This document shows, piece after piece, positions 1-64,000 of a stretch of DNA of 64,000 bases. The translations under genes were made by a program, and so were the position numbers. How positions within the stretch are numbered: the stretch's first letter is position 1; every line of letters begins with the position of its first letter. The DNA lies in the NCBI GenBank assembly GCA_905160935.1, contig CAJHZI010000492.1, positions 15,001 through 79,000 on the forward strand. The letters run 5' to 3'. The notes under the pieces were generated by a model that was given only the letters and a program-made list of their open reading frames with translations, made no database searches and was not told the DNA's origin. The stretch is from Enchytraeus crypticus (taxonomy: Eukaryota > Annelida > Clitellata > Enchytraeida > Enchytraeidae).

Positions 1-808
1 CAAATCAAAGTCTTATCAAATCAAAGTCTTTACAAATCAAAGTCTTATCAAATCAAAGTCTTTACAAATCAAAGTCTTATCAAATCAAAGTCTTTACAAA
101 TCAAAGTCTTATCAAATCAAAGTCTTTACAAATCAAAGTCTTATCAAATCAAAGTCTTTACAAGTCAAAGTCTTATCAAATCAAAGTCTTTACAAATCAA
201 AGTCTTATCAAATCAAAGTCTTTACAAGTCAAAGTCTTATCAAATCAAAGTCTTTACAAATCAAAGTCTTATCAAATCAAAGTCTTATCAAATCAAAGTC
301 TTATCAAAGTCTTTACAAATCAAAGTCTTATCAAATCAAAGTCTTATCAAATCAAAGTCTTATCAAATCAAAGTCTTATCAAATCAAAGTCTTATCAAAT
401 CAAATCAAAGTCTTATCAAATCAAAGTCTTTACAAATCAAAGTCTTATCAAATCAAAGTCTTTACAAATCAAAGTCTTATCAAATCAAAGTCTTTACAAA
501 TCAAAGTCTTATCAAATCAAAGTCTTTACAAATCAAAGTCTTATCAAATCAAAGTCTTATCAAATCAAAGTCTTATCAAAGTCTTTACAAATCAAAGTCT
601 TATCAAATCAAAGTCTTATCAAATCAAAGTCTTATCAAATCAAAGTCTTATCAAATCAAAGTCTTATCAAATCAAAGTCTTATCAAATCAAAGTCTTATC
701 AAAGTCTTTACAAATCAAAGTCTTATCAAATCAAAGTCTTATCAAAGTCTTTACAAATCAAAGTCTTATCAAATCAAAGTCTTATCAAAGTCTTTACAAA
801 TCTTATAC
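1..808 (+). repeat. 16-bp satellite-like array TCAAATCAAAGTCTTA
   Basis: About 50 units of 16 bp with two alternating variants (GTCTTATC and GTCTTTAC), so a 32-bp higher period is visible in parts. Some units are shortened. It starts at the window edge and continues outside. Confidence 0.97.
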
Positions 809-820
809 AAAGTGTAAATG

Positions 821-950
821 TCTATTCGTATCCTGACCCGAGCTAAACTGGGATTCAAGGAAAGCTGATGATGATGATTATGATGATGATATGATGATGA
901 TATGATGATGATGACGAAGATGATGATGATTATTATTATTATTATTATTA
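821..950 (+). mobile_element. SINE-B 3' end with (GATGAT)n tail
   Basis: TCTATTCGTATCCTGACCCG, AGCTAAACTGGGATTCAAGG, then a long GAT/ATGATG tract and (ATT)n. The tail structure is shared with 15535-15612. Confidence 0.7.
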
Positions 951-1450
951 ACTCAGAATTATAATTCTGACCCTGTGATGACACAATGTTTACTGATCCT
1001 ACACAACTCTGGTATTATCGCTCAGCAGAACATCACGTGACTTCATAACAGAGAGATATGACTCAGCCAGTGAAGTATGTCAACGTACATCTGACCAAAC
1101 GATCAGTCCAATTCCAGAGTGGATTGGACATCGTTACTAAAGAAAGAACTCACCCAAAGCTGCATGTGTTCTTGAGGGATAATATTGCACGTGTAAAGAT
1201 GGCGATTTATAACAGCATTGATGTTGATTGAATGACTTTTATCAATTATAAAGTCAATTTTAAAAGTGGCCATACAAGATCAAATTATAAAGTGGGCATA
1301 ATCAAAATCAAATCATAATCATAGTCAAATCATATATGATAAATCAGTTGATCAACGCCCATTCATACTGCCTGTCTAGCCTATCCACATCACTTGAGGC
1401 ATTTGACTTATGGGCTTAACTTCCTATTATACATTTGTCCTATAGTATTT
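951..1450. other. No recognised feature
   Basis: Anonymous AT-rich DNA. It contains AAAGATGGCGA at about 1,194 (see findings). Confidence 0.5.
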
Positions 1451-1635
1451 TTATAATATATTATAATAATTTAATAGTAATATTATATGGATATAATATA
1501 ATAATAATAATAATAATAATAATTATTATTATTATATAATAATATAATATAATAATAATAATAATAATTATTATTATTATTATTATTATAAGTATTATTA
1601 TTATTATTATTACATAATATAATATATTTGTCCTA
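1451..1635. repeat. AT-rich (AAT/ATT)n region
   Basis: Mixed AATAAT, ATTATT and ATATAAT simple sequence. The poly-Ile open frame on the - strand is an artefact. Confidence 0.92.
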
Positions 1636-2130
1636 TAATATATTTGTCTCTTCGAAACATTCCCATTTCGATGCTTACATTGTCCTGTCGCTTTCCAACC
1701 TGCCACTTAATACCTACGTATCATTTTGACCAATAAGTGGCCAAAATTACAAAAACTTATTCCACTGTCGGATTATAAATTACTTTTGGTTATTATTTCA
1801 TCACGAGTCAGGTTGAGTTGGGTTATATATCAAGAGCATTACCGGGGGCTAACCACACTAAATTAGGTCCTCCCAACTTTCAATCACTTGTCCCTAGAAG
1901 CTATAGGGGCTATAATTTATTTCCTCCCCCCCCTAATCATAACTCTAGTATCGTACCAGTATAATAGAATAATAGAATTATAGGTCCACATTGCACATCG
2001 GAGTTGTATATATTCCGACTACTATTATGGTTCTAAGCTGTTGTGTGTTCAATTTTAAATCAATTATACTAGTTCTAAGTAAAGCTTAGATTAAAGTCTA
2101 GTTAAGCTTTTCGTGTTTTTATTGTCAGAG
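1636..2130. other. No recognised feature
   Basis: Anonymous sequence with a C-rich run near 1,926. Confidence 0.5.
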
Positions 2131-2133
2131 CAG

Positions 2134-2212
2134 GTTCGGCTTGGTCTCGAACCACTGGTTTGCAGCTTATCAGGCGAGTGTGCTCGATCAACAACCACTA
2201 GGCTACATTAAT
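2134..2212 (-). mobile_element. tRNA-like SINE head
   Basis: On the - strand TAGCCTAGTGG (box A-like) is followed about 45 bases later by GGTTCGAGACC (box B-like). The stems do not fold as an intact tRNA on inspection, so a SINE head is more likely than a functional tRNA gene. Confidence 0.5.
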
Positions 2213-2315
2213 TCTATTGTAGACTATCGGCCTAATGCAGGCAATGCTTTGGTTTATTCATGACCATTTTCCAAGATTCTACATTTAATTTTGAGAATTT
2301 CTCAACTAACATTTA

Positions 2316-2575
2316 TCATCCATATCAACTTCCCTTGAATCCAAATTTAATTAGGGTCGGGATTGCGCAATTTTATAGAAAATTCTATGGCCTAGGCTCT
2401 CACCAACCAAATACCCTTTCCGACGCTTGTTTGGAATTTGGATCATATATAGTGCAAAGACGCCTTTTGCGACACGTGCCGTCCACGGTTGATCTATGCA
2501 TCAGCAACCCTGGACACAATGTGGGTAACCCGTGTTGTGTCCGGACACAATACAGGTAATCTGTGTTGTGTCCGG
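2316..2575 (-). mobile_element. SINE-B copy, reversed
   Basis: The + strand reads CTTCCCTTGAATCC, TTAGGGTCGGGATTG, GGCTCTCACCAACCAAATAC, CGTCCACGGTTGATCTATGC, then duplicated GTTGTGTCCGG ends. A 99-codon frame spans the copy but is not a gene. Confidence 0.75.
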
Positions 2576-2579
2576 TTTG

Positions 2580-3870
2580 GTATAAAATGGTACATAATTA
2601 GTGTTTCGATTTATTCATTTACTTCTCTGCTCATATATAAGCTGAACTTTATCGATAACTTATACAAAAGCATATACTCAATAACAATTGCAAGCTAACT
2701 TTCATCTTTTCCGTTTAAATTTTTTTAATTTCATGTGAGATATTTCGCTGATTTATTTATTTATTTTTCATAAATAGCTCTGCGTATAATGCAGCATAGA
2801 ATAATAATAGCAATAGTACAGTAATTAATCGTAATTGCCATCGTAACAGAGTTCTGTTAGTTAAATGGAGTTGGAGCCGCGATGATATAGTCCATTTTAT
2901 GCACAGATGTGCTTAAATGGTCTATTTAAATGCTAAATTGTTAAATCAATGACCTATGAGATTGCAAGTTAAAGTGAATATTGCGACGCAGTAAGTGCGA
3001 AGCTGCACGTACCTGATTGTTTTTGCAAAATAAAGTTATTATAGAGTCTAATTAAATGCTCTGCACAATGCACAAGGAAAAATATTGGAAATAGTCTGTG
3101 TCGTATCAACTGTATTTGAATAAGAAGGATCAGGGAAGTTACAGAACGATAACAATAGGCCTACGTGCTTGTTTGAATGTCTTGCTAACACCGCTTTTTA
3201 TTTTCACATTGAATAATTTATTTCTAGTTAATAGGCCTAATGCATTTTTGCAAATGAATCGTTGGAAAATGACATCGCTCTCTGAAGTTTAGAAGTTAAA
3301 TCCATAATGTAGACCCATACGTATGTAGGATACAGATGCCTTTGAGACTTGTCTTACAACTGTATTAATGGCTTTATTCTACGCAGTGTCTATATTTAAA
3401 TCACCGACTGCTATTCTTGTTCACCTTCTCAGCCCAATACGTCATCATTCCTTCTTGCACTTTCGTGGACGCCATACTGTCTCTTCGAAAGCCAGTTCGT
3501 CGTACATTTTCGAACAATTTCGACAAGTAGCGGCTTATGACTACCAGATGAACAGACACGTATATCTGCTTCACTATTATATCGTATCACAGGGACGGTG
3601 TTATTTATTTCGTAACTGACAATAGGATATATCCGATGTGTTGAATCGAATAAATACCCGTGGACAGAATAAGATGTGAAAATGCATCATATAATTCTAC
3701 GAAAAAGTAATAAATATTCATTATTTGCTGATATATCGACATGATATTAAAATAATTTGTCCGACTTTGGATTCGCACAGTTGTCTATTTCTACATTATT
3801 TTGAATTTTAAATATATATTTTAGCTGATTATTAATGTTTTCTATCGAGCACTAGTGAGACAAAATCAAT
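2580..3870. other. No recognised feature
   Basis: AT-rich. Two short frames (3098-3292, 3368-3619) show no domain or repeat similarity and are not called. Confidence 0.5.
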
Positions 3871-3873
3871 ATT

Positions 3874-3917
3874 CGTCCCTGACATCATCCTTGGATGAGG
3901 AAACGGACGTTAAAACT

Positions 3918-3965
<48 letters not shown>
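3874..3965 (+). mobile_element. 3' module related to SINE-A with (ATT)n tail
   Basis: GTCCCTGACATCATCCTTGG, then ATGAGGAAACGGACGTTAAA, then (ATT)n. The same unit is at 18425 (-), 22845 and 61870. Confidence 0.7.
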
Positions 3966-4049
3966 GGCTATCATTATTATCACAGAACATATTTTTTCTA
4001 TCTTCGACGAGGTTATCGATGAAGATAACTGCCATCTGGGGGACATGGT

Positions 4050-4353
4050 GATAGATGTCGTATAGGAGCTAATCGGTCATCTAAATTAATTATTCTTGTG
4101 AGACCTAGCTTACATTCACATTCTAAGCTAGCTAAACGTTCTCTCCAGCATGCTGCACCGTAGATCTGGAATTCTCTTCCATCCAATCTTCGGAAGTCTT
4201 CGTTTGAATCACATCGGCCTTTGCTTTCCAATGAGCTTTTCCATAGATTGTTGAAGACCTATCTTTCCATCTCTCGTTTCCAGCCAGTGTTCATGAGTTG
4301 CGGCCAGCGTCTAAACCTCCTTTTCTTTAATTTCCTTTTTCTTTGGACATGAG
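4050..4353 (+). pseudogene. LINE reverse transcriptase C-terminal remnant
   Basis: One frame reads RIGANRSSKLIILVRP, then AP-stop-IWNSLPSNLRK and LFHRLLKTYLS. Alignable WNSLP...R and F...LKTYL patterns close many Jockey/CR1-type LINE ORF2 proteins. It has an in-frame TAG and no upstream RT core, so it is dead. A 72-codon frame on the opposite strand is its shadow. Confidence 0.7.
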
Positions 4354-5000
4354 CAATTATTAAATATATAGAGCTCTAGATAATAACATACATTTATAGA
4401 CAAGTTAAGGAGAGGATTAAAGGGTTAGAGGGTTAGAGTTAACAATACCTCTGGTCCTGTATTATAGTACAATAGCTAGCGTAAGGGTTAGAGTTTCTCC
4501 GCGAATGCAAGTGGCGCGAATTTAAAGCCCAGGTCAGCCAGCTATGATGGATATCGCGTTGATTTCTAACGTAGATATCAAGATGGACAAATCATTCATA
4601 TTATGTACGACTGAATTTTTTATTTTTGTTAAATTTTAATATTGCCTTCAGTATGTCTGAAATAAAATGATGATGACGAAATCATAATTTATCTCCAGTT
4701 TCGTAACCCGTTTCTGATGTTGGGGAATTTAATTTAAGGGGGAGATTTTTAGCGTTACAGCCTGAGCGTGTCTATTAGAAGAGCGCGGCTGACTGACGCA
4801 CTGCCTGACTTCTCTACGAGCCTCATATCGAGTGTGAACAACCCACGAGTACGCACACGTACAAACAGCCATACATCCAGCCGTACAGGCAGTAAAACTT
4901 GACGACGAATTTACGTTGGAGGTCATTTCTTTGTTAGCAGTCGTATCCGCTCGTAGGATATTAGTGAGTTTTGCCCATAGAGTGCATGTTCAATCTTGCT
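4354..5000. other. No recognised feature
   Basis: Contains TTAGAGGGTTAGAGTTAAC-type short repeats near 4,420. No gene is seen. Confidence 0.5.
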
Positions 5001-5019
5001 CCGGTCCGACTTGCGAATA

Positions 5020-5112
5020 GGTAGCTATACGGATAGTAGGATAAAGAGATAGATAGGAGGATAGGTAGGTAGACGGATAGATAAGCGGATAGATAGTAGG
5101 ACAGATAGTGAA
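5020..5112 (+). repeat. Degenerate GATA/GGATAG repeat
   Basis: Repeated GATAGATAGGAGGATAGGTAG units. Confidence 0.85.
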
Positions 5113-5249
5113 AGTAATGATTTTGGGTGAGTTAGGTTTACAGTGCAGTCGAACGACTTCATCCGCTTATGGTAAGTTTCGTCTAAGGAGAGATTGAGAG
5201 CGTTTTATTGAAATTAATCGTATCACGATTTATTTCAGCGCAGTAACGA

Positions 5250-5345
5250 CAACAAAAACACAATTAGAGTGCCACTGTTTTCCTTGACAACATTGAGCAC
5301 TGTGCAACCAAATCCAACTGATAAGCAGAATGTGGGGCCAATAAA
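5250..5345 (+). mobile_element. SINE-C copy
   Basis: AACAAAAACACAATTAGAGT, GCCACTGTTTTCCTTGACAA, CATTGAGCAC, matching the copies at 17985 and 29465. Confidence 0.65.
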
Positions 5346-5349
5346 TAGT

Positions 5350-6225
5350 TGGAACAATAATCGAGAAATTTAGTGCAATGAAGCATAAGGACGGTATGGA
5401 GGTTTTTGTGTACTACCTGGAGACTTTGGATCCTATTAAATTTAATAATAAAAAAATGTGCGGTAGGCCTATTAAGTTAAATTAACATTTCTTGCCGTTT
5501 ATTTTTGTGTTTAGTGTGTAACGTTGTTTGTTCTTTTTAAACTATTATGCGAATGCTTACTCTTTGACGCTAGAAGTTTGCAAAGGTCGTAGTTATTTCA
5601 TGTCATTTGTAATTATTTATAAAGTAAGTTAGATTGTAGTAACCATTTAAACTTAGAAGTTCTTAACTTAAACTATAGATTGGTTCTGGCAAATGTAATT
5701 AGTTCTAGCTTAGAAAGAGTTTCTGGATATTATTCTTTGAGGGTCAAGTATCAAATCAAAAATGAAACGAGAGTTTTTAAATAGGACATTTATGTTCTAC
5801 AATTTATAAAAAAATTCTGCGAATGCTTTAAATTATACACAGCGTCAATTGTTAGAAAATTATAATAGCGAAATCTGTATCAGGCTTTGAGTATCATTAC
5901 TTTTAAGAAAACTGTAATAAAGCAATATGACCTATTGATCGATGTTATCTAGCGTATTCTTAACAAAAAAGCAGATTACAATGTCTCGTTCGGGTAAAAC
6001 CTTTGGAGTTAACAAGATGTGTGGAAATCCTTGTTGATTGATGGAGTCAAAGGCACCCGGAAAACTAAAGTATGAAACATAGATCTACAGGAACCAGCGA
6101 GAAAAGAAATCAGGTAAATGAGAACACGAGAAGAATCTAGATGAGAAATCAGCAAATGTAAGTTAGGAGTATTCCCGAGAATCTCATTCGTTATAGACTT
6201 TTATAGTGGACTATAGCGCCACACG
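5350..6225. other. No recognised feature
   Basis: AT-rich anonymous DNA. Confidence 0.5.
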
Positions 6226-7355
6226 GGGCTAGAGCTATTGTACTATAGTACAGGACCAGAGCTATTGTACTATAATACAGGACCAGAGCTATAGTACTAT
6301 GCAGGACAAGAGCTATAGTACTATACAGGACCAGAGCTATTGTACTGTAACACAGGACCAGAGATATTGTACTATAATACAGGACCAGAGCTATTGTACT
6401 ATAATACAGGACCAGAGCTATTGTACTGTAAAACAGGACCAGAGCTATTGTACTATAATACAGGACCAGAGCTATTGTACTGTAACACAGGACCAGAGAT
6501 ATTGTACTATAATACAGGATCAGAGCTATTGTACACTACAGGACCAGAGCTATTGTACTATAATACAGGACAAGAGCTAGAGTACTATACAGGACAAGAG
6601 CTATTGTACTATACAGGACTAGAGCTATTGTACTATACAGGACAAGAACTATAGTACTATTCAGGACAAGAGCTAGAGTACTATACAGGACTAGAGCTAT
6701 TGTATTATACAGGACTAGAACTATTGTACTATACAGGACTAGAGCTATTGTACTATACAGGACTAGAGCTATTGTACTATACAGGACAAGAACTATAGTA
6801 CTATACAGGACAAGAACTATAGTACTATACAGGACAAGAGCTAGAGTACTATACAGGACTAGAGCTATAGTACTATACAGGACTAGAGCTATTGTACTAT
6901 ACAGGACCAGAACAATTGTACTATACAGGACTAGAGCTATTGTACTATACAGGACCAGAACTAGTGTACTATACAGGACTAGAGCTATTGTACTATACAG
7001 GACTAGAGCTATTGTACTATACAGGACAAGAACTATAGTACTATACAGGACAAGAGCTAGAGTACTATACAGGACTAGAGCTATTGTACTATACAGGACC
7101 AGAACAATTGTACTATACAGGACTAGAGCTATTGTACTATACATGACCAGAACTAGAGTACTATACATGACTAGAGCTATTGTACTATACAGGACTAGAG
7201 CTATTGTACTATACAGGACAAGAACTATAGTACTATACAGGACAAGAGCTAGAGTACTATACAGGACTAGAGCTATTGTACTATACAGGACCAGAACTAT
7301 TGTACTATACAGGACTAGAGCTATTGTACTATACAGGACCAGAACTATAGTACTG
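6226..7355 (+). repeat. 24/27-bp minisatellite (GAGCTATTGTACTAT core)
   Basis: About 45 units. The first third uses a 27-bp form ending ACTATAATAC, the rest a 24-bp form ending ACTATAC. Because 24 and 27 are multiples of three, frames stay open on both strands (305 codons on -, about 100 on +). The peptides are exact repeats with no composition change, so they are artefacts. Confidence 0.97.
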
Positions 7356-7539
7356 GACAGGACAGGAATTTTTGGGTCGTTGTCCTTCCTCAAAAAAATT
7401 ATTTTGATAGTATTTCTTGAAGATTCTCCTTTCCGACGCGATTTATGAAGCATAGTGATAAATGATAACTATTTTCTGGTTCCTTACTGGCTCCAGATTC
7501 ACAATGTCTGCGCTTCCCTTGTCGCTCTTGTGAAATAAA

Positions 7540-7600
7540 ACCCCCTTCCTACCCCCGCCGCCCCCACCCTCACCCTAAACGCCTCGGCGTCAGCGAATAG
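7540..7600. other. C-rich, CpG-containing segment
   Basis: CCCCCTTCCTACCCCCGCCG and CCTCGGCGTCAGCG stand out from the AT-rich surroundings just upstream of a TATA-like site. Confidence 0.5.
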
Positions 7601-7643
7601 TTTCAGGTTTTCTGGAAAAATGTATTGTTGATTGTGTTGCGTA

Positions 7644-7674
7644 TATATAAAGATTTCAAAACCTTTTCTCAGTC
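7644..7674 (+). promoter_or_regulatory. Candidate Pol II core promoter (TATA + TCAGTC initiator)
   Basis: TATATAAA at 7644-7651 and TCAGTC at 7669-7674, whose A lies 27 bases downstream of the TATA start, a normal spacing. A GC-rich patch lies upstream. No convincing gene follows, so this is weak. Confidence 0.3.
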
Positions 7675-7754
7675 GAAACTAAACCGAATAACGAAAGCCT
7701 GCTGTTGACGAAAAGTGAGCAGCGAATCAGCGATATTTGGTGAGAAGAAATTTA

Positions 7755-7871
7755 ATGCTGTTGATACAAATTGACGAAGTTAATTGCACTCCGAAGATGA
7801 ATCCGTTCAACAAATCATGTTCCGAAGATGATGCAGAGTTACGTAGCATAGCAGATGCATACGATGATTGA
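7755..7871 (+). CDS. Small acidic ORF, 38 codons (doubtful)
   Basis: ATG to TGA encodes a short peptide with SEDDAELRSIADAYDD at the end. A second acidic block (DEEDDADSEDDADVEEDAV) continues to 7942 in another frame. It could be a broken acidic-protein exon downstream of the candidate promoter, or a GAT-rich simple sequence. Not recognised. Confidence 0.2.
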   Translation: MLLIQIDEVNCTPKMNPFNKSCSEDDAELRSIADAYDD

Positions 7872-7942
7872 GTATGACGTAGCAGATGAAGAAGATGATG
7901 CTGATTCGGAGGATGATGCAGATGTAGAAGAAGATGCAGTTT

Positions 7943-9744
7943 AACTGAACGCAAAAGCACATGGATCGACTGTTTGAACGAAAATTAACTGTAGAAGAAT
8001 TGTATGGCTACCCCTGTGTGTAACCACATAATACTGTTCCGGGATTTACGTCCTGCTCTTCATGGGTGGTAGACATCGTAAACGTACTGGCAGGGAAATG
8101 CTTGTAAGAAGATCAATGAGGTTATCTTAGCTATGTGTTCGGGTGGGTCATTCAATTGTTGTCAGAACAAAGACAGTCGGTGCCTATACGGGCTTATTAT
8201 TATTATTTTAAAGTGCTCGAAATTGAGGTGTGCGATGGATGATCGATATGAATTAGATCGCAGACTTCAATTGGGCTCTTTTTTCAACACCTTTTTTTCT
8301 GATCCAAGTTCATCCATCTATTCGGATTCTAGACGGAAACTATAATTGTCGATACATTTTTCTGCCTCGGGTCGTTAGCTCGAAAAACGTTACAAAAGAT
8401 AACTAATTACAAATAAAGGATATACAATATTATACATAAACGATTATTTTATAAAGTATATTATAATAGATATTAAATAAAATAAGATATTATAGAGATT
8501 CGAATGTTGCATTGTGACGGTGACACTGTTCGATGTTACAGTATACGAGTTGTTTGCTAGACCAGCCTTTGCTATCTCAGGCGAACAATGATATCGGTAA
8601 TTCCGCCATCTTGAAATTATGCAGCCTTCTATACGCCCAATGAAATCGTGTGCTCTCCTTAATCTGTTCTGCTCAAGTCCAGAGTACATGACTCCATTGT
8701 GTGTATTCACGCTCCATAAAGAGCACCTCATCGATTAATGTGTTTTTCATATAGCAAAGAGCTGTTTCCAAGAGCCGTTACTTAACCATTAGCTTGGAAT
8801 TGATAGATATTGGTAAACGAGTAGACTTAGGAACAATAATAGAGTAGATTTAGGAACTATAAGTATATCTAGATATATATCAGATACGGATAGATTCATC
8901 TGTCAGAGATACAGAGATATCGCAAAGAGATAAATCTACAGAAGGTCGGTCGTTAGTCTTGCCTCATAACCCTTTCTACCAGTATCGAATCTCATAATCT
9001 CGACGTTGACTCATCGATAGCCTGGTGTGTTTCTAAGGGTCAACCTGGGTATATTGAAAATATAAAGTAGATAGCGTTTAATTCTGAAAAAGCCCTCTAT
9101 CAATCTGATACTTAATATCATTTAATGTCACTTTGATTTAATCTTATCATTTCAGAGCTTCTTTAGTCCAGTTTAAGGTAGCTCAAATACCTCCTAATCT
9201 ATTCAACTAGAACGTACACAGTGTGAAAAATTGCACACAACTGGGAAATGGTGTATTTTAAGTTTTAACTGAACCTGGATTAGAAATCTATTTAATTGTA
9301 GACGGCATGAAATAGGCTTCTATCTTTCAATTGCCCTTCGTTGACTTTACGTTTGAGGGTAAGCCTACTGTTTATTGAGAGAGTCTTAATATTACATGTA
9401 TGTACTTGATTTCTAAACATTATGTAATTTAGTAGAAACATACAAAACCATCACCTTACGTTCCGAAAAACGTTGAGATAGATTCTAAAATTAATTAATT
9501 TAAAATAAGAATTCATAGTAGCTGGTGGCCACTGTACTTGTGATATAATTATATTTTTATTTGAATTTTTTATTTTGCCTTATTCGCATTATTTTTATAT
9601 TGTACTTTGCATTTTTTGCATATTGTACTTCGCAATTTTTTGGTGTTGCGGAATTTAACCAGCAAGTAGATTGTTAATTTCATGCCGAAACGAGATTATC
9701 AACTGTAGCACTGACTGTAATGATAGCAGCGTCAGTTCTGTTCT
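7943..9744. other. No recognised gene
   Basis: Anonymous sequence. A 95-codon frame on - (8444-8731) has no recognised domain, though it contains CAAGATGGCGG. Short GTAGATTTAGGAAC repeats occur near 8,820-8,870. Confidence 0.5.
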
Positions 9745-10225
9745 CAATACCAGCCCGTCTTATCAGTTCTTCTTATCAGTTCTCTCTTATCAGTTGTCTT
9801 TTCAATTCTATTATCAGTTTTCCTTCCTTATCAGTTGTCCTTATCACTTGTCCTTAGCAGTTGTCCTTATCGGTTTTCCTTATCAGTTCTCTTATCAGTT
9901 ATCCTTATAAATCAGTTCTCCGTTTGGTTCTTTTATCGGTTCTCTTATCAGTTTCCTCTTATCAGTTCTCTTATCATATCTCTTATCAGTTCGCATATAA
10001 GTTCTCTTATCAGTCTATTATCAATTCTCTTGTAAGTTCTCTCATTAGTTCTTCGATCTATTCTATTACCAATTCCCTTATCAGTTCTCTTATCAATTCT
10101 CTCATGTGTTCTATCAGTTCTCTTATCAGTTATCTTATCAATTCTCTCATTTGTTCTCCTATCAGTTCTCTTATCAGTTCTCTTATCAATTCTCTCATTT
10201 GTTCTCCGATCAGTTCTCTTATTAA
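9745..10225 (+). repeat. 12-bp minisatellite CTTATCAGTTCT
   Basis: About 40 degenerate units. It keeps frames open on both strands (a - strand frame rich in DKRTDRRTNERI), which are spurious. Confidence 0.95.
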
Positions 10226-10455
10226 TATTTTGTAAGATTTGAAGCAACTGGACTAGTTTGGATAATATCACTAAATACCGTCATGTTGTATCACAGGTCA
10301 TCGTTTGATTCGTCTTGTTTTTGTTGCTGTTGCTGCTGTTGTCTGCTGTAGAGTGTAATAAAAAATACGCAGCTTCTCATTGGTTGCTTTAATAAAATAT
10401 GACGACGGATGACCTTTCTAAAGCCGAATCTAAAAGGTTTCAACTATTGAGTCAT

Positions 10456-10612
10456 CATTGGGAGGTCTCGGTGGAGGTTTAAGTCATGGTGGAGGTTTAA
10501 GTCATGGTGGAGGTTTAAGTCTTGATGGAGGTTTAAGTCTTGGTGGAGGTTTAAGTCTTGGTGGAGGTTTAAGTCATGGTGGAGGTTTAAGTCTTGGTGG
10601 AGGTTTAAATTA
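10456..10612 (+). repeat. 18-bp minisatellite GGTGGAGGTTTAAGTCTT
   Basis: Eight to nine near-perfect units, translating as Gly-Gly-Gly-Leu-Ser. It lacks any gene context. Confidence 0.95.
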
Positions 10613-11384
10613 TGCCTCGAACATTTCTCTTATCAAAATTGACGAAATTTTCGTCATCTAATAGTATTCACTCAACGGAAGCTAATATTCTATGTGAATT
10701 TGTATCGTAATAAAATTATGAATTTGATAGCACCTACTAAGTAACAAGGCAACAGGTCAAAATGACAAATCGTTTAGTAGATTTTCTTCGAGACCGTAGT
10801 TTTCTTATAGAGTAATGGTTCTTGTTATAGATATAGCTACTTTTAATTATGATTCGTTGTAATATCAAATGTCCACTTATATACCATTTTCTTTGCCAAA
10901 TAGTTTAATATAAATGGTTTTAATAACTATGATGTCGACTGCTTATAATGATTGAAGTGAGCAGTTACAGGATATAGAAAGCATGCAAGTATCGAGACGA
11001 GAACTGGATATGAACCCTGCACCCACTAATCTTCTGTTTGACATCTTACCATCATTCTACCAGCTAAGGTCTACATGTTGCCAGAAGTTTAGATCAAAGG
11101 CTTAGATCAACATTTTGTTAAAGGTTTAAATTAAAGTTCTGTCCAAGTTTTAAATCATCTCGTTGGCAAAGATTTAATCAATCGATCAATAAGAATTTAA
11201 CGTCAGGTTCTTCACCATAAGGCAATGTTAGGGACGTCAAAGTTAAATCAACGTGCAGTCTACATATTAAATTTTATGCTCTGTCAGAGGTCTAGATTAT
11301 AATTATTGCTATTGTAATTATTATTACACCTATCTAAAATTTATTTAAAAAAAATTTAACCCCTGGTGTAAAGAACCCGAGGTT
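10613..11384. other. Mostly unrecognised, with a possible SINE-A remnant
   Basis: GATATGAACCCTGCACCCAC near 11,007 followed by CATCTTACCATCATTCTACC resembles a reversed SINE-A head (box B complement). Nothing else is seen. Confidence 0.4.
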
Positions 11385-11925
11385 TGATAAAAACGATTCG
11401 AGCTATACGTGCTGAATCGCCGCCCGGCTACTCGAGGCCATATAGCTGCTTTAAAAATATTGCTGAAGCAGACTGCATTAAATCTTTGCAAAGTTATGGA
11501 AAGCCTTTGCTAAAGAAAAGAGGTCTCCCGTTTATCGCCGTTCGCTCTGCAATAAATCTACCCATGCCATTAATGAAGTCAACTCTATCGGGATTCATGG
11601 GGCCCATGGTTTCAATGGCCACCGGAACAACTTCGTACCCTAAGGACAGATCGTGGTACTTATCTATTTTCTTAGTAGCATGAAGTTCAGCAGCTCCACC
11701 GGCAGTGACTGAAGTTGTATTCAGATAGGAATATGTCATAGTGTCAATGACCGTGACATCCCATACGGCACATTTATCATTGCACCAAGGCACTTAGGCT
11801 AAGCCATCCGGTCGCTTACCATCTGATCTACACAACCCGCTTGGTTCCTTCGAGGAAGGGATGCCCGATAGCGAAAGGGCTCGCCATAGTATGTCGTTTA
11901 AATTGTGATGGCGAGACATTCTACC
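11385..11925 (-). pseudogene. LINE-type retroelement ORF, C-terminal remnant
   Basis: From 11925 downward the - strand reads [34 protein letters not shown], an in-frame TAA, then VPW.....VWDVTVIDT, AAELHATKKIDKY, VPVAIETMGPMN, and after a frameshift LQRFNAVCFSN. The series [23 protein letters not shown]...ETLGP and QRFNAV is familiar from the C-terminal part of reverse-transcriptase proteins common in marine invertebrate genomes. Stop plus frameshift make it inactive. The clade is not assigned. Confidence 0.78.

Positions 11926-11928
<3 letters not shown>

Positions 11929-11976
<48 letters not shown>
11929..11976. repeat. (ATT)n microsatellite
   Basis: About 15 ATT units directly beside the LINE remnant. 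Confidence 0.95.
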
Positions 11977-12390
11977 GCTATTAACCACGAAAATTTATAT
12001 AACAGCGTCATGGCCGAAATCGGTCTAAGAGACTACTTTACAGAGAGAGTACAATAATGATATCTTAAACAATAATTAAAATTAAACTAGATCAACTGAT
12101 TCGCTTGCCAGACTCTTGATCATGTTACTGATGAAAGCAGCTATAGTCTGGAATCGAGAAGAGCTCATTGTACTGTATATTTGTGTAGTTGTAGTCTTCT
12201 TGCCAGTTACAATGTCAATAGCGTGGTGACGTGTTGGGCACAATGTGATAACAACAACTGTTGTAGTGAATTAAATGTTATAATGCTAGGATGCAGTGAG
12301 TAGACACTGTTCAGTCTTTTTATAAAAGCTTTTCTGATCAGTTCTTCCTAGCTATGACGGTCTTTTCATTGGTATTCGTCAAAGTGTTTT
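11977..12390. other. No recognised feature
   Basis: Anonymous sequence. Confidence 0.5.
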
Positions 12391-12427
12391 CAGTATCAGG
12401 TTAAGCCAAAGGCTTAACCTGATACTG
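12391..12427. other. Perfect 17-bp hairpin, AAA loop
   Basis: CAGTATCAGGTTAAGCC, AAA, then its exact reverse complement. Confidence 0.95.
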
Positions 12428-12437
12428 TAGTACTTAA

Positions 12438-13519
<1,082 letters not shown>

Positions 13520-13562
<43 letters not shown>

Positions 13563-13916
13563 TATATTCTAAGCTGTTGGAAAATACTCGATTCTAGCTG
13601 AATCTAGGCATTTAAAAAGTTCGCTGAAAATTGATACGTTGATGTCTATCGGACCTTAAATGATAAAATGAATTTATATTAAATATGACACCAGATATTT
13701 ATTTACTATAACTATTTTCAAAGGGCAGTTTTATAATCTTTAGTAAATTCCCTATCCCCCCCTCTCTCTCTCTCTCACTCTCTCTCTCTCTCTCTCTCAC
13801 TCTCTCTTTCTCCCCAAATAAAATAAAACAATGGCACCAGATAGTTATTTATTATTAAAATTTCTAACCAGCAGCATTGTAAATACCTGGTAAATTCCCT
13901 ATCCTGTCATTCAATG

Positions 13917-13991
<75 letters not shown>

Positions 13992-14010
13992 CTCTCTCTC
14001 TCTCTCTGGT
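13520..14010 (+). repeat. Cluster of (AT)n and (CT)n arrays with a repeated unit
   Basis: (AT)n at 13520-13560, (CT)n at 13765-13808, compound (CT)n(AT)n(TG)n(CT)n at 13916-14008. The sequence before each CT array is shared: CACCAGATA..TTATTTA and TAAATTCCCTATCC occur at about 13,690/13,742 and 13,833/13,891. Confidence 0.9.
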
Positions 14011-15054
14011 CAACTGCAGGTCCATTGCACATATTCATATTTATAGCCTACTTTCAAGCTCATTTAGGAGCACATTGGGGGTGAGTATTTTATTTTGACT
14101 CCATAATGCATTACTAACTCTTAATGTAGATTAAAATTAAAGATTACAATAACTATGTCCATCGAAATAGCTCCTATTCTTCTGCTTAGTCTCCTCTTAG
14201 CACACGCGTGGCTCTCGGTAGGTCTATAGAAATGTTTTCTTGTGCTTCTGTATACTCGTATGCTACGAATACAACGGAAAATTACTTCGAAAATCATATC
14301 GTTATACTAGTGCCTTATAATTCGATATAGTCTTTGATAAGATTAAATTTTTAACCGAATCTGTAAATTTACTAAGAGACAATTGTCTGTTTTAATTGAG
14401 AATATTTACATGGATCTGCTATTTGGTAGCTCACTGGAGTACAATATAGTCTATAGAAAGCCTGTCCGTTGTGATACGCTGTTTCGTTATAATGCGCTAT
14501 CATGAATGTGCCAGATTCAGCGTAAAAAGATTGATGCTTGACGTAATTTTTCCACCATATCGCTGCACTGTGGTAGTTTACTAAAACAGCTAATGTGCTA
14601 TTAAAGAAAGCTAGACCACAAAGTTGCTTTTTTAAACTATATTATTACACAAACGACGGACACTTATGCGCTTTAGAAAAATACGAGATAGTAAGGGAAT
14701 TGTTAGAGAAGTAAGATGGCGACGTTTGGGTGTTTATAACTTTATATTACAGTATTTACAACAGCGGCGTAAGCATTGGTGTGGAACTTGATACTTTGTA
14801 GTACAGAACTCAGTGGTTGTGTTAATGATTTGGGTATTTGTAGCGTAACAATAAAATAAATAAAAATTCGCAATCATCCGTAGCCCGAGTTTTAAAAGAC
14901 TAAAGATGAATGACCTTCTGTTACCGAGGCATTAAGTTATTGACCCTCATGTGGACAGCGCATGTTTAAGAGGCGACTAAGCTAGGGTTGAAGTACGTAA
15001 TGAAAGAGCAGATATATGAAGTCATACTTGACCCAAGATAAAAGCGCGAATGAG
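14011..15054. other. No recognised gene
   Basis: Anonymous. TAAGATGGCGACG occurs at about 14,711. Confidence 0.5.
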
Positions 15055-15225
15055 GTTTACTACGACCTCATGACAACCTTATGACAGACCTTATGACAAT
15101 CTCATGACAATCTCATGACAATGACAGACCTTATGACAATCTCATGACAATCTCATGACAATGACAGACCTTATGACAATCTCATGACAATCTCATGACA
15201 ACCTCCTGACAGCCTAATGACAATC
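15055..15225 (+). repeat. ATGACAATCTC minisatellite
   Basis: Units CTCATGACAAT and CAGACCTTATGACAAT alternate; a unit of about 55 bp is repeated twice. Confidence 0.92.
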
Positions 15226-15534
15226 TACTTAGAATTACAACCTCTGTGGTGGGTTCTAGTCGTTGTAGTGTACTTACGCTAAATTGCGAACAGAATTAGA
15301 GTAGGAGTCTTTGCCGTGGCTCTGTCATTTGAGTGAATTAATTAATTCATTAGTGCAGTACAATACAGTACATTATGCATGTATACTCTATACGGTATAT
15401 TATATTCTTTTGTTAAGTAGTAGATGAAAACTGGATGTTAAGCTAGAAAGAGGTAGACCACAACTGACGTGGGAGTCGGTGATTAAAAAGGACATAAAAA
15501 ATAAGGGATTGACTGATGATATGGTGAGAGATAG

Positions 15535-15612
15535 CGAGGATTGGAGAAAGTCTATTCGTATCTCGACCCTAGTTAAATTGAGATTCAAGGGAAGATGATG
15601 ATGATGATGACT
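15535..15612 (+). mobile_element. SINE-B 3' end with (GATGAT)n tail
   Basis: GTCTATTCGTATCTCGACCC, TAGTTAAATTGAGATTCAAG, GGAAGATGATGATGATGATG. Confidence 0.7.
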
Positions 15613-16630
15613 AAGCGTTAGATTTGTTGCCAGCCTTTCAGTTGAATAGTAAGCACGGGTTTATGATGATTGTTGAGACTGGACCGGACTTCAAGAGTGC
15701 AATAGAGAGCAGAATCTCTCTCACTCGTAAAACTGGTATGACGATTTGCATTCTAAACTACCAGACTGTTTAAATATTGCTAAACTCTATCATCAATGAT
15801 CATTTCATAGAACTTAGGTTTAGTTTGCAGTGATTTCTTGTGTTTACAGTTTTGATCTAAGCTGAACAGCTGTCCAAGAGCTTCGAAGTATCCAACTCTT
15901 CAAGTGCTAGAAGATCATTTGCTTTATTCGGCAGTGGTTAGGTGAGTTAATATTGCTTAAATTTAAAGAAAAATGAATAGAAAATAATGAATGAGTAATA
16001 TTTATAATCAACGAATAAATAATAACTGTAGATAAATTATATATAGCTCTGCTATCTTCTAAGATTAAGTTTACTTTTGCTGGGTGTAATTAATGCAAAC
16101 ATTTCTTTTGTTTGAAGCTGATTGCCCTAGATTGGGGAGTTTTTGAATTACAGTTTAACGGTCTTTGCAGAGTTTTTCTAGAAATCCAGAAGTTGGGCTC
16201 TATACGCACTGTACCTAATTTTGAAAATATTATCTGATCGTTCGTTTATAATTTTCTATTAATGTAGAAATGGAACTGACAAGACTGCATTCATTTTTAG
16301 TTGTGTCCTTGTCAGATAGATTCTGTGACGCCAGGTGGACGCTGGAAAACTTTCAAGCGCGTTCAATGAATCCGATACGTCGTTACTTCCTGGGCGCTAA
16401 TGGTTTCTTCGGGAGGTGAAATTGACTCAAGAAAGCTTTATGTTTATTGTGTATTTAAGCTGTCGTCAGCATACTATAGGCTTACGAGTTATATTTAGCG
16501 AAACTTTTCGTTTGTGTGTATTTGATCTCTTAACTTTATTAGCAGTTTATTTGATGATATTGTTTGCGCGCTTTAATATCTCAAGACCTTCTAGTTAACA
16601 AATGTTATCTAAAGATTCCGTCTTGAGCAA
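15613..16630. other. No recognised feature
   Basis: Anonymous sequence; the 60-codon frame at 16416 is not supported. Confidence 0.5.
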
Positions 16631-17070
16631 CCCCTGCTGAGGATGACTCATTCAGTGGATGACTCATCCATTCGATGATTCATCTCGGTGATGATTCATT
16701 CCGTTGAGGATTCACCGCGGTGATGACTCATCCCAGAGATGACTCATCCCGGTGATGATTCATCCCGGTGATGACTCATCCCAGTGATGACTTATCCCGG
16801 TGATGACTCATCCCGGTGATGACTCTTCTCGGTGATGACTCATCCCGGTGATGACTCATCCCGGTGATGACTCATCCCGGTGATGACTTACCCCGGTGAT
16901 GACTCTTCCCAGTGATGACTCATCCCGGTAATGACTCATGCAGGTGATGACTCATCTTGGTGACGATTCATCCCGATGATGACTCATCTCGGTGATGACT
17001 CATCTCGATGATGATTCAGCTCCTTGATGATTCATCTCATTGATGACTCATCCCGGTGATGACTCATTAA
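16631..17070 (+). repeat. 16-bp minisatellite GGTGATGACTCATCCC
   Basis: About 27 units, the best ones in the middle. TGACTCA, the AP-1 binding core, is present in most units as a by-product of the repeat. Confidence 0.95.
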
Positions 17071-17935
17071 AAGGATGAGTCATCCAATGATTAATTGACC
17101 TGTTATGAGTTGGCCTATGTAATCTATAACTGTAACATAAATAACTGGAGAGACTATCACACCGTAGAATCTTAGATATATATATCCAAATTTCCGATGC
17201 TATCTTGAACGACTTTAGTTGTCTCATCAACTGGACCCTGCGCTGATGGCGCATACAGTCATCATTAAAAACTGTTATTATCGTTTCTTCCTATATTCCT
17301 GCTCGAGGCTAGGTGGGCTGTAAACTCATTCCCCTCCTAACTGATACGATTGTTTCACTTACGCTGTTCACTTTATTTGCCAATTTGCAACTAATAACCT
17401 ACTATCTAATTTGTGTGCGCCCAAAGAAATTATTAACTTCCTTGTTGTTGTTAACCTACTACCGGCTGCTCAGCTTGTTATACACCCTCTGTGTGGTAAA
17501 TCCTCTGCTGAATCTGATTCTTTAGCCTTCTATCTCAAGGAATCAGCCGTTGACTGTGTCTAGAATTCATTAGCATAGAATTGAATGTACACACGTGCTC
17601 GGTGCGCTAATTTTCTGTGCTCACCGCTACGGGGGGAGGGGGGGAGTAGTTTACTCAAGTTTTTACATTTTTTCTTCAGTGGAATGTTCTATTTCATTCC
17701 ACTTGTCTCCTTGCTGTCATTAATTATCCTTCTGCTAAGACTCTGTATATTGTTTAAAGGCGTATGGGTTTCAGTGTGATGCTAGAATGAGAATGGACGG
17801 ATATAGAGATCTAGGTGGAGACCGATTGAAAGAATTTTAGGCGACTTGATAGAGAGCATTATTACGTATTACTAAGTAAGGAATGAAAAGAAAGACACAA
17901 GATGGGGTTCACTAGAGTAGATATATGGTGCAAGT
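17071..17935. other. No recognised feature
   Basis: Anonymous; G-rich run near 17,632. Confidence 0.5.
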
Positions 17936-17942
17936 CTAAGCT

Positions 17943-17988
17943 GAGAGAGAGAGAGAGAGAGAGGGAGAGAAAAAAGAGAGAGAGAGAC
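17943..17988 (+). repeat. (AG)n microsatellite
   Basis: Interrupted GAGAGA tract directly before a SINE-C copy. Confidence 0.9.
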
Positions 17989-17991
17989 AAA

Positions 17992-18122
17992 CGATTAATG
18001 TAATAACAATTAGAGTGCTACTGTCGTCCACGACAGCATCGAGCATTGTTGAGACAAATCAAAGATGGTGAGCAAAAAGAAATTCCAAAATTCAAAAAAT
18101 TCAGTCAAAAGATAAAGGAAAT
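17992..18122 (+). mobile_element. SINE-C copy
   Basis: AACAATTAGAGTGCTACTGT, CGTCCACGACAGCATCGAGC, ATTGTTGAGACAAATC, then AATTCAGTCAAAAGATAAAG. It matches 29465-29612 over most of its length. Confidence 0.72.
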
Positions 18123-18424
18123 GTAGAGAAGGTTTACGTGCTAACATATAACATAATAGTTAGACAAACTAACAGACAGACAGACAGACGGACAGACAGT
18201 TGAAAATTTATAGTTTATGCCCCCTCCATAAGATTTCATTTATTCTCTTGTAAAATTTAGGGCATTGTATTTTAGGGTTAATTGCTTCCCTGCACAGTGT
18301 TCTTCACCATCCATTAAATTATCTCGTTTACTTGTTGTTTTGTTTAGTTCAAATGAGAGTATTTTCTTTGCTGCTCGAGACCATAGCGCCTTATGTTTCT
18401 TTTCTCTTCCATCATCTACTGCGC

Positions 18425-18522
18425 GTAATAATAATAATAATAATAAAGGTTTAACGTCCATTTCCTCATCCAGGGATGATGTCAGGGACGTCATCCAGGG
18501 ATGATGTCAGGGACGTTATCCC
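18425..18522 (-). mobile_element. SINE-A-type 3' module with doubled segment
   Basis: The + strand has (AAT)n, GGTTTAACGTCCATTTCCTC, then ATCCAGGGATGATGTCAGGGACGT twice (given here as CCAGGGATGATGTCAGGGAC). Confidence 0.7.
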
Positions 18523-19200
18523 TGTATCGTACCTACATATGTCATAATTATGCATATCGTCTGGTATTGCATTAATAATCAAGAAAGAAAAAAAGTTAAG
18601 TATTATGGAAGTATGCAGCCAAAATATTAGCCGGTCAATTGTACATTAACAGTACAGTGTTTGTTCAGGGCTTGTGTTTACTGTTAGCCAAGATTACCTA
18701 CTTGAACGAATGGCATAGAGATAAAGATCAATGTAGGCTCTGGTAACTATAAATTACACGAACTATAGCCAAGCATTAGCTTGTATCGTTTGATGGACTT
18801 GGAAAAGTTGGGAATTGATCAATCTTAAAAGAATGCATGTGGTTTAACGAGTCGGCTAACGTAGAGTCTGTCGAGTGCGATTATTTTTCTTTTTTGTGCC
18901 TTTTTATTCCGTATAGTTACACACATGACATACCGCATGTGCTACATAGTTTCCTTAGTACGATTTTTCGAATTAATTGTTTCAACTAATGGCGGGTTGC
19001 GTTTTAGGAGTGATGAATAATTGAATCTCTCTTTAATGGAATTTCCGTGTTACTGTATATTAAATGCTCGCTAGCTAACCGTCGAAAAGTATTTAAGAGA
19101 GAATATGTGTCTAGGACCTTACACGTTGACGTCAGGATTTTTCTGTTAAAAGGGTTAGCTCATTGAGCGGTTGAGAGTCACCTGGTGCCCGATGTTATCT
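18523..19200. other. No recognised feature
   Basis: Anonymous sequence. Confidence 0.5.
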
Positions 19201-19201
19201 T

Positions 19202-19205
<4 letters not shown>

Positions 19206-19276
<71 letters not shown>

Positions 19277-19330
19277 ACATATATAATATAATATAATATA
19301 ATATAATATAATATAATATAATATAATATA

Positions 19331-19382
<52 letters not shown>

Positions 19383-19391
19383 CTATCGCTA

Positions 19392-19486
<95 letters not shown>
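19206..19486 (+). repeat. Compound (CT)n(AT)n(ATATA)n(CT)n microsatellite
   Basis: CT block, AT block, AATAT pentamers, AT block, then two CT blocks separated by GTATATA. The 103-codon - strand frame is an artefact. Confidence 0.96.
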
Positions 19487-19488
<2 letters not shown>

Positions 19489-20037
19489 AGTATTCTGTTC
19501 TTTAGGTTGTTCCACATTACATTAAACACTTTTGCAAATCTATGAGTTCTATGTCTGCTTCATGAATTTCTATGGAATTTATAAGTCGATGATATATTGA
19601 ATGTAGTTGATTAATTTGCTAACATGCAAGGCAAGCCTTTGTGCGAGCAATCTATCAATCTATCTTAGCGTCATGCTTATTAATTATATAGATAACCTTA
19701 TTCTCTTAGATTTCAAACGTTCCCCACTATGTATGTTCATAATTTTCATCCTAAAATATCGAAAACACCTTTGTAAGGCTTTTTAGGATATTTTGAACAC
19801 GTTTTTAGTGTATTTTCTTAAAATTCTTCTAAATTAATTTTGATTAGAGTTTCAGTTCTGCAAATGTATCTATTGCAAATTTTCCAATCAGCATATGATG
19901 CACCAAAGGATGCAAGCCAGTAAATAAACTAGTTAAACCCGATTATTTAGCAACACTTGTGTTATGCCTGTATAACTTGTCAGTGTTTTTCACTAATAGC
20001 CAATATTATGAAGGAAAGATATCTGTAACTTTGCACT
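19487..20037. other. No recognised feature
   Basis: Anonymous sequence. Confidence 0.5.
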
Positions 20038-20145
20038 ATCAAGCTGTTTTGCGTCTCAGTAGCTCAAGATTTAGAACGACAAATAAACAGTATGTTTTAC
20101 AAAGTTGTTTTGTGTCTCAATAGCGCAAGATGTAGAACGACATGT
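20038..20145 (+). repeat. Tandem duplication, about 60 bp
   Basis: CTGTTTTGCGTCTCAGTAGC and TTGTTTTGTGTCTCAATAGC start two units that share CAAGAT.TAGAACGACA. Confidence 0.88.
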
Positions 20146-21165
20146 AGCGTTATGAACTTTTTTAAATGACCTTTCCTGAGGTCGTAGTATCAATTTCCGT
20201 TGTAGCTGTTTCTGCGTTGGTTACCGGTTCTTCTGCAATAAGTGAAAAATGTCTAAGTCTTTCAAAACTTCAAGTGCATCTTCACATCCCATTCTGGCAA
20301 ATGAGTAGAACTTCTTTAACAGGAACTTTTTCTAAGTAAGGAAAGACAAATGCATCACTTTAGATGTGTAGAAGCAAAGCTTGGTCTGTTTTGAGATCAG
20401 TTTTGTGGATTGATTGTAGATTGGGTCTTTGAGCAGAGCGATAGTTGCTGTGTGAGAATGTATGCCTAATATTTCACATCTTTCTAAATCTGTGCTAAAT
20501 ATGTGCGCAGTTGTAGTTTCGATTTCTAACGTTGTCTGAATTCATATCAGTGTAAAACTAACTCTTCTAGCCGACTGAGAAGTGATACGCTGGGTCAAGA
20601 CATAAATCCTTTAGATATTTCCACATATCGCGCTCTTCTGCGGTCAAATATTCGACCTGCAACGGAGGTACGAAAAATCGCAAAATGATCAGTACGATGA
20701 TACTGGTAATGCTGTTAATGATATTCTGTTGATAAATTTTACACGATAATTTTGATTAGTTGTTAGTTGGGTGCGTGTATTTACTAATTTGTCTTTTAAT
20801 TTCTAAACTTTTTATTTTCCCTTCTGTTGCAGTGATAAAGTTATTGTAACTATGGCGACTGCGTGCTCGATATTTATTTCCTATTACCTCTTATCCGAAT
20901 CAATCTGAAGGCGTCAAACATTGTTTAGTTTCAGTTTTATATGAAGCTGTGCACCGATTGATTCGTGCAAGAGGAAATAAGACAACGATGAGTTCGTTTC
21001 GTACAGCTAAGTTAAACTTGAGTGCACAAATATTCTGATGATACAAATGCGTACACATGTGTTTACGCATATATACTCAATCATAAACACGCACTCACGC
21101 TGGGGCATGCAATTCATGACGGGGCATGAAATTCATGACAGTGTAGACCTATATCTAGATTCATA
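20146..21165. other. No recognised feature
   Basis: Anonymous sequence. Confidence 0.5.
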
Positions 21166-21169
21166 CTTT

Positions 21170-21860
21170 CTGTGTGCTCTGTAGTTGCTGCCTGCGTGCT
21201 AATAAGTGTAAGGCTGTGTGCTGCCTACTTGCTGCATGGTTTTTGTTTACGTGCTGCCTTTGTATGCTCTCTATGTGTACTGCCCTTATGCTCACAGTGT
21301 GTGCTGTGCTGCCTACCTGTGCTGCGTATGTGTGCCTATGGGTACTGACTATGTGTGTTGCCTGTGTGTGTTGCCTGTGTGTGTTGCCTATGTGTGCCTC
21401 CTATGTACGCAACCTATATGTGCTGCCATTGTGTTACTTGTGTGCTGCCTATGTGTGCTGCCTGTCTGTGCTGCCTATCTGCTGCCTATGTACGCTGCCT
21501 CTATGCGATGCCTATTTATAATGCCTATATGTGATGCCTGTGTGCTGCCTATGTGTGATGCCTATGTGTGCTGCCTATGTGTGATGCCTATGTGTGATGC
21601 CTATGTGTGATGCCTATGTTTGCCGCCTATGTGTGCTGCTTATGTGTGATGCATATGTGTGATGCCTATATGTGCTGCCTATGTGTGCTGCCTATATGTG
21701 CTGCCTATATGCGATGCATATGTGTGATGCCTGTGTGTGATGCCTATATGTAATGCCTATGTTTAATGCTTATGTATGATGCCTATGTGTAATGCATATG
21801 TATGATGCCTTTTTGTAATGCCTATGTGTGATGCCTATGTGTGATGTCTGCGTGTGCTGC
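21170..21860 (+). repeat. 13-bp minisatellite GCCTATGTGTGAT
   Basis: About 50 degenerate units. Cys-rich frames of 115 and 130 codons across it follow the 13-bp period and are not genes. Confidence 0.95.
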
Positions 21861-22385
21861 TGCTTGTTAAGGCTGTATGTTAGATTGATTGGTAAATGTA
21901 TCTACTATTGAACATATATTATTAGTTGATTTCATCATTTGATTGATACAGAATGACAACTCTTGGACTACGTCCAGGTGTTTGAAAGATCTCTATGATA
22001 ATGTTATAACTTAACTGAAGACTTATAGTTCGCTACGTAGTACTGTAGAACAAGCTAGGATACTGGATTGTGAAATTTTTTAATTTCGCAACGCATGTAA
22101 AAGTTTCTAGCGAAGTCGTTCTGTAATTTAATGTCCGTTGCCAATATACAATTATGCATGCTGTAACTTTGAACCGTTTGTGATTTTAATGAACATCGAA
22201 GTGTCTGATTCCTTGTTTACGCCACATCATGGGCGTAAATGATCGGCGGATTAAGGCGAGTTTAGTTAATAGCAGCATTTGTGTTATTTATGGTGTTTTT
22301 TCTATTTTATGTCTTTTTTATATGGAGGATGATATAGAAAATCGTTGTGACGGAAGTACTGATAGCTTGAGTTTATTCATTGTGC
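21861..22385. other. No recognised feature
   Basis: Anonymous sequence. Confidence 0.5.
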
Positions 22386-22445
22386 ACTAAGAACAACAGT
22401 GGCCAACAATTAGTACTGCCGGTGACAACATCGAGCACTGGAATA
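22386..22445 (+). mobile_element. SINE-C fragment
   Basis: AAGAACAACAGTGGCC, AACAATTAGTACTGCCGG, TGACAACATCGAGCACTGG. Confidence 0.6.
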
Positions 22446-22451
22446 TCACAG

Positions 22452-22815
22452 AATAGACCTTTTCGGTAATAGCTATAAATAGAACATTGGGGACAACAAT
22501 GTAAACAGTGGACAAGAAAACGTAAACACTGCATAGAATACCATTGAAATGTAGTAGTTCCTCATAAAATTTCTAATACAAGCTTTTTTAGAAATGTTAT
22601 TTACTTTACAGCCTACTATACGGATATTAATTAAAGATTAACTTAACACTTGTAGTTTAACTCTGACACCCATTATAACGATATGCATGCATTATAACGA
22701 AGTTATAATGTAGACCCATTACATTTACATGTAAATATATGTATCAGATGTCAACATAAATAAACCAGTGTTACCATGCAACAAAATATGTTTTCAATTA
22801 CCGAACTGATCTATT
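22452..22815 (+). mobile_element. MITE-like element, copy 1
   Basis: A 364-bp unit collinear with 32644-33019. The ends begin AATAGA and contain TTCGGTAAT in inverted orientation. It has no ORF. An internal short palindrome CATTATAAC-GAA-GTTATAATG is conserved in both copies. The target duplication is not clear. Confidence 0.8.
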
Positions 22816-22844
22816 ATCGCTAGATTCGTAAATCTTAAAAAGTC

Positions 22845-22892
22845 CTTGTATGAGGAAGCGGACGTTAAACCTTTATTATTATTATTATTAAA
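22845..22892 (+). mobile_element. SINE-A-type 3' module with (ATT)n
   Basis: TGTATGAGGAAGCGGACGTT, AAACC, then (TTA)n. Confidence 0.6.
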
Positions 22893-23045
22893 TCTCAATA
22901 AATACTGGTGGCGCAAAGACAAACAATTCTAGAAAAAAATCTCATATCTCTTCCCATTATTGCAGAGGCTTTCGGTTATAGAGACATTGCAGTCGCTTTT
23001 GCGTTTGATTTGTTCCAGATAATGACGTTTGATCACTTTAGATAA

Positions 23046-23120
23046 CACATCATCATCATCATCCTCCCTTGAATCCCAGTTTAACCAGGGTCGGGATACA
23101 AATAGACTGTCTCAAACCCT
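23046..23120 (-). mobile_element. SINE-B 3' fragment
   Basis: CATCATCATCATCCTCCCTT, GAATCCCAGTTTAACCAGGG, TCGGGATACAAATAGAC. Confidence 0.7.
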
Positions 23121-23429
23121 CTCTATCCTACACCACACCACCAGCCAATCCCATATTTATCCCTTATTCGATTCCCCTATTTATCCCTTATTTGTTTAAA
23201 TATTACTTTAGATAACTAATAATTAATATTAAATAATACTATATTAAGTATTAAGATCATACATATTACTAAGGCTGAACGAGACATAATACAAGCGCAT
23301 AGTCCAGTTGATCGTAACTAAATATACGTGAAATAAACTTAAATGAAATAAAGATAGCTTAATAAGAATGAATTAAAGCCATCGTGTTCATATTCTAAAG
23401 CATGATTGTAGCTATTTGATCAGGAATCA

Positions 23430-23840
23430 GTGACACCGGCTATTATTTGGGTTCTTAGAGTTACGGCTTTTATTAGAGGCGGTTTTACTGATCCGCCCGT
23501 TTACGTAGACAAGTTTAACCAATTGAAACGTGAGTACATCCTTGCTGTAGACACTATACAGTTTGATAGAAAGTTTGCTGAATTTTCTCGAATTTTCCGC
23601 GAAATTTCTGGAAAATCTATGATCGGCTTGGAAATCGGTATGGAGTGTGCTAGAAGTTGTCCAATTTCCGGTAGTGTTCATCATCTAATATATCTCAGGA
23701 TCAGAAACATTATGTTAAGGACGCTGAGTAAGTATCTTGCAGTGAATGATATATGCAGATTAGCAAATATGTTTAATACTGACACGATTTTGTTTGAGAA
23801 AAACTACAGAAATATAATAAACGTTCATTTTGAGAAATAA
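23430..23840 (+). CDS. 136-codon ORF, unrecognised (doubtful)
   Basis: The longest non-repetitive frame in the first 44 kb, opening with an alternative first codon. It has normal residue variety and no domain, signal peptide or membrane span that I can identify. It has no splice context, and its opposite strand also holds an 85-codon frame, so chance is likely. Confidence 0.15.
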   Translation: MTPAIIWVLRVTAFIRGGFTDPPVYVDKFNQLKREYILAVDTIQFDRKFAEFSRIFREISGKSMIGLEIGMECARSCPISGSVHHLIYLRIRNIMLRTLSKYLAVNDICRLANMFNTDTILFEKNYRNIINVHFEK

Positions 23841-24069
23841 ATTGTGAGGGTGAGTAAACCTTCAAAATGATGTAGATAAAGGTTTGATGTGCACGGCATA
23901 GTTTTCGTTTATATGTTTTGTTTATGTGCTTTAATTTTATTTTCACAAGTGTATTTTCATTTTGTTTCTTTGATTTTGTTTTTGTTTCACTGTGCAATGA
24001 ATGTGTGTTGTTAGCCCAAGTGGCGAAATAAAGATGTATCGTTCTAAAACCTGAAGTGCTGCAGTGCAA

Positions 24070-24225
24070 GTATAATTTATAATATAATATAATATAATAT
24101 AATATAACTATATAATATAATATATTTAATATAATATAATATAATATAATATAATATAATATAATATAATATAATATAATATAATATAATATAATATAAT
24201 ATAATATAATATAATTTATATTAAT
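24070..24225. repeat. (ATATA) pentanucleotide array
   Basis: AATATAATATAATATA with one interruption near 24,107. Confidence 0.96.
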
Positions 24226-24955
24226 ATACTGTTAACTGCTAAATATTATATGTTAAATATCGAGTTACTGTTAATGCAAATATTCTGAACACCAAAGAAT
24301 AGATCAATTGTTAACTGCACTAATTGTAAGAGCCGACTAAGCAAGAAGTGAGGAAGGCAACCTCAGAAATCACGTCAGAAGCAATATTTTTTCCTAAGTT
24401 GAGACCACGAAAACTTCATTTGTGGAAGTTTTGTTTTGTCAAAATACCAACTATTTTTTGCAAATTTTTCCCCAAAGTAGCAACTGTTTTTGATTTAGAT
24501 TCCGTATGCAGTACGCTTATATCATGCGTTACAGATACAAAACTAAATCTTCCTCGTGTGCGTAACTTTAAATAAGATCTCGAGTAAACCCTTTACTGAT
24601 AAATCAAATCATGTTATAGGCTAAGCTCTAGGAGTCCACTGTCAATCGCTTTGTGTGAAAGGCTATTAATAACCTCTGGTCTGCTACAAGTCTGCTGCAA
24701 GGTCAGCTCAACTTGTTGTCTAGTTCACTGCGAAATTTTTGTCAAAGTCAGAGGTGAAATATATAATTTAATAGCTTAAATACGACTAAATGTTATATAA
24801 AAGTTATAACTTGAATAAAGTATATTCCAGGTGAACTGTGTTTTATACATGTAGTAACATCAATACAATTCAATGATATTTATGCGATGTATAACTTTGC
24901 GTCTGCATTTGTTATGTGTTCGACTATCATCAGTTTCTCTCTTATTTTCCGCATA
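24226..24955. other. No recognised feature
   Basis: Anonymous sequence. Confidence 0.5.
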
Positions 24956-24958
24956 TGT

Positions 24959-25003
<45 letters not shown>
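24959..25003 (+). repeat. (CT)n microsatellite
   Basis: Followed by CTGCCTATTGGCAGGTCCAT, related to other CT-array flanks. Confidence 0.93.
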
Positions 25004-25005
<2 letters not shown>

Positions 25006-25059
25006 TGCTCTGCCTATTGGCAGGTCCATGGTATATAACGCCTCCACTCTTCTTTGTCT

Positions 25060-25495
25060 TCCGCTTTCCTCATGTCTACATACGAGTGGATATTTAAATC
25101 ATCTAACATTCCTAATGTGGACCTGCCTCTGCCTCTATTTCCTTACAATCTACTTTCTATGACCTCTTTTAGTAGACTTTTCCCCCTTAGAAGTTAGAAT
25201 GTGTCCTATCAAACTCTTCTTCCTGTTTCTTAATACATTTATCAACTGTCTATCTATACCAGTTCTCTCCAGAACTCACGCATTTGTAACCTTTTTTGTC
25301 CAACTAATCCTATCCATTCTTCTCTGTATCCACACTTCCAATGCCCAAGGACTATATCAAACTATCAACGTCTACCCAACTCTTTATCCATATCTAGAAC
25401 TCTGTGCTTATCTGTCTCTTAATTCATATTGCTAACTCTTAACGACTAACAATTGAGGTTATTATTAACACACACACAAACTATTAACACGTTGA
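25060..25495. other. No recognised feature
   Basis: Anonymous pyrimidine-rich sequence; the 78-codon frame at 25199 is not supported. Confidence 0.5.
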
Positions 25496-25700
25496 GAGTT
25501 AGATTTGGATGATGATTTAGATTTGGATTATAATTTAGATTTGGATTAAGACTTAGATTGGAATATGATTTAGATTTGGATAAAGAGTTATTAGATTTGG
25601 ATTATTTTTTAGATTTGGATAATGTTTTAGTAGATTTAGATAAAGAGTTGGATTTGGATAAAGAGTTAGATTTGGATTAAGAATGAGATTTGGATTTATA
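25496..25700 (+). repeat. GATTTGGATTA repeat
   Basis: Degenerate units AGATTTGGATTA and AAAGAGTTAGATTTGGAT. Confidence 0.9.
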
Positions 25701-25774
25701 GCGGAATTAGAGAGCCATTTCCTGTGAAGCTGCTGCGTATGTTGTTATCGATAATATATCTCTGGAAAGCCAAG

Positions 25775-25900
25775 ACTAAGTTTAACGTCAGTTTCCTGTG
25801 TCAAATTCATCTCAGTGACCGGGCCAGACATCGATTTGAACCTTCATCCACCAATCCGTAGAAGGACATGTAACCATTCTGGCAAAACTCAGCCAACTTT
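25775..25900 (-). mobile_element. SINE-A copy
   Basis: On the - strand AATGGTTACATG, GGTTCAAATC (box B), then CAGGAAACTGACGTTAAAC, the 3' module. Confidence 0.75.
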
Positions 25901-26950
25901 AATTCTCATATGAACTAAGTTTTGGGATTGTCACTGACACCTTCTTGGGATAAGATTACAGACGCTAAATTTTTTAGGTTTAATTAGTTATTAGAATTAA
26001 ATGTCCGTTTTCTCACCCGATAAGTACTTATGGAAATTGTCGGCTAGGCTCCGTTCTTAACTGTTGAACACCATATTTATGTAATAAGACTATGTTTTAT
26101 CAAAAATCTATTATAAGGATAATTATAAAAGACTATAATAAATGTTTTAGTAAAACTACCATCCATGATGATTCCATCTATTTCGATGGCACAGGTTTAA
26201 ACCCTTAAACAGTTTTACCCTTTATTCATTTACCGGTCCTATGAAGGACCGGTAAAGTACTCTCTAGTTATCAAAGCCTGCGGAGATTTATTATGTATGT
26301 ACAGTACTTGTTCACAACGATGCTGATGATGTCTGTAGTTACTGAAACCGACGAAAAGTATTTAAATTTGCCTAGCAGTGATTCAGTTAATCAGACGATG
26401 CTATTTAGAATTTCTGTCGGTATTTTTCTGGGTTAAAATACGACATGATTCCTATGCTTCAATACTCTTTTCCCGGCTATTGAGCATTGAGAAATTGACC
26501 TACGCAAGTTGACCCTGTCTGGTGCTGGTAACACTGTGGTCCTCGTGACTTCATTTATTATTAACGATTGATTAGTTGGATGTTTCACTTATCGATATAT
26601 CAAATTTAGGAGTTGGTAACGTGGAGATATTTAGAGCAGTGAGGTTTCACGAAATGGCGGCTGTAGATCACTTGAGATGGACGCCCTATCGCATGGATGT
26701 TATATTGACCGGAAGGCGTATGTTCAGCCATATTTGAAGCCTGGAGTTGAAGTTTAATACGTGCATGCAAGAATGAATCTTGTAAATGAGTGGATAATTG
26801 GTTCTATTTGCAAAAGAAGCATTGCGTCGATATTATATTCAATTATAGATAACCGCTTGAGTTTTTATGATAGATGTTTAGTAGACAGTTAGTAGCTTAT
26901 GATATAAACTATACTACAGAGTGCAATTGTGCAATACTAAGCGCATGTCT
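25901..26950. other. No recognised gene; one hairpin inside
   Basis: Anonymous except for the palindrome at 26229-26256 and CGAAATGGCGGCTG at 26649. Confidence 0.5.
26229..26256. other. Perfect 12-bp hairpin, ATGA loop
   Basis: TTTACCGGTCCT, ATGA, AGGACCGGTAAA. Confidence 0.95.
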
Positions 26951-26954
26951 AGTA

Positions 26955-27108
26955 TGAGTGCGTCTGGCTGGAGCCAGTGGCGATGTCGGTAAGATATTAG
27001 ACCGCGGATTAGTATGTGCGGGGTTCAGGTCTTGGGCTCGCCCGTCTTTGACATCGCTTTCGAGTGAGGAAACTGACGTTAAACTTAGCTTTACCAGCTT
27101 TACCTTTA
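26955..27108 (+). mobile_element. SINE-A copy, near full length
   Basis: Starts GGAGCCAGTGGCGATGTCGG, has GCGGGGTTCAGGTC (box B-like), then CATCGCTTTCGAGTGAGG, AAACTGACGTTAAACTTAGC. The most complete copy of the family; tRNA-derived by its box B. Confidence 0.78.
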
Positions 27109-27345
27109 TACAGTATTCCTTTCCTAATTATTACCGTGAAACTTGAGAACAGACCAAATGAAAACTACACTTGCACAGATGATTCCATTAAAGCAGACAC
27201 TGTATTTCAAGCAATGGGGTCAGTACTGTTAAGTGATCACTCAAATTATAGCCCATATGCAGTCTTGCCACATCGGTTGTGGCCATTTGTCAACAAATTC
27301 AGAACGCTTCTGAGCTCTAGTTAAGTTAATTAAATATGCTTTAAT
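27109..27345. other. No recognised feature
   Basis: A frame of 86 codons (27064-27324) overlaps the SINE-A end and is not supported. Confidence 0.45.
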
Positions 27346-27930
27346 GTAAATGATTTATGTTGATTCTATTGATTGACTGTAATGCGATTCTTTGATGATT
27401 GATTTATTATTTAATTGATTGGAGATTAATTAATTTAATTTATCAATTGTTTGATTATATATCGACTGATTGATTATATATCGACTGAATGATTACTTCA
27501 TGGATTTCGCAGTCGACTATTTGACCAATTTAATGATGAATAAAATGATTACATATTGAAAAAATTGATTAATAATTTAATGTTTAATTGATTACATGAT
27601 TATTTGATGATCAGTTGGTGTTTGATTGATGAATTGATTTATTAATTGATTAAACTTTGAATTAAACAACCTTCTGACTATAAAGTTGCTGGCGAGATTG
27701 ATTTATTGATTATTGGTTTATTGTTTGATTGATTTACTGATTGATTGATGGATTGTTTAAATTTGCGTGACTGTATTACCATACAATCACGCAAATCTCG
27801 GTATATGCTGTGTTTGGATCTAATAAACTTATTCCCCCCATTTCTCGCTCTCTCTCTCTCTCTCTTTGATTGATTGATTGATTGACTGATTGATTGCTTG
27901 ATCGATTGATTGCTTGATTGATTGATTGAG
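27346..27930. repeat. Degenerate GATT region with hairpin and (CT)n
   Basis: TTGATTGATT tracts throughout, a 17-bp hairpin at 27760-27797 and a CT tract at 27846-27866. Confidence 0.88.
27760..27797. other. 17-bp hairpin with one mismatch, TACC loop
   Basis: AATTTGCGTGACTGTAT pairs with ATACAATCACGCAAATT-type sequence (16 of 17 positions). Confidence 0.9.
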
Positions 27931-28248
27931 AGAAGGTTGAGTTATCGGGTCAATATAGCAACCCTGCAATGTCTATAGCTTCACTGCTTCGTTCAGTGCA
28001 GAATTCCTCCCCGTCCTCGTGTTTGTACAGGCGTGTTGTTGTGCTGCGCATGTGTTTGATGCACCGTTGATTATAACTGAGTCGTGGATTGTGGTGCATG
28101 GCGTCATGTACATATTTAGGCTTGCATTTATATCTAAAAGTTTTTTGCGCCTCAGCTGTATAACTTTGTCTCATTGCAGTTTGGTTTTCAAAATAAATGT
28201 TCATTTTTACTATATACATTTTTAAAAATAAATTTATTTATTATTATC
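27931..28248. other. No recognised feature
   Basis: Overlapping frames on both strands (89 and 68 codons) have no recognisable domain. Confidence 0.45.
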
Positions 28249-28455
28249 GTGTTGTCGACGGGTTGCTGAAGTATGGACCACCAACCTTAGATTTCACCTG
28301 CCGCAAAAGCCCACAAAATACTAATATCCAATAAGATCTTAATAGATAAGTTCGATTGGTGAGCGTCTAGTCTCAAGAAATTGCTACAAAATTGCCTAAT
28401 CACGACCCTAGTTCATCTGAGATGTAAGGGAAGATGATGATGATGATTATGACTA
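28249..28455 (+). mobile_element. SINE-B copy with (GATGAT)n tail
   Basis: GTTGCTGAAGTATGGACCAC, GGTGAGCGTCTAGTCTC, AATTGCTACAAAATTGCC, CGACCCTAGTTCATCTGAGA, AGGGAAGATGATGATGATGA. Confidence 0.76.
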
Positions 28456-28477
28456 TTGTTGTTATATAGATAATCCA

Positions 28478-28556
28478 GTTCTCTCCCTGTGACTGATGCT
28501 AGCTCACCGGAAACTGAAGTTAACCTAGGCTTCAGCCTTGAAGCGTTGAATTAAGG
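28478..28556 (+). mobile_element. SINE-A 3' fragment
   Basis: CTCACCGGAAACTGAAGTTA, ACCTAGGCTTCAGCC, next to the SINE-B copy. Confidence 0.6.
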
Positions 28557-29464
28557 AAAGTTTCGTTAGGGGCCGAGGAAAATTCTTTATTATTGATCAC
28601 GTATTTTGGTTGATCGATAGCGTGCTCTCTGATGATCTTAATGATGGATTTGTACCTGTGATCTCTTGCTATTGTATTGCGACATTGCGAATTATGCCTG
28701 ATGCATATTGGAAATATATATGATGATATTGCCTAAGAATACAGTCGGTCTATTCTAGCTTTATATTTGATAGATTCTATACCTATTACTAAGCACCTTT
28801 CCTGACGTTAGTTTTTTTCCTATTGCATACTTTAATATATTCTAATTAAATTGTGGATTGTAAGGTGGTTTTCCATTCTTTCCATTATACCCTCTTTAGA
28901 TCTTCTACAGTCAATGCCGTTCTCAGTTGGGCTATTCCCAAATTTCTGACTATTGCATGAATAGCGCAGCTATTGCCGCAGGGCGCAGGGCTACTTATTG
29001 CTACGAGGCTGGGGAAGAATTATGCACTTTTGATCGAAAAGCAGTTCATGTAAATCGAAGTACGTTTGTATAATTATTGTAGGTTTTGTTCCTAGAGTGT
29101 ATGATATTATATGTATAATATTAAACGTTACTTACTGTCTATTATGGCCGAGTTAATGTTTATTAGATAGTATCTGAATTTTACGTCGGTGTTGTCGCTC
29201 GAATGGATATCTCTCATATCTTATAGGTGACTGTTGAATAGGCCAACTGAATGTGAACAGCGCACCTAGTGATCCGCAATCAAACTCTTAACCTTTTAAA
29301 AACTGGTTAATCATTTCTTAGGACATATATCGGCAGGAATGTGTTGTGAAACATTGAAGACGATGAGATCAGAATCACTAGATATGTGGTATTAAAGCTA
29401 GAAATTTATAGTTGGTAACTTATTGATGTCTAAAGTGTTTATGGCCCTTTTATTGCGCTTGTCG
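28557..29464. other. No recognised feature
   Basis: Anonymous sequence. Confidence 0.5.
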
Positions 29465-29612
29465 CCGCTTGGTGTAACAAGAACAACAACAACGATGCCA
29501 CTGTCGTCGATGACAACATCGAGCAGTCTTGAACCAATTCCAAGAAAATTAGCAAAGCCGGTCTAAAAACGGTGCAGAATCCAGAAAATCTGTCTAAGAA
29601 AGATAGGCAATG
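29465..29612 (+). mobile_element. SINE-C copy, longest
   Basis: AACAAGAACAACAACAACGA, TGCCACTGTCGTCGATGACA, ACATCGAGCA, CCAATTCCAAGAAAATTAGC, AATCCAGAAAATCTG, AAGATAGGCAATG. Confidence 0.75.
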
Positions 29613-29799
29613 TTTCCTTGCGACTGTTGTGGTAGGGCTAACACTGAAAAGGAAATCCTGAGAAATCTGAAGTCAAGTCAATTATGATTCTTATATACGT
29701 GACGAAGGCAACGGGAAACCACATCATAAGCCATACTATTTCCATACTATAGGTTACATTAAGGTATGGATAAGGCATAGCCATTTCTAAAGGGATTAA

Positions 29800-29967
29800 T
29801 TCGTTAAGCGATAGACCTATAGCGTGAAAAGCGGAATGTGAGTGAGAATATGTACTTTGAACCTGCCGTTTGATAGAACACAAGAGACTGAGAGAAAGAG
29901 AGGGAGAGAGAGAGAGTGAGTGAGTGAGTGAGTGAGTGTGAGAGAGAGAGTGAATGAGTTAGTGAGT

Positions 29968-30002
<35 letters not shown>
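29800..30002 (-). repeat. (AG)n/(GAGT)n array with shared flank
   Basis: AGAATATGTACTTTGAACCTGCC precedes the AG tract (shown as ATGTACTTTGAACCTGCC), the same flank as at 37,420-37,450. Confidence 0.85.
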
Positions 30003-30006
<4 letters not shown>

Positions 30007-30394
30007 GCACAACATGATTTCAGTTGTAATTTTATAAATTTTTATTTTAAATGCTAACAGCTTCTGACTACGTGACGCAGATTCCAATGTGGCTTAGCTT
30101 TCGTTAATTTCGTTTTATAGTCAAAGCCGGATAAGGAAAAGGTCATTGTATTCCCATTAATTTAGAAACGGTTATATAATATTTGTATGTGACATAAATT
30201 ATATTAAAATCAAGATTTAATTCGTTTAATATGATATGGCTTTGCTTTTCGGTTGATGTTGTTATTGCTCTTGTAGTGGTTGCTAGTGTTGTCCTTCTCT
30301 GCTCTTTTCTATAGTTTTAGGAGCACAATTCAGAAACACCTTTACCAAGTATATTCTAGGTTTTTGTAAAGGCAGCTTATCATCAATTGTAGAG
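30003..30394. other. No recognised feature
   Basis: Anonymous sequence. Confidence 0.5.
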
Positions 30395-30475
30395 GCGGGG
30401 TTCAATCCAGTGCTCTCCCATCACTGGCATGCTATCGAGCAGGAAACTGGCGTTAAACTAGACTTCAGCTTTTTA
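30395..30475 (+). mobile_element. SINE-A copy
   Basis: GAGGCGGGGTTCAATCCAGT (box B), CTCTCCCATCACTGGCATGC, AGGAAACTGGCGTTAAACTA. Confidence 0.72.
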
Positions 30476-30662
30476 ACCTGTAAGACCTCTGTAATTTGAT
30501 CAATTTTTTGATCGATGGATTGAATCCATAGCGGGTTGATCTAAGGTATTCGTATCTTAGTTTAGGGCTTGAGTGAGAAAGAATATCAGAGGGTTATCTT
30601 GTGTGGTTATCATGTGTCTTGTTTGTAATATACAATATATTACAATGCCATGCAATTCAGTG

Positions 30663-30814
30663 CAGGGGCGTCTCCCACTTATGGCCTATGATGTAAAACA
30701 CAACTTAACGGTTATCTTACTATAGTACGTTACCCCTAAGTTTGATGTTCAGGTACCCCCGGAGAATTTCGTGACGCCAATTACGTCATCGCTTATATAG
30801 CGAAGACGCCCCTG
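30663..30814. mobile_element. 152-bp hAT-like MITE
   Basis: The ends are CAGGGGCGTCT and its exact inverse AGACGCCCCTG. Flanking octamers ATTCAGTG and ATTTAGTA agree at 6 of 8 positions, consistent with an aged 8-bp target duplication. No ORF. Confidence 0.8.
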
Positions 30815-30822
30815 ATTTAGTA

Positions 30823-32065
30823 CAATTGGTGTTTAATGTTTTGCTGGAGTAGGCTTATATCATGTTAATTCATCTCTATAACCCCTATGTCTACTTTACA
30901 ACAATTATAGTCAATTGGACTAACGATATATACTGAAATACACATAGCAATAGAAAACACTATTATACAAGAATATGTCTAAAGGACCTAATCTAATAGA
31001 TATATAAAATAGATGAGAGCTTAGAATTTACCGAAAGGATCTTACAAAAAGAAAGATTTTTTTGGATTTTTTAAAGCTATCAAGTGAATTTGAAAGTTAT
31101 ACAATTTGAAAGTGTTTTTCTGATTTTGGGACCTAATGTTAGAAATGACTTGTCACCATAAGAAACTGTTCGCCATTTCGGTTACAACAGTTCTGTTTCA
31201 AAGTAGGTTTAACGTCTGTTTTATTAACTGAGGGTGATATTAGGGTGATATTAGTTCTGTCAATAAACACAGTGATGAGATTTTAAGTAGTCACTCAATT
31301 TAAAAATTAATCTCATATAGAGTTAAATAAAAGAGTTAGAAGAAGTTAAGTTTAAAAAATTAGGAGTTAAGAATAAGTCATTTAAATTAGCATTTTGTTA
31401 ATTGGAGCTATAAATTTGTAAGAAAAAGACTTAGAATCATTACTCAATGAGTTGCCTTGAATACGGATGACTGCTCGTTTTAATCTGACTCGATTGAGAA
31501 AATATCAATCTCTAATTCTGCGTAGAGTAGTGGAGGGGTGCGGGGGGAAATAAAAAGTAAAAAATAGAAGTTGCAGACAGACTTTGAAGGCTAGTTGCAG
31601 AAATTGTCTTGAGCATTGGTGTGGCTCACTGAGCCATATATAGTACACCATACAAAAATAGCACATTGGTGTGGCCCGTCGTTTTTGAAGTATGTATGTA
31701 GATTTCATATGAAACGCTGCCGAGTTATTGTAACCTTCAACCGTGTCATAAAGTCTATTATGTATTGGCGCTACTATTCATAGCCATGGAGCTTTGGAAT
31801 AAGGTTTAGTGTACGTTTAAGCCTAGCATGTGATATGGTTAATTTAATTTTAAATATATAGACACTAAAATAAAATGTATAAATTATTGTTTAGCTGTTA
31901 GGTCGTACTTTTCGAGTGTACGATGAAAGTTTGTATTAGGCCTACTTTGTAAGGCGTTGCTGGTACGCAGAGGTTTTGCTTAGAAAATTAAAATTCTACA
32001 AAACTTGCCAGCAACTTCCGATTGCCATCAGCTGTGCGCTACTAAACAGCCTCCTTTAGTTGATC
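30823..32065. other. No recognised gene
   Basis: Anonymous. GGTTTAACGTCTGTTTTATT near 31,207 may be a reversed SINE-A 3' scrap. Confidence 0.45.
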
Positions 32066-32190
32066 ATCATGCATAATGTAAAAAGATTATTGCTGAGGCA
32101 TAATATAAAAACATTTTTGCTGAAGCATAATATAAAAAACATTATTTACTTGAGCGGCGTGCATAATATAAAAACATTATTGTAGAGACG
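32066..32190 (+). repeat. Tandem repeat GCATAATATAAAAACATTAT
   Basis: Four to five units of about 30 bp. Confidence 0.9.
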
Positions 32191-32569
32191 TAGTAGCTCT
32201 TTACACGGACCTGATACTATTTAAGAAGGTCTTTAAAAAAATTTAATCCCAGACTGTCTAGCATTCACCCCATTTTCGTCCTAGTATTGAAATTTAGCAA
32301 AAGCTCAGATTATAGTGCTAGATGATGTGATGAACACTAGATAGTGTCTTTACTGGTACAAAATTTTATTTAAACTCTTTTTGTGCATCATGAGCTTGTT
32401 ATTTAGTTTCGACTCTCCGCTAAGTCTATACATGTATATAGCCTCCAGTTGTATATGCTATCCTTTGTTATACAAATGCGGGTTATACATGATTCTATTT
32501 GTTTCAATTGACATACGATTCAAATTAAATTTTTTCTTAGATTTCCTTAATCTTTTATTGTAGTGGTCT

Positions 32570-33130
32570 TGGATTCTTCTTAACTTTGATTCTGTTGAAC
32601 TTTGATTCTTGATTTTAACGCTCTTTGATTCTGTTGATCCGCGAATAGATCTTTTCGGTAATAGCTATAAATAGAACATCGTGGACACCAAATATAAACA
32701 GTGGACTAGAAAAAGTAAACACTGCATAGAATACTATTGAAATGTACTACTTCCTCATAAAATTTCTAATATGAGTTTTGTTTAGAAATGTTATGTACTT
32801 TACAACCTACTATACGTATTAATATACGTATAATTAAAAAATAACTTAACACTTATAGTTTAACTCTTTCATCCATTATAACGGTATGCATGCATTATAA
32901 CGAAGTTATAACATAGACCCATTACATTTACACGTAAATTTATGTATCAGATGTCAACATAAACAAAACCAGTGTTACCATACAACAAAGTATGTTTTCA
33001 ATTACCGAACTGATCTATTCTAGCGCTCTCTGAGTCTGTTCATTCTTGATTTAAATGCTCTCTGATTCGATTGATCATTTATTCTAGTGCTCTTTGATTC
33101 TGCTGCGTTTTGATTCTAATGAACCATGAT
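32570..33130 (+). repeat. Degenerate GCTCTTTGATTCTGTTGATC repeat, interrupted
   Basis: Units on both sides of the MITE at 32644-33019. Confidence 0.75.
32644..33019 (+). mobile_element. MITE-like element, copy 2
   Basis: The partner of 22452-22815. It starts AATAGATCTTTTCGGTAAT and ends with the inverse ATTACCGAACTGATCTATT (imperfect). It has a small local expansion (ATATACGTAT) absent from copy 1. Confidence 0.8.
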
Positions 33131-33855
33131 TCTAAACAGGCTACTTTTTATTTGAATCTGGACTTTTGGTTCAATTTCATTGAATCGATCTTCAATTCAA
33201 TTAATATACGGTATGTTTGAGGCTATTGATTCTTTTCTATTATGTAATTCTACTGGTTTATGATTCTACTAATGTTATTTATTTTATTGATTCTATTGAT
33301 TTTCTAGATTGATCTATTCCATTTATTGATTAGTTGAGTTTAATTAATTCAGTTCATGTTTACTTTTTTAAGCAAACCCCAAGAGCGTTTTACGCATAAA
33401 ACTCATTTGCATAGATTTGTTTGAGTAATGGACTAGCACTGCATAGGATCTTACTTTCCTGTGAACTTATTTACGCAGTGTTTTCTAGCTGCCTATCGTT
33501 CGTTATTCCATCAGGTTTTCGCTTAAGGCAGAGACAATTGACATTTTCCTAGCATTTATTTATTTCATTTATGATACACATATCACAATTGGCGTTCACA
33601 ATAAGTAGTTAGAGCGCTTGAACGTAAATAAAAGCCCACAAAGTATTATACACATATGTATGTTTATATAAGTTTTTGTATATGAAGACTGGAACGAGTG
33701 TTGCTGGATAGCGTAAAGTTCCGCTAATATGTGGAATTTTTTTACTACTTTAGATATTAATTTAAATGTAATTGTTATTTTACTATTGAACTCTTCCTGT
33801 AAAGTAGTCTCGAAGACCGAATTCGGCCAAGACACTGCTATATAAGTTTTCGTTG
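33131..33855. other. No recognised feature
   Basis: GATTCTAT-rich sequence, then anonymous DNA. Confidence 0.5.
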
Positions 33856-33859
33856 TTAA

Positions 33860-33860
33860 C

Positions 33861-33900
<40 letters not shown>
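33860..33900. repeat. (AAT)n microsatellite
   Basis: About 13 units; the poly-Leu frame on - is an artefact. Confidence 0.95.
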
Positions 33901-33903
<3 letters not shown>

Positions 33904-34692
33904 GTCACTTATATATTCAAAATTTTATAAATGCAAACATTTGCATTAATTATTAATTATTTCTCAAATTTTCCTTACGAACTCGGACGGTTTCCGGTCA
34001 TTTCAGTTTAAATCTTTTCCGATAGAAGCAGGAATCAAATAAAGAGTCAGGGTTCGAAAGGTTCAATGTATTTTGAACTCTCAGTAGAAAGGTTTTAAAG
34101 AAGGCGATAAGCTTTCTCACATAGCCTCGTTCGGCGAGAGTTGTCAGTCTGGCGAGGTTTCTTATTCAGTCTGGTGCGGGGACTTTCCGCCATATTTGGA
34201 GTCGTAGATCTGTATTGATTTGGCGACCTATTCAGTTTTTGCTGCTGTAGTTTCATTCCGAAAATAGCACTGTGTGGCTTATGGAGTTTATTCAATTATT
34301 TATTTTAATACATTTTAGATTCAGAATTTGTGTCTTATTTTCGACATTTATTAGTATCTGTAAAATGTATCAGTTACTATTATTAATTTATAAAACTGAA
34401 ATGGTAATACAATATTTTAGTAATAAAATGAAAAGCTAAATTAATTAACCTCTCGCATTGCAAGGGTAATATTATTTATATCAAGTGTGAAGAGTAAATA
34501 TTATATCACTTATATATTTCACGGCATGCAATTAATGCATGTTAAATAGTACACGTATATTTTATATTTGCCAAATAGTTAAATAAATCTACTTCAGTTC
34601 TTACTACTGAACTGAATATAAGTTCATGAAAGTTGTGTTGAGTTCATAAATAGAAGCGCCGCTGTTGGCTTTATCTTCTGTTTTATATTTGA
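33901..34692. other. No recognised feature
   Basis: AT-rich anonymous sequence. Confidence 0.5.
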
Positions 34693-35866
34693 ACCGGATC
34701 TACCACAGGTGCCCTTATAGCACTCTATCAGAGTATATCACAAATGTTGTCAAGTAGTCCCTTTGTCAGAGTCATTGTTCTAGATTTTAGCAAAGCTTTT
34801 GATCGGATCAGACATTCAACTGTTATTGAAAAATTTGCTGATCTGGACATACCATCTTGCGTCCATAATTGGCTTGTTAGTTTCTTTACTGGCCGTCAAC
34901 ATTGTACTAAATTTGATGGCAATGTATCCTCTACTGCAAATATTTCAGCTAGTGTTGTACAAGGTTCAGCTATTGGTCCCGCTTCATATTCCATTACTGC
35001 TTCGGATTTAAGACCTATGCACTCTTATAATGACATTATTAAGTTCGCTGATGATGCATACATCATTATCCCATCTCAGTATCTTTATACCACTGACGAT
35101 GAACTTTGCTAACATTGACTGATGGTCCAGTAAGAACAATCTACAGTTGAATAAGTCGAAATCCCGTGAACTTCTTTTCCATCCTCCGCGATCTAAATTT
35201 CTAGCAAGTTTTGTGCCACCGCTTCTAGATGGATTTGTCAGAGTCAACACCTTGAAGTGCTTAGGTGTTACACTGCAATCCAACTTTTCTTTTTCTGTCC
35301 ACGTGGATGATATAATTAACAGTTGCTCTTCTAATCTTTTTGCCATTCGCACTCTAAAATCAAAAGGTCTTAATTCTGACCTAATTGTCACTGTCTTTAA
35401 ATCTATTGTACTATCCAAGTTAACATATGCATCGCAATTTTGGTGGGGTTATGTTGGTTCCTCGGAGAGTGAACGCCTTGAAGCCTTCCTCAGGAAGGCT
35501 ATAAGATGTAACTTCTATGATGGAGTACGATCTTTTGCGGATATCGCTGCTGATGCAGATGAGAAATTGTTTAACGCTATCATCAGTAACAAACAGCATG
35601 TCCTGCACCGGCTTCTTCCGCCGCTTAAAGATAGTGTTAACTTTAAGCTCAGGGAGAGGGCTCACCCTTTCTCTTTACCATCTAAGCGCACACCTTTGAT
35701 GGATAAGAACTTTATAATTAGAATGCTATATAAAGACTCTTATTAAGTTTTTTTAAACAGTGTCTGCTTATGTTTATTACTTTCTATATTGCCATTTGTG
35801 TGTGTGTACGTTTTCTGCGGTATGTCAGATTTCATGTAATAAACGAATATAATAATAATTTGAACA
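34693..35866 (+). pseudogene. 5'-truncated Jockey/CR1-type LINE, reverse transcriptase remnant
   Basis: A reading frame begins abruptly at GSTTGALIALY, part of the RT block that precedes VIVLDFSKAFDRI (34765-34803, first catalytic Asp motif). It continues with HNWLVSFFTGRQ and VVQGSAIGPASY, and has the catalytic motif KFADDAY (FADD) near 35,050. Near 35,105 a one-base shift and a TGA break the frame; it resumes SKNNNLQLNKSKS and runs to 35746 with CLGVTL, CSSNLFAIRTLKSKGL and a C-terminus RMLYKDSY typical of these LINEs. A short 3'UTR ends in AATAATAATT. Role when intact: reverse transcription of LINE RNA at a nicked target. Inactive here. Confidence 0.88.
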
Positions 35867-36307
35867 CCTGCAATACAGAGAATATTACATCAGGTCAATA
35901 TAACTTCCTTGATGTATCTCATTTATCTGCGCTTTAGTTTCAGTAGGATGCTTTAACTAGCGTAGGATTGGAATGCATATGATATTGCCGCGTGAGTGCA
36001 GGAGCTATACAGAGGGCGAGTTGACATATTTAAGGTTTGGGAGTGAATTAAATTGTGCCTAAATTTAATTTACAAAAGATACCTTACTATCTTATCACTA
36101 GAGCCATTTTGGATTATTTAAGAATACAGGATTGAAATCAAAAAGGACCGGGGGGGGGGGAGTAATCCTCTTGCCCTCCCCGGGTTAATTATTCTGCATT
36201 CGGGAGTATTAGCGACGAATTCCGTGTTCTGGGAATGGATTGAATCCGAGAGAAAGACAAAGACTTGTCCAACACACGTATGGGTTTGAACTGCGTACTG
36301 TTGCACG
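35867..36307. other. No recognised feature
   Basis: Anonymous with a G10 run near 36,151. Confidence 0.5.
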
Positions 36308-36612
36308 GGTATGGTTACGTGGATAGGATTTTATGGATAGGGTTTTAAGGATAGAGTTTTATGGTTAGGGTTATATGATTAGTGTTGTATGATTAGGGTT
36401 TTATGGATAGGATTTTATTTAGGGTTTTATGGATAGGATTTTATTTAGGGTTTTATGGATTTGGGTTATAGAGATCCGATTTTATGGTTAGGGTTTTATG
36501 GATGTGGTTATATAGATAGGATTTTATGACTAGGGTTATATGGTTAGGGTTATATGGTTAGAGTTATATCGATAGAATTATATGTATAAGTAGAGTTATA
36601 TGGATAGAATTG
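36308..36612 (+). repeat. Degenerate TTTTATGGATAGGG repeat
   Basis: Units of 14-16 bp (GGTTTTATGGATAGG, GGTTATATGGTTAGG). It looks telomere-like only in short patches. Confidence 0.9.
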
Positions 36613-36699
36613 AATCTTCGAGAGAGATACGGCTTAGCTGTGTAGGCCAGTTGATCAGATGACGTATTTAGAAAATTATTAAAATGATCTGTGCTCAAT

Positions 36700-36736
36700 A
36701 TCCTTTCTCCAGATATAGGCTAACTCTTAACGTCAG

Positions 36737-36778
<42 letters not shown>

Positions 36779-36835
36779 ATGGGTTGCGAGATGAGAATTC
36801 GAATCCTGCACGTACCGATTCACAGATATAGGCAT
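36700..36835 (-). mobile_element. SINE-A copy interrupted by (CT)n
   Basis: TAACTCTTAACGTCAGTTTCCTC, then a CT tract (36741-36778), then ATTCGAATCCTGCACGTACC with the box B complement; the shared parts are given in short form. Confidence 0.6.
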
Positions 36836-37734
36836 ATTAGCTAATCATGAGGTATTCTCAACCCAGATTGACGATTTGGATGAGATTAGCTCTGTTTTTG
36901 CGAAGTACCCTGTTATACGCTAATTAGTCTACTTAAAAAAAGTGTCTTCGAAACTACTTTACGGAATGAGTTCAATTATAATAATAAAATTAAAATTTAT
37001 AAGTAATATCGCATGTACATGTATAAATAAGATCCGGAGACTACCATTGTAGGTGTGTGTGCTTTTTTTAAAATTTAACTTAGGTTTTTATAATTTAATT
37101 ATATTAAATAGTAGAAAGTATCCATTTAATTTAGTGAGCTTATATTTAGTGAGAGCTAACTAAATAGAAACTACATGTAATTTATATAAAATAAAACATC
37201 ATTAATTGGTATTTACATTAAAAGCCTAGAGTGTGCCGCAATTGAAGCGGTGTTAAATCTCCTACCCTTTGCTAAAGCTCACAAACACGACATGAAGAGC
37301 AAGTAGAGCTACAAAAAGTAACTATAAAAAGGTATATATGGTATGGAAAAGGTTTAGCATTTTGTGGAGTGATTAGCTGATTGATCTTTAGAGTGCTCTT
37401 TAAGGGGGCGTGAAAACAAACTCTTAGTGTGCATATGTACCTTGAACCTGCCACTTGACAGACACTAGAGAGAGACTTTGAGAAACCTTTCAGCCTTCGA
37501 TTAAAACATCTACGATAAGAAATTAATGAAATAGAAAAGAGTTGAAATTATATGGATAGAGACTAGTTAAGTTAAGACAAATACAATTGAAACTAATGAA
37601 TAGAAACTGTTTAATCTAATAGAGATAAAAAGGATAAACTAATTAAAGTAAACTATAGCTGGTAATGTACTGCGGGGGATTTAGACGTGTAGGTGGGTCT
37701 CACTAAATTCTAGAGAGGATTACGTCAGCTTAGC
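36836..37734. other. Mostly unrecognised
   Basis: CATATGTACCTTGAACCTGC at about 37,432 followed by AGAGAGAGA matches the flank of the CT/AG arrays (reverse orientation). No gene is seen. Confidence 0.45.
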
Positions 37735-38500
37735 TCCATGCTCCATACTCGTTGCTCTTTGCTCCACGATCCTAGCTTCATGTTTTATGCTCCTTGCTCT
37801 ACGCTAATTGCTCCATGTTTTATGCTTCATGCTCAATTCTTCGTGCACCGTGCTCCACGCTTCTTGCTCCAGGCTCCTTGCTTTTTGCTCCATGCTTCTT
37901 GCTCCATTCTCCTTGCTCCATTCTCCTTGCTCCACTCTCTTTGCTCCATTCTACTTGCTCCAGGCTCTTTGCTCCATGCTCCTTTCTCCTTGCTCCATGA
38001 TCCTAGCACCTTGCTCCTTGTTTAAGGCTCCATGCTCCTTGCTCCTTGCTCCATGCTCCTTGCTCCAGGCCCCTTGCTCCATGCTCTTTGCTTCATGTTC
38101 CTTGCTCAATGATCCAGGCTCCTTGTTCCTCCCTTTATGCTCCTAGCACATTGCTCCATGCTCCTTGCTCCATTCTCTTTGCTCCGTGCTCCTTGCTCTA
38201 TGCTCTTTGCTCCATGCTCCTTGCTCCATGCTTCTTGTTTTATGCTCCTTGCTTCGTGCTTCGCGCTCCAGGCTCCGTGCTCCTTGCTCCAGGCTCCATG
38301 ATCCTTGCTCTATGCTCCTTTTTCCTTGCTCCAGGCTCCTTGCTTTATGCTCCTTGCTCCATGCTCCTAACACCTTGCTCCAGGCTCCTTGATTCATGTT
38401 CCTAGCACCATGTTCCTAGCACCTTGCTCCAGCCTCCAGGCTCCTTGCTTCATGTTCCATGCTCCTTTCTCCTTGCTCCAGCTCCTTGATCCTAGCGCCT
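37735..38500 (+). repeat. 14-bp minisatellite TTGCTCCATGCTCC
   Basis: About 55 units with variants AGGCTCC, ATTCTCC and TAGCACC. It opens four overlapping frames (up to 119 codons) that are artefacts. Confidence 0.97.
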
Positions 38501-38663
38501 AATTTCATATTCCAACGTAATTTCTCCACAGAGCGCAACAGCTACCTATTTTAACTTGAGCTTTTCTCAGAATGATTTAAGCGCTGAAGTCAACAGCGTC
38601 TTTTCGTGAAATGTCAAGGACCTAATGATACCATTGCCTTCAGTATGTAGTTAGCATGTGTAC

Positions 38664-39563
38664 TAGAGATGGGAATCGAACCGAACCCGAACCGAACCGA
38701 ACTCGAACCCAGACTCTGACCGAACCCGAACCGAACTCGAACCGAGACTCTGACCGAACCGAACCCGAACCGAACCCGAACCCACACTCTGGCCGAACCG
38801 AACCGAGCCCGAACCCAGACACTGGCCGAACCCGAACCCAGACTTCGTCCAAACCGAACTGAACCAAACACTTGTAGTTTCTCTCTTCGTCACCAGCCTG
38901 ACATTAAATAAAGATAGTAAGAACAATACAAATATATATTAGTTTTTGCATTTACATGTCTCACAGTATCCAACAGCATATATTCAGGTAAAGCTGGTTC
39001 CGACACAAATTTTAGAATGGTAGCGATACAAAAGAATGGTAGCGGGAAGCGAGCTGCGAGACGGGCCTACAGAAGATAACGGAGAGTCTGAATGATACGG
39101 CATTAAATATGGAATGAAGATTAACATCAAAGAGACAAAAGTGATGAGAGTATTCCATAAAAATCTGAAATTGCTTGACTCAATCTGGGTGGATTTCTTC
39201 TTGTTAAATTCAAATTATGAATTTTTAATGACTTAATTATGACTTAATTAATTTTTGAGCATATTTACCATAAACCATTTAAACATGTTTGTCATAACCA
39301 AGATTATTATAAGTAAAGTTAAACAATTGCAACATTATCCAAACCAAACCATTTCGAACTCGAAACGAACTCTTGCGAGTTGGAAAGCAAGCCGAACCCG
39401 AACCCTTGTTAGAACCGAACCCGAACCGAACTTTCATTTTCAACGAACCGAACTCTCAAATTGTCAACTGCTGACCGAACCCGAACCGAACTTTCATTTT
39501 CAACGAACCGAACCGAACCCGAACTCTGGAGAACTCTGGAAATTCATAAAATTCCCATCTCTA
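38664..39563 (+). mobile_element. hAT-like non-autonomous element with CCGAAC arms, copy 1
   Basis: It has the same TAGAGATGGGAAT inverted termini as the copy in BCOR intron 1, with the perfect 8-bp duplication ATGTGTAC at 38656-38663 and 39564-39571. The 5' arm (38680-38870) is richer in CCGAAC units than copy 2. The interior lacks roughly 600 bp that copy 2 keeps, so it looks like a deletion derivative. Open frames through the arms are repeat artefacts. Confidence 0.9.
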
Positions 39564-39571
39564 ATGTGTAC

Positions 39572-40149
39572 GGTCGTCTTATGCGAAAATGTTTCTGTTT
39601 AAGTATAATTGGTAGTAATTATTTAGAGTTTAATTTATGGTATTGTGCCATCGCCCGATTTAGGTAGTGACCCAAATCGGATAATAACCAGGGATATTAA
39701 TCGGATATTAACTCAAAGTAAGTGATTTAGATCTCTGAATAATGAATGGCGTATTATTAAGTTGGAAGTTTAAATGACGACTTTAACGTGCTTTATTTAT
39801 TTCAATGTAAAAAGTTTTACTATGATTTTGTCATTACTTCTTTCTCGTGTTCTTCTTTCACTTCTTTAGTAAATGTAGCCGCTTTTAACATGCCCCAAAG
39901 AAAAAATTCTTTGTTCCATACGATTCTGTAATAAATAAAATGAATATTCAGCACAACAATATACAAAAAGAATATTCAATGCAATCGTATATGAAATGAA
40001 TAATCAACACGATCATAAATAAAACAAACATTGAGCAAAATAATAAATAAAATTATTAATTTACAGTAGTCTTAAATAAAATGAATATTTGAGAAAAAAT
40101 GTACTTAAATTGGAACTTGAGATTTATAAAAATGCTGTCAGATAACTAA
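39572..40149. other. No recognised feature
   Basis: AT-rich; AATAAAATGAATATTCA-type short repeats at 39,930-40,090. Confidence 0.5.
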
Positions 40150-40280
40150 AAAACCTAATGTTAACGTCAGTTTCCTCACACGAAAGCGATGTCAGTGACG
40201 GGAGAGCCCAGGATTTTAACCCGGCACATACTGATCCGCGATCGAATATCTTACCGACATCGTCACTGGCTTCAGTCAGA
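40150..40280 (-). mobile_element. SINE-A copy, near full length
   Basis: The + strand has AACGTCAGTTTCCTCACACG, AAAGCGATGTCAGTGACGGG, GGATCTTTTAACCCG-like box B complement, ATCTTACCGACATCGTCACT. Confidence 0.78.
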
Positions 40281-41394
40281 CGATCTATCCTATTGTGTGA
40301 ACAACGAAGGACAACGGGGAAAATTTCTGAAAGAAATTAAAAAAGAGGATTGAGGATCGATCGATTTCCAGATAATTGTAAAGGTGCTGATTCAGCCGTT
40401 TGCCGGACAATGTAATTAGCTGAGTCCAGCTGCTGTAGACAGCTTAAGCAGCTGCGGTAAACGTTTCAGCTGAGGATCTCTAGCTGAGACTAAGTATCAA
40501 TTTATTGCGATCAAATATAAAAGGATAAAGGCCAGCGAAAGTGGTTGCGTTTCCCTGCTAAATCGAGTAAATAAAATGCTATTAATCATCGAGGTCGTTG
40601 TCATCATCGTCATCTTCGTCAGCGTGATGGTCGTCGTTAATTACAGAAAATTGCTATTTTAAGAGGGAGAGATTTGCTCGACAGGACCGGTGAATGGATA
40701 AATTTCTGCAACAGTGTACTTTTCTAATTAATATTTGACTGTTACTAGATTAATCTCTGACAAGAGATATTCCGTATTCAACTCGATACATTGCATTACT
40801 TTTTGTGTCATAATGTTAAATAGTCTGCTGTCGTGTAATGTTAAAGTTAAACAGGATGCTGTGACTATTGTAGTCCTATTGTATCAGAGCTCAAGCATGG
40901 GCTGGTGCTCGCTATTTAGAGCCTTTGCGAACAACGCTCTTATTGAGAGGCGCATTTTAAACACATTAAATCTGTGAGTCTGTGACAGTGTTAAACTTAA
41001 ATTCGTTTATTTCCAGGACTGGATTTGTTAAATTTCTCAAAGAAGAGTCGACTTCGGAGTTGAAAGCTTATCGGGGGGGAGGGGGGGGTCATCAGGGATT
41101 TATCTTAGAGAGGGTGGTTACAACTGGAGGTTTAGAACTTTAGTCAGGGGGTCACACGTCTCCCAAAGAGAGTCGAACCCTTTAACCCCCCCTCCCAGCA
41201 AATTAAACCCGTTTTTTCACAAAAGGCCTACGGCATTGCACTGACAGATAGGCTGTTTGTGATTGTAGAAATATCGTAAACAGTTCGTGGTTTTTGTGAT
41301 ATTTTAATATAGAACCGTCAGTTTTCTCAATGGAAGCAAAAAATTACACATTTTCAGCTTCGCTACCTCCGAAATGAGAGGATTTAAGCTTAAA
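40281..41394. other. No recognised feature
   Basis: Anonymous; G-rich run near 41,072. An 80-codon frame at 40735 is not supported. Confidence 0.5.
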
Positions 41395-41580
41395 AAGGCT
41401 AGTGGTAAAGCTAATGGTAAAGCTAATGGTAAAGTTAATGGTAAAGCTAATGGTGAAGCTAATGGTAAAGCTAATGGTAAAGCTAGTGGTAAAGTTAATT
41501 GTAAAGCTAGTGGTAAAGCTAATGGTAAAGCTAATGGTAAAGCTAGTGGTAAAGTTAATGGTAAAGCTAATGTAATCGTA
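41395..41580 (+). repeat. 12-bp minisatellite GGTAAAGCTAAT
   Basis: About fifteen units, translating as Gly-Lys-Ala-Asn/Ser. No flanking gene. Confidence 0.95.
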
Positions 41581-41698
41581 TAACGGAAAGTCGAATATAT
41601 CTCTCCCTCTTCCCGGGAATTCTAACACTGAGGGAAAGGAGTTATGAAGTGAACAATAATAGAGCAATTGCATTTTAATGAGACGTTGAAATTTAATG

Positions 41699-41862
41699 GC
41701 CACGCCTTTGGAAAACAATCCATGCCTCTTGTAAATCAGGCCACGCCTCTTATAAATCAAACCGCGCCTCTTGTAAATCAAACCACGCCTCTTATAAATC
41801 AATCCACGCCTATTATATCTTAAACCACGCCTCTTGTAAATAAGGCCACGCCTCTTGTAAAT
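41699..41862 (+). repeat. 21-bp repeat CCACGCCTCTTGTAAATCAA
   Basis: Eight units with TGTAAA/TATAAA alternation. Confidence 0.95.
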
Positions 41863-42109
41863 CTGTTGTTTTTATGTTAGCGGTGGCGACAGTGCATAGC
41901 TATACATGTAGCGAGGTTTAGGTATACAGGTGCATTGTACTCTGTGCTATTGCAAAGCCGACTTATTCACTATGTTCTTGTACCGGGTCAATCTCTTCGC
42001 ATGTAATAACAAATTAATTCTTGAAATGATTTACGTGTTGATCTCGAGCTCCGCAGGTAAATGAACTATGGATTTATTTTAAGCGCAGCATTAAATTCTG
42101 CTCGCAGAA

Positions 42110-42163
42110 TGAAGATCGAAGCAGCTTGAGGATATGTCTTGGACCTGACTTTACAGGGACATT

Positions 42164-42224
<61 letters not shown>

Positions 42225-42278
42225 CAGAGAAAGTTAGAGAGAGAGAGAAATATAGATAGAGAGAGAGAAAGATGAAAG

Positions 42279-42344
<66 letters not shown>

Positions 42345-42362
42345 GAGACAGAGAGAAGAGAG
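42110..42362 (-). repeat. (AG)n...(AT)n compound array with shared flank
   Basis: ATGTCTTGGACCTGACTTTACAG precedes the array (short form ATGTCTTGGACCTGAC), then AG, AGAGAGAAA, AT and AGAGAG blocks. Confidence 0.9.
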
Positions 42363-42499
42363 AGGAGAGGATGAAGAATTGAGTGAAGCGCTGTACCTTC
42401 ATAAGGATTTGACGGATTTTTACTTTTTTTTACTTAATTCGTTTTTGAGTCTTTCGTGTGCAGTATATTAGGTGGACCTAAACTTCTTAGCGCTCGTTC

Positions 42500-42640
42500 A
42501 AGGTAATAACTAATAATAATATAATATAATATATTATTATATAATAGTAATATACTGAAAATACTAATAATATTAAATATGGCAGTGCACTGAGAGGAGA
42601 ATAATAGTAATGATATTATTATTATTAATAATTATTTGTT
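42500..42640. repeat. AT-rich (TAATAT)n simple sequence
   Basis: Mixed AATAAT and ATATTA tracts. Confidence 0.85.
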
Positions 42641-42779
42641 GATTATTATTTCAATCAACGCAATATTTTGGCAATTATATGCATTTAATTATTATGGAAC
42701 AAATTTACATTTTCTGAATTCGATGGAACTTGTGGAGTTTTAAAATTTACCAGTATAGAAATATACTAAACCCATGACT

Positions 42780-42895
42780 TGTTGGCTTGTGTTAAGACGC
42801 GGATCAATCGATGCAGGTTCAAATCCAGAGCTCTCCCCGTCACTGACATGCTATTTAAGCAGAAAACTGACGTTAAAAACGGCATAGTTTTAGAT
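42780..42895 (+). mobile_element. SINE-A copy
   Basis: TTGGCTTGTGTTAAGACGCG, GCAGGTTCAAATCCAGAG (box B), CACTGACATGCTATTTAAGC, AGAAAACTGACGTTAAAAAC. Confidence 0.75.
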
Positions 42896-43159
42896 TTCAT
42901 CAGAAGCCTGAAGTCAAGACTGTAAGTTTTTCTGAATAAAATGTAGAAATAGTTACCATACAGTCGTACTCCATTGCTCTTACTATTTTTTCATGGACTT
43001 ACTGCCATGGTTTATTGTTGTTGCCTATTAGCTTGCCTATTGCTTTTTAAACAAGAAAAATAATAATTTATACTTAAGAACTGTTTCATGACGTCATTAG
43101 CGTATTAAAACGTGCTGCAACTTAAAATGCCTATATTCTGGTCTGTGACTTTAACATAA

Positions 43160-43212
43160 CGTAACAACATTAGAGTGCAACAGTCAATGACACATCGAGC
43201 ATTATTAAATTT
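43160..43212 (+). mobile_element. SINE-C fragment
   Basis: GTAACAACATTAGAGTGCAA, CAGTCAATGACACATCGAGC. Confidence 0.6.
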
Positions 43213-43429
43213 TAGATTAAATTCAGTGCCGAATGGCTATATGAATTATTAATTTTAAATTGTATTTGTTAATTTGTTAAACTTATTTTGTCTACTGCGT
43301 TGATATCCATCTTCGCTATTTCTCGATTAAGGTAATCTGTTCTTGTTTCTGTAGAGTATTTATTAGTATGCATTTTTAAATACATTGGATACATCATGTA
43401 AAATTAGGTTAGTATTATTATTTGTAATT

Positions 43430-43522
43430 TCATCATCGTCATCATCAACATCATCAAAGCACCGTCATCATCATCTTCTTCATCATCATCGTCATCTTCC
43501 CATGAATCCCCGTTTTACTGGT
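43430..43522 (-). mobile_element. SINE-B 3' end with long (ATC)n tail
   Basis: CATCATC/CGTCATC tract, then CTTCCCATGAATCCCCGTTT, the inverse of the SINE-B 3' end. Confidence 0.65.
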
Positions 43523-44312
43523 TTAAATATTTTTGTTTTTAATTTCAGATTGTGAGATGGTGACATGCCGCTATGGATATCTATTAGTAATAACCTGACT
43601 CCACACTACATGGACAGTTGAGTATAAGCATTGGTAGAGAAGTAGAGAAAGGGATAGCTTGTTTATAGGATCGATAAGATTCTAAAATTGTGTTGTATTA
43701 TTAAATGAGGTATAGTTTTAATAACTCGGTGCGAGCTGTTTCACAGAATGTAACCTACATATCCGGATACTATAGGATTAAAGCGACTAAGGATCGGTAG
43801 GGATTCTTAGTGGATACCTATTAGTTCCTGGAGAATTTTCACCCTGACAGCGTCATCGTCATCTTCAAACGATTAAACTCACGTTTATCGTTGCAAACCG
43901 GAAAACAGCGTTCCTTCAATAAATCGACTTCAACGAATAATGGAATAAATAAAAAACTTCATTTGGTCTAGAGATAGAGTTACAGAAGTAATTCTGCTAA
44001 TATGATCGACGAATGCATCCTTAATATGTCATTGAATTAATTCTCAATTGACGGGTCCGATGTTTACTGAATTCCTCTAGCGTGTTGCACAGGGATAGAG
44101 CTGCTCGGTTAGAGATAATACGAGATCAGAGTGTATACCTACCCAAAATGAATTAATTAGTCTAGGCCTGCCAAGAGACCCGGTAACTGTTTTAAGATTC
44201 GCATGATTATGTAACTTGCGAGCAGTATTTGAGCATTAGACAAAAGCGGAGGTAAATACTAATTATTTAAAGAGCATTAGCTAAGTTTTGAGGCAGAGTC
44301 TGAGTGACTCCT
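43523..44312. other. No recognised feature
   Basis: Anonymous; no clear promoter for BCOR is recognised. Confidence 0.45.
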
Positions 44313-46047
44313 GATGGAGACTAGTTTTTATCGAAAAATGCCGTTATCTACTATCAGGCCCGTATTAGAGTCGTCGAATCGCTGCGCTACTGAAGCACTT
44401 TCGTCACTAATGGATACCGTGACGTCACATAAGATCAAATTGCGTCACGCTCTGACGCATTGCTGCCGTCTGCTGGCGCAGTTACGTCCTCGACTGACGA
44501 ATATTTATCTACGGTACCATAGCTGCGTCGACTGACGATATTGCGTCATCAGAAATGACGTCGTCTGGCCCTGCGGTAGGTGAAAGGTTATGTGAAGGCG
44601 CTTCTAACCTTCCGCTCGTGATAAATTCAGAAGCTATCTCAACTTCTTGCCACCACCACAGAAACACTAGCCACACCGACTAGGTTAGACTCTTCCAAGT
44701 TGCCACTTCTTTGTATCATTCCGAAAACTGATGTGGTATTATCCAGTATTTCGTATTCCAGTTCAGAATCGACGACATCTTCGCACTTTCTTCCAGATAT
44801 ATCCAGTTCTGTGGCTAACATGAAAAAATCCTATGCTTCCTACATCGTGTAATAATATTGCTGCCATATCAGTAGAAGACTTGGACAGTCCTACGGAGAT
44901 TTCCGTTGTGGAGGATTCTGGTGAATGTAAGAGTAATATTTGATGGAAACCGAGTAGATAAAGATATGCTGCGGAGTAGTGGTTTCAATTCAGAGACGTT
45001 CGGTGATGGCCTAGTAAAAGATATTTCAGAGAAAAGAGAGGATTACGTAGGAAAAGTACTAGTGAGACTGGAGAAAAAGAGTACTTAGTTAAAAGTACTT
45101 TGCGACGGAGAAAATGAGTACTTGAGAGAGAACAGTAGTAGTGAGACTACTAGGAGAGATGAAGTACTGAGAGATTTTCCAGCCCACTCTAGAGTACCGG
45201 AGTTGGTGAAATCTTCTGGAAGTAGTAACTCCAGCGCAGCCTCTCGTTACCTTCTCCCACCCAAGTCAAAAACATCTCATCTTCCAGAGGATACGATAAT
45301 TCGGATGGGATATCATCTATTCCAGACATTCCAATCTGGATAAGTCATCGGACGTTAAGACTTAAGTTCAGCTTCGATGTTGAGCGAATCATCTTATAAA
45401 TCTTCTACAGAAATGGAAAACAATTCAGTAGTATGAAGTCAATGTCTAACAGTTTTAAATTATCAGATTTAACCTCTGACCAGTGGCATCAGGCTCTCTG
45501 ATAGAGGTAAATCGATTCACCATAATGCTGGAAACCTTAACTATAAAGAAATGATAAAATTAAGGGCAACACGCCGGTACACAGCAATTCATCTGGTGTT
45601 GCTTCGACTCAGTTTAGTTCACCAAGAAAGCCATGCATGCTCTGCCAGCGACAGTTAAGGCACCGCATACGAGCTCCGCATCTCAACGTTATAATAGGTT
45701 TGGTCTTCCGACAAATAGCTCTCTGTTGGGCGTTAGGATGAATGATACTACGATGAAGAATGATCGACTGGAAATAGATCGTCGGATAGTTTAGTAACAA
45801 TCCAACTGGATTCACGACAACAGGCAATCCGAGACATCCGCATTCGACTACAGATGAGCGGTAATCCAAGAATTATGCAGTCTGGAGCTAAAGGACATGT
45901 TCCTATGGCCGGTCTTCAAGACAAGGCTCAGCGGATGTAGGTAGACAACCTAGTAAGCCCCTGCCGGCACTCTCGGGATAAACGAAGCAACGATCATGGC
46001 GAATAACCTCCCACGAGGCGTTCAGAGCTAGCTTCTGCGAAAGAAGA
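44313..46047 (+). pseudogene. Frame-disrupted upstream part of the BCOR large exon (or sequence errors)
   Basis: Successive + strand blocks are open and Ser/Thr/Asp-rich like exon 1 but sit in different frames, each ending in a stop a few bases after the next opens. Examples: 44522-44683, about 44645-44852, 44845-44943, 44939-45088, about 45095-45343, about 45293-45398, about 45358-45437 and about 45629-45796, then the clean frame from 45982. Overlapping ends such as SSSESTTSS, EDLDSP and SVVEDSGE look like one long disordered protein region broken by single-base indels. BCOR is expected to continue 5' here. Either the assembly carries indels, or this allele's exon is broken. I cannot separate the two. 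Confidence 0.55.
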
Positions 46048-48448
46048 ATGGTCAGCTCGTTGGGTGACGTCGACAAACCTCAGTCTTTAATCCCAGGATC
46101 TAGCGTAGGCTTGCAGTTCCTCGGCACTCCGGCAGTGCCTTCCAACGAACAGCCGCTGGACCTGACCTTTAACAAAGGAACGTGCTCGGGGAGTGAATAC
46201 GAGGCCACTGACTTGACGGTTGCTTCTGCTAGAAATCTGGGCTGCGATGGTGCCGAGTGTCCGCTAGATCTTTCCGTTAAGAAACGAAAACTGAACAATG
46301 GCGGCGCACAGCCTAGCTGCGCAACGAAGTCTACCTCAGAAATGCAGCAGAGCGTTGCGCACGGTAGATCTACTACGCCGCAGGTAAGAAAACCTCATTC
46401 GAAATATTTTTCTTCACAACAGAATCTATCCAAGTCTAGGCAGATGACCCACCATCAAATGCTGGCTCAGTCTAAGCACTACCACCAGGGACCGGCACGA
46501 GATGGATTGGCCTCGAGGACAGGTGTTACTCCTGGAGTAATTGACGCGAGGGATCAGTGCGGTGGAATGCCGTGGCAGAGGAATACGTCCTCATCCTACT
46601 TGTCTGGCTCTGCTGGTCATTCCACTGTTTCAAAACCAGTTCTTCCAGGAGCCGGATTTGATGCAGCTTCCAGCTTCGGAGATCCCTTCCAAAGTCCCAG
46701 CAGACTTCCGGGAGATGATCCCGTGCTGAGGGCCGCCCATCAGGTGGATAGTTCTATCCAGCAGATTGTTCAAACGAGAATTGGAAACTTTAGTTCAGTG
46801 ATGCAAGGCAGCAAACCTCATCCGGGCGCCGTTCCGGTCATCACTCATTCCGGAACCTTTCTTGCCCAGCAGGCGCATGGTGGAAAGTCAGCAGGGACGG
46901 GTGCTGATACCTCCGGAGCCCGAGTAAACTCGAGGTATGTCTCTCCGGGTCTCGGCGGTCCTGTGGACTCCATGTGCGGATTTTTTCCTTCAGCGGCTTA
47001 CTCGTTAGAAGCAGGAGCTCGTCATGCGCATCTTTCCCTACCTCAGAGATCTGTGTTCAACCCGTCGTTGATGGCTTCTCGAGGCGCCTATCGATATCCA
47101 ACTGCGGCGCACTCGATGCAGACTAGCGATAGGATGCTTGACTCAAATCTAACGTCATCCGCGATGACTCAGAGCTCTCTTGCTTCGAATATCTGTACAG
47201 CTTACACGTTCTCAGGCGGAAGCGTGATCGACCACTCTACCGTTCAGCTACCGTCAGCCTTCCAGCTGCATCCTTCTGGGGACTCCACCACCTTCTCGGG
47301 ATTTACTGGTGAGATGGCTGCTGCAGATCAGGGTGGAATTGCCTTAAATCAAGACTCTAGATCCGATTCGAATTCTATTTTTGGATACGGTATCGGTCTT
47401 TTGACTTCGAATAAAATCCGACTGCCATCCGGAAAACAAAAATCTACTCCAGAAAGTGACGTAATCGATCTGACCGGGTCCAGTCCTACGGAGGGTTCTC
47501 CCGTAGCTTCGGCGTGCGACACGGAAATGGACTCTTCGATAAATAAATCAAATCCCACTAGCACGGAAAGTGTGTTGTCTGAAATGTTGACGTCAGACCA
47601 TTTAGTATACACTGGCGCCACAGATAGAGTCAGATCAAATGTGGGAGGTACGAATAGATGTCAGGAAATGTCTGGGAAACAGTGTTCCAGTGGTCTGATA
47701 GGTGCGAGTGTGGGAGACTCTTCCACTCACCTGGAGTTATCAACTCAGTTGTCAGACCACGCTTCCGCAGTCCACCCTGCTAGAGCGATGACTTTGGGTG
47801 AGAATTCTGGAGTTGGTGGCAAGGGTATCCCAGAAGATCTGACGGGATCGAGGTCTTCGTTTATCCTGGAGAGTGATCTGAGAGCTCGACGTCTCTCTGG
47901 TCAGAGATCCTGCGGAAATAAAATCATTCCCGTGGCCAACGTCCAGCCGATCATGAAGAATCAACCTCAGGTGTCCTCCGCTGCCCCCCAAGCGTCAACC
48001 CAGTCGTCGTCAGAAGATCAAAATGTTCCGTCAGGTGGAGGAATGGAAGAGGAGAAAAGTTCAGCTGATTGTTTGTCCGGTGATGGCCCCGGAAAACTGT
48101 CTGCTTCCGGTTATTCCACGATAGTTAATCATACTGGAAAGGCGAAGATGGCATCTGGTACTGTTGGAATGGCTACAGGAGGAGGTTTTGGCTCAAGCGT
48201 TGGAAGGAATCTGATGCATCCTTCGAAAAGTCATCATATGGAATTCGTTAAGTTTATTAGTCAGAAATCTATAGGGACTGCCGAGTCCTTCGAATCCACC
48301 CAGAACATGGGATCAGGTGGATCTCCGGGAGTCGCCTCGAGGAAGAGGAAGAGGTTGTTTCCACCTGGAGAAGAGTCGTTAGCTGGAAGAGATCCCGGAG
48401 CGGATACTGGTCAACAGAATCCCTATAGGACTCCGTCAGATAGAGATG
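46048..48448 (+). CDS. BCOR: BCOR exon 1 of the visible set (large Ser-rich exon)
   Basis: A single uninterrupted frame encodes 800 codons plus one base, far longer than expected by chance in this AT-rich DNA. It is Ser/Gly/Thr-rich and probably mostly disordered. Visible motifs are PLDLT at 46153-46167 and PLDLS followed by VKKRK at 46261-46290. A VIDLT hydrophobic core followed by Ser lies at 47461-47475 and resembles a SUMO-interaction motif. A basic RKRKR cluster starts at 48340. PxDLS is the known CtBP docking motif. The donor is ATG|GTAATT and ends in phase 1; the next exon completes a GAA codon. The frame is open back to a TAA at 45979, so the exon probably starts upstream in the frame-disrupted block. 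Confidence 0.9.
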
Positions 48449-51400
48449 GTAATTGTTCGCTGATTTGCTTATTGAAATTTAAATTCTTGATAGGAGTTCT
48501 TATGTGTTTTACTAAATTCTTGATATAAATTCTTCTATGTTTTACCAAATTCTTGATATGAGTTCTTCTGTGTTTTACTAAATTGTTGATATGAATTCCT
48601 CTGTGTTTTACTCAATTCTTGACATGACTTCTTTATTTTACAAAATTCTTTATATATGTTCTTCTGTGTTTTACTAAGTCCTTGATACGAGTTCTTATAT
48701 GTTTCACTAAATTCTTCATACGAGTTCTGTGGTTTACTAAATTCTTGATATAAATTCTAGAGATGGGAATCGAATCGAACCGAACCCGAACCGAACCGAA
48801 CCATGAAATCTAGAATTTTGACCGAACCGAACCCGAACCCAGACTCTGGCCGAACCCGAACCGAACCCGAACCCAGACTTCGTCCAAACTGAACTGAACC
48901 AAACTCTTGTAGTTCCTTTCTTCTTCACCAGCCTGACCTTAAATGAAGATAGTAAGAACAATACAAATGTATATTAGTTTTTGCATTTACATGTCTTACA
49001 GTATCTAACAGCGTATATTCAGCTAAGGCTGGTTCCGACACAAATTTTTAAATTGTAGCGGCGCAAAGGAATGGTAGCGGGAAGCGAGACGGGCCTACAG
49101 AAGATAATGGATAGTCTGAATGATACGGCATTGAAATATCGAATGCAGATTAACATCAAAGAGACAAAAGCGATGAGAGTATCCCATAAAAATTTGAAAA
49201 TGTATGACTCAATCTAGGTTGATTTGTTCTTGTTAATTCAAATTATGAATTTTTTCAAATTTTAGTGTGCTACCTTAATATTTTTGCAGCCAGATTTACA
49301 AATAATTATATATGATATTCTATATGTGTTAAGACTATCTGAAGAAAATAATTAGTTTATAACAGTAAATAATTTTGCACCATGGCATGCAATAATTTCA
49401 AAACTATTTTCGTAACTTCATAATTGATCTGAGAGTTTCAAATTTGATACCCTAAGGTAAATTATGAAGCTTATTACTGGTCAGTTTATATCATACGGTG
49501 TACATTATGATCATTTTCTATGGAAGTACACGTGTTTACTATATCATCTTTACTTTACATTTTTATGCTTCTAATTGCACTTTGTCTCTGAAATTTTGGA
49601 TCAAATTTTAGCCAAGACATTTCCACTTAATTATAAACGTATCTAATATAGGCCTATAGGCCTATAGTGACAAAAAAATTTAAAATTTGATGAAGCATTC
49701 TATTTGCTCGTTATAATCAAAGAGAATATTTCAGATACAATAATAAAGCTAAATATCTATATTATGAACATTTTTGGTCAACTTACAATATTTTAAGAAA
49801 TGTACAGGAATAAATACCACTTCTCTCTTTTTTACATTGTCATATTTTTACCCAGGTGAAAAAATGTGGCAGCTATTATGACTTTATGAATTTTTAAGCA
49901 TATTTACCATAAACCATTTTAAACATGTTTGTCTTAACCATGATTATTATAAGTAAAGTTAAACAATTGCAACATTATCAAAACCAAACTATTTCGAACT
50001 CGAATCGAACTCTTGCGAGTTGGAAAGCAAGCCGAACCCGAACCGAACCCGAACCCTTGTTAGAACCGAACCCGAACCGAACCGAACTTTCATTTTCAAC
50101 GAACCGAACCCGAACTCTGGAAATTCATAAAATTCCCATCTCTAATAAATTCTTCTGCGTTTTACCAAATTCTTGATATAAATTCTTCTGCGTATTACCA
50201 AATTCCTGATATGAGTTCTTATATCAAGAATTTGGTATATTCAGTCTAGATATGGGTTCTTTTGTGATTTACTAAATTCTTGATACGAGCTCTTCTAAAT
50301 TCTCGATATGAGTTCTTCTGTGTTTTACATAGTTCTTGATACGAATTCTTCAATTGCAGAAGACTCTGGTTCCCAGGACTCCTGCAATACGTCCAGTGGT
50401 CAGCAGGTCAGTACGTCCAGTAGTCAGCAGGTGGACCACGTGAGGTCAGTCAAGCGACAGCTCCTGATGACTCGAGCAGAAGTCGACTCTGAGACCTCTG
50501 GCTCAGGGGAGCTGCACGCTAGCGGTGTTATATCGGAGGCTGGTAGGAGCGTTTATCCGGGTCGTTCCGTCGCCGATGTGCCAGGAGCCGCCACGTGTTC
50601 TGAATCCAGAAAACACTCGGCCATTGAATACCTAGACGATGATGATAATGGATTAAATGATGATTACGAAGATGATAGTAATGTGGGAGAGGATGATAAC
50701 GCTTGTCGTTATGGAGATGGTTCGAATGACAAAGCGGATAAGAAGAAGTGTAAGTTTGTTGGAAAGAAGGAGAACGCTGGAAGAGTTGGAATGAAAATTG
50801 GAAGTTCTCAGTCACGTGATCAGCTTATGGCGTCATCTGACGCCGTTCTGGAGAGCAGTCCTGTAAGAGTCTTAGATGATTTACTAATGATTTACCAGTG
50901 ATTATTTACTTCTTAGATGATTTACTGATGATTTATTGGTAAGAGTCTTAGATAATTTTTATAATGATTTACTACTGTCTTAAATGATTTACTGATGATT
51001 TATTAGTAACCTCTTGGTTGATTATTCCTATTCCCCAGTGTAAAGTAAACAGTTCTATTGATGTATTTAGTATTCCTATTCCACGGTGTAAAGTACTACA
51101 ATTCTACTCATGCATTTATCGCAGAATGACTTTAAGGTCAAGCGTAAGTACAAGAAGCGTGCCCAGACCTCGGAGAGCATCCAAGCTTCTGCGTCGTCTG
51201 ATGCCAACACCCGTGACCCTGCCTCTGAATATCTGGAACGATCTGACAGCGTCACCTTCCATCAGTATTCCATCGAGTCCTTCGCAGAGCGACACGTGAC
51301 CTTGACCTCCGGAACCCCCTCCAGGTCGAGAGGAGGGCGAAACTGGTGTAGGATTCGAGGTACGGGTGGAAAGCCGAGGATTCCTTGTGGATTCGGTGGT

Positions 51401-52377
51401 GGAGAGAATGATTCAGTGACCTTGTCGGGTGAAGGTCATGTTGATGACAATCATGATCAGTTTGAGGTCGATGAAGGTCATCAGCGTGTTAGTCAAGGTC
51501 ATGTCTGGGACGGTGGTTCGTTGGGTGATGGTGTGGCAAGTGTTAGAGGAGGAAGAGGTAGAGGGAGAGGTAAAGGTACGTGTAGAGGTGCCGATAGACA
51601 GATGATGAAAGGAACGAGTTTGTATGACGTCACACAGGACGCTGAGTCATCGCAATCCATGGACTCTGTAATGTATCAGGTTAGACGATGGCTTTATGTA
51701 CCGGGCACTTGTGGTTAAAATTCATTTCTCAAATTATAAGAAAATTATAATTATCAAAAAAATTATCAGAACAATTATCAAAATTATCAAAATACAAATT
51801 ATCAAAATTATAAGATGACGAAGATTATTTTGCTAAAAATTTTATAACAAAGCGTTTGAAAACATTCGTCTTTGTTCCCATGTAGAATAATTCAAAGTAA
51901 CTTACATCTCACAGGCTCTCTGTAATCCTATAGGACAACTTGCAATTTGTGACAGATGTAGCTCAATTACTAAGCGTAATTTGTGAGTTTTTTCTTTCAA
52001 TCTATCAATCGATTAATTGATCACTCGAATATTTGAAGGAAAAGCCGATTATTTTGCTGAATTATTAATTTTAAGCAGGAAGGCACCTCCGATTTGCCTG
52101 CTAAACCCAAAAGCATGTCGCTACTGCAACGAGCCGCCATGTTTAAGAGCAAAGAGAAGATGAAGTCAGGTGGCGCCAAACTGCTGCTGAAGAAAGGGGA
52201 GGAGAATATGGATGATGTCTGTGAGGGTGGGGGTGGGGAGGTGGGTGGAGAGGAAGAGGAAGATAAGAAGGTGGAGGGAGAGAGCCCCCTCCATAGAGCT
52301 GCTAGGTTGGGCTATGAGGTTGGTATTATACCCACTCTCTCTCTCTGTCTCTTTGTCTCTCTCTCTTTCTCTCTCTG

Positions 52378-52420
<43 letters not shown>

Positions 52421-52487
52421 GTCTGTCTCTGTCTGTCTATCTGTCTGTCTGTCTGTCAGTCTCTCTCTATCTCTCTATCTCTTTCTG

Positions 52488-52520
<33 letters not shown>

Positions 52521-52715
52521 GCCTGGCAGTCTGTCTGTCTGTCTCTCTGTCTGTCTCTCTGTCTGTCTGTCTCTCTCTCTTTCTGTCTCTCTCTCTTTGT
52601 CTCTCTCTCTCTTTCTCTATCTGTCTGTCTGTCTATCTGTCTGTCAGTCTCTCTGTCTGTCTATCTGTCTGTCTATCGGTCTGTCTCTGTCTCTCTCTCT
52701 CTCTCTTTCTTTCTG

Positions 52716-52764
<49 letters not shown>

Positions 52765-52766
52765 TA

Positions 52767-52814
<48 letters not shown>

Positions 52815-53030
52815 TCTTTCTCGATCACATTTGTATTCTACGAAGTAATAGATCCAAGGTAAATATTCTTAATTAAGCTTTCGTGCTATGTAGGAGTTTT
52901 TATTTATTGCTTTGGACTGATTTTCTGGATTTTGGAATTTGCACCGTTTTTGGACCTTCTTTTTCCTCGCCGGCTTGATTTTCTCTCAATAGTGCTCGAT
53001 GTTTTCATTGATGGCTGTAGCACGTAATTG

Positions 53031-53078
<48 letters not shown>

Positions 53079-55942
53079 GGAAATTTATGGTTTTTATATG
53101 TTTTTCCATTGCTTGCCTCTATGTCTGCTTAGACTACTCATCTTCTGCGCTCTGGACATTCTAAACGCTTGCAAAGGATAAGTAATCATGTGCTGCATTG
53201 AATTATTTATTACTGCACCTTTTTTTAAGAACCAATCCAAACCCCATATTGTTTTTGCTATATAATGTAGTAACGAATTGACCAATCGATAAATAAATAA
53301 ATGAATTGACTTAATTTGTTAATATTTTATTTATTTAATTTGTGAAATTTTAAAAAATAGATAAACGAATTAACCGGCTGATAAATTATATGATTAATCG
53401 TTGAAGCGCGATAGTAAATGCTGGATTGATTTATCAATTGGTGGATTGATCGTAGGATTTGGTTTGGTACTATTTGACGAGCGGAGGGATACACGCTAAC
53501 GTGCAAGACAGCTACGGTCAGACGCCTCTGCACGTCAGCTGCGCCAACAGCGCATTAATACAAATCACTCGCGTGCTACTACAGCACGGTGCCCATCCAA
53601 ACAGCAAAGCCACGGATGGAACGAGGTCAGTCTAGTTATAATACCCGTTCCAGAGTATGTCCCATATATGATATACGAGTGCTTGATATGTTTCATACGT
53701 ACTTGACATATGTTTCATAAGTCCTTGACATATGTTTCATAAGTCTTTGACATATGTTTCATACGTCATTGACATATGTTTCATACGTCCCTGACATATG
53801 CTTCATACGATACATCCTTGTCATGTGTTTCATACGTCCTTGTCATGTTTCTTACGTCCTTGACCTATGTTTCATACTTCCTTGACCTATGTTTCATACT
53901 TCCTTGACCTATGTTTCATACGTCCTTGACACGTTTCATACGTCCTTGACACGTTTCATACGTCCTTGACATGTTTCATACGTCCTTGACACGTTTCATA
54001 CGTCCTTGACATGTTTCATATGTGATTGACATGTCTTATATTTCCTTGACCTATGTTTCATACGTCCTTGACCTATGTTTCATACGTCCTTGACCTATGT
54101 TTCTTACGTCCTTGACCTATGACATGTCTTTCTCATGCTACGGTTGATCAATCAGCTGTTTGACGTTGTTTCATAGTAGCCCATAGAGTTTAGTAGGAGA
54201 TGACGATCATTTATAAAATTTAAATATGCCGTCGAAACAGACCATAAACTAAATTTACTGTACAGCACTGCATGGTACTATATAATACACTTATATTGTT
54301 CCGTTTAGTTACATTTTGATATATTACATTATATTGATTACATTGACTGCATCTTATTTTATTTCATTATATGGAAGTTCATTTCAATGTATTGCATTGC
54401 ATTTCATTGTATTATATATGCGCACAGGCCGCTACTGGAGTGTATTTTGTTGTATTGTTATCCGTGCTGTGTAATTGTTGCTGAAGTATAGACTAACCGT
54501 GGACTGCGCCTTTCGTAGAAGGCGACAAAGAATTTAGATCCAAAACCGATTTCGGAAAAGGCATTCGGTTGGTGAGAGCCTAGGCTTCTGAAATTGCTGC
54601 AATTTTCTAATCCCGACCCTAGTTGAACTGAGATCCACGGGAAGATAATGATGATGCATGTATTGTACTGTATTGTATTATACCGTATTTTATTGTATTG
54701 CATTGTGTTGTACTGTATTGTATTGTATTGTATTGTACTGTATTGTATTGTATTGTACTGTATTGTATTATACTGCATTGTAATGTATTGCATCTTGCTG
54801 TATTGTATTGTACTGTATTATATTGTACAGTATTGTATTGTACTGTATTGTATTATACTGCATTGTAATGTTTTGCATCTTGCTGTATTGTATTGTACTG
54901 TATTATATTGTACTGTATTGTATTGTACTGTATTGTATTGTATTTTACTGTACTCTATTATACTGTATTGTATTGTAGTGTACTATACTGTATTGTATTG
55001 TATTGCATATACGCGCAGGCCACTGCATGTCGCAGCCTCTAACAATGACCTGAAGACTGTTCGACTGCTGATCTCACACGGAGCAGATCTCTCTCTAGTC
55101 AACGACAGCAAGAAGTCTATCATTAGACTGGTCCGCAGCAAAGACATGAAGCATTTTCTAAATGGTTAGAATATAAAATAAAACGGCACACTGGGTCAGG
55201 AAGTAAAGATGAATGTTAAAGGCCCATTTCCTCCTTCTTCTCCATGGTTATTAGTAATCTTCGCCTTTTGATGGCCCATCAATTGCAGCCGGCGCGGATT
55301 TAAGAATTACCTTCCATCACTCTGGGATTTTTTCCGTCAAAGCCGTCAACACTCTTCCAAGGTGGTCACCCACAAAGTTCTAGCCGAGGCCGATGTAGCT
55401 TAACTTAAATTATTGACGGGCAACTAAAGCAAATGCGCTAAATCCCACCTTCTAGGTATATTTATGCGATTTGAGTTGAGAGTATCAGTCTAACCGAATC
55501 TATACTATCTTATTAGGTCGTTGACCTTACTGAGCTTACTTCTATCTCATTAATGTTAAACTAATCAAGATTCTACGTTCTCTATTTGCACTTCAACAGT
55601 TCAGTTTAGTTCTCTTTTGTTGAAATATTGTTTAATATTTTACTCGCTTCTCTACTTAGATTTCCTATTTTCCTACCGTGTTGTGTCCGGTTTGCTGAAG
55701 AATAGACCAACCGTGGACTGCACGAGTCGTACAAAAGTCGACAAAACACTAAGAACCAAACCATCGTACGAAAGGGCATTCGGGTGGTGCGCTTTTAGCC
55801 TCCAGAAAATGCTACAAAATTTTCTATATCCTGACCCTAGTTAATTGGGATTCACTGGAAGATAATGATCTAGTTAGGTCTCAAAATCGTATGCGTATGT
55901 AGCTGCTCTGGTTCAATGATTGATTGATTGATTGATTGATTT

Positions 55943-55987
<45 letters not shown>

Positions 55988-58900
55988 CTGATTGACTGAT
56001 TGACTGATTGATTGATTGATTGATTAATTAAGCTATTGATTAATTGAGTGATTGATCGATCGAGATTGATTGATTAATTCTGTAATTGATCGATCGAGAT
56101 TGATTGACTATTTGAGTGTTGATCGATCGAGATTGATTGATTGAGTAATACTTCATGTTTAAAATATTTTAGGGATACTCAATGATTTGACGGGGGGTGA
56201 CGAGGGAACGGAGAGCCCCTGGGAATTCAACCTGTTTCACAAATCTTCCAGTAGTGCCATGGCCAGCGGCCTTGACCTGCTTTCAGATGTACCGTCTGAC
56301 GACGAGACAGAATCGATGAGCGCGGTAGTGGAGCAGAGTGAGCACACCCGAGATCTGCTGCCGGCACATAATCTCAAATTAGACAGCAACAAAGGGTAGG
56401 CTAAAGGATATTCAGATTACGATTCCTTGTATTTATTGTATACTTAATTAAAAAATCAAAGGTGCCATCAATTTTAGTTTGTATTCACTCACTAAAAGGC
56501 TAAGGCTGGTAAAGCTAAAGTTAACGTCAGTTTCCTCACTCGAAAGCCTAATGGAAGGTCGGCGACTGATATTCTTACTCTGATTTAGCGCTTAGTAAAG
56601 AAAACCAAGTATATAATTCTGTCGCGAAATGTATAACTTTACTTTGGGTTCTGTAGTGATTTTTCGTTTGCTTTCTGAGTGTCTGCCTTACAGGGCTCGT
56701 AAGAAACACTTGCTGTACTTTTTACTTTTTGCTTCTTTTTCTATATCGGGCTCTAAACTATGTCTTCCAGACCCATCGTGAAAAATTACATTTATTTGAA
56801 TTAGTATTCTCCACTAAAGTTTTCTATTTATATTTAGTTTTTGTTTACAAATACTTTTTCCGTATTGAATATAAACAGTAAGCATGTAGTGGCTACAGAA
56901 ACGTGTTTTACCGTTATTCACCGAAAGCCCTAAATATCTTAAGTTTCATTTCTAAAATTTTTATCTTATAACTCCTAAATTTATTTCGGAAAATGTAAAA
57001 CTTAAATTATAAAATTTCTTTTTTAAATTCGTCCTAAATTTTTAAGGTTCATTCTAATAAGGATTTGTCGTAAATATAATACTATAATACAATATAATCA
57101 TCAACATCATCATCTTCCCTTAAATCCCAGTTTAACAACCAGGGTCGGGATACGAATAGACAATATCCATTCGTTTAATATAATAACGTACATAATATAA
57201 TTATGACGATATTATATTATCTATCGTATATAATATAATATTCTATACTGGCTATTGTTTGATTTTGATAAATGTACTGTTTGATTTGTCACAAATATAC
57301 CATTTGTCATAAATGTACATGTAGAGCCTGTCTATTGTCTATTGTCAGTGCTCAATGTTGTCATAGACGATAGTAGCACTCTAATTCTGTTGTTGTTGTT
57401 GATGTTGCGTGTGTTGCAGACCGCGGAGCTACCACTACGTAACGGACGTGATGGACAGAGCGGGCAGTGACCTGACGGCGGAAAACTTCGCCGTGCGCTA
57501 CGACAACCTCAACTACCTCACCGTCAGTCGTGGCATCATGCTAGAGGCCATGACAATATCGGGAGCTGACGTCACCAGCCTAGGCTCTTCCGTCGTCACA
57601 AAGACCGATGTACTGGAAGAGAAGGTTGTCTGTGATAGGAAAGAATCTAAAGTTGCGGCCGGCGGTAGCAAGTCGGCGGGTAGGTATCAGAAGAGAGGCA
57701 TAGTGTATGAGTCAGTGGGTGACGGAGCGGAGAAGGTTGAGGCTGGGCTTGTAGAGCCTGAGGTGCCGCAGAGAATTCTTAGGACGAGCTCGCTGAAGGG
57801 TAAAGAGGTTCTGAATAAATCGCTTGGAAAAGGCAGGCTGAGTAAGGGAAAGGGTAGAACAGTGGAATCTTGTCCGGGGAGTGCGGAACTTGATCTGCAG
57901 ACTCCTGAGAAAGCGGTACTCTGCAAGAAGGAATTATCTACTTCATGTGGGACAGAGGTGATTGCGTGCTCAGTTAAATCAGAGACTTGTGAAAAATTAT
58001 CAGACCTTGGTGATGTTTGTGCTAAAACTGGCGCGGGTTTGGCAAATAGACCGTTAGGATTGATTGATAAAGAAATAAAGTTCGTTCAGATTGACGACGC
58101 TCTGAGATGTTACCTGGAAATCGAATCGTCAGCTCTGCGGCTAAATGCCGATAACTGCGTCAGACTGACGGGGAAAATAAGCGAAGAATTGTTTCTTCTG
58201 GGCGACATAAAGACGGAATCGCAAGAGAGGTGCAGAAAGGATGACAACAAGGGAGACCTGAAGCGATCCAGCAGCAAAGTGAACAAGATCGATCTCTCTC
58301 TCAAGATGATCAATACCAATTTGAAATGGCTGCCGTCTGAAACAGGTGGGTCTCTGATAATTAAGACCAAGGTACCCAAACTGTCCATTAAATCTCTGAA
58401 GTCCAAGCTATCAGCTCGGGATCAGTTACAAGTGAAAGGCGATGATGTATCTCTACTACCTGATCCGCCAGGCGACGACACATTATACGATGACTCTCGC
58501 TCTATTCCTGAGGAACCACCGCTAGCGGGTCCATCCGCCCGCCCCGATTCGGAAGTGATTTATAATAAAACGTTGGATAGAAGATCTCGTGGCCGGCCGC
58601 TGAGCTGTAAAGGATTGGGACGTAAGTTAAAGGCGACTCTGAAGCAAAGTCTCAGCGTCATCTCGCCTTCAGTCAGACTCTCGTCCTTGCCTCAGATCCA
58701 GACTCGCAGCAAGAAGGATCGATCTGGTGCCGTGTCGAAATCTGCGCCCGGATCAGACGTCGATAGTCCTGATATCGGATCGGAAGTCCCGAGCGGTAGG
58801 TCCTGCTACGGATTGTCCTCCTCTCTGAAGGATTGGAGAGTTGCGTCTCCGTGCAAGGTCGTGCTATCTCAGATAGATAAATCTTCAGCTCCGGGTTTTG

Positions 58901-59778
58901 CCAAGTGGAGCGTATCGAGGTTTTCATCCACCGAGAAGCGTGGCAGTCGATGCAAGTCCTTAACGACGCTGAAGCTGTTGAACAGATCTACTTCTGCGGA
59001 TAATGTCAACAATCCGACGTCCGGAGAGAGTCAGTCGAGTCCGATCATCCTGAGCATTCCGAAGTTCTGTAGCCAGAGGTCGTTGGGTGCGAGAAAAGGG
59101 GGGAAGTGTAAGGGATTGTCGAGTAAAAAGTCTGATAGTGTAAACACTGCGGTGAGTGTAACTGAGCCGGGAAGTAATAGCGTTGGGACAGACGATTCTG
59201 TAGATCAGGATGTGTGCGCTGGGGAAGGTTTAGATATTGTCACTGAGTGGAGTGAACATTCTGAGAAAATAGCAAAAGCTTTACCGGAAATCGGTGAGAG
59301 TAAGATGACGTCACGACCATCTGACAAAACAAAAGCTAAAGGCACCGGCTCGGCTGAAGAGAAACTGTCATTTCTTGAGCATTCTGCTACACTGAATTCT
59401 ACGACCACCTCCGCTTTTTCAAAAGTCAAACTGAAGAAAAACGTTCGTGCTGCGATCTATCCAAAACCTCATTCCAAACGTCTGAGTGACTCATCGTCGG
59501 TAACTTATGACGTCACTTCTGAAAGCTCGGAGGTGTCTCTGGTGGCACAGGCTGCTGGGGACGTCTCCAATGCCTCGGCCGACAGCGCATCATCAGCGAC
59601 GAGCGGGCCGGAGACTCTGCTGCCGGTCCTGGAGAAGCACGGCAGCGAGAAGGAAAAGTCCGGAGGTCAGAGCGAGATAAGTACACTGCCGGAGATCCAG
59701 GACACAAAAACGATGAACCCAGCGGGATCATGTGAGGAGGAGGACATTGAGATGCCTCAGCTGACTCTATACGCTTGA
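46048..59778 (+). CDS. BCOR: BCOR-like BCL6 corepressor, eight exons (5' part missing)
   Basis: The gene is read as join 46048-48448, 50360-50862, 51125-51679, 52079-52318, 53456-53625, 55019-55164, 56173-56395, 57420-59778. The total is 6597 nt, or 2198 residues plus TGA. All seven introns are GT-AG and every junction phase matches (1,0,0,0,2,1,2). BCOR proteins are nuclear scaffolds of the variant Polycomb complex PRC1.1; ankyrin repeats are followed by PUFD, which binds the PCGF1 RAWUL domain. Order seen here: two PLDLS/T motifs (residues 36-40 and 72-76), basic clusters (78-81, 765-769), an acidic run, an RG-rich stretch, ankyrin repeats (about 1221-1338), linker, PUFD start (about 1404-1465), then a long Ser/Lys-rich tail. 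Against vertebrate BCOR the collinear matches include RAARLGYE, DGTRPLH, LNDL, LLP..N and GPR. The ATG at 46048 is only the first Met in the open frame; the true start lies upstream. The long tail is unusual, since vertebrate BCOR ends with PUFD. Confidence 0.93.
48449..50359 (+). other. BCOR intron 1 with interrupted minisatellite
   Basis: The intron begins GTAATT and ends TTGCAG. It consists of a degenerate array of about 33 bp (TTCTTGATATGAGTTC plus TGTGTTTTACTAAA) at 48485-48757 and 50153-50345, split by a 1387-bp hAT-like element. Confidence 0.88.
48758..50144 (+). mobile_element. hAT-like non-autonomous element with CCGAAC arms, copy 2
   Basis: Termini are TAGAGATGGGAAT and its exact inverse. 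Both sides are flanked by the perfect 8-bp duplication ATAAATTC (48750-48757 and 50145-50152). TAG-type termini and 8-bp duplications are hallmarks of the hAT superfamily. Each end has CCGAAC/CCCGAAC repeats in the same orientation. The middle is AT-rich with no transposase frame. It lies inside BCOR intron 1. Confidence 0.88.
50360..50862 (+). CDS. BCOR: BCOR exon 2 (acidic region)
   Basis: The acceptor is TTGCAG|AAGAC and the donor CCT|GTAAGAG. The exon gives 503 nt, entering in phase 1 and leaving in phase 0. It begins with Ser/Gln-rich sequence (SGQQ/SSQQ repeats), continues with a strongly acidic Asp/Glu run at about 50,623-50,706, and ends with a Lys-rich stretch (KADKKKCK) before ESSP. 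There is no catalytic or folded domain. Acidic and Lys-rich blocks ahead of the ankyrin repeats fit the poorly conserved middle part of BCOR. Confidence 0.88.
50863..51124 (+). other. BCOR intron 2, with duplicated donor and acceptor-side sequence
   Basis: The first half is a degenerate repeat of GATGATTTACTGATGATTTA. It includes a second GTAAGAGTCTTAGAT at 50939, identical to the true donor. The second half is a tandem duplication (51023-51070 and 51071-51120) starting TATTCCTATTCC. Confidence 0.85.
51125..51679 (+). CDS. BCOR: BCOR exon 3 (basic start, RG-rich stretch)
   Basis: The acceptor is ATCGCAG|AATGAC and the donor ATCAG|GTTAGA; phase is 0 on both sides and the length is 185 codons. 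It starts with a basic segment (KVKRKYKKR), suited to nuclear localisation or nucleic-acid contact, and has an RG/RGG-like cluster at about 51,541-51,594. It ends in Ser/Asp-rich sequence. RG clusters can bind RNA and be arginine-methylated in other proteins; that is only a possibility here. Confidence 0.86.
51680..52078 (+). other. BCOR intron 3
   Basis: An AT-rich intron. AATTATCAAAA units repeat at about 51,735-51,815. Nothing else is recognised. Confidence 0.85.
52079..52318 (+). CDS. BCOR: BCOR exon 4 (Lys-rich linker and first ankyrin helix)
   Basis: The acceptor is TAAGCAG|GAAGGC and the donor TATGAG|GTTGGT; 80 codons, phase 0 on both sides. It encodes a Lys-rich segment, an acidic EEEEDKK run, then ESPLHRAARLGYE, the first ankyrin motif. 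This lines up with the vertebrate BCOR ankyrin start, where RAARLGYE is identical. The open frame runs on past the donor into a CT-rich array only because that simple repeat lacks stops; this is not coding. Confidence 0.93.
52327..52823 (+). repeat. CT/CTGT polypyrimidine array in BCOR intron 4
   Basis: About 500 bp of CTCTCT and CTGTCTGT on the sense strand, starting within 10 bases of the exon 4 donor. The three open frames reading Ser-Leu-Ser/Cys-Leu-Ser are artefacts of the repeat. Confidence 0.95.
52920..53085 (-). mobile_element. SINE-C copy, antisense in BCOR intron 4
   Basis: On the - strand it contains the family core, a stop-start of AATTACGTGCTACAGCC and then AACATCGAGCACTATTG. 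The following segment matches the 29465 copy (AGCAAGCCGG-like, ACGGTGCA, TCCAGAAAATC). An (ATT)n tract lies at 53036-53078. Confidence 0.65.
53456..53625 (+). CDS. BCOR: BCOR exon 5 (central ankyrin repeats)
   Basis: The acceptor is TCGTAG|GATTTG and the donor ACGAG|GTCAGT; phase 0 in and phase 2 out. The peptide contains the ankyrin consensus elements GQTPLHVSC and LLQHGAHPN and ends KATDGTR, matching the vertebrate DGTR just before the next repeat. This exon confirms that the gene has a real ankyrin fold and not just a lone motif. Confidence 0.95.
53668..54130 (+). repeat. Minisatellite in BCOR intron 5 (TACGTCCTTGACCTATGTTT)
   Basis: About 22 units of 18-22 bp with the core CATACGTCCTTGACATG. 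Units shorten in the middle (GACACGTTTCATA). Confidence 0.93.
54461..54657 (+). mobile_element. SINE-B full-length copy in BCOR intron 5
   Basis: Collinear with 55677-55870 and 28249-28455: TTGCTGAAGTATAGAC, CCGTGGACTGC, GGCATTCGGTTGGTGAG, then CCCGACCCTAGTTGAACTGA and a GATAATGATGATG tail. Confidence 0.75.
54658..55010 (+). repeat. TATTG/TACTG pentanucleotide array before BCOR exon 6
   Basis: Repeated TGTAT TGTAC units fill the last part of intron 5 up to 8 bases before the acceptor. The Cys/Ile/Val/Leu/Tyr open frame across it is spurious. Confidence 0.93.
55019..55164 (+). CDS. BCOR: BCOR exon 6 (last ankyrin repeat)
   Basis: The acceptor is ACGCGCAG|GCC and the donor AAATG|GTTAGA; phase 2 in and phase 1 out. 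The codon AG|G gives Arg and is followed by PLHVAASNNDL and VRLLISHGADLSLVND, a canonical ankyrin repeat. It ends KHFLNG, matching the end of the BCOR ankyrin block. The acceptor follows immediately on a TATTG-type pentanucleotide array. Confidence 0.95.
55186..55412 (-). mobile_element. SINE-5S copy A (5S rRNA-derived SINE), antisense in BCOR intron 6
   Basis: On the - strand it opens with AAGTTAAGCTACATCGG, then CCTCGGCTAGAACTTTG, TGGGTGACCACCTTGGAA, which aligns through the internal promoter region of animal 5S rRNA (AAGCTAAGC, GGTTAGTACTTGGATGGG, GACCGCCTGGGAA). A non-5S body follows (GCGCCGGCTGCAATTGATGG) and is shared with 63448-63800. 5S-derived SINEs (SINE3 class) are known in several animals. 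Confidence 0.75.
55677..55870 (+). mobile_element. SINE-B full-length copy in BCOR intron 6
   Basis: Reads GTGTTGTGTCCGGTTTGCTG, ATAGACCAACCGTGGACTGC, AGGGCATTCGGGTGGTG, then CCTGACCCTAGTTAATTGGG and GATTCACTGGAAGATAATGA. The best-preserved copy of the family here. Confidence 0.78.
55918..56150 (+). repeat. GATT tetranucleotide array in BCOR intron 6
   Basis: (TGAT)n with GACTGATT variants, then three longer units containing GATCGATCGAGATTGATTGA, ending about 20 bases before the exon 7 acceptor. Confidence 0.95.
56173..56395 (+). CDS. BCOR: BCOR exon 7 (ankyrin-PUFD linker and start of PUFD)
   Basis: The acceptor is TTTTAG|GGATAC and the donor CAAAGG|GTAGGC; phase 1 in and phase 2 out. ILNDLTG matches the conserved YLNDLQG after the ankyrin block, and SPWEF matches a Trp-Asp/Glu-Phe site in the vertebrate linker. 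The end, LLPAHNLKLDSNKG, aligns with the first PUFD beta strand. Confidence 0.93.
56500..56570 (-). mobile_element. SINE-A 3' fragment in BCOR intron 7
   Basis: GCTGGTAAAGCTAAAGTTAACGTCAGTTTCCTCACTCGAAAG on the + strand (split here as GCTGGTAAAGC and AACGTCAGTTTCCTCACTCG) is the reverse of the SINE-A 3' module. Confidence 0.65.
57098..57178 (-). mobile_element. SINE-B 3' fragment in BCOR intron 7
   Basis: CATCATCATCTTCCCTTAAATCCCAG followed by the reverse of the CCCTGGTTAAACTGGGAT motif and ATACGAATAGA. It is the inverse of the SINE-B tail at 15535 and 821. Confidence 0.65.
57335..57408 (-). mobile_element. SINE-C 5' end abutting the BCOR exon 8 acceptor
   Basis: The - strand reads (AAC)n, AATTAGAGTGCTACTATCG, TCTATGACAACATTGAGCAC. 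Its AAC-rich start, seen as GTTGTTGTTG on the + strand, ends about 11 bases before the exon 8 splice acceptor. Confidence 0.7.
57420..59778 (+). CDS. BCOR: BCOR exon 8 (rest of PUFD plus long C-terminal extension)
   Basis: The acceptor is GTGTTGCAG|ACCGCGG. The first base completes Gly, giving GPRSYHYVTDVM, which aligns with GPR....SDVL of vertebrate PUFD; the match continues to about residue 1465. The exon then runs to TGA at 59776, about 786 residues in all. Residues about 1631-1680 (starting EIKFVQIDDAL, ending LFLLGD) resemble the second half of PUFD, so the domain may be split by about 170 inserted residues. The rest is Ser/Lys-rich with repeated SLKSK/SSLK patterns and no recognised domain. 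One unbroken 2.36-kb frame argues strongly that the tail is translated. Confidence 0.93.
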
Positions 59779-59806
59779 TCGAGCAGACCTACACAGCTCT
59801 CTTAGA

Positions 59807-60028
59807 AGGATTGACGGCGTCAGTTGCGGATTGACGGCGTCAGTTGCGGATTGACGACGTCAATAAGGATTGACGGCGGCAGTTCAGGATTGACGGCGTC
59901 AGTTGAGGATTGACGGCGTCAGTAGCAGATTGACGGCGTCAGTGGAGGATTGACGGCGTCTGTGGAGGATTGACGGCGTCAGTTGAGGATTGACGGCGGC
60001 AGTTGAGGATTGATGGCGTCAGTTGAGG
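59807..60028 (+). repeat. 20-bp tandem array in BCOR 3'UTR (GGATTGACGGCGTCAGTTGA)
   Basis: About eleven units begin 29 bases after the stop codon. Each unit has the near-palindrome TGACGGCGTCA. Unit spacing is close to 20 bp, with a few variants (GACGACGTCA, GACGGCGGCA). Confidence 0.95.
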
Positions 60029-60489
60029 ATATTAGGGTATCTGAGGCGTCGGGTCCTTCTTCTTGTCGGCTGCACCCTTAAAGACGTTCGTGCACCCTAA
60101 ACTGAATCTGGGGTCTTGAGTCACAGGTCACTAAAGATCTATTAAACCTTCGAGCCTAAATAAGAAGACTCTCAACTGCCTCTGCCTCTAATCTAGTACT
60201 GCCATGACGTGGTGATATGAAGATAGACGTTTATCATCGGTCTACAAAGATGTACTATTTTATGATTGTGATCTGTGGCAATGTTGCTATTACTATCATC
60301 ATCGATAAAACATAGTATTATATAATATGTAGTTAGACTTTGCGCTAAGTGAAACGCTTGGTCTGTTAGGTGTGTATTTACCTAGAGGCTGTAGATGCCA
60401 CTTTGTATTTATTGACATTTGAATCGTTTTTATTGACTAACGGATTAAGTCAATATCTCATAAATAATGAATTAATCCGTGAATAAATT

Positions 60490-60890
60490 CATGGGATTGA
60501 TTGATTGATTGACGGAATGATTGGTTGATAGCTTGCCTTGGTGATAGTTTGACGAACTCATTGAATTATTGATTGATTAGTTTGGTTATCGGGTCGGGCG
60601 GTTGATTTATTGGTTGATTGATAATGCTTGACTTCACTGTGAATACTCTCTACTAGTGTTCTATCAAACTATTACTCGATTGATTGATTTATTGAATGAT
60701 TGATTTATTGATGACGTTTGTTGGATTGGTCGTTTGATTGATTGATTGACTGCGCACTCTAATCAGTGTGTCTATGATAGTGCTCTATCGAGCAATTGAT
60801 TGATTGATTACTGATGTTTGTTGGATTGGTCGTTTGATTGATTGATTGACTGCGCACTGTAATCAGTGTGTCTATGACATGCTCTATCTA
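60490..60890 (+). repeat. TGAT repeats with a duplicated ~100-bp unit
   Basis: Scattered (TGAT)n tracts. A unit containing TTTGTTGGATTGGTCGTTTG and CTAATCAGTGTGTCTATGA occurs twice (about 60,712-60,795 and 60,812-60,888). Confidence 0.85.
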
Positions 60891-61189
60891 ACCGCAGCTT
60901 CCTCATATGCGATGACTACCCTGTGATATTTATCAATGAATTGTAACATTGCAAATAAATTGACTCATCTCCGAGAAAGCAACAGATAGCTGTCTACTCG
61001 GTTCAACTAAATCTATATAATTAGTGTTCACTAATACACTGGCATATACACTAGCGCATGTGTTACTTAGTGTACCTTTAATGTGTTGTTAATTCTGTAT
61101 ACGAATGCAATTTTTTATTACGAAGAATTTATTTAATATTAACGAGATTGACGTTTCAGATGTTCGATTGTTTCTTTGGATTGCTTGAG

Positions 61190-61245
61190 ACGTCCCTGAC
61201 ACCATCTTGGATGGCGGAATCCTACGTTAAATCCACATTTAATTT
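61190..61245 (+). mobile_element. SINE-A-type 3' module
   Basis: GACGTCCCTGACACCATCTT, GGATGGCGGAATCCTACGTT, AAATCC. Confidence 0.55.
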
Positions 61246-61344
61246 ATTTACTTGTAGAGTCTTCACAACACAGTGCATGTCGCTTTATTAAGTCTGAAAC
61301 TTATCTTGGTTTCCGTTTATTATCGCTAAAGCCACTTAAAAAAA

Positions 61345-61425
61345 GTTACATCCCGGGTTTGAACCGATGGTCTACTTCTTAACTGGAAAAGCATGCCATC
61401 CACTCGGTCATCGAACCTATAAAAT
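61345..61425 (-). mobile_element. tRNA-like SINE head
   Basis: On the - strand GATGACCGAGTGGATGGCAT has a Leu/Ser-type box A, and ATCGGTTCAAACCCGGGATG has a box B. The spacing is tRNA-like, but the acceptor stem does not close, so a SINE is preferred to a functional tRNA. Confidence 0.5.
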
Positions 61426-61639
61426 ATGGAAGTGCTTAAATTCATAAGCTTTACTATCACTTGTAGTTCCTCTTGTGGCTGCCTCTTATAGATTTTAAGT
61501 AATCGATGGTGCGCTCACTAATGTGCGGTTGCAATCTGTTAGTTTATAGTTTTTTTATAGTTTATAGTTTTGATTGGTCGACGATGTGCTGATCGACGAT
61601 AAGGTTTATCCAGTTAATCGACGTGAATAAGTGTATTAA

Positions 61640-61702
61640 TTAAAATTATGTTGGTATCAGTTAAACTGGGATTCAAGGGACGAAGATGATGGTGATGATT
61701 TG
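61640..61702 (+). mobile_element. SINE-B 3' fragment
   Basis: GGTATCAGTTAAACTGGGAT, TCAAGGGACGAAGATGATGG. Confidence 0.65.
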
Positions 61703-61867
61703 TTGGTATCGCTAGTAGATCTACTAGGCTATATTATGTATTAGAATCACATTAGAAGACTTGTTGTAACTGACATTGTAGTCTTGTACTTATCAACTCT
61801 ACCTGAAGTAGCGTTTAATATGTAATGTTATTCCGAAAGTATTTACAAGTACATGTACCTAACTTGA

Positions 61868-61945
61868 TGTCATGAGGAGACGTCCGTGGCATCATCATTG
61901 TATGAGGAAACGGACATTAAACCATTATTATTATTTATTTGTTAT
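61868..61945 (+). mobile_element. SINE-A-type 3' module with (ATT)n
   Basis: AGACGTCCGTGGCATCATCA, GTATGAGGAAACGGACATTA, then TTATTATTATTTATT. Confidence 0.68.
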
Positions 61946-62065
61946 TTCTTAAATTGTCCTTATTACTCATTCCCTAACTTATTCCTTACTTAACTGAGAG
62001 TGTTAGGACGAGAATCAGCCTGTTATATACTGCATGAGTAATTACACAGTACTGTGGTTAAAAAA

Positions 62066-62190
62066 AGCTGATAAAGCTAATGTTAACGTCAGTTCCCTCT
62101 CTCGAAAGTGATGTCAGTGACGGACGAGCCAAGGATTTGAACCCCGCACATAGTGATACGCGGTCGAATATATTACCGACATCGCCATTT
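62066..62190 (-). mobile_element. SINE-A copy, near full length
   Basis: TGTTAACGTCAGTTCCCTCT, CTCGAAAGTGATGTCAGTGA, GGATTTGAACCCCGCACATA (box B complement), TTACCGACATCGCCATTTGC. Confidence 0.78.
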
Positions 62191-63447
62191 GCTAAGTAAT
62201 TACAGTAATTAATTACAGTAATTGCAACTACTTGATAGTGCATCTGTTTGAAATGCCATTCTGCGTAATGAAATACTAGTGTATTTTGCAAAATATTGAC
62301 AATTCTGTCAGTATATTGAAGTAAGTAGTAGAATGTATTTTCTCTGTCTGTATTGAAGTGTTTGTTTTGCCTAATGTCTTTTCTGTGCATTAAACGGAAA
62401 CATAATCAGATGTTTAACTTCGTTGTAGTACTTCCGTGTTAACCTGTTAGGAATTGTCGTTTTCAAGCATCTCATTCTAAAGTGACCATTGCCTAATTAT
62501 ATAGTTATTTGATAATCTGTTAATAGTATTTATTGTGGACAATTATATGCACTCGTTCGGCCTGCTTAGATATGTAAAGTTCAACATCGCTGTAAAACAT
62601 GGAAAATGTGGCAAGTCGATGTTAGTCATTTGTTTCACTATGAAATACTGGATCATTTGTGACAACACGACGTTAAAAAAGGTAATATTAACGTCAGTTT
62701 CCTCACTGGAAAGCGATGGCAAGCGATACCTTAGTGACAGCAGCAAAATTAGTCTGTACGGATTCGCTGGCATTGAATGTCATCGAATGCCAATGTATGC
62801 ATTGGATGACATTATATTCCGTGTCAATTTAATTCTTTAATCATGGATAAAATATAAACATTACAGAGCTTTATTTCAAATTTCATGTAGTAACATATAA
62901 ATTAACTGCACGTACATTCTTACTAGTAAAACATGATAAAAAATATAAGCGATAAATTTCGCCATAAAAACAATTAACTCAGAACAGAAACTAAAATAAT
63001 AACTAAAATTTATCCAGATCTTTTTTCCAGCGAATGTTTAAAGATAATAGAATGTTTTAACTTGTTTTAAAATCACAGGTGAAACCTTGTTTATGTTACA
63101 ATCCGGCTTTGTGCCAGTTACGTTCTGCATAAAAGACGGGCTTGCTAACACCTTGACCATCCAGCTTGAATCGACCAAAGAAAAATTCGCAACAGTCTTT
63201 AATGATCAGTATAGATACTGACTGCAATGCCTTGCAAATATTTCTGTACTTATGGATACTTGGTTAGTTGTCTATTATCTTATACAGGCAGCCTTGCCGC
63301 ATCAGTGCGACTGGCTAGACTACTGTAATTCACTGGTAAAAAAGTTAATCGATGATGAATCAAAATGTGATAATTTTCTATATTTTGATCGAACGAATAA
63401 AAGCCGCATCGTATGTGATGTTACTATATTTACATAACATAAACATA
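62191..63447. other. Mostly unrecognised, one SINE-A scrap
   Basis: AACGTCAGTTTCCTCACTGG at 62,690 is a SINE-A 3' fragment (-). WLDYCNSLV in a short frame near 63,315 hints at a LINE scrap but is too little to call. Confidence 0.45.
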
Positions 63448-63800
63448 ACGGCACACTGGATCAGGAAGCACAGATGCTTGTTTAAGAACCATTTGCTCCA
63501 ACTTCTCCATGGTTATTAGTAATCGTTGCACTGTGTTTCTGGGAATTTTTAAATTTTATTTCATTTAAATGTTTATTTCTATTTGTAATTATCAGTGGTT
63601 TGGTGTTGATACTGAAATAAACATATATCTCTCTCTCTCTCGTTGCCTTTTTGTGGCGCATCAATTGCAGCCGGCGCGGATTTAAGAATAACCTTCCATC
63701 ACCCTGGGATTTTTTCCTTCTTAAGCTTTTACCAACATTCGGTCTTCCAAGGTGGTCACCCACAACGTACTAACCGAGGTCGATGCAGCTTAACTTTTAA
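63448..63800 (-). mobile_element. SINE-5S copy B with an internal insertion
   Basis: The same 5S-like head as 55186-55412 (- strand GTTAAGCTGCATCGACCTCG, GTTAGTACGTTGTGGGTGAC, CACCTTGGAAGACCG) and the same body (GCGCCGGCTGCAATTGATG). About 115 bp at 63,532-63,648, ending in a (CT)n tract, interrupts it relative to copy A. Confidence 0.75.
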
Positions 63801-64000
63801 AAATCAGTATCTATCGAACTTTCGTTTTGCTTATTATAGTCTATACTAATTGGACGGCAGTAACGTCTATATACATATATACTAGTGTAACTCTGGCTTA
63901 TATTACAAAATTGTTGCGTACTGATGTATATCCTATGATTTTAACTGATATCAACTGAAGCACATGTTTTTCATATCGTTTTGGGCTGAATCGATTTGTA

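What the first reader, a model, noticed from the sequence alone, without database searches (positions are those of the whole stretch)
57420..59778. BCOR with a ~730-residue tail after PUFD, and PUFD possibly split by an insertion
In vertebrate BCOR, PUFD is the C-terminal domain and ends shortly before the stop. Here the first half is clear (LLP..N, GPR...DVM, NLNYLTVSRGIMLEAM) but the frame then continues unbroken to 59778. A block at 58072-58217 (IDDALRCYLEIESSALRLN..., EELFLLGD) resembles the second PUFD half (LLFSC...LEAFNP..., IQTLLGS). If correct, about 170 disordered residues have been inserted inside the PCGF1-binding domain, something I do not know from vertebrates.
Basis: partly seen in the sequence, partly recalled or inferred. 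Interest (0 to 1): 0.75.

Follow-up and report, generated by a model that had tools for sequence, protein, structure and literature searches.

The report
Animal BCOR with interrupted PCGF1-binding domain
The BCOR gene of this unnamed animal, part of a gene-silencing complex, seems to carry about 170 extra amino acids inside the domain that grips its partner PCGF1, plus a long tail behind it; the extra coding sequence looks real, but that the domain resumes after it is only moderately supported.

Summary
The open frame is real. An eight-exon BCOR-like gene model (46048-59778, 2198 aa) ends in a 2359-bp exon that starts inside PUFD, the PCGF1-binding domain. The first PUFD half is found by Pfam (below its cut-off), by PDB sequence comparison and by AlphaFold2. 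The frame then stays open for 170 codons (57562-58071) that look like coding sequence, not intron. That match is moderate: about 0.5-2% of controls score as high, Pfam does not extend into it, and AlphaFold2 builds it only when the given alignment already places it there. If right, the helix 2-strand 4 loop is 173 aa instead of 21-26, followed by a 543-aa tail. A tail after PUFD is not unique: the nemertean Lineus has one of about 400 aa behind an uninterrupted PUFD. One BCOR locus and a PCGF1-like RAWUL exon were found in the genome. Verdict: probably a lineage-specific loop expansion; a new variant of a known kind.

The parts
46048..48448 (+). First exon of the BCOR gene model (first ATG of the frame used; true 5' end not determined); PLDLT and PLDLS motifs at aa 36 and 72
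50360..50862 (+). BCOR exon 2 (model numbering)
   Evidence: AG acceptor, GT donor, open frame
51125..51679 (+). BCOR exon 3
52079..52318 (+). BCOR exon 4, start of the ankyrin repeats (SPLHRAARLGYE)
   Evidence: 40% identity to Lineus BCOR from aa 1217 on
53456..53625 (+). BCOR exon 5, ankyrin repeat
55019..55164 (+). BCOR exon 6, ankyrin repeat (RPLHVAASNNDLKTVRLLISHGAD)
   Evidence: Pfam Ank E 9.5e-7
56173..56395 (+). BCOR exon 7: linker and PUFD strand 1 (LLPAHNLKL, 56355-56381)
57420..57561 (+). Exon 8, first part: rest of the first PUFD half (PRSYHYVTDVM to VSRGIMLEAMTIS)
   Evidence: AlphaFold2 pLDDT about 68-77 over residues 1-40 in both models
57562..58071 (+). Coding insert between helix 2 and strand 4, 170 codons, no confident structure
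   Evidence: coding, not intron; pLDDT under 50 over most of it
58072..58146 (+). Candidate second PUFD half: strand 4 EIKFVQI, helix 3 DDALRCYL, strand 5 EIESSALRL
   Evidence: for; for but alignment-dependent: 61, 67; against or silent: 33, 34, 35, 36, 37, 41, 78
58147..59778 (+). C-terminal tail of 543 aa (Ser+Thr 23.6%, K+R minus D+E = +11) and stop codon

Best explanation
This is a BCOR orthologue of an invertebrate, the only copy found in its genome. Its PUFD domain is complete in principle but has a very long loop: strand 1 to helix 2 lie in exon 7 and the start of exon 8; about 170 residues without predicted structure form an expanded loop between helix 2 and strand 4; strand 4-helix 3-strand 5 follow at 58072-58146; then a 543-residue tail. 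Inferred mechanism: as in BCORL1 bound to PCGF1, the first and last strands of PUFD join the beta sheet of the PCGF1 RAWUL domain; the loop joins elements in the middle of the fold and can bulge out without preventing this, so BCOR still docks on PCGF1 and helps build PRC1.1, with loop and tail as flexible arms that may carry binding or modification sites. Shown by sequence: gene model, coding insert, first PUFD half, a PCGF1-like partner exon. Moderately supported: the second half. Inferred: binding and any role of loop and tail.
Confidence: 0.55

Rival explanations
1. The second PUFD half has been lost or has drifted beyond recognition; the domain ends after helix 2 and everything behind it is disordered tail. 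PCGF1 binding would then be weak, or carried by the first strand or by other contacts.
For: No Pfam extension into the block and no gain over controls, PSSM at chance, and AlphaFold2 without second-half rows finds no second half.
Against: The best local profile hit is above about 98-99% of controls and falls in the most ordered window of the tail; both other invertebrate proteins and both human paralogues keep the second half; a PCGF1-like RAWUL is still present.
Confidence: 0.32
2. Alternative splicing: a transcript leaves exon 8 near 57523-57610 for an unseen exon, or removes an in-frame 567-base stretch (57523-58089), giving a compact PUFD; the long frame is a second isoform.
For: GTCAGT at 57523 and TTCGTTCAG ending at 58089 would give a phase-0 splice of 567 bases. 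The spliced protein scores 23.5 bits against the four-sequence PUFD model, the unspliced 21.7, the first half alone 18.6.
Against: The 510 bp 57562-58071 are exon-like in GC and open frame, and 57565-58071 in codon phase; the acceptor has a poor pyrimidine tract; the splice would remove both helix 2 and strand 4; Pfam changes only from 16.5 to 18.4 bits, no more than natural or control continuations give (17.3-19.3). No second-half exon was seen by profile from window 55165 to 25 kb beyond its end (best E 1.6).
Confidence: 0.09
3. Gene-model artefact: assembly error or retained sequence joined BCOR to unrelated coding sequence.
For: No transcript data here; the in-frame codon score is not the best of six in 3 of 18 sliding windows of exon 8, nor for 57421-57564 and 58072-58290.
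Against: One continuous open frame of 785 codons plus stop; in-frame score best in 15 of 18 sliding windows; only this locus was found.
Confidence: 0.03

Closest known systems
BCOR of Lineus longissimus (P0111, named by NCBI uncharacterized protein LOC135494394 isoform X2)
   Same: Ankyrin repeats, linker and start of PUFD (40% identity over 232 columns), two N-terminal PLDLS motifs, and a tail of about 400 aa after PUFD
   Different: PUFD is contiguous (Pfam 3-105 of 114, 52.1 bits); the tails show no similarity beyond shuffles (114 of 300 as high)
Human BCOR and BCORL1 PUFD (4hpl, 8hcu, 2n1l, 4hpm, 5jh5)
   Same: First-half sequence pattern and, in the alignment-dependent model, the fold over both halves
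   Different: Loop of 21 or 25 aa instead of 173; full-length BCOR stops shortly after PUFD (recalled)
P0122, metagenome-derived BCOR-like protein of 1440 aa
   Same: Ankyrin repeats plus PUFD; its IDMVRLDDTVRHMLGVET is the closest match to the window block
   Different: Contiguous PUFD (38.6 bits) at the end of the protein; no tail

Membership tests
BCOR/BCORL1 | Ankyrin repeats followed by a linker and the start of PUFD, collinear with a known BCOR | tested here: met
   E 1.1e-35 to P0111; 40% identity over 232 columns; Pfam Ank E 9.5e-7 and PUFD first half
BCOR/BCORL1 | Orthologue by tree or synteny | not tested
   Only two other invertebrate BCOR proteins were found; no other BCOR-like locus in the genome at E 1e-6
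PUFD domain (PF16553) | First half: strand 1, GPR, helix 1, strand 3, helix 2 | tested here: met
   Pfam positions 10-70 (sub-threshold), PDB 8hcu_C E 0.0042; modelled with pLDDT about 68-77
PUFD domain (PF16553) | Second half: strand 4-helix 3-strand 5 | tested here: inconclusive
   For: HHalign 4 of 200 and 4 of 372, P0122 match. Against or silent: Pfam constructs, PSSM, HMMER, control model
PUFD domain (PF16553) | Score above Pfam's curated cut-off of 29.5 bits | tested here: not met
   14.4-19.0 bits in the gene's own order; at most 21.0 in joined constructs. So the whole domain is not filed here as a proven PUFD
PUFD domain (PF16553) | Binds PCGF1 RAWUL | not testable with these tools
   A PCGF1-like RAWUL is present at G000:C24:293844-294014; no complex modelling on hand

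The most novel reading that the evidence does not exclude
PUFD here is a split domain: two halves about 170 flexible residues apart come together, perhaps only on PCGF1, and the loop plus 543-aa tail give BCOR a new, regulated contact surface for PRC1.1.
Probability: 0.45. Interest if true: 0.55.

Novelty: new variant of a known kind. Interest (0 to 1): 0.42.

Why it matters
PUFD helps decide which PCGF protein BCOR joins and so which Polycomb complex forms (PMC5310723, passages). A natural PUFD with a very long internal loop would show where the fold tolerates insertion and would let one test whether its two halves can dock separately. BCOR internal tandem duplications drive most clear cell sarcomas of the kidney (start of abstract of PMC9964999; that they lie in PUFD is recalled), so tolerated natural insertions are a useful comparison.

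Tried and rejected
Each looked good by eye; the Pfam constructs did not support them. A short hydrophobic pattern is easily over-read in a tail of about 740 aa, and that caution holds for the alignment I kept.

PSSM detail: leaving out BCOR the candidate at aa 1628 ranks first in the tail; leaving out BCORL1 or P0122 aa 2000 does, leaving out Lineus aa 1450 does.

Second PUFD half elsewhere: six-frame HMM scan of 1198 open stretches (18 aa or more) from window 55165 to 25 kb past the window end; best E for the second half 1.6. Second PUFD gene in the genome: two sub-threshold hits (E 1.33 and 1.72), whose frames looked unrelated. Similarity of this tail with the Lineus tail: none beyond shuffles. 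PDB sequence search of the spliced piece: besides four PUFD chains it listed two unrelated chains, one (3kbb_A, E 0.2) ahead of three of the PUFD chains.

Relatives: three protein searches used. The first was flooded by ankyrin proteins (236 matches, best 120 listed; only the 7978 candidates sharing most words were scored). The second gave P0111 and P0122 (2 of 456 candidates), the third only P0122 (1 of 74). The comparison therefore rests on two invertebrate proteins plus human PDB chains. The MAFFT alignment with the two full-length proteins misplaced exon 8 and was not used; one with first-half pieces put helix 2 pieces onto the block and was not used either.

Literature: full-text searches (listings and abstract starts seen only) for PUFD/BCOR/PCGF1/RAWUL; BCOR/invertebrate/PUFD/evolution; BCOR/PRC1/Nematostella/PCGF1; CG14073/BCOR; BCOR/PUFD domain/ankyrin/orthologs; PRC1 complex diversity/animal evolution/BCOR. 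Among the papers listed I saw none whose title or abstract start is about a PUFD insertion in an invertebrate. PMC5310723: passages seen. PMC4003909 and PMC5088048, the structure papers, are not held and were not seen.

Searches of the genome for RYBP (PF17219) and CXXC (PF02008, for KDM2B) did not complete, so other PRC1.1 subunits were not checked. A promoter/terminator scan of the 3' end gave nothing of use.

Full report
What is there. The window lies in a genome of 524 Mb in 802 contigs, by gene content an animal. On the + strand it holds a BCOR-like gene. Using splice sites and frame I joined eight exons (46048-48448, 50360-50862, 51125-51679, 52079-52318, 53456-53625, 55019-55164, 56173-56395, 57420-59778), giving 2198 aa with one stop, at the end. 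The start ATG is provisional. The protein has PLDLT and PLDLS motifs near its start (Lineus has two PLDLS), ankyrin repeats, a linker, the first half of PUFD and a very long last exon. The best BCOR relative found is a PUFD-bearing protein of the nemertean Lineus longissimus (P0111, E 1.1e-35; 92 of 232 columns identical). A search of the whole genome with the ANK-to-exon-8 protein returned seven matches at E 1e-6: four pieces of this locus and three weak ankyrin matches.

First PUFD half. Pfam PUFD matches profile positions 10-70 of 114 at 14.4-19.0 bits, below the curated 29.5. PDB chains of human BCOR and BCORL1 match the same part (8hcu_C E 0.0042; 4hpl_A 0.42, 2n1l_A 0.69, 4hpm_A 1.5; an unrelated chain, 3kbb_A, at 0.2). 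A MAFFT alignment with first-half pieces of Lineus and P0122 sets VSRGIMLEAMTIS against IRSAIFRQQVELS and LPRVEFVQSMESS, so helix 2 belongs to the first block. Both AlphaFold2 models give residues 1-40 a pLDDT of about 68-77.

The insert is coding. From 57562 to 58071 there are 170 codons without a stop. GC is 0.494; the seven introns lie at 0.281-0.370, the eight exons at 0.473-0.542. Of 20000 Markov-1 sequences of the same length and neighbour frequencies none was stop-free. Codon scores trained on the gene's other exons favour the frame over 57565-58071 (0.26) against the other five (all negative; 9, 24, 9, 1 and 7 stops). Along exon 8 the frame scores best in 15 of 18 sliding windows; it does not for 57421-57564 and 58072-58290 taken alone, where another frame with stops scores higher. 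An in-frame 567-base splice (57523-58089) is possible on GT/AG grounds but has a poor acceptor tract and would remove helix 2 and strand 4.

Does PUFD resume at 58072? Against. Nine constructs joined the first half to the block at various points: eight end at Pfam positions 61-72, one reaches 87 at 21.0 bits, and that join leaves out the part that matches. The three that keep the whole match score 17.9-18.6 bits and end at 70-71; three controls with other tail pieces score 18.0-19.3 and end at 70-76; the natural continuation scores 18.0 and ends at 71; a fourth control joined after strand 3 scores 17.3 and ends at 59. A PSSM of four PUFDs scores the candidate at chance level. HMMER picks the place as a second domain but at -2.4 bits, and a second-half HMM over the open stretches does not list exon 8 among the 21 rows shown. 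BCOR, BCORL1 and Lineus second halves taken singly land elsewhere, none above chance (470, 716 and 906 of 1000 shuffles as high).

Register. In the supported alignment FVQIDDALRCYLEI faces LVEFTNEIQTLLGS (BCOR), MVRLDDTVRHMLGV (P0122) and LLRLDCGVRELLDI (Lineus). The loop from helix 2 to the first aligned residue of strand 4 is then 173 aa (57562-58080), against 21 (BCOR), 25 (BCORL1), 21 (Lineus) and 26 (P0122), counted by hand on the alignments. Its length varies even among normal PUFDs, so it is a natural place for an expansion. The tail behind strand 5 is 543 aa, Ser/Thr-rich; a Pfam scan of the spliced C-terminal 859 aa listed only PUFD.

The tail. Lineus BCOR also continues about 400 aa beyond a contiguous PUFD, so a tail after PUFD is not unique. 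The two tails show no similarity beyond shuffles (114 of 300 as high). P0122 ends at its PUFD.

Mechanism. In the solved PCGF1-BCORL1 complex the PUFD strands that extend the PCGF1 sheet come from its N and C termini (PMC5310723, passages). Here these would be LLPAHNLKL in exon 7 (56355-56381) and EIESSALRL at 58117-58143. A loop in between can expand without breaking that surface. A PCGF1-like RAWUL exon exists (G000:C24:293844-294014, 40.2 bits, the only one of 13 matches over the cut-off); in a query strung from nine RAWUL-like frames it gave the best PDB matches, PCGF1 at E 1.3e-5 ahead of BMI1 at 3.4e-4. Binding, and any role of loop or tail, is inference.

Judgement. A known protein and a known domain with, most likely, an unusual lineage-specific loop expansion and a long tail. 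New variant of a known kind; moderate interest.

Noticed in passing
59807-60030: Tandem array of a 20-bp unit (AGGATTGACGGCGTCAGTTG), 11.2 copies, starting 29 bases after the BCOR stop codon; possibly a minisatellite in the 3' UTR.
   Followed up: partly
46048-48448 (aa 36 and 72 of the gene model): PLDLT and PLDLS motifs (CtBP-binding type by recall); Lineus BCOR has two PLDLS (aa 95, 112) and P0122 one (aa 80).
   Followed up: partly
34693-35746: Open frames that look like a reverse transcriptase of a non-LTR retrotransposon (by eye).
   Followed up: no
L017 and L018 (G000:C108:13149-13241 and C184:824016-824108): RAWUL-like fragments with the same open-frame translation on two contigs: recent duplication or uncollapsed haplotypes.
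   Followed up: no
52319-53455 and 54627-55018: Introns of the gene rich in CT-type and TATTG-type simple repeats.
   Followed up: no
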